In this document: positions 1 through 34,747 of the stretch, one piece after another
Numbering within the stretch: the first letter of the stretch is position 1
Layout of the letters: every line of letters starts with the position of its first letter
Source: a virus
Length of the DNA: 34,747 nucleotides
Virus record (IMG/VR): IMGVR_UViG_3300031237_000256
Coordinates: 1 to 34,747 of that record
Direction: 5' to 3' (one strand)
Program-made: the position numbers and the translations under genes
The notes under the pieces: generated by a model
Told to the model about the DNA's origin: nothing
The model's database searches: none
What the model saw: only the letters and a program-made list of their open reading frames with translations

Positions 1-228
1 ATGAGTGCACGTCCGTACCGGCTGAGCGAAGAGGACAACCTGCGCCTGTTCCACATCCAGCAATCCCTGCGCTTCGTGCGTTATCTGGCAGAGGCTCCCC
101 AGCAGAGCGAGATAGAGACCGACCTGCTGGCCAGTTATCTGTGGTTGATCGAGGCCCAGATAGGGCAGGTGATGGATTCGGCCGAGCAGAGCACCGCCTC
201 AAGGCCGCGGCGGAGCGAAACGAAATGA
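1..228 (+). CDS. small protein of unknown function upstream of the antirepressor
   Basis: A 75-residue reading frame starts at the first base of the window, so its ribosome-binding site and promoter cannot be seen. The sequence is soluble and probably helical, with a charged Ser/Arg-rich tail and no membrane segment or recognisable motif. It stops 16 bases before the antirepressor gene, and that gap carries the antirepressor's ribosome-binding site, so the two are probably co-transcribed. In the circular phage genome it would lie immediately across attP from the integrase. I do not recognise the family. Confidence 0.6.
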   Translation: MSARPYRLSEEDNLRLFHIQQSLRFVRYLAEAPQQSEIETDLLASYLWLIEAQIGQVMDSAEQSTASRPRRSETK

Positions 229-244
229 GAAGGAGAGAGCCGAG

Positions 245-1063
245 ATGCAGGGCACTCAGTTGATGCCTGTACCCTTCCACGAGGACACCGTGGTGTTGGT
301 CGGGAAGGATGGCGAGCCGTTCGTGGCGATGAAGCCCATAGTGGCGAACATGGGGCTGGATTGGAAAAGTCAGTACACCAAGCTAGCCGAGAAGTTCAGT
401 TCAACTATGGTGGAAATCACCACAGTTGCGGAGGACGGGAAACTACGCAGCATGTCTTGCATGCCACTGCGCAAACTCCCGGCATGGCTCTATTCGATCA
501 GTCCCAACAAGGTGAGTCCTGAGTTGCGTGACAAGATCGTCCGCTACCAGGAAGAGTGCGATGACGCCCTCTGGGACTACTGGACCCAAGGCAGCGCTAC
601 CCGTCCCAGCGCGCCCAATGTCACTCAGCAGATCTCCCTGTCTCGCCATCGCCTGGCGTTGCTCAAAGAGCTGCACCGCACCCGCGACCGGACGCTCCGG
701 GCTGCCATCCATGAGCAGTTGGCCCATACCTCCCGCGCCCTGGGGCTGAGCGTGCCTGAGCTCGACAGCATTGGTCAGGCTGACCCGGAGCTGCCGGATG
801 TATTGAGGGTGTTCTGGGAGGCGTTGGCTTTTCTAGATAGCAAAGGGGTGGAATACAACCATGCGTGCTCCACTAATCTGCTGGCCATCAACCTGCCAGA
901 GCTGGCCCGCCTGCTGATCGAGCACGGCCATCCGCTGCGTTTCGACAGAGCCCTGCGTCAAGCTCTGTCGCAAAGCAGCTCTCCGCGTTGTCTGCGCAGG
1001 AATCACGCAGTGCACAGTCGGATCATTGGCAAGGCGGTTCGGTGCTTGGTATTCGAGCGTTAA
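245..1063 (+). CDS. phage antirepressor, P22-type N-terminal domain with two extra modules
   Basis: The 272-residue protein begins with a P22_AR_N-like antirepressor domain at about residues 8-115 (VVLVGKDGEPFVAMKP, then the GLDWKSQYTKL segment and the LPAWLYSISPNKV segment). Residues about 127-178 form a helical module that recurs in the AntA-type protein at 28879-29421, ending LDSIGQ here and LESVGR there. Residues about 190-270 form a third module that recurs at the C-terminus of the replication protein at 30388-33147 (FWEALAFL here, FWEVFDYL there; INLPEL here, INLNEF there; KAVRCLVFE here, TTVKCWMFQ there). AGGAG precedes the ATG. Proteins of this class inactivate phage repressors by binding them; the partners here would be the repressors at 26848-27975. 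The role of the two shared modules is unknown. Confidence 0.85.
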   Translation: MQGTQLMPVPFHEDTVVLVGKDGEPFVAMKPIVANMGLDWKSQYTKLAEKFSSTMVEITTVAEDGKLRSMSCMPLRKLPAWLYSISPNKVSPELRDKIVRYQEECDDALWDYWTQGSATRPSAPNVTQQISLSRHRLALLKELHRTRDRTLRAAIHEQLAHTSRALGLSVPELDSIGQADPELPDVLRVFWEALAFLDSKGVEYNHACSTNLLAINLPELARLLIEHGHPLRFDRALRQALSQSSSPRCLRRNHAVHSRIIGKAVRCLVFER

Positions 1064-1151
1064 TGATTTGAATGGGGTTTAAAAATAAGACAGTGCAAAG
1101 CGATCTTGCTGGTTGATCTGGGATATTTTGATGGAATAGTGTGGTGATCCT

Positions 1152-2189
1152 ATGAGTTTTTCTGGAAAGGTAGTGGAAGTCTTTAATAGTAAGTCTGTTA
1201 AGGCGCTTCTTGAATTATGCCCCGCATTGGAATCTGTTGCTCCGGGAGCTTCTCTGGCTACATCAATAACTAAAGTTGCTTCTGAAATTATTAGCGGGCT
1301 ATATAAGGATAGAGTTGAGAAATTCTGCCAAGCTCTTTTGGATGCTAGGGAGGACGTAGTTGGAGAGTTGAGGAAGGATAGTGTTTTTTCAGACATTGAT
1401 TTTATGGATATTTTTCGGGCATGTGTTAATGATGGTGATTCTCTCAAAGTTGACGCATATGCTAGGTTAGCTATCAGCTTAAAGGCGATGGCGGTAGATA
1501 AGGGCGTGTGCCGACATTTTGTTTTATCACTAAAACGGCTTGCATATGAGGATATTGAACTTCTCAGAAAATTGTATGTTATCAATAACAACAAGATAAT
1601 TCGAAGCGGGACCAACAGCGTCTTGGCGCAGTCAGATATCTTGCATGATAAAAAACTTGACAAAATAGGCTTTGCGCGTCTCGGCGAGCTTCGCGTTTTG
1701 GGGTTTATTGAAGGGAATAAGATAACGGAGCTAGGCGAGGATTTCGTTAAAAACATATACTCCGAAGACTGTCTAAGCGCTGAATCAATAGGGCTTGATG
1801 TTTGGCAGGGAAAGCCTATTGGATTGTTTGTTGCGGCTAACGATGAAGAGCTTCGCAGGGATATGGTTTCAGAGTTTAATAAACTTCGGATAATTGTTAA
1901 GATTCTTACCTTGAAAGAAATAGAAACTATTGTTAATGGTGAGATGACTGTTTCTTCTGTGGTGATTATAGGAAATTCATCAAAGATGCCTTATTGGGAA
2001 GCTAGTAATCTTTCGCAGCTGACGGAGAAAGTTCCTTACCTTTTTGTGAATGGCGGATTTGGAGCTGCTGGTCATGGTCTGTCGTATGGTTTCAGATTTA
2101 GTGCCTGCCCTGGCTCATTTAAATCCAAGGCCGAGTATATTGCGAGACGCCTGGATTATAACTTGCCGGAATCAATCACTGCAGAATAA
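1152..2189 (+). CDS. low-GC cargo protein of unknown function, candidate phage-exclusion gene
   Basis: The 345-residue protein is encoded by clearly AT-richer DNA with codon use unlike the neighbouring structural genes, a sign of recent transfer. Residues about 1-195 look all-helical, with the pattern 'DIFRACVND...AYARLAISL...LKRLAYEDIELLRKLY...RLGELRVLGFIEG', which resembles helical sensor domains I associate loosely with Abi-alpha/DUF4393-like proteins. Residues about 210-330 alternate strands and helices (IGLFVAANDEEL, SSVVIIGNSSKM, VPYLFVNGG), suggesting a Rossmann or flavodoxin-like fold. No signal peptide or membrane span is seen. It stands alone between the antirepressor and portal Q, the position of the old/tin exclusion genes in P2, and is followed by a strong hairpin. 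Assignment to defence is inference from position and composition only. Confidence 0.75.
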   Translation: MSFSGKVVEVFNSKSVKALLELCPALESVAPGASLATSITKVASEIISGLYKDRVEKFCQALLDAREDVVGELRKDSVFSDIDFMDIFRACVNDGDSLKVDAYARLAISLKAMAVDKGVCRHFVLSLKRLAYEDIELLRKLYVINNNKIIRSGTNSVLAQSDILHDKKLDKIGFARLGELRVLGFIEGNKITELGEDFVKNIYSEDCLSAESIGLDVWQGKPIGLFVAANDEELRRDMVSEFNKLRIIVKILTLKEIETIVNGEMTVSSVVIIGNSSKMPYWEASNLSQLTEKVPYLFVNGGFGAAGHGLSYGFRFSACPGSFKSKAEYIARRLDYNLPESITAE

Positions 2190-2229
2190 TTATTCACGAC
2201 ATATGCTGGCTAGCAATATTAATATTGGC

Positions 2230-2257
2230 GCTTGCGCTCAAGGGTTTGAGCGCAAGC
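2230..2257. terminator. strong hairpin between the cargo gene and portal Q
   Basis: A perfect 12-bp stem (GCTTGCGCTCAA paired with TTGAGCGCAAGC) with a GGGT loop lies 41 bases after the stop of the 1152-2189 gene and 114 bases beyond the stop of the convergent portal gene. There is no T tract on either side, so it may be a bidirectional transcript barrier or 3'-end stabiliser rather than a classic intrinsic terminator. Confidence 0.55.
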
Positions 2258-2370
2258 ATTATCTATACCCTACTCAATTAAATCGTCTGAGCGAACGAGT
2301 TTGTATCGCAGCCTTTTCAGGGCTTGATGTAATTTTCAATGAAAATATTTTTAATTAATAGCGCAAGAGG

Positions 2371-3378
2371 TTATGCCCCTTGTCCTGGTACTTCGAACGC
2401 CCTGAACCGCACCACCTCTTCCCCGACCCACTCATTAACCTGTGTGAGCCGCGCCTGGATCGGCTCCAGTTCGTTCATCGCCCAGATCTGCGTCGCTTCC
2501 TTGATCGAACCGAAGCCCCCGGCGTTCTGCGGGACGATTCCCATCAGCTGCGGCGGGATGCGCAGCCCGGCCAGCATATCGTCGCGGGTGATGTTCTTGA
2601 TCCCGGCGAACTCGTCCTTGGCCGCCACCTCGCTGATCGGGATCAGCTGGATGCCGTCCTTCTTGCCGTTCGGGCTGTAGAGGAACAGGTTGCGGAAGTT
2701 GCCCGGCCCCTTCGAGCCCTTCAGCGCCTCGCGCATCGCATCGATGTCGGCCTGGTTCTGCGCCGCGTCGGTCACGTAGAGAATGAATCCAGCATGCGAG
2801 CCGTTGAGGTAGTAGCGCCGGCGGAACAGGGTGGCCGACTCGTTGAGCAGTGCCGCCTGCAGCGCGGCCATCCACTCCGGCAGGCCGTAGATTTCCTGAT
2901 GAATGTCCGCCTCGCGCAGATGGAACACGCTGCCCGGGTCGAACTCGTGGACGTCCGCCCCGTTCTGCACCATGAAGAACCGCTCGTCGCGGCCGCGGCG
3001 CATGTACTTGGCCAGCGGCGGTTGCAGGCTCAGCACGCCGCCCAGGCGATTGCGCCGCGCCTCTAGGTAGGCGTTGCCGCACCACAGCCAGTCCAGGGCG
3101 AACTGCTCGAACGCCTGCCGGCTCAGCTTGGGGTGCGGCACGAAGGTGCGGCTGAGCATGTTGCGCTTGAAGGTCAATCCGGACTGCAGGTAGACGCTGG
3201 CGCGGGTCGCGCGGGCCAGCCCGTCGAGGTTGATTGGCGGCTCGTACCAGCGGCCGTTCCACCAGGCCTCCAGATAGTCGAGCAGCTCGCGCCCGTCGAG
3301 CACCGGGGTGGGGTCACCGAAGGTGAAGGCCTCGATCCCCGGCATGGGGGCGGCCTGCGCCGGCAGTTGGTCGGTCAT
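2371..3378 (-). CDS. Q: portal vertex protein, P2 GpQ family
   Basis: The product is 335 residues, close to the length of P2 GpQ. It forms the dodecameric portal through which DNA is packaged and to which the terminase docks. Recognisable PBSX/P2 portal features include the LQSGLTFKRNMLSRTFVPHP segment, FALDWLWCGNAYLEARRN, YGLPEWMAALQAALLN, and the PPQLMGIVPQNAGGFG motif near the C-terminus followed by EATQIWAMNELEP. The ATG at 3378 overlaps the terminase stop as TGATG, which fixes the start and indicates translational coupling. It is leftward with P, opposite to the rest of the late genes, exactly as in P2. The frame stays open far upstream of this start, but that part is a shadow of gene P. 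Confidence 0.95.
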   Translation of the reverse strand: MTDQLPAQAAPMPGIEAFTFGDPTPVLDGRELLDYLEAWWNGRWYEPPINLDGLARATRASVYLQSGLTFKRNMLSRTFVPHPKLSRQAFEQFALDWLWCGNAYLEARRNRLGGVLSLQPPLAKYMRRGRDERFFMVQNGADVHEFDPGSVFHLREADIHQEIYGLPEWMAALQAALLNESATLFRRRYYLNGSHAGFILYVTDAAQNQADIDAMREALKGSKGPGNFRNLFLYSPNGKKDGIQLIPISEVAAKDEFAGIKNITRDDMLAGLRIPPQLMGIVPQNAGGFGSIKEATQIWAMNELEPIQARLTQVNEWVGEEVVRFRAFEVPGQGA

Positions 3379-5141
3379 CAGCAAATCTCCATGATGCTGG
3401 TGTTCTGGGCAGTCGCGCCCTCCAGCGGTTCGTTGTGCAGGGCATGGAACAGCGCCCAGGCCAGGTCGGCGTGGCCGGTCTCGTCGGTGCGCCCGGCGGT
3501 GTAGGTCATCTGGCGGCCGCTGGCCGTCATCGTCTTGCGGATCGCCATCAGGCTGGAGGCCATGTCGGTCCAGCCGGCGTCGAATTCCAGGCGGCCCTTG
3601 TGGATCACGTCCCAGGCCTTCATCACCAGCCGGCTCTTCACCTCTGGCGAGTAGCTGAAGGTGGTCAGGCCGGGGAAGAACTGGCGCACGAGCTGGGCGA
3701 CGCCGCTGCCCATGCCGGTCATGTCGATGCCGATGTAGGTCACCCAGTAGCGCTGCGTCACCTGACGGATCGCCTCGGCCTGGGCGGAGAAGTCCATGCC
3801 GCGGAACTGGTGGCGCTCCAGCACGCGGAACTTGCCGCCCGGGACCAGCGGCGGGGCGACCACCACCAAGCCGGCGCTGTCGCCGGTCTCGGCCGGGTCG
3901 TAGCCGACCCACACCGCCCGATCGCCGAACGGGCGAGCGGCGAACGGCTTGTAGTCCTCGCCCCACTCGACCCAGCTGTCGACCATGCATGGCTGCAGCA
4001 TGGCCAGCGGGAACACGCTCGCGCCGTCGTCGACGAACTCGCACATCAGCAGGTTGGCGAACTGCTCGGCGTTGTACTCGAAGCGCAGCTCGTCCAGGTC
4101 GAACAGGTCGCAGCCGCGCTGCTCGGCGTCGAGGATAGTGACGATCTGCCGCCAGATCTTGTCCTCGCACAGCCGGCCCTGAGCCAGAGCGTCGTGGCTG
4201 ACGTCGAGCTTGAGGTGCTTGGCCGTCGGCTTGCCCTTGTTCATCCGCTCGCCGGTCCACCAGCGGTAGGCCGGGTGGCCCATGGAGGAGGGCGTCGAGA
4301 AGTAGGTCTTGCGCCACCTCTTTTGCATGGCCATGCCCGAGGCGACCTTGTTCAGCTCCTCGAAGCCGTAGACCCAGAAGAACTCGTCGAAGTAGAAGTT
4401 GCCCGAGCGGCCCTGGGCGGTGCGGAAGTTGGTGCCGAGGAAGTGCAGCTCAGCGCCGTTCCACAGCACGATGGGGTCGCCGGTCAGCTGTGTCCCGAGC
4501 ACCTCGCGGACGAAGTCCTGCATGTAGTTCTTGAACTGGTGCGCCTGGGCCTTGCTGGCCGAGAGGAAGATCTGGTTGCGCCCGGTGAGGATCGCGTCGA
4601 TCAGCGCCTCGCGGGCGAAGTAGAAGGTCGCGCCGATCTGCCGGCTCTTCAGCAGCATGCGCGTGCGCATGTTCATCGCCCGGTACCAGTCCAGCTGGTA
4701 CTCGAAGCAGCCGTCGCGGAAGGCCTCCTCGAGCTTCTCGATGTCCTCTTCGCTGAACTCGTTGCGCTTGGGCGCCCGCTTCGGCCCCTCGTTGCGCTTG
4801 GCCAGATTCGGATTGAGCTCGGTTTCGGTACCGCCGCCCTGGTAGCGCTGGATGCGCGCCTGGCGTTCCAGCTGGCGGTGCAGCAGGTCGATCTCCTTGA
4901 AGTCGCCGCCGGTCTTGCCGTCCTTGAGGATCAGCTGGACCAGTCGCGCTTCCAGGGCACCGCCGATGCGCTCGACGTTGTCCGCCCGGTCCCAGTCGTC
5001 GCGGGACTTCCAGGAGTGGACGGTCTTTTCCTTCTCGCCGAGGTGCTCGGCGATCTCGGTGATACGCCAGCCCATCCAGTACAGGAATTTGGCCTGTCGG
5101 CGGCTGTCGCGCTGAGCGGGAAGTTCGGGGGGAGTATTCAT
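3378..5141 (-). CDS. P: terminase large (ATPase) subunit, P2 GpP family
   Basis: The 587-residue product matches the length of P2 GpP. An N-terminal HTH-like segment (WRITEIAEHLGEKEKTVHSW, about residues 24-43) is followed by the ATPase with a Walker A-like motif KSRQIGATF near residue 165 and a Walker B element FYFDEFFW near residue 250. The nuclease-fold segment begins WVGYDPAETGDSAGL. It drives ATP-dependent DNA packaging with GpM and the portal. It is the first gene of the leftward late operon P-Q. The upstream region holds a late-promoter palindrome whose edge is 48 bases from the ATG, and a possible weak ribosome-binding site CAGGAT. Confidence 0.95.
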   Translation of the reverse strand: MNTPPELPAQRDSRRQAKFLYWMGWRITEIAEHLGEKEKTVHSWKSRDDWDRADNVERIGGALEARLVQLILKDGKTGGDFKEIDLLHRQLERQARIQRYQGGGTETELNPNLAKRNEGPKRAPKRNEFSEEDIEKLEEAFRDGCFEYQLDWYRAMNMRTRMLLKSRQIGATFYFAREALIDAILTGRNQIFLSASKAQAHQFKNYMQDFVREVLGTQLTGDPIVLWNGAELHFLGTNFRTAQGRSGNFYFDEFFWVYGFEELNKVASGMAMQKRWRKTYFSTPSSMGHPAYRWWTGERMNKGKPTAKHLKLDVSHDALAQGRLCEDKIWRQIVTILDAEQRGCDLFDLDELRFEYNAEQFANLLMCEFVDDGASVFPLAMLQPCMVDSWVEWGEDYKPFAARPFGDRAVWVGYDPAETGDSAGLVVVAPPLVPGGKFRVLERHQFRGMDFSAQAEAIRQVTQRYWVTYIGIDMTGMGSGVAQLVRQFFPGLTTFSYSPEVKSRLVMKAWDVIHKGRLEFDAGWTDMASSLMAIRKTMTASGRQMTYTAGRTDETGHADLAWALFHALHNEPLEGATAQNTSIMEIC

Positions 5142-5188
5142 GGCGCCGATCCTGCCGTCCGCGCGCGCGACCCGTTAGCGCCGCGCCC

Positions 5189-5207
5189 TGTAGCGCCCGC
5201 CGCTACA
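5189..5207. promoter_or_regulatory. Ogr-type late activator site between P and O
   Basis: TGTAGCG-CCCGC-CGCTACA is a perfect 7-bp inverted repeat with a 5-base spacer, read as TGT-N13-ACA. It lies between the divergent P and O genes. Near-identical copies occur only before V and FI, the other P2 late-promoter positions. P2 Ogr is known to bind a TGT-N12-ACA dyad centred near -55; these copies have one more base in the spacer. A single palindrome here could serve both the leftward P-Q and the rightward O operon. Confidence 0.75.
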
Positions 5208-5298
5208 ACCCCCGCTCGTTGTCCCCCTCCGTTCGTGCGTCGACCATGCCCTCACCGCACCGCTGCACCGCAGCAGAACGAATCGAGGGCCCCACCCC

Positions 5299-6144
5299 AT
5301 GGCCGACAACGCCAAGAAATACCACTCCCGCTTCTTCCGCGTCGCCGTCGAAGGCGCGACCACCGACGGCCGCACCATCGAACGCCAGTGGCTGGTCGAC
5401 GCCGCCGAGACCTACAGCCCCACCACCTACGGCGCCCGCGTGTGGATGGAGCACCTGCGCAGCATGACCGCCGACAGCCCGTTCCGTGCCTACGGCGACG
5501 TGGTCGCCCTGAAGACCGAAGAAGTCGACATCGGCGGCGCCAAGAAGCTGGCCCTGTTCGCCCAGATCGAGCCGACCAAGGACCTGGTCGACATGGTCAA
5601 CAACACCAAGCAGAAGCTCTACACCAGCATCGAGATCACCCCCAAGTTCGCCGACAGCGGCCGCGCCTACCTGTCCGGCCTGGCCGTCACCGACACCCCG
5701 GCCAGCCTCGGCACCGAGATGCTCGCCTTCTGTGCCCAGAACCCGGACGCCTCGCCGCTCAAGGCACGCAAGCAGGCGCCGGACAACCTGTTCAGCGAGG
5801 CCGCCGAGGTCGAGCTGCAGTTCGAGGAAGTCGAGGACAAGCCCGGCCTCGGCGCCGTGCTGCTCTCCAAGGTCCATGCGCTGCTCAAGGGCAAGCAGGC
5901 CAAGGACGACACCGAGTTCGCCCAGGTCGGCCAGGCCGTCGAGGCCATCGCCGAGCACGTCAAGGACCTGCCCGAACAGTTCGCCCAGAACGACCAGCGC
6001 GTCACGGCGCTGACCGGCCAGGTGCAGTCCCTGCAGACCGAGCTGACCGACCTCAAGACCACGCTCGGCAACACCGCCGACCACAGCCAGCAGCAACGCC
6101 CGCCGGTTAACGGCGGCAACGGCCGCATCGAAACCGACTGCTGA
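5299..6144 (+). CDS. O: capsid scaffolding protein and protease, P2 GpO family
   Basis: The 281-residue product has the GpO N-terminal protease domain followed by a helical scaffold tail. D23, H52 and S110 fall where the P2 catalytic Asp-His-Ser triad is placed (TTDGRT, WMEHLR and YTSIEI contexts). The conserved LAVTDTPASLGTEML segment ends the protease part. Residues about 155-260 are charged and helical, as expected for scaffold that drives procapsid assembly and is then cleaved. It is the first gene of the rightward head operon, 92 bases downstream of the activator palindrome. Confidence 0.95.
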   Translation: MADNAKKYHSRFFRVAVEGATTDGRTIERQWLVDAAETYSPTTYGARVWMEHLRSMTADSPFRAYGDVVALKTEEVDIGGAKKLALFAQIEPTKDLVDMVNNTKQKLYTSIEITPKFADSGRAYLSGLAVTDTPASLGTEMLAFCAQNPDASPLKARKQAPDNLFSEAAEVELQFEEVEDKPGLGAVLLSKVHALLKGKQAKDDTEFAQVGQAVEAIAEHVKDLPEQFAQNDQRVTALTGQVQSLQTELTDLKTTLGNTADHSQQQRPPVNGGNGRIETDC

Positions 6145-6168
6145 TTTCCGCCTTCTCCGGAGCACCCC

Positions 6169-7176
6169 ATGCGCAACGACACCCGACAACTCTTCGACGC
6201 CTTCCTCAACCAGCTCGCCCAGCTCAACGGGGTGGCCGACGTCAGCCGCAAATTCACGGTTTCCCCGACCGTCGAACAGCGGCTTGAAAACCGCATTCAG
6301 GAATCCAGCGCCTTCCTCTCGTCGATCAACATGATCGGCGTGCCGCAGCAGAGCGGCGAAAAGATTGGCCTCGGCGTTTCCGGCCCGGTCGCCAGCACCA
6401 CCGACACCGCCGTCAAGGACCGCGAGACATCCGACTTGTCCGCGCTGGACGGCCGCGGTTACACCTGTCTGCAGACCAACTTCGACACCCACCTGACCTA
6501 CGCCAAGCTAGACGCCTGGGCCAAGTTCCCCGATTTCCAGACCCGCATCCGCGACGCCATCGTCAAGCGGCAGGCGCTGGACCGCATCCTGATCGGCTGG
6601 AACGGCACCTCCCATGCCGCCACCTCCGACCCGGTGAACAACCCGTTGCGCCAGGACGTCAACGTCGGCTGGCTGCAGAAGATGCGCGACGAGAATGCGG
6701 CCCGGGTGCTCAAGGAAGTGGCCGCCGCCAGCGGCAAGATCAACGTCGGCAACAACGGCGACTTCGCCAACCTCGACGCGCTGGTCTTCGACTTGGTCAA
6801 CGAGATGCTCGAACCCTGGTACCAGGAAGACACCGACCTGGTGGTCATCTGCGGCCGCAAGCTGCTGGCCGACAAGTACTTCCCCCTCGTCAACCAGAAC
6901 CAGGCGCCGACCGAGCAGCTGGCCGCCGACGTCATCATCAGCCAGAAGCGCATCGGCAACCTGCCGGCGGTACGGGTGCCGTACTTCCCGGCCAACGCCC
7001 TGCTGGTCACGCGCCTGGACAACCTGTCGATCTACTGGCAGGAGGCCTCCCGTCGGCGCAACGTCGTCGACAACTCCAAGCGCGACCGCATCGAGAACTA
7101 CGAGTCGAGCAACGACGCCTACGTCATCGAAGACCTCGGCTGCGCGGCCATGGCCGAAAACATCGTGCTGGTGTGA
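6169..7176 (+). CDS. N: major capsid protein, P2 GpN family
   Basis: The 335-residue product is the HK97-fold shell subunit, processed at its N-terminus by GpO. Family signatures include the start MRNDTRQLFDAFLNQLAQLN, the FTVSPTVEQRLENRIQESS segment, the YTCLQTNFDTHLTYAKLDAW region, and DRILIGWNGTSHAATSDP. CTCCGGAG precedes the ATG at good spacing, and the gene follows O by 24 bases, consistent with high expression. Confidence 0.96.
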   Translation: MRNDTRQLFDAFLNQLAQLNGVADVSRKFTVSPTVEQRLENRIQESSAFLSSINMIGVPQQSGEKIGLGVSGPVASTTDTAVKDRETSDLSALDGRGYTCLQTNFDTHLTYAKLDAWAKFPDFQTRIRDAIVKRQALDRILIGWNGTSHAATSDPVNNPLRQDVNVGWLQKMRDENAARVLKEVAAASGKINVGNNGDFANLDALVFDLVNEMLEPWYQEDTDLVVICGRKLLADKYFPLVNQNQAPTEQLAADVIISQKRIGNLPAVRVPYFPANALLVTRLDNLSIYWQEASRRRNVVDNSKRDRIENYESSNDAYVIEDLGCAAMAENIVLV

Positions 7177-7184
7177 GGTAAGCC

Positions 7185-7919
7185 ATGAGCCACTGCCGCC
7201 AACACTTCCAGCGCATCACCGCCGCCGAGGCCGCCGCCAGCGCCTCGCCGCAGCAGGGCATGGCCGGCGCCAATGCCTACGAACTGCAACTGGCCCAGCT
7301 CACCCAGGACCGCCTACGCCTCAAGCAGATCCAGAGCGGGGAGGGCAAGGCTAGGCTCAAGCAGCAACTGCTGCCGGCCTATGTCCCCTATGTCGAGGGC
7401 GTACTCGCCGCCGGGCGTGGCGCCCAGGACGAGGTGCTGACCACCGTGATGGTCTGGCGCATCGACGCCGGCGACTACGCCGGGGCCCTGGACATCGCCG
7501 CCTACGTGCTCGAGCACAACTTGGTGATGCCGGACCGCTTCGCCCGCACCACCGGCTGCCTGATCGCCGAGGAGATCGCCGAGGCTGCCCTCAAGGCACA
7601 ACGCGCCGGCGAGCTGTTCGATGCGCAGATCCTCGCCCGCGCCGGCGAGCTGACCCGCGAGCAGGACATGCCCGACGAGGCCCGCGCCAAGCTGCACTTG
7701 GCCTATGCCCGTGCCGTCCTGGAGCCGGTCGACGAGGCAAGTCCGGACCTCGACCGCCTGCAGGCCGGCATCGCCAACCTGCGCCGCGCCATCGAGCTGC
7801 ACGGCAGCTGCGGTGCCAAGAAGGACTTGGAGCGCGCCGAGCGCCTCCTCAAGAAATACGCCCCGACCGGCGCCGAGCCCGACCCGCAAGGGCAGGGCGA
7901 CGCCCCGGCCGAGGGCTGA
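7185..7919 (+). CDS. M: terminase endonuclease subunit, P2 GpM family
   Basis: The 244-residue product matches P2 GpM in length (about 247). It carries the typical FQRITAAEAAA start and the LPAYVPYVEGVLAAGRGAQDEVLTT region, with conserved VWRIDAGDY and LPDRFARTTGCLIAEEIAE-like segments (here MPDRFARTTG). With P it recognises and cuts cos and packages DNA. It starts 8 bases after N. Confidence 0.95.
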   Translation: MSHCRQHFQRITAAEAAASASPQQGMAGANAYELQLAQLTQDRLRLKQIQSGEGKARLKQQLLPAYVPYVEGVLAAGRGAQDEVLTTVMVWRIDAGDYAGALDIAAYVLEHNLVMPDRFARTTGCLIAEEIAEAALKAQRAGELFDAQILARAGELTREQDMPDEARAKLHLAYARAVLEPVDEASPDLDRLQAGIANLRRAIELHGSCGAKKDLERAERLLKKYAPTGAEPDPQGQGDAPAEG

Positions 7920-8016
7920 CCGAGCGTACCCCGCACCCCGGCGGCTCGGGGCCGATCCACCGCCGGCAACGGCCCCGTGGTGACGCCCCGACCACCGCCG
8001 AACCAGGACCCCGAGC

Positions 8017-8490
8017 ATGAGCGGATTCATCGCCACCAGCGGCATCGCGCCTGCCAGCGAGCCGTACCCGATCACCAACGACGGCTGGTTTCCGGACTTG
8101 GACGGCGCCCACCTACGCGCCGCCCTGCGCCTGGACTCCAGCATCACCGATGCCCGCCTGGAAACCGCAGCAGTTAACGCCCTGATCGAGGTGAACCGGG
8201 AGCTGCGCGACTATAAGGCGGCACGTCAGGCCGAGGGCCATGCCGCCCTGGCCGCGGTCCCGGCCGAGTCGGTTCAGGGCGAGAGCGAACTGCTGCATCT
8301 GTACCGCCGGGCCGTCTACTGCTCCGCCGGCGCCGAGCTGGCCGAGCGCTACCGCAGCTACGACAGCACCGACAAGGGCCACGCCAATGCCGACGAGCTG
8401 ACCCCGAGCATTGACGAGTACCGCCGCGACGCCCGCTGGGCGATCAGCCGCCTGCTCGGCCGCGGGCACACCACCGTGGAGCTGATCTGA
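8017..8490 (+). CDS. L: head completion/stabilisation protein, P2 GpL family
   Basis: The 157-residue product shows the GpL pattern: an ITNDGWFPDLDGAHLRAALR segment near residue 22, then AAVNALIEVNRELRDYK and the C-terminal DARWAISRLLGRGHTTVELI. GpL stabilises filled heads and helps form the tail attachment site. Its stop overlaps the X start as TGATG. Confidence 0.94.
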   Translation: MSGFIATSGIAPASEPYPITNDGWFPDLDGAHLRAALRLDSSITDARLETAAVNALIEVNRELRDYKAARQAEGHAALAAVPAESVQGESELLHLYRRAVYCSAGAELAERYRSYDSTDKGHANADELTPSIDEYRRDARWAISRLLGRGHTTVELI

Positions 8491-8699
8491 TGGCCACCGT
8501 CATCGCCCGCCAAGGCGACACCCTCGACGCCCTCTGCTGGCGGCACTACGGCCGCACCGCCGGCGTCGTCGAGGCGGTGCTCGACGCCAACCCCGGTCTG
8601 GCCGACCTCGGCCCGGTGCTGCCCCATGGCCAGCCGGTCGAGCTGCCGGACCAGGCCCCGCCCGTGACCACCCAAACCGTCGTCCAGCTGTGGGACTGA
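8490..8699 (+). CDS. X: tail protein X, LysM-like
   Basis: The 69-residue product matches P2 GpX in size and carries the compact LysM-like pattern ARQGDTLDALCWRHYG, then VLDANPGLADLGPVLPHGQ and VELP. It is a minor tail protein needed for tail completion. The start overlaps the L stop. Confidence 0.93.
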   Translation: MATVIARQGDTLDALCWRHYGRTAGVVEAVLDANPGLADLGPVLPHGQPVELPDQAPPVTTQTVVQLWD

Positions 8700-8720
8700 C
8701 CCGCAGCCCAAGGAGTCCCC

Positions 8721-8936
8721 ATGGACAACCAGAACATCGTCCAGGCCGCCGCCATCGAGGCGGTCAAATCCGCCCCGCCGGTGGCCGTCACCGGCGCGAT
8801 GATCGCCGGCATGACCCTTAGCGACTGGGTCACCGTCCTGACCGGCATCTACGTCCTGCTGCAGATCGCCGTGCTGCTGCGCAAGGTGCTGCGCGAGCGC
8901 CGGGCCGAGCGCAAGCAGGAGGGCACCGCGTCATGA
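8721..8936 (+). CDS. holin, HP1/P2 type small membrane protein
   Basis: The 71-residue protein has an N-terminal hydrophilic stretch, a weakly hydrophobic segment at about residues 20-32 (PPVAVTGAMIAGM) and a clear membrane helix at about 36-53 (VTVLTGIYVLLQIAVLL), then a highly basic tail. Size, charge and place directly before the endolysin point to the holin. AAGGAG precedes the ATG. With a SAR-type endolysin next door it could act as a pinholin, but the sequence does not settle that. Confidence 0.8.
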   Translation: MDNQNIVQAAAIEAVKSAPPVAVTGAMIAGMTLSDWVTVLTGIYVLLQIAVLLRKVLRERRAERKQEGTAS

Positions 8937-9427
8937 AGCCACGGATCGCCATCGCCGCCTTGTCGCTCAGCGCCGCCGCCTTCGCCGGCATCCTGACCCG
9001 TGAAGGGTTCAGCCCGCAGGCCTATCCGGACCCCACCCGCGGCGAGTCCCTGCCGACCCTCGGCTTCGGCTCGACCTCCGGCGTGCGGATGGGCGACACC
9101 ATCACGCCGGTCGCCGCGATCAACCGCAGCCTGCGCGAGGTGACGGAGTTCGAGGGAGCAGTCAAACAGTGCGTTCACGTCCCGCTCTATCAGGCCGAGT
9201 ACGACGCCTACCTGGCACTGGCGCACAACATCGGCCCGGTGCGCTTCTGCGACTCCACCATCGCCAAGCGCCTGAACGCTGAGGACTACCGCGGCGCCTG
9301 CGAGGCGATCCTGCTGTTCAAGTACTCCAACGGCCACGACTGCTCCAGGCCGGGCAACCGGATCTGCCCCGGGCTATGGACCGATCGCCAGCGCGTCTAC
9401 CAGCAGTGCATGAGCGCACAGCAATGA
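8933..9427 (+). CDS. endolysin, GH24 lysozyme with SAR-like N-terminus
   Basis: The 164-residue protein has the phage lysozyme (glycoside hydrolase 24) catalytic pattern: Glu in TREGFSPQAYPDP, Asp nine residues later, and Thr in LPTLGFGST. The LALAHNIGPVRFCDSTIAKRL segment is also typical. Residues 5-21 (IAIAALSLSAAAFAGI) are rich in Ala, Ser and Gly with no obvious cleavage site, as in signal-anchor-release endolysins that are exported by Sec and released on depolarisation. It cleaves peptidoglycan at lysis. The start overlaps the holin stop by 4 bases and its stop overlaps the Rz start as ATGA. Confidence 0.92.
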   Translation: MKPRIAIAALSLSAAAFAGILTREGFSPQAYPDPTRGESLPTLGFGSTSGVRMGDTITPVAAINRSLREVTEFEGAVKQCVHVPLYQAEYDAYLALAHNIGPVRFCDSTIAKRLNAEDYRGACEAILLFKYSNGHDCSRPGNRICPGLWTDRQRVYQQCMSAQQ

Positions 9428-9795
9428 TCTTCCCCGTGGATGGACTGCGCCTGCTGGCCTATGCGGGGCTGGCCGGCGCCGGCTTCGCCTGTGGTTGGCA
9501 AATCCGCGACTGGCAGGCCGACAGCGCGGAGCTCGTCAAGATCCAGCAGCAGGAACACCAGCGCGCCCTGGTCGCCGACGTAACCCGGAAGACGCTGAGC
9601 GCCATCGGGAATATCCGCATTGAGCAGCGCACCATCTACCAGAAGGCCGAGAAGGAGATTGTCCGTGATCCGGTTTATATCAATTGCCGTGTGCCTGCTG
9701 ATGGTATGCAGCTGCTCAACGCAGCGCGGAGCGGAGCAGATGGACGAGGGGTTGCTGCAGGAGTGCCCTCCGATGGAGGCGATTCAGGCCGCTGA
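9424..9795 (+). CDS. inner-membrane spanin subunit, Rz/LysB-like
   Basis: The 123-residue protein starts at the ATG that overlaps the endolysin stop. It has an N-terminal membrane anchor (LRLLAYAGLAGAGFACGW, about residues 7-24) and a periplasmic helical domain (ADSAELVKIQQQEHQRALVA onward) likely to form a coiled coil. The 3' third encodes Rz1 in another frame. It spans the periplasm with Rz1 to fuse the inner and outer membranes in the last step of lysis. Confidence 0.88.
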   Translation: MIFPVDGLRLLAYAGLAGAGFACGWQIRDWQADSAELVKIQQQEHQRALVADVTRKTLSAIGNIRIEQRTIYQKAEKEIVRDPVYINCRVPADGMQLLNAARSGADGRGVAAGVPSDGGDSGR

Positions 9796-9952
9796 GGACG
9801 GTACCGCCCCTATGGGGGACGTGGTGAAAGCCGACATCGCCCTGGCCGGCCAGTACGAGGAGTGCCGGACGCTGCATAACGGGCTGGTCAAGGCGCTCAG
9901 GCAGGAGTGTGCTGGCACGGCCTGCCTGCAGAAACAGGCCGCCCAGCCATGA
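9665..9952 (+). CDS. outer-membrane spanin lipoprotein, Rz1/LysC-like, nested in Rz
   Basis: I place the start at the GTG at 9665, which has AAGGAG eight bases upstream and gives a 95-residue protein. Residues 1-18 form a lipoprotein signal (IRFISIAVCLLMVCSC) with a lipobox ending in Cys. The frame is +1 relative to Rz, overlaps it for 131 bases, and continues past it to an ATGA overlap with R. The protein carries additional cysteines (ECPP, ECRTL, ECAGTACL). It is the outer-membrane partner of Rz. It is longer than many Rz1 proteins because it extends beyond the Rz stop. Confidence 0.82.
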   Translation: MIRFISIAVCLLMVCSCSTQRGAEQMDEGLLQECPPMEAIQAAEDGTAPMGDVVKADIALAGQYEECRTLHNGLVKALRQECAGTACLQKQAAQP

Positions 9953-10428
9953 ACAAGCCCGAATCCCTGCGCGCCCACCTGCTGAGCGCAGTGCCCGAGC
10001 TGCGCTGCAACCCCGACCGCCTGCTGGTCTTCATCGACGACGGCAAGCTGCGCAGCACCGCGGCGCCCGGCCTGTCGTTCGAGTACAGCTACACCCTCAA
10101 CGTCATCCTCACCGACTTCGCCGGGCATCCGGATGCGGTGGCCATCCCGCTGTTCGCCTGGGTCCTGGTCAACCAGAGCGAGCTGATGACCAACCTGGAG
10201 AAGGGCAAGGACGCCATTGCCTTCACCGCGGAACTCCTCGACCACAGCAAGGTGGACCTGTCCATCCGGCTGCCGCTCACCGAGCGGGTCATCGTCAAGC
10301 CGCAGCTGGACGGCACCCTGCAGGTCAGTCATCCGCCGGAGCCGGTCCCCGAGGCGCCGTTCAGCCTCGGCGCCCTGCGTGTCGAAACGCCGGACGGCGA
10401 GCTGCTCGCCGAGTGGGGCGGGGCATGA
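9949..10428 (+). CDS. R: tail completion protein R, P2 GpR family
   Basis: The 159-residue product has the GpR pattern: ESLRAHLLSAVPELRCNPDRLLVFIDDG, then FEYSYTLNVILTDFAGHPD and PLFAWVLVNQSELM. It is required for tail-head joining. The ATG at 9949 overlaps the Rz1 stop and the stop overlaps the S start, both as ATGA, which supports the start over upstream in-frame codons. Confidence 0.94.
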   Translation: MNKPESLRAHLLSAVPELRCNPDRLLVFIDDGKLRSTAAPGLSFEYSYTLNVILTDFAGHPDAVAIPLFAWVLVNQSELMTNLEKGKDAIAFTAELLDHSKVDLSIRLPLTERVIVKPQLDGTLQVSHPPEPVPEAPFSLGALRVETPDGELLAEWGGA

Positions 10429-11084
10429 GCGACGACCTGAGCCGCCTCGAAGACTGGGCCGGGGCCCTGCTGGCCCGTCTGAGCGCGGCCGAGCGCCGCC
10501 AGCTCAACGTCTCCATCGCCCGCGACCTGCGTCGCAGCCAGCAACGGCGCATCAAGGCCAACCGCAATCCGGACGGCAGCGCCTATGCCCTGCGCAAGCA
10601 GGCGAATGAGGCGCGAGCCAAGCCGGTCCGCTTCCTCTACCGGAAACCGAACGGAACCGAGCGTCTGGTCGATATGCGCAGCTGGGGCTACCAGGGCAAG
10701 CTGATGGTCGGCTACGACCGCGAGGCGGACGCTATCCGCAGCTTCAACCGCGACCGGGTGGTGCGCTTTCTCAAGCCGGGCGGTGGCAGCGCCGGCGGTG
10801 CCCTGCGCAGCAAGCGCGGGAGCATCAAGCGCCAGGCCATGTTCAAGAAGATCGGCGCGGCGCGCTTCCTCAAGATCCAGAGCGATCCGAACCTCATCGC
10901 CGTCGGCTTCCTCGGCCGGACGGCCCATCTGGCCGGTATCCACCAGTTCGGCCTGCGCGATCGCCCCGGGCGGGGCGCTCCCGAGACCCAATACGAGCGC
11001 CGCGAGCTGCTTGGCTTCACCGACGCCGACCTCGACCTGATCCGCGATCGCCTGCTCGAGCACCTGGCTGGCTGGCGGGGTTGA
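10425..11084 (+). CDS. S: tail completion protein S, P2 GpS family
   Basis: The 219-residue product begins with the GpS/virion morphogenesis signature (LSRLEDWAGALLARLSAAER, then ARDLRRSQQRRIKANRNPDG) and ends with HQFGLRDRPGRGAPETQYERRELLGF. It is longer than P2 GpS (about 150) because of a middle insertion at about residues 70-130 (from RFLYRKPNGTERLVD to a Gly-rich loop). It works with R in tail completion. The start overlaps R by ATGA. Confidence 0.93.
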   Translation: MSDDLSRLEDWAGALLARLSAAERRQLNVSIARDLRRSQQRRIKANRNPDGSAYALRKQANEARAKPVRFLYRKPNGTERLVDMRSWGYQGKLMVGYDREADAIRSFNRDRVVRFLKPGGGSAGGALRSKRGSIKRQAMFKKIGAARFLKIQSDPNLIAVGFLGRTAHLAGIHQFGLRDRPGRGAPETQYERRELLGFTDADLDLIRDRLLEHLAGWRG

Positions 11085-11087
11085 TCC

Positions 11088-11106
11088 TGTAGCGCCCGCC
11101 GCTACA
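11088..11106. promoter_or_regulatory. Ogr-type late activator site before V
   Basis: This is an exact copy of the 19-base palindrome found between P and O (TGTAGCG, CCCGC, CGCTACA), followed by the same ACCCCCGC flank. It lies 4 bases after the S stop and 49 bases before the ATG at 11155, so it should drive the V-W-J-I-H baseplate and fibre operon. Confidence 0.75.
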
Positions 11107-11154
11107 ACCCCCGCCAGGCGACACCCGCGCGCACGACGGGCCAGCATGCGGCCC

Positions 11155-11688
11155 ATGAACAGCACCGACCTTCTCCGCCGCCTCGAAAACCTGATCCGCC
11201 TCGGCACCATCGCCGAGGTCGATCCGAAGCCCCCGCGCTGCCGGGTGAAAACCGGAGGCCTGACCACCGGCTGGCTACCCTGGTTCGCCGTGCGCGCCGG
11301 CGAGGACCGCGAGTGGGACCCGCCCAGCGTCGGCGAGCAGTGCGTGGTGTTCTCGCCCTCCGGCGAGCCGGCGGTGGGCGTCGTGTTCTTCGGCTGCTAC
11401 TCGGACGCCTTCCAGGCGCCGGACGACAGCCCGACCCGCCATCGGCGCAGCTACCGCGACGGCGCCGTGGTCGAGTACGACCGCGAGAGCAGCCAGTACC
11501 TCATCGATATTCCCGCCGATGGCAAGTACACCCTGCGCTGTGGTCCGGTAAGCCTGGAGCTGTCGGACCAGGGCGTGAAAATCACCGGCCTGCTCTCGGT
11601 CAGCGATGACGTGATCGCCCGCCTTATCAGCCTGATTGGGCACCGTCACCCGGGCGACAGCGGCGGCATGACGGAGGCTCCGCAATGA
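11155..11688 (+). CDS. V: baseplate spike protein V, P2 GpV family
   Basis: The product starting at 11155 is 177 residues; an ATG three codons upstream (11146) is also possible. I prefer 11155 because the protein then begins MNSTDLLRRLENLIRLGTIAEV like other GpV proteins. The OB-fold region is clear (RVKTGGLTTGWLPWFAVRAG, VGEQCVVFSPSGEPAVGVVF). The C-terminal part is shorter than in P2 (about 211), and ends in a His-containing stretch GHRHPGDSGG. GpV is the trimeric cell-puncturing spike at the tail tip. Its stop overlaps W as ATGA. Confidence 0.92.
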   Translation: MNSTDLLRRLENLIRLGTIAEVDPKPPRCRVKTGGLTTGWLPWFAVRAGEDREWDPPSVGEQCVVFSPSGEPAVGVVFFGCYSDAFQAPDDSPTRHRRSYRDGAVVEYDRESSQYLIDIPADGKYTLRCGPVSLELSDQGVKITGLLSVSDDVIARLISLIGHRHPGDSGGMTEAPQ

Positions 11689-12038
11689 CCGGCATGTCTC
11701 GCCGTACCGGCCGCACCCTGGACGACTCGGCCCACCTGATCCAGTCGATCGGCGACATCCTCAGCACGCCCATCGGCTCGCGGGTCATGCGTCGCGAGTA
11801 CGGCAGCCTAGTGCCCGACCTGATCGACCAGCCGCTCAACGGCGGCCTGGTGGTCAGCCTCTACGCCGCCGTGGTGATGGCCCTCATGCGCTGGGAGCCG
11901 CGCCTGCGGATCAGCCGCGTGCAGCTCTACCGGGGCGATAGCGCCGGCGCTGCCGTGATCGAGATCGAAGCCACCCGGGTCGACACCAACGCCGCCACCA
12001 ACCTGCGGGTACCGCTGCAGCGGGGGGCCGCCGCATGA
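11685..12038 (+). CDS. W: baseplate protein W, GpW/gp25 family
   Basis: The 117-residue product has the gp25-like lysozyme-fold baseplate signature: HLIQSIGDILSTPIGSRVMR, REYGSLVPDLIDQPLN and ALMRWEPRLRISRVQL. It forms part of the wedge. It overlaps V and J by ATGA on both sides. Confidence 0.95.
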   Translation: MTGMSRRTGRTLDDSAHLIQSIGDILSTPIGSRVMRREYGSLVPDLIDQPLNGGLVVSLYAAVVMALMRWEPRLRISRVQLYRGDSAGAAVIEIEATRVDTNAATNLRVPLQRGAAA

Positions 12039-12946
12039 CCACCGCCATCGACCTCAGCCTGCTGCCGACGCCGAACGTGATCGAGCCGCTGGACTTCGAG
12101 ACGATCCTGTCCGAGCGCAAGGCCTACCTGATCGGCCTCTACCCGGCCGACCAGCAGGAAGCCATCGCCGCCGACCTGGCGCTGGAATCGGAGCCGCTGA
12201 ACAAGCTGCTGCAGGAGAACGCCTACCGCGAGCTGATGCTCCGCCAGCGCATCAACGATGCGGCCCGTGCCGTCATGCTCGCCTATTCGACCCACGACGA
12301 CCTGGACAACCTCGGCGCGCTGCTGGAGGTCGAGCGCCTGCTGGTGACTCCTGCCGATCCCCAGGCCACGCCCCCCGTCGCGGCGGTTTACGAGTCGGAC
12401 GAGCGCTTCCGCCGGCGCATCCAGATGGCCCTCGAAGGCTTCAGCTGTGCCGGTCCGCGCGGGGCCTACGAGTTCTACGCCCTGAGCGCCTCGGCGCAGG
12501 TCAAGGACGTCGGCGTGGATAGCCACACTGCCGGCATCGTCAGCGTCACCGTGCTTTCCACCGTAGGCGACGGCACGCCGAACGCCGCCCTGCTGGACAC
12601 CGTTGCCGCCGCCCTCAACGACGAGGACATCCGCCCGCTCTGCGACACCGTCGAGGTGCTGCCGGCCGAGATCCTTCCCTATACGGTCGACGCCACCCTG
12701 ATCTACTACGCCGGCCCGGACCAGGAGCTGGTGCGCCGCGCCGCCGAAGTGGCCGTCGCCGCCTACGTCGAGGCCCATCACCGGCTAGGCCACGACATCA
12801 ACCGCTCCGGGCTGTTCGCTGCCCTGCATCAGCCCGGCGTGCAGAAGGTCCTCCTCGCGTCGCCGGCCGAGGACCTGGTCGTCGGCAACGGTCAGGCCGC
12901 CTATTGCACGACCGTGAGCGTCGCCAATGGAGGTGTGGATGTCTGA
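12035..12946 (+). CDS. J: baseplate assembly protein J, GpJ family
   Basis: The 303-residue product matches P2 GpJ (302). Landmarks are the N-terminal LLPTPNVIEPLDFETILSER, the ESEPLNKLLQENAYRELMLR helix, DDLDNLGALLEVER, RFRRRIQMALEGFSCAGPRG and the C-terminal INRSGLFAALHQPGVQKV. It is a wedge component at the baseplate rim. Confidence 0.95.
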   Translation: MTTAIDLSLLPTPNVIEPLDFETILSERKAYLIGLYPADQQEAIAADLALESEPLNKLLQENAYRELMLRQRINDAARAVMLAYSTHDDLDNLGALLEVERLLVTPADPQATPPVAAVYESDERFRRRIQMALEGFSCAGPRGAYEFYALSASAQVKDVGVDSHTAGIVSVTVLSTVGDGTPNAALLDTVAAALNDEDIRPLCDTVEVLPAEILPYTVDATLIYYAGPDQELVRRAAEVAVAAYVEAHHRLGHDINRSGLFAALHQPGVQKVLLASPAEDLVVGNGQAAYCTTVSVANGGVDV

Positions 12947-13502
12947 CCTGCTGCCGTCTAACGCCACGACCCTGGAGCGCAACCTGGCCACGACCGGCGA
13001 GCGGCTGGACGACCTGCCCATGCCGGTCCGCGACCTGCGCAACCCGCAGCGCTGTCCCGCCGCGCTGCTGCCGTACCTGGCCTGGGAGCTGTCGGTGGAC
13101 GAGTGGAACCCGGGCTGGGGCGAGGGCACCAAGCGCCGCGTCATCGCCGAGAGCGTTTCCGTACACCGGCGCAAGGGCACTCGGGGCAGCGTTCGCCGTG
13201 CCCTGGAAGCCATCCTCGGCGATGTGCCCTTCACGATCATCGAAGGGGTTGCCGCCGGCTACTACGATGGCAGCAAGCCCCACGACGGCCACTACTACTA
13301 CGGCCGCGGCATCAACTGGGCGCGTTACAGCGTCATCGTCGGCCTGCCGCTCAGCCGCTCGCAGGCCGACAGCGTGCGCCGCACCCTCGCGGCCATCGCC
13401 CCGGCCCGTTGCCAACTGCTGGCCCTCGACTTCGTCCAGGCCGCGAACGCCTACGACGGCACCCTTCGTTACGACAACACCTACACCCATGGAGTCGCCT
13501 GA
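12939..13502 (+). CDS. I: tail protein I, P2 GpI family
   Basis: The 187-residue product starts at the ATG preceded by GGAGGTG and overlaps J by 8 bases. Family features are LLPSNATTLERNLATTGERL, CPAALLPYLAWELSVDEWNP and SVHRRKGTRGSVRRALEAI. It joins the baseplate to the tail fibre. The stop overlaps the H start as TGATG. Confidence 0.94.
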   Translation: MSDLLPSNATTLERNLATTGERLDDLPMPVRDLRNPQRCPAALLPYLAWELSVDEWNPGWGEGTKRRVIAESVSVHRRKGTRGSVRRALEAILGDVPFTIIEGVAAGYYDGSKPHDGHYYYGRGINWARYSVIVGLPLSRSQADSVRRTLAAIAPARCQLLALDFVQAANAYDGTLRYDNTYTHGVA

Positions 13503-15097
13503 TGGCAGCGCTCGAAGAACTCGCCCAATGGGAACCCGACGTCTACCAGATCGAACTCACCGACCCGGTGGTCGGCGGTCCAGACGGTATTTCCAACCGC
13601 CAGGCCAAGCAGCTGGGCAACCGGACGCAATGGCTGAAGGCGCAGCTGCAGCAGCTGCTCGACGACCTGGACGGCCTGCAGCCGCTGGATGCCACCCTGA
13701 CCGCCCTCGCGGGCCTGCAGACCGTTGCCGACCAGTTGATCTACGCCACCGGCCCGGATGCCTTCGCCACCTCAGCGTTGACCGCCCTGGCCCGTCAGCT
13801 GCTGGCGGCGGGCGACCAGGTGGAGGCCCGCACCGTCCTGGAGGCGGCGCCGCTGGACTCGCCGGTCTTCACCGGCGCCCCTAAGGCACCGACCGCGCTA
13901 CCCGGAACTAACACCACGCAGCTGGCTAATACGGCCTTCGTGCAGGCGGCGATTGCCGCCCTGGTAGACTCGTCGCCTGCCGCGCTCAACACGCTCAACG
14001 AGCTGGCCACCGCCTTGGGCAACGACCCGAACTTCGCCACCACGGTGATGAATGCCATCGCCGGCAGGCAGGCCGCATCGACTATTCTGACCGCCCTCGC
14101 GGGCCTGCAGACCACCGCCGACCAGTTGATCTACACCACCGGGCCAGGGGCTTTCGCCACCTCGTCGCTGACCGCCCTGGCCCGCCAGCTGCTGGCATCG
14201 GCCGACCAGGCGGCGGCCCGCTCAGCGCTCGGTGCGGCGCCGCTGGACTCGCCGACTTTCACCGGATCCCCGAAGGCGCCGACCGCGCTACCCGGCACTA
14301 ACACCACGCAGCTGGCCAATACGGCCTTCGTGCAGACGGCCATTGCTGCCCTGGTGGACTCGTCGCCCGCCGCGCTCAACACGCTCAACGAGCTGGCCGC
14401 GGCCCTGGGTGACGACCCGAACTTCGCCACCACGGTGACGAACGCTCTCGCTGGTAAGCAGGCTGCATCGGTCAATCTGAACGCCCTGGCCGGATTGGCC
14501 GGCGCGGCGGATAAGCTGGGCTACTTCACGGGGGCGGGGGCGATGGCGCTGACGGCGTTCACGGCGTTTGCGCGGACCCTCGCCGGGGCGGCGGATGCCC
14601 TGGCGGCGCGCACGACGCTGGGCGCCTGCGGCATAGCCGGGCCGGTGAGCCAGACGCTGTCTGGGACGGCGCTCGACATTACGGGTATCCCAAGCTGGGC
14701 CAAACGCGTCGTTCTTTGCCTTGACAGCGTGACCGTATCCGCAGGGGCTCAATTGGCCATACGGCTCGGGGGCTCAGGTGGAATTGAAGCGTCGGGATAT
14801 CTGGGGTCGGTTATCGATGCTCAGAACGATGGAAACACCGGCGCAATAATCAGCAGTACCGCATTCGCGCTGAACTCCGCGGTGCGGGCTGATACTCGGC
14901 ATGGGCGAATTGTTATAGAGAAATTGAGCAGCCAGTTATGGACTATTTCTTCAAATCTAGCGGCATCCAACGTTGCTTACGGGAGCTGGTCTGCCGGCAG
15001 CAAAAGCCTTGCGAGCGCACTTAGCACCGTACGGCTAACGACTCTCGCTGGAACGGCATCCTTGGGCGGCAATGTTAGTGTTACCTATGAGGGCTAA
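13502..15097 (+). CDS. H: tail fibre protein H
   Basis: The 531-residue product has an N-terminal baseplate-attachment part (VYQIELTDPVVGGPDGISNR), two near-identical 130-residue shaft repeats and a degraded third one (about residues 64-370), then a C-terminal tip of about 140 residues. Each repeat contains FTGxPKAPTALPGTNTTQL and SSPAALNTLNELA. The tip (from LDITGIPSWAKRVV to GNVSVTYEG) is beta-rich and encoded by lower-GC DNA than the shaft, consistent with swapping of the receptor-binding end. The start overlaps I. P2 H is longer (669). Confidence 0.9.
   Translation: MAALEELAQWEPDVYQIELTDPVVGGPDGISNRQAKQLGNRTQWLKAQLQQLLDDLDGLQPLDATLTALAGLQTVADQLIYATGPDAFATSALTALARQLLAAGDQVEARTVLEAAPLDSPVFTGAPKAPTALPGTNTTQLANTAFVQAAIAALVDSSPAALNTLNELATALGNDPNFATTVMNAIAGRQAASTILTALAGLQTTADQLIYTTGPGAFATSSLTALARQLLASADQAAARSALGAAPLDSPTFTGSPKAPTALPGTNTTQLANTAFVQTAIAALVDSSPAALNTLNELAAALGDDPNFATTVTNALAGKQAASVNLNALAGLAGAADKLGYFTGAGAMALTAFTAFARTLAGAADALAARTTLGACGIAGPVSQTLSGTALDITGIPSWAKRVVLCLDSVTVSAGAQLAIRLGGSGGIEASGYLGSVIDAQNDGNTGAIISSTAFALNSAVRADTRHGRIVIEKLSSQLWTISSNLAASNVAYGSWSAGSKSLASALSTVRLTTLAGTASLGGNVSVTYEG
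13691..14600 (+). repeat. 390-bp tandem repeats in the tail fibre gene
   Basis: Units of 390 bp (130 codons) at 13691-14080 and 14081-14470 are highly similar, and a third partial unit starts at 14471. Landmarks recur at exact spacing: GCCCTCGCGGGCCTGCAGAC at 13703 and 14093, AACACCACGCAGCTGGC at 13910 and 14300. The period keeps the reading frame, so unit gain or loss would alter fibre length. Confidence 0.85.
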
Positions 15098-15099
15098 GC

Positions 15100-15306
15100 A
15101 TGTTTCGAGTCGAATACAACATTGATACCGGCGAGCGCCGGGAGATCGAGCAGACCGCCTACCGGAGCACCTCCGACCCGACCGTAGTCGTCGTGCTCGA
15201 CGCGGCGGAGCCGGCACCGGAAGGCATGGAGGCGTTCGATCCGTCCATCGAGCCGGTACCGCTGGACGGCACGACCGCCGATGCCACCACCGGCACCACG
15301 GCCTGA
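15100..15306 (+). CDS. small protein in the tail-fibre-assembly position
   Basis: The 68-residue protein starts 2 bases after the H stop. The N-terminus VEYNIDTGERREIEQTAYRS is a pattern I have seen in short proteins downstream of Pseudomonas phage fibres. The C-terminal third is Thr/Ala-rich and low-complexity. P2 has the larger fibre chaperone GpG here (about 175 residues); this protein is much shorter and I see no clear relation. A role in fibre folding or attachment is only suggested by place. Confidence 0.65.
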   Translation: MFRVEYNIDTGERREIEQTAYRSTSDPTVVVVLDAAEPAPEGMEAFDPSIEPVPLDGTTADATTGTTA

Positions 15307-15328
15307 CCGATGCCTGCCCGCCTGATCC

Positions 15329-15347
15329 TGTAGCGCCCGCCACTACA
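15329..15347. promoter_or_regulatory. Ogr-type late activator site before FI
   Basis: This is the third copy of the 19-base palindrome, with one substitution in the right arm (CACTACA instead of CGCTACA), followed by the same ACCCCCGCC flank. The GATCC just before it also matches the V copy. It lies in the 118-base gap before the sheath gene, 78 bases from its ATG, and should drive FI-FII-E-T-U-D. Confidence 0.72.
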
Positions 15348-15424
15348 ACCCCCGCCGCTGGCCGGCGCCTCTCGCGCGCGACACCCTGCGCAGGACTCAA
15401 CCCCCTGCGCAGGAGTTGCCAGCA

Positions 15425-16618
15425 ATGGCCGCAACCGATTACCAACATGGCGTGCGCGTCCTCGAAGTCAACGAGGGCAGCCGCCCGATCCGCACCGTCT
15501 CCACTGCTATCGTCGGCCTGATCTGCACCGGCTCCGACGCCGATGCGGCGATGTTCCCCCTGGATACCCCGGTCCTGGTCACCGACGTGCTCACCGCCGC
15601 CGGTAAGGCCGGCACCCTCGGCACCCTGGCCCAGAGCCTGGACGCCATCGCCGACCAGGCCAGCCCGGTCACCGTGGTGGTGCGCGTGGCGGACGGGGAG
15701 GGCGCCGACGCCGCTGCGAAGGAAGCCGACCAGACCACCAAGCTGATCGGCGGCGTCACCGCCTCCGGCCAGTACACCGGCATGAAGGCCCTACTCGCGG
15801 CCGAGGCCCAGCTCGGCGTCAAGCCGCGCATCCTCGGCGTGCCCGGGCTGGATAGCCAGGCCGTCACCACCGAGCTGATTCCCATCGCCCAGAAGCTGCG
15901 CGGCTTCGTCTACGCCAACGCCTGGAACTGCCAAACCGTTGCCGAGTCCATCGCCTACCGCGCCAACTTCAGCGCCCGCGAACTGATGCTGATCTGGCCC
16001 GACTTCCTCGCCTGGGACACCACGGAAAACGCAGCCGCCCCGGCGGCCTCCGTCGCCCGCGCCCTCGGCCTGCGCGCCAAGATCGACCAGCAGATCGGCT
16101 GGCACAAGACCCTGTCCAACGTCCCGGTCAACGGCGTCACCGGCCTGTCCAAGGACATCTACTGGGACCTGCAGAACCCCGACACCGACGCCGGCCTGCT
16201 CAACGCCAGCGAGGTCACCACCCTGATCCGCCGCGACGGCTTCCGCTTCTGGGGCTCGCGCACCTGCTCGGCCGACCCGCTGTTCGCCTTCGAGAGCTAC
16301 ACCCGCACCGCCCAAGTGCTGGCCGACACCATGGCCGAGGCGCAGTTCTGGGCGGTGGATGGGACCATGTATCCATCCCTGGTGCGCGACATCGTCGAGA
16401 GCATCAACGCCAAGTTCCGCGCACTGACTCGCCAGGGCTATCTGCTGGGCGGCGAGGCCTGGTACGACGAGGCCGCCAACGACGCCACCACCCTCAAGGC
16501 CGGCCAACTGATCCTCGACTACGACTACACCCCGGTGCCGCCGCTCGAAGACCTGACCCTGCGCCAACGCATCACCGACCGCTACCTGCTGACCTTCGCC
16601 AGCCAGGTCAACGGCTGA
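15425..16618 (+). CDS. FI: contractile tail sheath protein, P2 GpFI family
   Basis: The 397-residue product matches P2 FI (396). Landmarks are YQHGVRVLEVNEGSRPIRTV, AIVGLICTGSDADAAMFPLD, GLDSQAVTTELIPIAQKLR and the C-terminal FWGSRTCSADPLFAFESYTR. I choose the ATG at 15425 because AGGAG precedes it at good spacing; an in-frame ATG at 15416 is less likely. The sheath contracts to drive the tube through the envelope. Confidence 0.96.
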   Translation: MAATDYQHGVRVLEVNEGSRPIRTVSTAIVGLICTGSDADAAMFPLDTPVLVTDVLTAAGKAGTLGTLAQSLDAIADQASPVTVVVRVADGEGADAAAKEADQTTKLIGGVTASGQYTGMKALLAAEAQLGVKPRILGVPGLDSQAVTTELIPIAQKLRGFVYANAWNCQTVAESIAYRANFSARELMLIWPDFLAWDTTENAAAPAASVARALGLRAKIDQQIGWHKTLSNVPVNGVTGLSKDIYWDLQNPDTDAGLLNASEVTTLIRRDGFRFWGSRTCSADPLFAFESYTRTAQVLADTMAEAQFWAVDGTMYPSLVRDIVESINAKFRALTRQGYLLGGEAWYDEAANDATTLKAGQLILDYDYTPVPPLEDLTLRQRITDRYLLTFASQVNG

Positions 16619-16663
16619 CCCATTCACCCGCGCGGCGCAGGCCGCGCCTAGGAGAGCGCCCCC

Positions 16664-17179
16664 ATGGCCCTGCCCAAGAAGCTCAAGCACCTGAACCTGT
16701 TCAACGACGGCAACAGCTACCTCGGCGTCGTCGGCTCCGTCACCCTGCCCAAACTCGGCCGCAAGCTGGAGTCGTTCCGCGGCGGCGGCATGGATGGCCC
16801 GGTCAAGGTCGACCTGGGCCACAGCGACGACGGCCTCCAGCTGGAGTGGACCCTCGGTGGCTGGGATCTGACCCTCCTCAAGCAGTTCGGCATGGTCAAG
16901 GCCGACGGCGTGCAGCTGCGTTTCGCCGGCTCCGTGCAGCGCGACGACACCGGCGAGGTCAGCGCGGTGGAAGTGGTCGTGCGCGGTCGGCACGAGGAAC
17001 TCGACTTCGGCGACGCCAAGCCCGGCGAGGACACCGAGCACAAGATCACCACCACCTGCACCTACTACAAGCTCAGCGTCGACAACGAGCCGATCGTCGA
17101 GATCGACCTGCTCAACTTCGTCCTCATCGTGGACGGCGAGGACCTGCTCGCCGAGCACCGCACCGCCCTCGGCATTTGA
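16664..17179 (+). CDS. FII: tail tube protein, P2 GpFII family
   Basis: The 171-residue product matches P2 FII (172). It begins ALPKKLKHLNLFNDGNSYLG and continues with the conserved VTLPKLGRKLESFRGGGMDG. It polymerises into the inner tube on the tape measure. GGAGAG precedes the ATG, and the gene sits 45 bases after FI. Confidence 0.96.
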   Translation: MALPKKLKHLNLFNDGNSYLGVVGSVTLPKLGRKLESFRGGGMDGPVKVDLGHSDDGLQLEWTLGGWDLTLLKQFGMVKADGVQLRFAGSVQRDDTGEVSAVEVVVRGRHEELDFGDAKPGEDTEHKITTTCTYYKLSVDNEPIVEIDLLNFVLIVDGEDLLAEHRTALGI

Positions 17180-17241
17180 ACCCAGGTGCCGGCCGTCGCC
17201 GGCGTCCTTTCCCTCTCAGCACTACCACCAGGAGTAGCACC

Positions 17242-17544
17242 ATGACCCAACCGACCTACAGCGATCCCATCGTCCTCGAACAACCGGTCAAGCGCGGCGA
17301 GCAGCAGATCGCCGAGATCACCCTGCGCAAACCCGCCGCCGGCGAGCTGCGTGGGCTCAAGCTGGCCGACCTGATCAACGGCGACGTCAGCGCCACCATC
17401 CGCTTGGTTCCGCGCATCAGCCAGCCGAGCCTCACCGAACCGGAGGTCGCCGCGTTGGATATCGCCGACCTGCTGGCCTGCGCGGACGCCGTCGCTTTTT
17501 TCTTACAGAAGAAGCCGGCGACCACGGCCTCCCCCGAAGCGTAG
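17242..17544 (+). CDS. E: tail chaperone E, P2 GpE family
   Basis: The 100-residue product has the tail assembly chaperone pattern KRGEQQIAEITLRKPAAGEL, RGLKLADL and ALDIADLLACADAVAFFLQ. The ATG at 17242 is preceded by AGGAG. E and its frameshifted form E-E' are thought to chaperone the tape measure during tail assembly. Near its 3' end the gene contains a T-TTT-TTC slippery heptamer in the correct frame; after a -1 slip, translation runs on through E' to give a 146-residue fusion. Confidence 0.93.
   Translation: MTQPTYSDPIVLEQPVKRGEQQIAEITLRKPAAGELRGLKLADLINGDVSATIRLVPRISQPSLTEPEVAALDIADLLACADAVAFFLQKKPATTASPEA
17496..17502 (+). promoter_or_regulatory. -1 ribosomal frameshift site in E
   Basis: T-TTT-TTC fits the X-XXY-YYZ rule with the zero frame reading GCT TTT TTC. 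It is the only T6 run in a very GC-rich gene. After a -1 slip the frame is open (LTEEAGDHGLPRSVDEA) into the E' methionine at 17553 and ends at 17681. P2 uses an equivalent T-TTT-TTG site. Confidence 0.85.
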
Positions 17545-17552
17545 ACGAGGCG

Positions 17553-17681
17553 ATGGCGGACATCGCCCTGGTCTTCCACTGGGGACCGGAGACGATGGCC
17601 GCCATGCCCCTGCCCGAACTGATGGACTGGCGCGAGCGCGCCCGAGAACGATGGGAACTCATGCATGGCGCGGGATCTTAG
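17553..17681 (+). CDS. E': E' tail chaperone extension, GpE'-type short protein
   Basis: This 42-residue frame (MADIALVFHWGPETMAAMPL, then PELMDWRERARERWE) is the conserved short protein that overlaps E in the -1 frame in P2-like phages. It lies exactly one base back from the E frame, so its main product is expected to be the E-E' fusion made at 17496-17502; separate initiation at 17553 is possible but no strong ribosome-binding site is seen. It overlaps the start of T by 17 bases. Confidence 0.82.
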   Translation: MADIALVFHWGPETMAAMPLPELMDWRERARERWELMHGAGS

Positions 17682-20403
17682 CCTCAAGGTCAACCTCAAG
17701 GCCCTGGACAACGCCACCAAGCCGATGCGCTCGGTGCTCGCCGGCGCGCAGGGCCTGGGCCGCGCCCTGCGCGACACCCGCGACGAACTCAAGGGCCTGC
17801 AGGCCCGGCAGAAGGACGTCTCCAGCTTCCGCAGCCTGAAGAGCGAGAGCGAGCGGACCGGCGCCGCCCTGCAGGCCAACCGCGACAAGATCCGCCAACT
17901 CTCCCGGGAGCTGGCCAACACCGAAGCGCCGACCAAGGCGCTCAGCAAGGCGTTCCAGAGCGCGGTGCGCGAGGGCCAGACGCTCAAGCAGAAGCTCGGC
18001 GAGCAGCAGCGCCAGTTGCAATCGCTGCGCGACGAGCTGGGCCAGGCGGGCGTTGCCTTTCAGTCGCTGGACGGCAAGCTCAGAGGCTTGAACCCGAGCG
18101 AAGGCCTGGCCGCCTACGAAAAGGCACTCCGCCAGCAGATCGACAGCGCCAACCGCAGCATCGAGGACCAGGAGCGGCGCCTCAAGCGCCTGACCATCCA
18201 GCAGCAGCGCCTGGCCAAAGCCCGGGATGCCCACTCCAGAACCCAGGGACTGGCCGGCAGCATGGCCGCCACCGGCGCCGGCGGGGTGGCCTCCGGCAGC
18301 GGCATCCTCTACACCGGCATGCGGCTGATCGATCCGCAGCTCGCCGCCCAGCAGCAGGGGGCGCGGATCGCCGCGCAGAACGGCGAGGCGGGCAAGGCCG
18401 GGCAGTACACCGGCATCGTCCGGCGCATGCGCGCCGACGGCGTGAGCGGCGACACCGCTGCCATCGGCGAGGCCGTCTCCGCGACCAGCAGCACCCTGCG
18501 GGCTCTGGGCAAGGTCAGCGACGCGGAATTGGAGCGCGCCTCGCGCAAGGCGCTCGACCTGGCTACCGTCATGGGCGGCGACCTGGCCGAGCAGGTGCAG
18601 ACGGTCGGCATCCTCATGAAGAACGGCCTGGCGGCCAACAGCGACCAGGCCTTCGACCTGCTGACCCGTGGGCTGCAGCAGGTCTCGACGCAGATGCGCG
18701 GCGAGATGCCGGAAATCCTCCATGAGTACTCCACCCACTTCCGCAACATGGGCTTCAGTGGCCAGGAGACCATGAGCCTGCTGGTGGACATGGCCAAGCA
18801 GGGCAAGTACGCCCTGGACAAGACCGGCGACGCCATCAAGGAATTCAGCATCCGTGGCTCGGACATGTCGAAGAAGAGCCAGGAGGCCTACAAGACCATT
18901 GGCCTCGATGCGCAGAAAATGTCGGATGCGATCGCCAGCGGCGGGCCCAGGGCCCGTGAAGCCCTGGCGAAAACGGCCAAGGGTCTGCTGGCCATCAAGA
19001 GCCCGGCGGACCGGGCCAATGCCGCCATCGCCCTGTTCGGCACGCCGGTGGAGGATCTCTCCATCGACCAGATCCCCGCCTTCCTCAAGGCGCTGGCGGG
19101 CGGCACCGATCACCTGGGCCGGTTCGAGGGCGCGGCCGACCAGCTCGGCACCACCCTGCGCGACAACCTGAGCGGGGACATCGCCCGGCTCTCCGGAGCC
19201 TGGAGCGAGCTGGGGTCTTCGCTGATGGAGAGCCAGGACGGTGCGCTGCGGTCTCTCGTCCAGACCATCACCGGCCTGGTCACGGGGATGAAGAGCTGGG
19301 CGGCCGAGCATCCGGTGCTGACCGGGCACATCGTCAAGACCGCCCTCGGTCTCGGCCTGCTGATGGCGCTCGGCGGCGGCCTCACCCTGGTACTCGGCAG
19401 CATCCTCGGTCCGCTGGCCATGGTCCGCTACGGCATGATGCTGTTCGGCATCCGCAGCCTGGGCTTGGCCGGCACCCTGACTAGCCTGGCCCGCACCGCG
19501 CTGCCGCTGGTGGCCCAGGGCATCCAGCTGGTCGGCCGGGCCCTGCTGATGAACCCCATCGGTCTGGCCGTCACCGCCATCGCCGGCGGCGCCTTCCTGA
19601 TCTGGCAGAACTGGGAAACCCTGGGGCCGAAGTTCAAGGCGATATGGGCCGAGATCCAGCTCGCCGGCACCCTGACCATGGACTGGTTCGCCGGCCTGCC
19701 GGCCCGCTTCGTCCAGCTCGGCGGCGACATCCTGCGCGGCCTGGCCAGCGGTATCACCGGCGCCCTCGGCAGCGTCAAGGAGGCCGTCGTCGGCGCGGGG
19801 GAGGGCGCCATCGGCTGGTTCAAGGAGAAGCTCGGCATCCACTCGCCGTCGCGGGTGTTCGCCGAACTGGGCGGCTACACCATGGCCGGCCTCGAGCAAG
19901 GCATCCAGACCGGGGAGAAGAACCCGTTCGCCGCCCTGGACCAGACCGCCCAGGGCATGGCGCAGAAGGGGCAGGCGATTGCCGATGCCAACCCCTTCGC
20001 CGCCTTGGACGGCGCTGCCCAGGCCGCGCCCAAGCTGGCCGGCGCCGGCAATCCTTTTGCCGTACTGGACTCGGCTGCCAAGGCCGCGCCCAAGGTGGCC
20101 AGCGCCGGCAATCCCTTCGCCGCGCTGGACTCGGCCGCCAAGGCCGCGCCCAAGGCGGCCAGCGCCGGCAACCCCTTCGCCGCGCTGGGCCGTCAGCCGC
20201 CGGCAGTCGACAACCGGCCGGCCCTGGCCGCGGCCCGTCCCGCCACGGCGCCGGCCGCGGGCGGCAACACCTACAACATCACCGTCCACGCTACGCCGGG
20301 CATGGACCCGCAAGCGATCGGCCGCGCCGTCGCCGCCGAGCTGGACCGCCGCGAACGCTCGAAGCAGGCCAGCACCCGCAGCGCGCTCTACGACCGGGAG
20401 TAA
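17665..20403 (+). CDS. T: tail tape measure protein, P2 GpT family
   Basis: The 912-residue protein (P2 T 815) sets tail length. The N-terminal third is helical and probably coiled coil (residues about 30-190, rich in Leu/Arg/Gln). A hydrophobic block at about 545-645 contains several potential membrane segments (LGLGLLMALGGGLTLVLGSI onward). Then follows IHSPSRVFAELGGYTMAGLEQG, a frequent tape-measure motif. The C-terminus holds short tandem repeats with NPFAALD. It follows the E/E' chaperone frames, as expected. Confidence 0.95.
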   Translation: MARDLSLKVNLKALDNATKPMRSVLAGAQGLGRALRDTRDELKGLQARQKDVSSFRSLKSESERTGAALQANRDKIRQLSRELANTEAPTKALSKAFQSAVREGQTLKQKLGEQQRQLQSLRDELGQAGVAFQSLDGKLRGLNPSEGLAAYEKALRQQIDSANRSIEDQERRLKRLTIQQQRLAKARDAHSRTQGLAGSMAATGAGGVASGSGILYTGMRLIDPQLAAQQQGARIAAQNGEAGKAGQYTGIVRRMRADGVSGDTAAIGEAVSATSSTLRALGKVSDAELERASRKALDLATVMGGDLAEQVQTVGILMKNGLAANSDQAFDLLTRGLQQVSTQMRGEMPEILHEYSTHFRNMGFSGQETMSLLVDMAKQGKYALDKTGDAIKEFSIRGSDMSKKSQEAYKTIGLDAQKMSDAIASGGPRAREALAKTAKGLLAIKSPADRANAAIALFGTPVEDLSIDQIPAFLKALAGGTDHLGRFEGAADQLGTTLRDNLSGDIARLSGAWSELGSSLMESQDGALRSLVQTITGLVTGMKSWAAEHPVLTGHIVKTALGLGLLMALGGGLTLVLGSILGPLAMVRYGMMLFGIRSLGLAGTLTSLARTALPLVAQGIQLVGRALLMNPIGLAVTAIAGGAFLIWQNWETLGPKFKAIWAEIQLAGTLTMDWFAGLPARFVQLGGDILRGLASGITGALGSVKEAVVGAGEGAIGWFKEKLGIHSPSRVFAELGGYTMAGLEQGIQTGEKNPFAALDQTAQGMAQKGQAIADANPFAALDGAAQAAPKLAGAGNPFAVLDSAAKAAPKVASAGNPFAALDSAAKAAPKAASAGNPFAALGRQPPAVDNRPALAAARPATAPAAGGNTYNITVHATPGMDPQAIGRAVAAELDRRERSKQASTRSALYDRE
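19981..20196 (+). repeat. 60-bp tandem repeats in the tape measure gene
   Basis: About three and a half copies of a 20-codon unit encode AGNPFAALDSAAKAAPKxAS. GGCAATCC or GGCAACCC recurs at 20047, 20107 and 20167, and a more divergent unit precedes them from 19981. A further NPFAALD at 19921 extends the series weakly. The period keeps frame, so copy-number change would alter tape length by 20 residues. Confidence 0.85.
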
Positions 20404-20409
20404 CCCGCC

Positions 20410-20850
20410 ATGATGATGGCCCTCGGCATGTTCGTCTTCAGCCTGGAGACCCTGGCCTATCAGGAATTCCAGCGCCAGACCCAATGGCGCCACGGCTCCA
20501 CCAGCCGCATCGGCACCAACCCGGCGCGCCAGTACCTCGGGCGCGGCGACGACACCATCACCCTGCCGGGCGTGCTGCTCCCGGCCCTGTCCGGCACGCC
20601 CACCAGCCTGGACGTGCTGCGCGACATGGCCGACAGCGGCAAGGCCTGGGCCCTGGTGGAAGGCACCGGGCGCGTCTACGGCGCCTGGATCATCGAATCC
20701 CTCAGCGAGACCCGCACGCTGTTCTTTCCCGACGGTGCCGCCCGCCGCATTGAGTTCACCCTGACGCTCCAGCGCATCGACGACGACCGGGTCGACCTGC
20801 TCGGCAATCTCGCCGGCAGCGCCGGCAACCTGCTGGGGTGGATGCTATGA
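20410..20850 (+). CDS. U: tail protein U, P2 GpU family
   Basis: The 146-residue product shows the GpU pattern: MALGMFVFSLETLAYQEFQR, RHGSTSRIGTNPARQYLGRG and DDTITLPGVLLP, then RIEFTLTLQRID. It caps or completes the tail. Three consecutive ATG codons start the gene, so the exact start is uncertain by two codons. The stop overlaps D as ATGA. Confidence 0.94.
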   Translation: MMMALGMFVFSLETLAYQEFQRQTQWRHGSTSRIGTNPARQYLGRGDDTITLPGVLLPALSGTPTSLDVLRDMADSGKAWALVEGTGRVYGAWIIESLSETRTLFFPDGAARRIEFTLTLQRIDDDRVDLLGNLAGSAGNLLGWML

Positions 20851-22100
20851 GCGACCCGATCAGCGGCTACCTGAACCAGGCGGCGTCCGCCTACCGCAAC
20901 GCCACAGCCTACGCGCGGCCGATCTGCCGGCTGGTGGTCAACGGTCAGGACATCACCGCCGCCGTCACCCAACGCCTGGTCGGCATCGAACTCACCGACA
21001 ACCGCGGCATGGAGGCCGACCAGCTCACCGTCACCCTGTCCGACCACGACGGCCTGCTGGCCATCCCGCCCCGTGGCGCCGAGGTGCGCCTGTGGCTGGG
21101 CTGGAGCGACACCGGCCTGGTAGACAAGGGCCGCTACACCGTGGACGAAGTGGAGCACAGCGGTGCGCCGGACGTGCTCAGCATCCGCGCCCGCAGCGCC
21201 GACCTGCGCTCCGGGCTCAAGGGCCGTCGCGAGCGCAGCTGGCACGGGCAGACCCTCGGCGCCGTCGTCCGGGCCATCGCCGCCGCCTACGGCCTCACCC
21301 CGGTGATCGGCGCCGGTCTGGCGAATATCCCTATGGCCCATCTCGACCAGGCCAACGAGAGCGATGCCAACCTGCTGAGCCGCCTCGGCCAGCAGCACGA
21401 CGCCATCGCCACCGTGAAGGCCGGTCGGCTGCTGTTCATGCCGGTGGGGCAGTCCACCACCGCCAGCGGCCTGCCGCTGCCCCATGTCACCCTGACCCGG
21501 CAGGACGGCGACCAGCACCGCTACCTGGAAGCCGACCGCGACAGCTACACCGGCGTGCGCGCCTACTACTACGAGGTCAACAGCGCCGAGAAAAAGTCGG
21601 CCATCGCCGGCGGCGACGACAGCAATCTCAAGGATCTGCGCCACGTCTACAGCGACCGGCAGAGCGCCCTGGTCGCCGCCGGCGCCGAATGGCGGCGCCT
21701 GCAGCGCGGCACGGCCACGCTCAGCTACACCCTGGCCAAGGGCCGGCCGGACCTGATCCCGGAGCTGACCTACTCCCTGGTCGGCATCAAGCCGGAGATC
21801 GCCGCCTACGTCTGGCTGGGCGGCAACATCCGCCACAGCTTCACGGCCGAGGCCTACACCACCAGCCTGGAGCTGGACTCCAAGCTGCCGGACGCGGAGG
21901 AAGTGGCCGAGCTGGCAGAGGAAGGCAACTACACCGGCATCGTCGCCTGGTACCGGGATAGCAAGAACGGCGAGCAGAAGCCGCTCACCAAGGGCGACCA
22001 GACCAAGCCCAAGCGGCTGACCCACCTGTACGAGAGCAAGTCTAGTGCGGAGAAGGTGGCGGAGCGGGAGTGGAAGCGGTTGCAGGCCGCACAGGTATGA
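20847..22100 (+). CDS. D: tail hub protein D, P2 GpD / late control family
   Basis: The 417-residue product has the GpD/VgrG-like hub pattern: ARPICRLVVNGQDITAAV, ELTDNRGMEADQLTVTLSDH and AEVRLWLGWSDTGLVDKGRY, then GQTLGAVVRAIAAAYG. It is longer than P2 D (about 387). It makes the base of the tail tube above the spike. It closes the late operon and is followed by a short hairpin. Its last 100 bases are echoed twice downstream, at 23238-23258 and 23885-23928. Confidence 0.94.
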   Translation: MSDPISGYLNQAASAYRNATAYARPICRLVVNGQDITAAVTQRLVGIELTDNRGMEADQLTVTLSDHDGLLAIPPRGAEVRLWLGWSDTGLVDKGRYTVDEVEHSGAPDVLSIRARSADLRSGLKGRRERSWHGQTLGAVVRAIAAAYGLTPVIGAGLANIPMAHLDQANESDANLLSRLGQQHDAIATVKAGRLLFMPVGQSTTASGLPLPHVTLTRQDGDQHRYLEADRDSYTGVRAYYYEVNSAEKKSAIAGGDDSNLKDLRHVYSDRQSALVAAGAEWRRLQRGTATLSYTLAKGRPDLIPELTYSLVGIKPEIAAYVWLGGNIRHSFTAEAYTTSLELDSKLPDAEEVAELAEEGNYTGIVAWYRDSKNGEQKPLTKGDQTKPKRLTHLYESKSSAEKVAEREWKRLQAAQV

Positions 22101-22104
22101 GCAA

Positions 22105-22120
22105 GGGCGCCTGGGCGCCC
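22105..22120 (+). terminator. hairpin after gene D
   Basis: GGGCGC-CTGG-GCGCCC begins 4 bases after the D stop, in the 39-base gap between D and the convergent response regulator gene. There is no T tract, so it may work in either direction or only weakly. Confidence 0.5.
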
Positions 22121-22139
22121 TCCGGGTTCTCTCCGCAGC

Positions 22140-22892
22140 TCAAGCCAGTTCTGGCTGGGAACGATGCGCGGCCAGGTTCGAGCGGATATTGGCGTGCTCC
22201 GCCAGGGAATAGCCGACGCCCACCATCGTATGCAGCAGCGGCTTTTCGAACGGCTTGTCGATCATCTGGCGCAGATAGTGGATGTGGCTGCGCAGAGCAG
22301 TATTGTCCGGAACCTCGTCTCCCCACAGAGCTTGTTCCATTGCATCTTTGGAGACCACGGCAGGGCTCTTCTTCATCAGGATCAACAGAATCTTCTGGCA
22401 AATCCTGGGCAGCTGAATGGGCTGGCCGGCCCGGCTCACCCTCATCCGATCGAGGTCAAAACAGAGGTCGCCAACCTGCAGGGTATGCTGGCGGGATCCC
22501 TGGACGCGGCGAAGGATAGCTTCGATTCGCGCCTGCAGCTCCGGCATCGCATAAGGGCAGGGCAAACAGTCGTCGGCTCCGGTGCCCAGCCCCTTGATGC
22601 GTGCCTCCAGATCATTGCCGGCGGTCACCATGATGATCGGGACATCGCTACAGACCTCCTCGCGCAGACGCCGGCAGATCTCGCAACCATCGATGGCCGG
22701 CAGTGTGTCGTGGAGTACGACCAGATCGTGGAGGCCGCTGGACGCTAAATGCAGTCCAGTCGCGCCGTCTTGGGCGCAGTCGACGAGATAACCACTCCGT
22801 TCCAGATAATCGATGGTATTGGAGAGAACATCCCTATTGCTCTCTATGACCAGAATACGCACGAACTGCTCTTTGACGATGGAGCGAGGCAT
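22140..22892 (-). CDS. orphan OmpR/PhoB-type response regulator with degenerate receiver
   Basis: The 250-residue protein has an N-terminal receiver (about 11-125) and a C-terminal winged helix (about 136-232: GDLCFDLDRMRVSRAGQPIQ to HTMVGVGYSL). Alignment by eye to the usual receiver shows LVVLHDTLP where LVVLDLxLP is expected, so the phosphoacceptor Asp is His61. The acidic pocket reads ILVIESN instead of ILVVEDD, and the usual Lys is Cys112 (CLPCPYAMPEL); Thr90 is kept. It probably binds DNA without normal phosphorylation control. No histidine kinase lies nearby. I choose the ATG at 22892; a GTG at 22862 is possible. It faces gene D. Confidence 0.85.
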   Translation of the reverse strand: MPRSIVKEQFVRILVIESNRDVLSNTIDYLERSGYLVDCAQDGATGLHLASSGLHDLVVLHDTLPAIDGCEICRRLREEVCSDVPIIMVTAGNDLEARIKGLGTGADDCLPCPYAMPELQARIEAILRRVQGSRQHTLQVGDLCFDLDRMRVSRAGQPIQLPRICQKILLILMKKSPAVVSKDAMEQALWGDEVPDNTALRSHIHYLRQMIDKPFEKPLLHTMVGVGYSLAEHANIRSNLAAHRSQPELA

Positions 22893-23288
22893 GGGATACC
22901 TGGGGTAACGTTGGTGAGAAGATAGGTAACAAACGGCCGCCAATCCTATGCCGCAAAAATCTTCTCGCCAACGGCAATAATGTAATAAGCAGACAAGTTT
23001 TAAGTGTTAAAAGTATTTCGATTCAATTTATTTGATTTATTTGCTGGTTGTATTTGATTAATTAGCGTTGTGAGTAATCACTGTTGTTCGGCTTGACGTA
23101 TTAAGTGTTCGAAAATTCCTATCGCTTGTTTCTATTTGAATCACCCGTAGCTCTTGATTGATCGCATGGCGTAACTTGGAATTTGTTTCCAATATCAAGG
23201 CGTCGACCGGTTTGGGAGGAAATAGAAAACTCGCTCAGCGGGACTGGAAGCGGTTGCAAAGCGTGACCTGATACATCACACTTTCGGC
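22893..23288. other. AT-rich intergenic stretch with a gene D remnant
   Basis: These 396 bases hold no gene I can support. The first 300 are strikingly AT-rich (several runs around TTTGATTTATTTGC) and contain the response regulator's promoter region, with no clear -35/-10 pair. The rightmost part changes abruptly to phage-like sequence at 23238-23258, a copy of the end of gene D, just before the toxin gene. Confidence 0.6.
23238..23258 (+). repeat. remnant of the gene D 3' end (first copy)
   Basis: This 21-base stretch matches 22064-22084 in gene D at 20 of 21 positions and in the same frame reads RDWKRLQ against REWKRLQ, followed a few codons later by TGA. It is a 3' fragment of a D gene left 31 bases before higB. 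Confidence 0.75.
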
Positions 23289-23567
23289 ATGATTATCAGC
23301 TTCCAGCATAAAGGGTTGCGCCTGTTCTACGAGACGGGCTCGACCAAGGGCATACGTGCCGATCACGCCAAGCGTCTGGCCCGCATGCTGTCATTCATGG
23401 ACCGGGCGACCGTCCCTGGCGATCTGGACATTCCGGGCTGGAGGCTGCATCCGCTGAAGGGCGACCTGGTCGACTACTGGTCGCTCACCGTCAGCGGCAA
23501 CTGGCGAATGATCTTTCGCTTTACCGACCACGACATAGAACTGGTCGACTACCTGGACTACCACTGA
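23289..23567 (+). CDS. higB: HigB-type toxin, RelE/ParE superfamily
   Basis: The 92-residue protein has the HigB family pattern: IISFQHKGLRLFYETGSTKG, the basic HAKRLARMLSFMDRA helix, GWRLHPLKGDLVDYWSLTVS, and the terminal NWRMIFRFTDHDIELVDYLD. Such toxins cut mRNA at the ribosome. The toxin-first order with the antitoxin 14 bases downstream is typical of higBA. It lies right after a gene D remnant. Confidence 0.93.
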   Translation: MIISFQHKGLRLFYETGSTKGIRADHAKRLARMLSFMDRATVPGDLDIPGWRLHPLKGDLVDYWSLTVSGNWRMIFRFTDHDIELVDYLDYH

Positions 23568-23581
23568 ACGGAGGGAAAACC

Positions 23582-23869
23582 ATGGTCATGCACAATCCGC
23601 CGCATCCTGGCGAAACCCTGCTCGAAGACGTGTTGCCCGAGTTGGACATCAGCATCGCCGAGCTGGCCCGTCGCCTGGGCTTCGCCCGTGAAACGCTCTC
23701 GCGCATCCTGCACGGTCGAGCGCCGATCAGCCCCGATCTGGCTGTGCGTCTAGAAATGGCCGGAATCGGCAGCGCTCGCACCTGGTTGGGCGTGCAGGCC
23801 GACTACGACCTGTGGCAGGCACAGCACCGCCAGCAGCCTCATATCGAGCGTTTTGCGGTGCTTGCCTGA
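23582..23869 (+). CDS. higA: HigA-type antitoxin, XRE HTH
   Basis: The 95-residue protein begins HNPPHPGETLLEDVLPELDI, the HigA/VapI signature, followed by an XRE helix-turn-helix (SIAELARRLGFARETLSRIL, about residues 24-43). The tail ADYDLWQAQHRQ is also typical. It should neutralise HigB and repress the operon. GGAGG precedes the ATG. As prophage cargo the pair would favour retention of the prophage. Confidence 0.93.
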   Translation: MVMHNPPHPGETLLEDVLPELDISIAELARRLGFARETLSRILHGRAPISPDLAVRLEMAGIGSARTWLGVQADYDLWQAQHRQQPHIERFAVLA

Positions 23870-23884
23870 CAGAGTTTTTCGTTC

Positions 23885-23928
23885 GCCCAATCAGCTAATG
23901 CACCTGTGCGAGAGCAAGGCCAGTGTGG
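23885..23928 (+). repeat. remnant of the gene D 3' end (second copy)
   Basis: These 44 bases match 22007-22050 in gene D without gaps at 35 of 44 positions, including CACCTGT and CGAGAGCAAG. They read HLCESKASV against D's HLYESKSSA and end in a TGA. The remnant lies 16 bases after the higA stop. Confidence 0.65.
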
Positions 23929-24066
23929 CATGACTGGAGGCAGGTAGAAAAAATGCTATAAAGGCCTAGCTATAAGTGTCAAAAGGCCACCTATGTTGTC
24001 TGGACTTGACGTTGCGGCAAGACTAATCTACGCGCCGTTATTTTGCCGCTGAGAGCTTAGAAATAC

Positions 24067-24882
24067 ATGGAGCTTCAACCGATTGTTAAATGGGCCGGCG
24101 GTAAACGATGGCTAGTTCGGAAGAAAATTGATCTGTTCCCAACGAAGTTTAACAACTACTTCGAGCCTTTTCTCGGTGGTGCAGCTGTCTACTTTCATCT
24201 TCAGCCAAAGAGTGCATTGCTATCAGATGTTAATGCTGAGCTGATTAATGTCTATACAGCAATAAAGGAAGATTGGGAGCGCGTAGCTAGTTTGTTGAGA
24301 TCTCATCAGCGCAGGCACAGCAAGGACTATTACTATCAAGTAAGAAATCAAAGGCCTCGGACCATCTTTACCAAGGCGGCGCGAACGCTCTACCTTAATC
24401 GCACCTGTTGGAACGGCCTTTATAGGGTTAACCTTCAAGGTGAATTCAATGTTCCAATTGGCACAAAGGAAAATGTGCTGATGGATATTGATTCATTCCC
24501 TAAGATTGCTGAGATCTTCCAGGGCGCAGAGTTCAAGGTATGTGATTTTGAGGCTACTCTAGATCTTGCTCAAGAGGGTGACTTTGTATTTATTGATCCA
24601 CCTTATACGGTGAAGCACAACTATAATGGCTTTATCAAATACAACGAAAACCTATTTCGCTGGGAAGATCAGGTTCGCTTGAAAAACGCGGTTGCCCGTG
24701 CAACTAATCGTGGCGCCATGGTCTTGGTTCTGAATGCCAATCATGAATCCGTTGTAAGTCTTTATAAGGGTTATGAACAGATTGTTTTGTCGCGGAGTAA
24801 TGTTCTGGCGGGAAAAAGCGAGTTCAGGGGGACGTACCAAGAACTCGCTATAAAATGTTGGCTGCCAAAAGCTACTATTTGA
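24067..24882 (+). CDS. D12-class DNA adenine N6-methyltransferase
   Basis: The 271-residue protein has the Dam/D12 layout: KWAGGKRWL (residues 8-16), FEPFLGGAAV as the AdoMet-binding motif at 32-41, the RTLYLNRTCWNGLYRVN target region, and the catalytic DPPY at 177-180. It transfers a methyl group from S-adenosylmethionine to adenine, perhaps at GATC, although specificity cannot be read from the sequence. No restriction enzyme gene is adjacent. The DNA is AT-richer than the structural genes. It ends 2 bases from the stop of the convergent DGQHR gene. It may protect phage DNA or belong with that pair. Confidence 0.93.
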   Translation: MELQPIVKWAGGKRWLVRKKIDLFPTKFNNYFEPFLGGAAVYFHLQPKSALLSDVNAELINVYTAIKEDWERVASLLRSHQRRHSKDYYYQVRNQRPRTIFTKAARTLYLNRTCWNGLYRVNLQGEFNVPIGTKENVLMDIDSFPKIAEIFQGAEFKVCDFEATLDLAQEGDFVFIDPPYTVKHNYNGFIKYNENLFRWEDQVRLKNAVARATNRGAMVLVLNANHESVVSLYKGYEQIVLSRSNVLAGKSEFRGTYQELAIKCWLPKATI

Positions 24883-24884
24883 GT

Positions 24885-25121
24885 TTACTCGTCAAAGTAC
24901 TGCTTTTTTAGGTCCTTATATAATGCGCTTTCTCCACTCGTGCCAGGCTTATAATTGTCTACTGTGAAATCAGCATCTGTTAGGTTGATCTGGCTGAATA
25001 CATGGGAAAACTGGCTCTTGCTAATAATTGATCCGATACGTTCTAGATCAATATAGATGTCCTTCAGGAAGCGCATTAGGGCCATGAAACCATTTGTCTT
25101 GCTAAGCATCGCGCCTTTGTT
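24885..25121 (-). pseudogene. displaced C-terminal part of the DGQHR-domain gene
   Basis: This stretch encodes about 78 residues in the frame one base off the upstream DGQHR gene. It reads NKGAMLSKTNGFMALMRFLK and ends with ADFTVDNYKPGTSGESALYK, which I recognise as a typical end of DGQHR proteins. It joins the upstream part smoothly if one A is removed from the A4 run at 25120-25123, giving a 394-residue protein. I do not think it is a separate gene: its own in-frame ATG at 25166 lies inside the upstream coding sequence and has no good ribosome-binding site. Confidence 0.7.
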
Positions 25122-26070
25122 TTGGCGTGTTCCACGCGTCGGGCCATCTTTCCTGTATGGCCTCAAAATAATTCCAGATTACATCAGTAAGATCATAGTC
25201 GCGGTCATCTAGCATCATCCCCCGGAAGATCATCTTCTCAAGTTCTTGCTGTGTCGGCTTTTTAGGCTTTTTGCCTCTCAGATATAAGTCGCGATCTTCA
25301 AGGGCCAGAGCGTTAGGATAGCTTATATGCCTCATTAGCGCTTCAACAAACGCCGCTTGAGTAATGGCAACTGCTTCTGTTTTTGGACCGGCAACTCCTA
25401 GGCGCTTAATCTTATTCCTGAACGGGCTCCCTTCGGTTTCATTGAGGGCAACTGCAACTTGATGGCATAACTTTTGAGGGCTTTTGGCTTTGGCAAGGCT
25501 ATAAAGATCATAAACGAGGCTTTTATTGACCTTGGTTTGAGCCTGATTGACGACCGAAAAGATATACGCCTCGGAAGCAGGGTCCAAATCGACAAAAATA
25601 CTGACATTTAGGTCAAAGCTTTTACCTTGGCTATAGGCTTCTAGACCTTTTATACGATGTTGGCCATCAAGTATTTTAGCGATCTTGTCATAAGGGACCC
25701 CAGAAGATTCTTCATCGCTAGGTGCCTCGAATATACGTAGCCTCCTAGCGTCTGGATCGAACTCGACGCAGCACTCTGGGATCGAAAGTATTATCGCGGT
25801 AGGAAAACATGCATCGAAGGTGTTGACGTACTGATTGAGCTCTTTGATTCGACTTGCGGAGACATGGCGCTGAATGCCAAGCATAGTCTCAAATCCGTGT
25901 TCTTCCTCTTCTACTCTTCGAGTGTCTGCATAAGTGATCTCGATTAGTTTGTCATATGGAATGCTTGCGATAAAAAAACGCCCCAAAGGCTGTTCCACTG
26001 GGATGCAGTCAACACAGATAGACCTATCGTTTGCGCTTTCGGTAAATGGCAAAGGTTGATTATAGCTCAT
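25102..26070 (-). CDS. DGQHR-domain protein (DndB-like), frameshifted near its end
   Basis: The 322-residue frame carries DGQHR at residues 135-139 in the context KIAKILDGQHRIKGLEAY, then FSVVNQAQTKVNKSLVYDL at about 171-189. Both are hallmarks of the DGQHR/DndB family, known from DNA phosphorothioation loci and from phage and defence islands; the biochemical role outside Dnd systems is unclear. The frame leaves the family path after residue 316 and stops at RRDA, while the expected C-terminus continues in the next frame. The start overlaps the membrane protein gene by 11 bases, so the two form an operon. Low GC suggests transfer. Confidence 0.85.
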   Translation of the reverse strand: MSYNQPLPFTESANDRSICVDCIPVEQPLGRFFIASIPYDKLIEITYADTRRVEEEEHGFETMLGIQRHVSASRIKELNQYVNTFDACFPTAIILSIPECCVEFDPDARRLRIFEAPSDEESSGVPYDKIAKILDGQHRIKGLEAYSQGKSFDLNVSIFVDLDPASEAYIFSVVNQAQTKVNKSLVYDLYSLAKAKSPQKLCHQVAVALNETEGSPFRNKIKRLGVAGPKTEAVAITQAAFVEALMRHISYPNALALEDRDLYLRGKKPKKPTQQELEKMIFRGMMLDDRDYDLTDVIWNYFEAIQERWPDAWNTPKQRRDA

Positions 26071-26557
26071 GGTTTATCTCTCTGTGTCTCTTGTATCCTT
26101 CCAAGCTGTTGTGCCTGTTGTCATCCTGAATTTGAGGCGCACTTTGACGGCTCTGGAACGCATGTTGGATTAAAAGAAGTATTAAGTAGACAGTGATGGC
26201 AAGGAAGAAACAACATGTAGAAACTATAACAAGTCTATCGGTAAAGCCATCTAGCATTGCTATCGGGTATACGATGGCTCCAGCCAGAACTGGGATTGCG
26301 CCAAATATGCTAAATCCAGCTCGAAAAGCAATAGGTGGGTCTTTTAGAACTGCATACATGAGTGGTGCCATTAGAGTCGCCGAGTAAATAATCAACTCGC
26401 CGTTAGCGGTGATTTTTTTTATAGATTCTAAAAAACCCAAGTTCAGTTTAACTGAGAGCATTAGTATTGCAACTGCAATGATGAAGGGAAGCATAGATAC
26501 AATAATGTTTACTAAAAACTCAAAGATAGCATTCGCTATCCATCTTCCACGACCCAT
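26060..26557 (-). CDS. four-helix membrane protein, partner of the DGQHR gene
   Basis: The 165-residue protein has four predicted membrane helices at about residues 12-36, 54-71, 81-102 and 109-131 and a hydrophilic, Gln/Arg-rich C-terminal tail of about 35 residues. I place the start at the ATG at 26557 because GAGGTG precedes it; a GTG at 26587 would add ten residues. It overlaps the DGQHR gene by 11 bases, which implies translational coupling. I do not recognise the family. A membrane protein coupled to a nucleic-acid-related protein is an arrangement often seen in abortive-infection systems, but that is only an analogy. Confidence 0.8.
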   Translation of the reverse strand: MGRGRWIANAIFEFLVNIIVSMLPFIIAVAILMLSVKLNLGFLESIKKITANGELIIYSATLMAPLMYAVLKDPPIAFRAGFSIFGAIPVLAGAIVYPIAMLDGFTDRLVIVSTCCFFLAITVYLILLLIQHAFQSRQSAPQIQDDNRHNSLEGYKRHREINHEL

Positions 26558-26620
26558 GCGCACCTCATTTAAAAAGCGCCTTAGCACAATTCACTCCACG
26601 AAGACGAGTCTGCCCGTTCA

Positions 26621-26812
26621 CTAATCAATATCTGCAACATAAGCGCTTACCGGCAAGGTGCCAGATGGTGCAGTCTTAATGGCAGGTTTTGGGAAATGAG
26701 TCACTAGCGGTAAGCACCTGCATATAGCGGAAGCTCTCACTCCAGTTGCTGATACGGAGCGCTCAGTTTCCTTTTCTGCCGCGTAACGGTACTGGAGGGG
26801 CAGAATTTGCAT
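26621..26812 (-). CDS. small protein of unknown function
   Basis: The 63-residue frame starts at an ATG with GGAGG four bases upstream and lies alone in the gap between the repressor genes and the membrane protein gene, in the same direction as both. The sequence (MQILPLQYRYAAEKETERSV at the start, PVSAYVADID at the end) is not low-complexity. The strong ribosome-binding site is the main support. No family is recognised. Confidence 0.5.
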   Translation of the reverse strand: MQILPLQYRYAAEKETERSVSATGVRASAICRCLPLVTHFPKPAIKTAPSGTLPVSAYVADID

Positions 26813-26847
26813 ATAACCTCCATGTTAGTGATCTCAATAGGTACAAA

Positions 26848-27273
26848 TTATGCCGGCATTTTGATATCAGCAACAACCGCTTCCAACGTCTGAACTCGCT
26901 GCTCGAGGACGGTCAGGCGTTTCTTTTCCTCAGCAGCGTCTTGTATCTCCCGCTGCTCGGCCTCGGTGAGTGAGCGAAACAGGGCCAGGATGGCCTCTTC
27001 CCGGGGGTTGTGGGCCGGGCTGCTGGGCGCTGGAGCCGGCGCCGCCGACTCCCCGCGGAACATTGGGCCTTCTCCTGTAAGCAGCCAATCCAACGAAAGG
27101 CCACGCTCTTCGGCGATATCTACGCAAAATGAATAGGGGACTGAATCCCTTGAGCGCCAGTTGCCGACGGTCGCTCTATTTATTCCTGTAGCGGTGCTGA
27201 GTTGTGAGTCGTTTTGGACTCCGAAAACTGTGTGTAGGCGTCCGAGAACTGCTGCTGAGCTTTTTTTATTCAA
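26848..27273 (-). CDS. CI-type phage repressor
   Basis: Starting at a TTG with GGGAGA eight bases upstream, this gives 141 residues. The HTH domain (VLGRLHTVFGVQNDSQLSTA, TGINRATVGNWRSRDSVPY, then LSLDWLLTGEGPMFRG) fits the bacteriophage CI repressor DNA-binding family. The C-terminal half has a Pro/Ala linker and a charged coiled-coil-like tail (EEKKRLTVLEQRVQTLE) instead of a LexA/S24 peptidase, so it should not be cleaved after DNA damage. The frame stays open upstream to an in-frame TGA at 27391-27393, beyond which an older HTH head is encoded. The tail is closely related to that of the repressor at 27535-27975. Confidence 0.78.
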   Translation of the reverse strand: MNKKSSAAVLGRLHTVFGVQNDSQLSTATGINRATVGNWRSRDSVPYSFCVDIAEERGLSLDWLLTGEGPMFRGESAAPAPAPSSPAHNPREEAILALFRSLTEAEQREIQDAAEEKKRLTVLEQRVQTLEAVVADIKMPA

Positions 27274-27495
27274 AATGGCCAATCTCCCGTTGACTGATTC
27301 ATCTCCAGTAAGCAGCCAGTCAAGGGATATTCCCAATTGGGAGCCAATGGCGACTAGTGCATCAATCCGCGGCTCGCGATGTCCGCCAACTCAGTTTTGC
27401 AACGAGCTGTAAGAGATTGCGGTCACTTCGGCCAATTGGCGCAGAGACAGGCCTTTCGCTTCAGCTGCTATACGGATTCGGTCGCCTATCCCCAT
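27274..27495 (-). pseudogene. broken XRE HTH head joined in frame to the CI-type repressor
   Basis: From the ATG at 27495 (AGGAAA upstream) the frame reads GDRIRIAAEAKGLSLRQLAE, then SYSSLQN, a TGA stop at 27391-27393, and then VGGHREPRIDALVAIGSQLG and ISLDWLLTGDE. This is one complete XRE-type HTH interrupted by a single nonsense codon at a position where family members usually have Tyr. The frame then runs without a stop into the CI-type head. Without the TGA it would encode a 215-residue protein with two different HTH heads and one tail. Confidence 0.72.
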
Positions 27496-27515
27496 ATGGG
27501 AAATTTCCTATCTAT

Positions 27516-27532
27516 TGTTCCCAATAGGAACA
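27516..27532. promoter_or_regulatory. operator-like palindrome between the repressor genes
   Basis: TGTTCC-CAATA-GGAACA is a perfect 6-bp inverted repeat with a 5-base spacer, 2 bases beyond the stop of the upstream repressor and 20 bases before the ATG of the broken HTH head. A second small palindrome GGAAATTTCC lies next to it. Position suggests an operator for one of the repressors. Confidence 0.4.
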
Positions 27533-27534
27533 CG

Positions 27535-27975
27535 CTAAGCCGAACGCTTATTCGTAGCAAGGGCGGCAGAGAGCTCCGCAACTTGCCGCTCAAGCACTCT
27601 CAGTCGTTTCTTTTCCTCAGCAGCGCCCTGTATCTCCCGTTGCTCGTCCTCATTCAGAGAGCGGAACAAGGCAAGGATGGCTTCTTCCCGGGGATTGCAG
27701 GCTGGGCTGCTGGGAGCTGGAGCCGGCGAGGCCTGCTCTCCACGGAACATCGGGCCTTCTCCGGTAAGGAGCCAGTCAGAAGAAATGTTCAAACGAGAAC
27801 TTATCGTTCGAAGCGCTTCGGCATTAGGCTCGCGCAGCCCAAGCGTGTAGTTCTGCAAGGAACGGTAGGGAATTCCGCATATATCAGCGGCATCCTTGAT
27901 CTTTAGCCCCTTGGCTTGGATTGCCTCCCGCAGTCGCGAGGAAGTTTCCATTTGTTCGTCTTTTTCCGTTGACAT
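27535..27975 (-). CDS. XRE-family phage repressor
   Basis: The 146-residue protein starts at the ATG at 27975 (an ATG at 27951 is possible). The XRE HTH covers about residues 13-70 (RLREAIQAKGLKIKDAADIC, GIPYRSLQNYTLGLREPN, LNISSDWLLTGEGPMFRGE). The tail (SPAPAPSSPA linker, EEAILALFRSLNEDEQREIQ, coiled-coil-like EEKKRLRVLERQVAEL) is nearly the same as in the neighbouring repressor, so the two could form mixed multimers. No S24 peptidase is present. It is divergent from the early operon, and a sigma70-like promoter for that operon overlaps its 5' end. Confidence 0.85.
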   Translation of the reverse strand: MSTEKDEQMETSSRLREAIQAKGLKIKDAADICGIPYRSLQNYTLGLREPNAEALRTISSRLNISSDWLLTGEGPMFRGEQASPAPAPSSPACNPREEAILALFRSLNEDEQREIQGAAEEKKRLRVLERQVAELSAALATNKRSA

Positions 27976-27996
27976 TTCCAAATGAGTGCCTAATAT
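27969..27996 (+). promoter_or_regulatory. sigma70-like early promoter overlapping the repressor start
   Basis: TTGACA (27969-27974), 16 bases, TAATAT (27991-27996) form a near-consensus rightward promoter about 110 bases before the Cro-like gene. It overlaps the 5' end of the divergent XRE repressor gene, so repressor and early transcripts would oppose each other. A weaker leftward pair (TTAGAC, 16 bases, CATATT on the minus strand) overlaps the same area. Confidence 0.55.
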
Positions 27997-28108
27997 GTCG
28001 CCGTATGAGTACAGTCTAACCAACTGGGAATCGTTGAACCATGCACTATCTACGCATCACTTTCGGCGGCCTTATCAAGCGCCGGGCTAGGTCTGAAAGG
28101 CTCCCCCT

Positions 28109-28381
28109 ATGAACAAAAACCAGATCCGTGCCCGCCTCGTCGAGAAGGGCAGCAGCTTTCGCCAGTTCGCGCTGGCAAAAGGCTACGAGCCGCGCCATGT
28201 CACCCAGGTGGTCGCCCGCTGGGCCGGTGCCGACCGGCTGCCGAACGGCCGGCAGGCTTTCGCCATTCTCCGCGATCTGTCGCGAGAGATCGGTAGCGAA
28301 GTGCTGCCCGGCATCCTCGGCCCGCAAGAGGGTGAGGGTTCCAGCGAAGCCGGCAGCCCTGCGGAGAACAGTAATGGCTAA
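28109..28381 (+). CDS. Cro/Cox-position small DNA-binding protein
   Basis: The 90-residue protein has an HTH-like segment at about residues 15-38 (SSFRQFALAKGYEPRHVTQV) that resembles the BcepMu gp16-like phage DNA-binding family, followed by a Ser/Glu/Gly-rich tail. It is the first gene after the divergent repressor, the place of cro or cox. It probably acts as the lytic-side regulator and may also serve in excision, since no other excisionase is evident. GAAAGG precedes the ATG. Confidence 0.7.
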   Translation: MNKNQIRARLVEKGSSFRQFALAKGYEPRHVTQVVARWAGADRLPNGRQAFAILRDLSREIGSEVLPGILGPQEGEGSSEAGSPAENSNG

Positions 28382-28868
28382 GTGCTCAGCAGAAAAACAG
28401 AATCGGAACCCCCCTGTTCTGGAAACCCGCCGTCAGGTGATGAGCGCGGTGGTTGGCGAATATCCCGGCGGCCGTGAGTGTGCCGCTGCGCGGTTGGGGC
28501 TGCGCTTGAAGCAGTTCGACAACCACGTCTACGAGAACACCGGCAGCCGCCCGCTCAGCGACGAGCAGATCCACCTGCTCGAACAGGTGACCGGCACCGT
28601 CCACTTCCCGAACTACGTCGCCGGCCTGTATGGCGGCGTGTTCGTGCGGATCGACGATCCCGAGCGGCTGGACAACATCGAGCTCTACGAGCGCGCCATC
28701 AAGACCGCCGTGCGGCGCGGGGAAGTGGACAAGATCATCGCCGAGGCACTGGCTGATGGCGTCATCCAGGAGCACGAGGTCGCCGCGATTCTCGCCGCTC
28801 ACCGGGCACACATCGCAGCGCGGCATGCCGAGGTGCAAGCGGTGATCGTTCTGCACAGCAATCAGTAA
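28374..28868 (+). CDS. CII/YmfL-like phage regulatory protein
   Basis: The 164-residue protein begins at the ATG at 28374, overlapping the previous gene by 8 bases. The pattern VGEYPGGRECAAARLGLRLK, FDNHVYENTGSRPLSDEQIH, LEQVTG, and a helical C-terminus with ALADGVIQEHEVAAILAAHR is that of the YmfL/CII family in Pseudomonas and enterobacterial P2-like phages. These are taken to be DNA-binding regulators of the lysis-lysogeny choice, with an N-terminal HTH. Confidence 0.85.
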   Translation: MAKCSAEKQNRNPPVLETRRQVMSAVVGEYPGGRECAAARLGLRLKQFDNHVYENTGSRPLSDEQIHLLEQVTGTVHFPNYVAGLYGGVFVRIDDPERLDNIELYERAIKTAVRRGEVDKIIAEALADGVIQEHEVAAILAAHRAHIAARHAEVQAVIVLHSNQ

Positions 28869-28878
28869 GGAGCCTTCC

Positions 28879-29421
28879 ATGTCTACCAGCCTTATCCCTG
28901 TATTCAACGGCGACCTCGATGGGCGCTCCCAGCAGCTCTGCGATGCGCGTGACCTGCACCAGTTCCTGCAGGTCGGCCGTGATTTCAGCACTTGGATCAA
29001 GGACCGTATCGAGCAATACGGCTTCGTCGAGGGAGAGGACTTCTCCCCCGTTTTGGGGAAAAGTACCGGGGGAAGGCCAAGTCAGGAGTACCACCTAACC
29101 CTCGATATGGCCAAGGAGCTGGCCATGGTGGAGAACAACGAAAAGGGCCGTCAGGTGCGCCGCTACTTCATCGCCATGGAGCGGGAGGCACGGGAAAGCC
29201 GCGGGGCTACCTACTTGAGCGTCGGCCAGCAACTGGCCATTCACCGGCAGGTGCCCAAGCTGCTCGGCCTGCTCAAGACGGAAACCGCTCCAGCCATCCG
29301 CCAGACCCTGTACGCGCAGCTCTGCCAGCACTGCCACTTGCTGGCCATTCCGGCGCCTTCGCTGGAGAGCGTGGGGCGCAGCAAGCCGGAGAACGGCGAT
29401 CTGTTTCCGGCACAGGGCTGA
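28879..29421 (+). CDS. AntA/AntB-type phage antirepressor
   Basis: The 180-residue protein has an AntA domain at about residues 14-95 (QLCDARDLHQFLQVGRDFST, WIKDRIEQYGFVEGEDF, then YHLTLDMAKELAMVENNEKG). Residues about 113-168 are a helical module shared with the antirepressor at 245-1063. AntA proteins counteract phage repressors. As the early operon encodes it, it would reinforce induction once the operon is on. AAGGAG precedes the ATG. Confidence 0.9.
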   Translation: MSTSLIPVFNGDLDGRSQQLCDARDLHQFLQVGRDFSTWIKDRIEQYGFVEGEDFSPVLGKSTGGRPSQEYHLTLDMAKELAMVENNEKGRQVRRYFIAMEREARESRGATYLSVGQQLAIHRQVPKLLGLLKTETAPAIRQTLYAQLCQHCHLLAIPAPSLESVGRSKPENGDLFPAQG

Positions 29422-29426
29422 GCCCG

Positions 29427-29720
29427 ATGAGCAGTACTTACAAGCTCGTTTGCCCGCATTGCCATGGGCGCATGCGCATCCGCACCTCGGAAGGCCAACA
29501 CATCTTCCTGCGCATCGCCTACCTGCAGTGCACTAACGAGGCCTGTTCCTGGAGCGTTCGGGCCGAGTTTCAGATGACCCACGAAATGGCCCCGAGCGGC
29601 ATGCCGAACCCGACGGTACAGCTGCCGCAGGCCACCCGGGCACACCGCCGCGAGGCGATGCGTTCGGTGGACGACACGCAACTGGATCTGGTCGATCAAC
29701 TGGAGAGCGAAGCGCTATGA
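29427..29720 (+). CDS. ogr: late-gene transcriptional activator, Ogr/Delta family
   Basis: The 97-residue protein has the zinc-binding signature C9-x2-C12-x22-C35-x4-C40, the exact spacing of P2 Ogr, with the typical SWSVRAEF segment and ISP/PSGMPNP-like turn. Ogr proteins bind zinc, contact the RNA polymerase alpha subunit and activate late promoters from a TGT-ACA dyad; the three palindromes at 5189, 11088 and 15329 are the likely targets. It is longer than P2 Ogr (72) at the C-terminus. Unlike P2, where ogr follows gene D, here it sits inside the early operon. Confidence 0.88.
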   Translation: MSSTYKLVCPHCHGRMRIRTSEGQHIFLRIAYLQCTNEACSWSVRAEFQMTHEMAPSGMPNPTVQLPQATRAHRREAMRSVDDTQLDLVDQLESEAL

Positions 29721-30082
29721 GCAGTACAGAGGTGAAAGCCATGGATTACCGCGAGCAGATGCAACAGGCCGCCCTCGACTTCCTCCGTCGCCATCAGGCC
29801 GAGCATCTGGGCGACGATCAGCGCCTGTTCGAGCGGGCCTGCGACTACCTGGTGAATGGTCTGGACGTGCCGGCCTTCATGGCGCCGCGTTTGGCCCATC
29901 TGGCCATGACCCAACTGGTCGAGCGCCCGGCCCGCGTCATCGTCGCCCGCGCCGCCAGCGATGCCGAGCGCGCCTGCCTGGTCAACTCGCTGACCGGCGA
30001 GAGCGCCCTGGTTCCCCAGCGGTGGTTGCCGCATCGCCTGCAGTGCCTGGCAGCGCCTCCAGCGGCCGCCGTCACTCGCTGA
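29717..30082 (+). CDS. early-operon protein of unknown function
   Basis: The 121-residue protein starts with an ATGA overlap to ogr. It is mostly helical (DYREQMQQAALDFLRRHQAE, LFERACDYLVNGLDVPAFMA), with no membrane segment or known motif. Proteins of this sort are common between ogr-like and replication genes in Pseudomonas P2-like phages. I cannot name a function. Confidence 0.7.
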   Translation: MSSTEVKAMDYREQMQQAALDFLRRHQAEHLGDDQRLFERACDYLVNGLDVPAFMAPRLAHLAMTQLVERPARVIVARAASDAERACLVNSLTGESALVPQRWLPHRLQCLAAPPAAAVTR

Positions 30083-30108
30083 CACCCCCTTGAATTAACC
30101 CCTCTCCA

Positions 30109-30128
30109 TACCCGCCTGAGCGCGGGTA
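30109..30128 (+). other. short hairpin in the early operon
   Basis: TACCCGC-CTGAGC-GCGGGTA forms a 7-bp stem in the 75-base gap between two early genes, 30 bases before the next ATG. With no T tract it could act as a processing or attenuation element. Confidence 0.4.
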
Positions 30129-30157
30129 GGGGGAAGTTGCGCCCGAAAGGTGGCTTT

Positions 30158-30391
30158 ATGAGCAGTATCACCCTGCAAATCCAGCTCGACCGGCAGCAGG
30201 CAGAGGCCTATCTGCGCTGGCTGGTGAGCCAATACGAACAGGTCATGGCCGAGTGCTGGTACGACGACCGTTACCGCCACACTCCGACCGGCTTCCGCGG
30301 CCCCCGCATCCTCAAGGACCACCCGCACATCGTCGGCATCGGCCGCTCGGCGCGTGAGCTGCACAAGCGGCTGCAGGAGCGTGGGCTGTGA
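30158..30391 (+). CDS. small early-operon protein of unknown function
   Basis: The 77-residue protein starts at the ATG at 30158, which has AAAGG at good spacing; a TTG seven codons upstream is less likely. It begins ITLQIQLDRQQAEAYLRWLV and has Trp/Tyr-rich YEQVMAECWYDDRYRHTP. No family is recognised. Its stop overlaps the GTG start of the replication gene (GTGA), so its translation is coupled to replication. Confidence 0.72.
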   Translation: MSSITLQIQLDRQQAEAYLRWLVSQYEQVMAECWYDDRYRHTPTGFRGPRILKDHPHIVGIGRSARELHKRLQERGL

Positions 30392-33147
30392 CCAAGAGTT
30401 TCCCCATGGACCCCTCGATCCGCGGTGAGGTGCTGCGCCGTCTGGAGCAGGACTACGGCCTCAAGCCGCGTTCCGGCACGAAGTATCTGCGCGGCGGCCA
30501 GTGCCCGGCCTGCGGCAAGAAGGAGCTGTTCAGCCGGCAGGACGAGCCCTGGTTCATCAAGTGCGGCCGGGAGTCCAAGTGCGGCCAGCAGTGGCACGTC
30601 AAGGAGCTGTACGAGGACCTGTTCGACGACTGGAGCAAGCGTGCGCCGTCCACCGAAAAGGAGCCGACCGCCACGGCCAAGAGCTACCTGCAGAACGCCC
30701 GCGGCTTTCGTCTGGAGCTGATCGAGGGCTGGTACACCCAGGAGAACTACTGGAGCCGCGAGCTTGGCGAGGGCAGCGCCACCGTGCGCTTCGCCCTGGA
30801 GCAGGGCGGCTACTGGGAGCGGCTGATCGACCGCCCGCACCGCTTCGGCAAGCAGAAGGCGCGCTTCGCTCCCGGCCAGTCGCCCAAAGGGTATTGGTGG
30901 TGCCCGCCGTGCGTGGATCTGTTCCAGGTCAGCGAGCTATGGATCGTCGAAGGCATCTTCGATGCCATCGCCCTGCTGCACCACGGCATCGCGGCCGTGT
31001 CGGCCATGAGCTGCAACCTGTTCCCGGGCGAGTCGCTCAAGGATCTGGCGCGCAACCGCGGCGGAAAGCTGCCGCGCCTGGTCTGGGCGCTGGACAACGA
31101 GCCGGGCGCACAGCGCTATACCCGCCGCTGGGTGAGGGCCGCGCGCGAGCTGGGCTACGCCTGCGAGGCCGCGCAGATCCCGCAGCGCGACGGGCGCAAG
31201 GTGGACTGGAACGACCTGCATCAGCGCTGGCAGTTCGTCGAGGGGGACGACAAACGCGCCGAGCAGCGCGAGCGCGACCTCAAGGAGGCCCGCCACCAGG
31301 GCGCGCGGCTGATCGCCGAGAGCGCCGCGGAAAAGGCGATTCTGCTGTACGAGTGGCGCGAGCGGCACGAATTCCACTTCGGCTTCGAGAACCGCCTGTA
31401 CTGGTTCAAGCTCGACCTGGAGAAGTTCAACAAGGCCAAGCAGGCCCTGGAGGACAGCGAGCACCAGGACGACAAGCTGCTCAACGATCGGCAGATGCGC
31501 GAGAAGGCGCTGCGCCAGTCCGGCTGCGTGGTGGAGATCGCCAACTGCTACCCGCAGGCGCTGTATTTCCAGCGCAACGAGGTGACGGACGAGGCCTGGT
31601 ACTACTTCCGCATCGACTTTCCGCACGATGCGCCGCCGGTACGCAACACCTTCACCGGCGGCCAGGTCGCGGCCGCGTCGGAGTTCAAGAAGCGCCTGCT
31701 GGGCATGGCGGCGGGCGCGGTGTTCACCGGGACCGGCGCCCAGCTGGACAAGATCATGAAGGACCAGCTGTTCGGCCTGAAAACCGTGCAGACCATCGAT
31801 TACATCGGCTACAGCAAGGAGCACGGCTGCTACGTATTCGGCGACCTGGCCGTGCGCGGCGGCATCGTGGAGCAGGCCAACAGCGAGGACTACTTCGAGT
31901 TCAAGCAGCTGCGCCTCAAGACGTTGCAGAAGAGCATCCGCCTGGAGATCGCCCGGGACGACAAGGGCTACCGGGCCGAGTGGCTGGACTGGCTGTGGAC
32001 CTGTTTCGGTGCCCAGGGCATCGTCGCGCTGGCCTTCTGGTTCGGCTCGCTGTTCGCCGAGCAGATCCGCACCGAATTCCAGAGCTTCCCGTTCCTGGAG
32101 GTGACCGGCGAGGCCGGGGCGGGCAAGTCGACCCTGCTGATGTTCCTCTGGAAGCTGTTCGGCCGCCCGGACGAGGAGGGCAAGGATCCGTCGAAGATGT
32201 CCAAGGCTGGCCTGCGCCGCTGGATGGGGCAGGTATCCGGCATGCCGCTGGTACTGCTCGAGGCCGACCGTAGCGACAACGACCGCACCGCCGCCAAGGC
32301 TTACGACTGGGACGAGCTCAAGCCGCTGTTCAACGGTGGCACCCTGGGCGTGACCGGGGTGAAGACCGCGGGCAACGAGACTTACGAGCCGCCGTTCCGC
32401 GGGACCATCGTCATCAGCCAGAACGCCACCGTCGAGGCGAGCGAGGCGATCCTCACCCGTATCGTCAAGCTGCACTTCGTCCGGCCGCAGGTCACCAGCG
32501 CGAGCCGCGCCGCGGCGGACAACCTCAACCACCTGAGCGCCCTGGACGTGAGCCACTTCCTGCTGATGGCCGCCAAGGCCGAGGGGAGGGTGCTGGAGGC
32601 GTTCCGCGAGCGGGTGAGGGCGCACGAGCAGGCTCTGCGTGCCCTGGGCGAGATCCGCATCGAGCGGATCATCAAGAACCACGCCCAGTTGCTGGCCCTG
32701 GTCGATGCGCTGCGCCTGGTGATCCCACTGGGAGAGGAACAGCACGCCGCCGCCGTGCGCGAACTCACTGCCATGGCCATTGCCCGGCAGAGCTCCGTCA
32801 ACGCCGACCCGGTCGAGGTGGCCGAGTTCTGGGAGGTGTTCGACTACCTGCAGGGGATCAACGACGAACCGGTGGTGGACCACAGCAAGAAGCCGGATGT
32901 GATCGCCATCAACCTCAACGAGTTCTGCGAGCGCGCCGCCGAGCACCGCCAGAAGCTGGCCGACATCGGCACCCTGCGCAACCTGCTGCCCAACAGCCGC
33001 TCGCGCAAGTTCCTGGAGAAGAACCGTGCCGTCGACAGCGCCGTGCGCGCGGCCTTCAACCTACGCAACCCCATGTCCAGCCGTTGCACCACGGTGAAGT
33101 GCTGGATGTTCCAGAACCCCGACGCCGGCAAGCGCGGCAACGCTTGA
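30388..33147 (+). CDS. phage replication protein, zinc finger-Toprim-helicase
   Basis: The 919-residue protein begins at a GTG that overlaps the previous stop. Its layout is a zinc finger (C39, C42, C59, C65), a Toprim domain with E188 in WIVEGIFDA and D236 in WALDNE, a long middle region, and a P-loop ATPase/helicase with Walker A GEAGAGKST at 574-582 and Walker B VLLEAD at 622-627. The C-terminal 105 residues share a module with the antirepressor at 245-1063. It should act as primase-helicase at the phage origin, in place of the P2 A initiator nuclease, so replication is likely theta-type rather than rolling-circle. Confidence 0.92.
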   Translation: MTKSFPMDPSIRGEVLRRLEQDYGLKPRSGTKYLRGGQCPACGKKELFSRQDEPWFIKCGRESKCGQQWHVKELYEDLFDDWSKRAPSTEKEPTATAKSYLQNARGFRLELIEGWYTQENYWSRELGEGSATVRFALEQGGYWERLIDRPHRFGKQKARFAPGQSPKGYWWCPPCVDLFQVSELWIVEGIFDAIALLHHGIAAVSAMSCNLFPGESLKDLARNRGGKLPRLVWALDNEPGAQRYTRRWVRAARELGYACEAAQIPQRDGRKVDWNDLHQRWQFVEGDDKRAEQRERDLKEARHQGARLIAESAAEKAILLYEWRERHEFHFGFENRLYWFKLDLEKFNKAKQALEDSEHQDDKLLNDRQMREKALRQSGCVVEIANCYPQALYFQRNEVTDEAWYYFRIDFPHDAPPVRNTFTGGQVAAASEFKKRLLGMAAGAVFTGTGAQLDKIMKDQLFGLKTVQTIDYIGYSKEHGCYVFGDLAVRGGIVEQANSEDYFEFKQLRLKTLQKSIRLEIARDDKGYRAEWLDWLWTCFGAQGIVALAFWFGSLFAEQIRTEFQSFPFLEVTGEAGAGKSTLLMFLWKLFGRPDEEGKDPSKMSKAGLRRWMGQVSGMPLVLLEADRSDNDRTAAKAYDWDELKPLFNGGTLGVTGVKTAGNETYEPPFRGTIVISQNATVEASEAILTRIVKLHFVRPQVTSASRAAADNLNHLSALDVSHFLLMAAKAEGRVLEAFRERVRAHEQALRALGEIRIERIIKNHAQLLALVDALRLVIPLGEEQHAAAVRELTAMAIARQSSVNADPVEVAEFWEVFDYLQGINDEPVVDHSKKPDVIAINLNEFCERAAEHRQKLADIGTLRNLLPNSRSRKFLEKNRAVDSAVRAAFNLRNPMSSRCTTVKCWMFQNPDAGKRGNA

Positions 33148-33157
33148 TCGGCTGTAT

Positions 33158-33181
33158 CAACCCCAAGGAGAAGCACCATGC
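33158..33181 (+). repeat. duplicated translation start region, first copy
   Basis: A 24-base stretch that contains AAGGAG and the ATG of the 46-residue gene is repeated exactly at 33380-33403. Confidence 0.8.
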
Positions 33182-33318
33182 GCAACGACGACAACGACCT
33201 CTACCGGCCCAGCCGCCACGAAATCCTGGCCGCCCTGGGAATCAACGGTCTGGCCCTGGCTGCCCTGCTGGTTGCGGGTTATCTCACCCCAGACCTGCTG
33301 AGCATCCTGTTTCGCTGA
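33178..33318 (+). CDS. 46-residue small membrane protein
   Basis: An ATG with a strong AAGGAG starts a 46-residue frame with a polar N-terminus (MRNDDNDLYRPSRHEILAAL) and one hydrophobic segment at about residues 19-36 (ALGINGLALAALLVAGYL). It lies just downstream of the replication gene in the same direction. Function unknown. Its whole initiation region is repeated at 33380-33403. Confidence 0.6.
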   Translation: MRNDDNDLYRPSRHEILAALGINGLALAALLVAGYLTPDLLSILFR

Positions 33319-33350
33319 TCACTGCGCTCAGCGCGAAAACAAGAAAGCCC

Positions 33351-33370
33351 CGGAGGGCGGCAACCCTCCG
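33351..33370 (+). other. hairpin between the two tiny ORFs
   Basis: CGGAGGG-CGGCAA-CCCTCCG forms a 7-bp GC-rich stem with a 6-base loop, with no T tract. It lies just before the second copy of the translation start repeat. Confidence 0.45.
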
Positions 33371-33379
33371 AGGCCGGAC

Positions 33380-33403
33380 CAACCCCAAGGAGAAGCACCA
33401 TGC
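33380..33403 (+). repeat. duplicated translation start region, second copy
   Basis: An exact second copy of the 24-base segment at 33158-33181, including the ribosome-binding site and start codon, 222 bases downstream. Confidence 0.8.
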
Positions 33404-33462
33404 AAGCACAAAACCAAGAAGTCAGTACCGAGGATGCACTGCCAGTGGCGCCGGCGCAATGA
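33400..33462 (+). CDS. possible 20-residue micropeptide
   Basis: The second copy of the strong initiation repeat starts a frame of 20 residues (MQAQNQEVSTEDALPVAPAQ) ending at TGA. It is hydrophilic and has no known relative. The duplicated ribosome-binding site is the only support, and it could be a truncated remnant. Confidence 0.35.
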   Translation: MQAQNQEVSTEDALPVAPAQ

Positions 33463-33495
33463 GTGGCTGACCTAGAAGCTCGCGCTACCAGTTCT

Positions 33496-33517
33496 GGGCC
33501 CTGTAACGGGCCCTTTT
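33496..33517 (+). terminator. intrinsic terminator of the early operon
   Basis: GGGCCC-TGTAAC-GGGCCC followed by TTTT forms a 6-bp GC stem with a T tract, downstream of the last tiny ORF and 60 bases before the integrase. It should end the early transcript. Confidence 0.75.
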
Positions 33518-33577
33518 GCATTGGGAGAACAGGGGCTCCAGTAGATTGCCCCTTTTCGGCTTTGCACGGGGAAGTAG

Positions 33578-34747
33578 ATGGCAGATGGAGTGGAGATCCG
33601 TGGCAATTCGCTGCGGGTCTATTTTCGTTACGACGGCGAGCTGTGCCGGGAGCAGATCCCTGGCGGCGCATCGCCGGTCAACCAGGAGCATGCCCGGCGA
33701 CTGGTGGAGATCATCGAGTTCGAGATTCAGGCGGGTACGTTCGATTACGCCCGGCACTTCCCTGACTCGGCCAGGGTGAAAACCAACACCCTGGGGCATT
33801 ACATCGACCTGTGGCTGGATATCAAACGCAACGATATGTCGGCCAGCGGGTTTCGGGGCTACCTGAGCCGCGTGGAGAACCACATCCGGCCCCGCTGGGG
33901 CGAGGAGCAGGCCGACAGAATCGACCACCTGGACCTGCAGCATTGGGTGCAGCGCGATCTGATGCCCACGCTGCACAACAAGACCGTGCGCGAGATCGTC
34001 AGCCACCTGCGCCAGATCTTCCGCCTGTATCGGACGCGCAACAAATCGGCCCACGACCCGACCGATGGGATCGTCATCAAGCTGCCGGATGCGGACGATC
34101 CGGACCCGTTTTCGCGTGATGAGATCCGCCAGATCCTCGAAACCGAAACTGAGCGCGCCCACGAGCTGAACATGATCGAGTTCATGCTCTGGACCGGTCC
34201 GCGCGTGAGCGAGGCCATGGCGCTGGCCTGGGAGGATGTCGACCTCGAAGCCGGAACGGTGGCGTTCCGGCGGGCGAGGGTGCGCAGCCAGTACAAGGTG
34301 ACCAAGACGCGGCGCTCGACGCGGCGGGTGGCACTCTTGGCGCCAGCACTACGCGCGCTACGGGCGCAGGCGAAGCTGACCCAGCACCTGCCGTCGGTGG
34401 AGATCGAGTACACCGATCGGGACAACCGGACCAAGCGCAAGCAGAAGGTGAGGTTCGTGTTCCTGAACAGCGCGAGCGGCGAGCCGTATTCGACATCGGA
34501 CACGCTGCGCAACGGCTGGTGGAAGTCTCACTTGAAGAAGGCGGGAGTGAGACAGCGCGGGCCGAACCAGTGTCGGCATACGTTCGCCAGTCAGATGCTG
34601 AGTAGTGGAATCGCGCCGCCGGAGTGGATCGCCGATCAGATGGGGCACACGTCCACGGCGATGATTTTCAAGCACTACGCCAAGTGGATCAGCAAGGACG
34701 GCCCGGACTATCCGAGCCTGATCAACCAGGCGCTGAATCTGTCCTGA
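33578..34747 (+). CDS. int: tyrosine-recombinase integrase
   Basis: The 389-residue protein has an N-terminal arm-binding part, a core-binding SAM-like domain (about 75-170, NTLGHYIDLWLDIKRNDMSA onward) and the catalytic domain (about 175-380). Catalytic residues are R209 (WTGPRVSEA), K243 (VTKTRRST), R333 (QCRHTFAS), H357 (MGHTS) and Y367 (KHYAKW). The position of the box II His is N330. It catalyses site-specific integration at attP, which should lie just past the end of the window; prophage gene 1 would then follow in the circular genome. No excisionase is encoded beside it. Confidence 0.95.
   Translation: MADGVEIRGNSLRVYFRYDGELCREQIPGGASPVNQEHARRLVEIIEFEIQAGTFDYARHFPDSARVKTNTLGHYIDLWLDIKRNDMSASGFRGYLSRVENHIRPRWGEEQADRIDHLDLQHWVQRDLMPTLHNKTVREIVSHLRQIFRLYRTRNKSAHDPTDGIVIKLPDADDPDPFSRDEIRQILETETERAHELNMIEFMLWTGPRVSEAMALAWEDVDLEAGTVAFRRARVRSQYKVTKTRRSTRRVALLAPALRALRAQAKLTQHLPSVEIEYTDRDNRTKRKQKVRFVFLNSASGEPYSTSDTLRNGWWKSHLKKAGVRQRGPNQCRHTFASQMLSSGIAPPEWIADQMGHTSTAMIFKHYAKWISKDGPDYPSLINQALNLS

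Follow-up and report, generated by a model that had tools for sequence, protein, structure and literature searches.

The window analysed here, the whole stretch of 34,747 nucleotides of record IMGVR_UViG_3300031237_000256, derives from a Pseudomonas-type temperate phage. Its left end carries an antirepressor gene, ant, whose product consists of a P22_AR_N domain followed by two modules, designated M and C. The genes and modules that bear on this study are as follows.

1..228, + strand, small ORF (orf1) of 75 aa directly 5' of ant, in a position like that of icd in a C4-ant operon
245..1063, + strand, ant (antirepressor), 272 aa, P22_AR_N + M + C
269..598, + strand, N module of ant, P22_AR_N, residues 9-118 (Pfam PF10547, E 3e-48)
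617..805, + strand, M module of ant, residues 125-187, predicted helical hairpin, common with the tail of the AntA-type protein
812..1060, + strand, C module of ant, residues 190-272, predicted to fold as a winged helix whose wing has 8 residues, common with the C-terminus of the primase-helicase
26848..27336, - strand, second repressor-like gene (Phage_CI_repr)
27535..28023, - strand, CI/RstR-like repressor (HTH_3 and repressor families)
28879..29421, + strand, AntA-type antirepressor, AntA domain at residues 22-87, without a C module
29218..29406, + strand, M module of the AntA-type protein, residues 114-176 (BLASTP, profile-profile comparison)
30388..33147, + strand, toprim primase-helicase (phrog_1139), 919 aa
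32827..33144, + strand, C module of the primase, residues 814-919, predicted to fold as a winged helix whose wing is longer and partly helical
33578..34747, + strand, integrase, which abuts a tRNA attachment site in a near-identical relative

The P22_AR_N domain at the N-terminus of Ant scored 163 bits (PF10547, gathering cut-off 30.7), and the AntA domain of the 28879-29421 protein scored 102.2 bits (PF08346, gathering score 27). The residues of Ant beyond P22_AR_N gave no Pfam match, P22_AR_C included. A match of the AntA-type protein to Toxin_15 (E 0.0019) was under the curated cut-off and was judged to be due to chance. The repressor encoded at 27535-28023 is presumably the target of the antirepressors, and that encoded at 26848-27336 may be a target as well. 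These two genes are adjacent, and their products have near-identical C-terminal tails (GEGPMFRGE...NPREEAILALFRSL..) and different DNA-binding parts.

Several other features of the window were recorded. An ORF 3' of ant (1152-2189, 345 aa) has no Pfam or NCBIfam match and is cargo-like. Accessory genes at 22140-22943, 23289-23869, 24067-24882, and 25102-26070 sit between the tail and immunity regions; judged by eye, they would encode a HigBA-type pair, a Dam-like methylase, a DGQHR-type protein, and a response regulator. 3' of the primase gene, a ribosome-binding leader of 32 bp with the core CAACCCCAAGGAGAAGCACCATGC occurs twice (33150-33181 and 33372-33403), and in some relatives there are three copies. 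In three related loci, the last part of the primase gene overlaps with a second ORF, of ca. 290-340 aa, that resembles the helicase domain of the primase (L019, 16580-17476; L125, 8768-9631; L132, 14341-15204), and in a fourth (L168, 14483-16681) such an ORF extends over 733 aa from stop to stop.

No att site is visible in the window record, the ends of which are cut at ORF boundaries. A genome that is 97-99% identical to the window phage over the matching parts and that lacks ant (G064) has at its ends a 29-bp direct repeat, TGGCGGAGGCGGTGAGATTCGAACTCACG, which is part of a tRNA gene ca. 125 bp beyond int. Since this repeat lies beside int, the int-attP of the excised circle would be located between the primase gene and the left-end variable region that holds ant. 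By analogy with this relative, an earlier reading of the DNA made from its letters and ORFs (the sequence-only reading), which had placed int-attP between the two genes in the circular phage, appears to be correct.

The same reading had aligned by eye the C-terminus of Ant with the last ca. 105 residues of the primase-helicase, and the middle of Ant with the AntA-type protein. BLASTP aligned residues 190-260 of Ant with residues 814-886 of the primase (33% identity, E 1e-6) and residues 125-187 of Ant with residues 114-176 of the AntA-type protein (29% identity, E 3e-6). In addition, phrog_20645, a family of 156 aa whose function is not known, matched all three window proteins, namely Ant at residues 126-271 (1.6e-40), the AntA-type protein at 113-174 (1.9e-6), and the primase at 810-909 (1.7e-6). 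Because both searches fell in exactly the parts that had been aligned by eye, the alignment was right in all three proteins. Profiles were then compared that had been built from the IMG/VR relatives of each protein and split by architecture so that no similarity was lent across the groups. The C modules of Ant and the primase matched with a probability of 99.6% (E 5e-24, score 132), far above 60 column shuffles (mean 11.8, maximum 21.8) and the reversed profile (9.9). The M module of Ant matched the tail of the AntA-type protein with a probability of 98% (E 3e-13, score 66.8; maximum of the shuffles, 16.2). The cross controls, Ant C against the AntA tail and Ant M against the primase C module, showed no relation in the profile-profile comparison (scores of 9-10). 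Columns shared by the C modules were F-W in helix 1, N-H, A-x-N-L, L-R-x-x-L-x-x-S, and S...C-W-x-F; accordingly, the motifs FW, NH, A-NL, S, and C-W-F that had been noticed in the letters are genuine. At the level of sequence, the homology of the C module between the antirepressor and the primase-helicase, and of the M module between the antirepressor and the AntA-type protein, is thus real and well supported.

Among the loci of relatives, M+C follows four different N-domains. Besides P22_AR_N, these are AntA (L137, L181, and L182), Bro-N (L169, L173, L185, and L189), and ORF6N (L167). M+C also forms a protein of ca. 150 residues by itself in L251 and L253, and probably in L120 and L248. M without C was found behind AntA in 28 distinct proteins and behind P22_AR_N in L123, and C without M forms the C-terminal end of 91 distinct toprim primase-helicases. 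Since M also occurs without C, M is regarded as the common core of the antirepressors and C as an optional tail. The earlier view that three proteins of one phage hold two mobile modules is therefore borne out by BLASTP, PHROG, the profiles, and the architectures alike.

The M+C antirepressor gene occupies at least four genome positions among related P2-like phages: beside the portal gene at the attachment end, in the gap between the head/lysis genes and the baseplate genes, in the gap between the tail tube and tape measure genes, and beside the immunity region, as if the C4 cassette described below moved as a unit. Shifts relative to the window were seen in L009, L010, L011, L012, L018, L019, L168, L181, and L182, some of them in the tail operon. 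Bro-N-M-C antirepressor genes stand in tandem next to the portal gene in L173 (376-2208), and likewise in L243. One contig (L123, the contig of L009) holds two complete C4/a1b1/isrK elements (352-551 and 16716-16914), one preceding a P22_AR_N-M-C gene and the other a P22_AR_N-M gene without C. In a Pseudomonas chromosome (G349), two intact P22_AR_N-M-C genes (L261, 16679-17560; L264, 42-950) have chemoreceptor, permease, and peptidase genes as neighbours; in this genome, the only one in which the context was read, no phage genes or C4 were close by. A further genome (G305) likewise has two intact P22_AR_N-M-C genes. No primase of the window's type is present in the whole genome of G349.

The genes upstream of ant were compared with those of relatives. 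A C4 RNA (RF01695) was found by Rfam 200-430 bp upstream of ant in 13 measured loci (L009-L017, L137, L183, L186, and L270), and C4 is also upstream of ant in L167, L169, L237, L239-L241, L248, L260, and several Pseudomonas chromosomes. C4 is often accompanied by the a1b1 target (RF03163) or isrK. Where the upstream DNA is intact, the M+C antirepressor gene of most relatives lies in a C4-antisense-RNA cassette of the order C4, small ORF, and ant. The orf1 of the window has no PHROG match; it shows 46% identity to the ORF at the same place in L270, L004, and L005 and 33% identity to that in L014, and its homologue lies between C4 RNA and ant in L270 and L014. In the circular P. aeruginosa record NZ_CP077991 (L270), C4 (42475-42560), the orf1 homologue (42608-42826), ant (42984-43835), and then the portal gene follow one another, which is the gene order of the window. 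This 47.5-kb circular record, named 'plasmid p3', consists of a P2-like phage and a satellite-like block (31110-41194) with capsid, ogr, toprim plus DUF927, and integrase genes.

No C4 match was obtained by Rfam in the window, because the record begins at the ATG of the small ORF, 244 bp upstream of ant. By analogy with the relatives, C4 would lie just outside the record. An exact search for the left end of the window in viral contigs gave no match. The M+C antirepressor genes without C4 at the gathering score include L018, L019, L168, L173, L180, L181, L189, L235, L236, and L238; an Arc-like repressor is encoded upstream of ant in L018, and by eye an HTH-like protein in L019 and L168. LexA control was considered and rejected, as no SOS box (CTG-N10-CAG, 11/16 positions or better) was found within 1.5 kb upstream of 30 ant genes, the window contributing only 244 bp of upstream DNA.

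The AlphaFold model of Ant M+C shows a two-helix hairpin followed by helix-strand-helix-helix-strand-strand (pLDDT 87). The model of the primase C module, built from a separate alignment, has the same topology (H-b-H-H-b-wing-b) with an extra helix in the wing (pLDDT 90), i.e. a predicted winged helix at the C-terminus of the primase-helicase. The two C modules thus share one predicted fold. Against solved structures, the primase C module matched the C-terminal domain of SaPIBov1 Rep (452-553; Z 5.6, 83 aligned residues, rmsd 3.2), TcpK (Z 5.3), 3kq5 (5.2), and SCCmec Cch (4.7), and the Ant C module matched TcpK (5vfy, Z 6.0, 81 aligned residues, rmsd 3.1; TcpK-oriT 5vfx, 5.9) and then the DUF1528 domain 2ipq (Z 5.8). 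With Z scores below 8 and Foldseek E-values above 0.1, these middling matches indicate a common arrangement and not descent. SaPI Rep and Cch were not among the matches listed for the Ant model, a list filled by helical-hairpin matches to M. A sequence search of the C modules against solved structures gave no match, and Foldseek against BFVD gave no informative match. The mean net charge from helix 3 to strand 3 was +5.0 in the antirepressors and +6.8 in the primases, and was +8 in each of the two window proteins. A wing of 8 residues was seen in 24 of 26 antirepressors, compared with one of 14-23 residues in 26 of 27 primases; the window's own pair has 8 residues in Ant versus 20 in the primase. 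The C-terminal domain of SaPI Rep recognises the origin, and the isolated C-terminal domain of Cch2 bound a putative origin (PMC7581432). The C module would thus most likely serve to bind DNA.

The sequence-only reading had further proposed that a common C module could let Ant bind the same partner as the replication protein and so link induction to replication. In a tree of 53 C modules, the primases and the antirepressors fell on opposite sides of one branch (87/95). One old exchange fits this split, with no recent copying, and the tree led us to reject recent gene conversion of ant with the primase gene of the same phage. Among 15 phages carrying both genes, the main antirepressor clade showed no correlation between the divergence of Ant C and that of the primase beside it (Mantel r -0.16, p 0.70). 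Over all these phages, the correlation (r 0.44, p 0.01) arises from two deep groups, and a reading of it as co-evolution was therefore rejected. The primase C module is identical in G002 and G013, but the Ant C module differs. The similarity of C modules within own pairs was slightly over random overall (p 0.006), and one Bro-N-type antirepressor (L185, 1262-2221) is the only one with a 21-residue wing, the same length as that of the primase on its own contig (L207), nearly all the others having 8 residues. Of the 14 virus records that are 30 kb or longer and encode an M+C antirepressor, 13 also have a module primase; in 29 control records, whose antirepressors have related N-domains and no C module, it was never found. 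This co-occurrence is confounded by lineage, since all are P2-like phages with one replication type, and none of 40 sampled primase-bearing records had an M+C antirepressor. Around the primase, the immunity region, and ant, no repeated DNA or iterons were found beyond the duplicated ribosome-binding leader after the primase, and none of the iteron-like kind was found downstream of the primase.

If the C module of Ant bound the DNA site (origin) or partner of the primase, induction and the start of replication would occur together. The homology and common fold of the modules, the co-occurrence, the slight own-pair similarity, and the wing of L185 speak for this. Against them stand the separate clades, the lack of mirrored divergence in the main clade, the difference in wing length, the chromosomal ant copies without a module primase, and the lack of shared repeats, so that the proposal of a same partner is not supported and we consider it very unlikely. 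We rate as similarly unlikely a fuller version, in which Ant, through its winged helix, would contact the primase-helicase or the region of the phage origin and would act on replication, recruiting or tuning it, at the moment of induction when it also lifts repression. Coupling of induction and replication through the C module is possible but not supported, and today the module seems not to share a site with the primase of its own phage. It is also rather doubtful that the antirepressor has kept C for oligomerisation and not for DNA binding, as a domain for protein-protein contact or dimerisation, its short wing reflecting a lost DNA contact. In TcpK, DNA is contacted by the wing, the canonical recognition helix (helix 3) lying hidden in the interface of the dimer (PMC6137059); in the modules compared here, the helix-3 region is among the best conserved parts and the wing of the antirepressors is reduced. 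Furthermore, AntA-M and some P22_AR_N-M proteins lack C, so that C is dispensable for this type of antirepressor. The strongly basic stretch from helix 3 to strand 3 in the antirepressors argues against a purely protein-binding role.

The cassette might instead be mainly a mobile agent that targets other prophages in trans or serves as a helper signal, and not the phage's own switch. Its several positions, the tail operon included, the tandem copies, the phage with two C4 cassettes, and the solitary intact ant copies amid host genes are consistent with this idea, and trans-acting antirepressors are known from Gifsy prophages (PMC3121763). Most copies, however, are in prophages that look complete and have a repressor of their own, which makes it distinctly unlikely. 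We favour, with moderate confidence, the reading that Ant is a modular protein through which a second, mobile immunity cassette of the immI type acts, under the control of C4 antisense RNA.

In P1, c4 RNA represses the synthesis of the Ant antirepressor (PMC8546580). By analogy with P1 and P22, C4 RNA would keep the cassette silent in the lysogen, and Ant would be produced when C4 control fails or when the phage enters a new cell. The N-domain of Ant would then inactivate the repressor encoded at 26848-27336, that encoded at 27535-28023, or both. The M hairpin probably joins or dimerises Ant chains, and the C winged helix would most likely hold the Ant complex on DNA. The C module shares a common ancestor with the origin-binding-type winged helix at the end of the primase-helicase; it was probably exchanged once, long ago, between replication and regulatory proteins and then moved with M behind several N-domains.

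The system appears to be of a known kind, the modular C4-controlled phage antirepressor. Like the immI operon of P1 (c4-icd-ant) and its P22 and P4 relatives, it has, in the relatives of the window phage, C4, a small ORF, and an antirepressor, to which these relatives add a1b1 and an isrK-like element. It differs from these operons in the M+C tail, in a small ORF without a PHROG match, and in the several positions of the cassette, the late operon included. P22 Ant (PF10547) shows 49% identity to the window Ant over residues 9-121, but the C-terminal part of the latter is different, with M and C and no P22_AR_C match. The primase C module has the same predicted fold and the same position at the helicase end as in SaPI Rep, SCCmec Cch, and similar initiator helicases; unlike these, the window helicase is fused to a toprim primase, and there is no detectable sequence relation to the solved structures. 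Of the fold matches that the two C modules have in common, the best is TcpK of pCW3, an oriT-binding winged helix, which differs in being a stand-alone relaxosome protein with 6-10% identity. In the part of the 2002 literature available to us, the same N-domains (AntA, Bro-N, ORF6N, and P22_AR_N) swap tails beside C4/isrK RNAs, and that part reports no tail common with a resident primase.

These results assign to C4-RNA immunity cassettes a sizeable set of the antirepressors that P2-like Pseudomonas phages encode. They also give names to two domains without a Pfam entry, the helical M of several antirepressor types and the winged-helix C of regulators and primase-helicases. The C module is thereby given a candidate DNA-binding role, and whether antirepressors communicate with the replication apparatus can be approached through one small domain.
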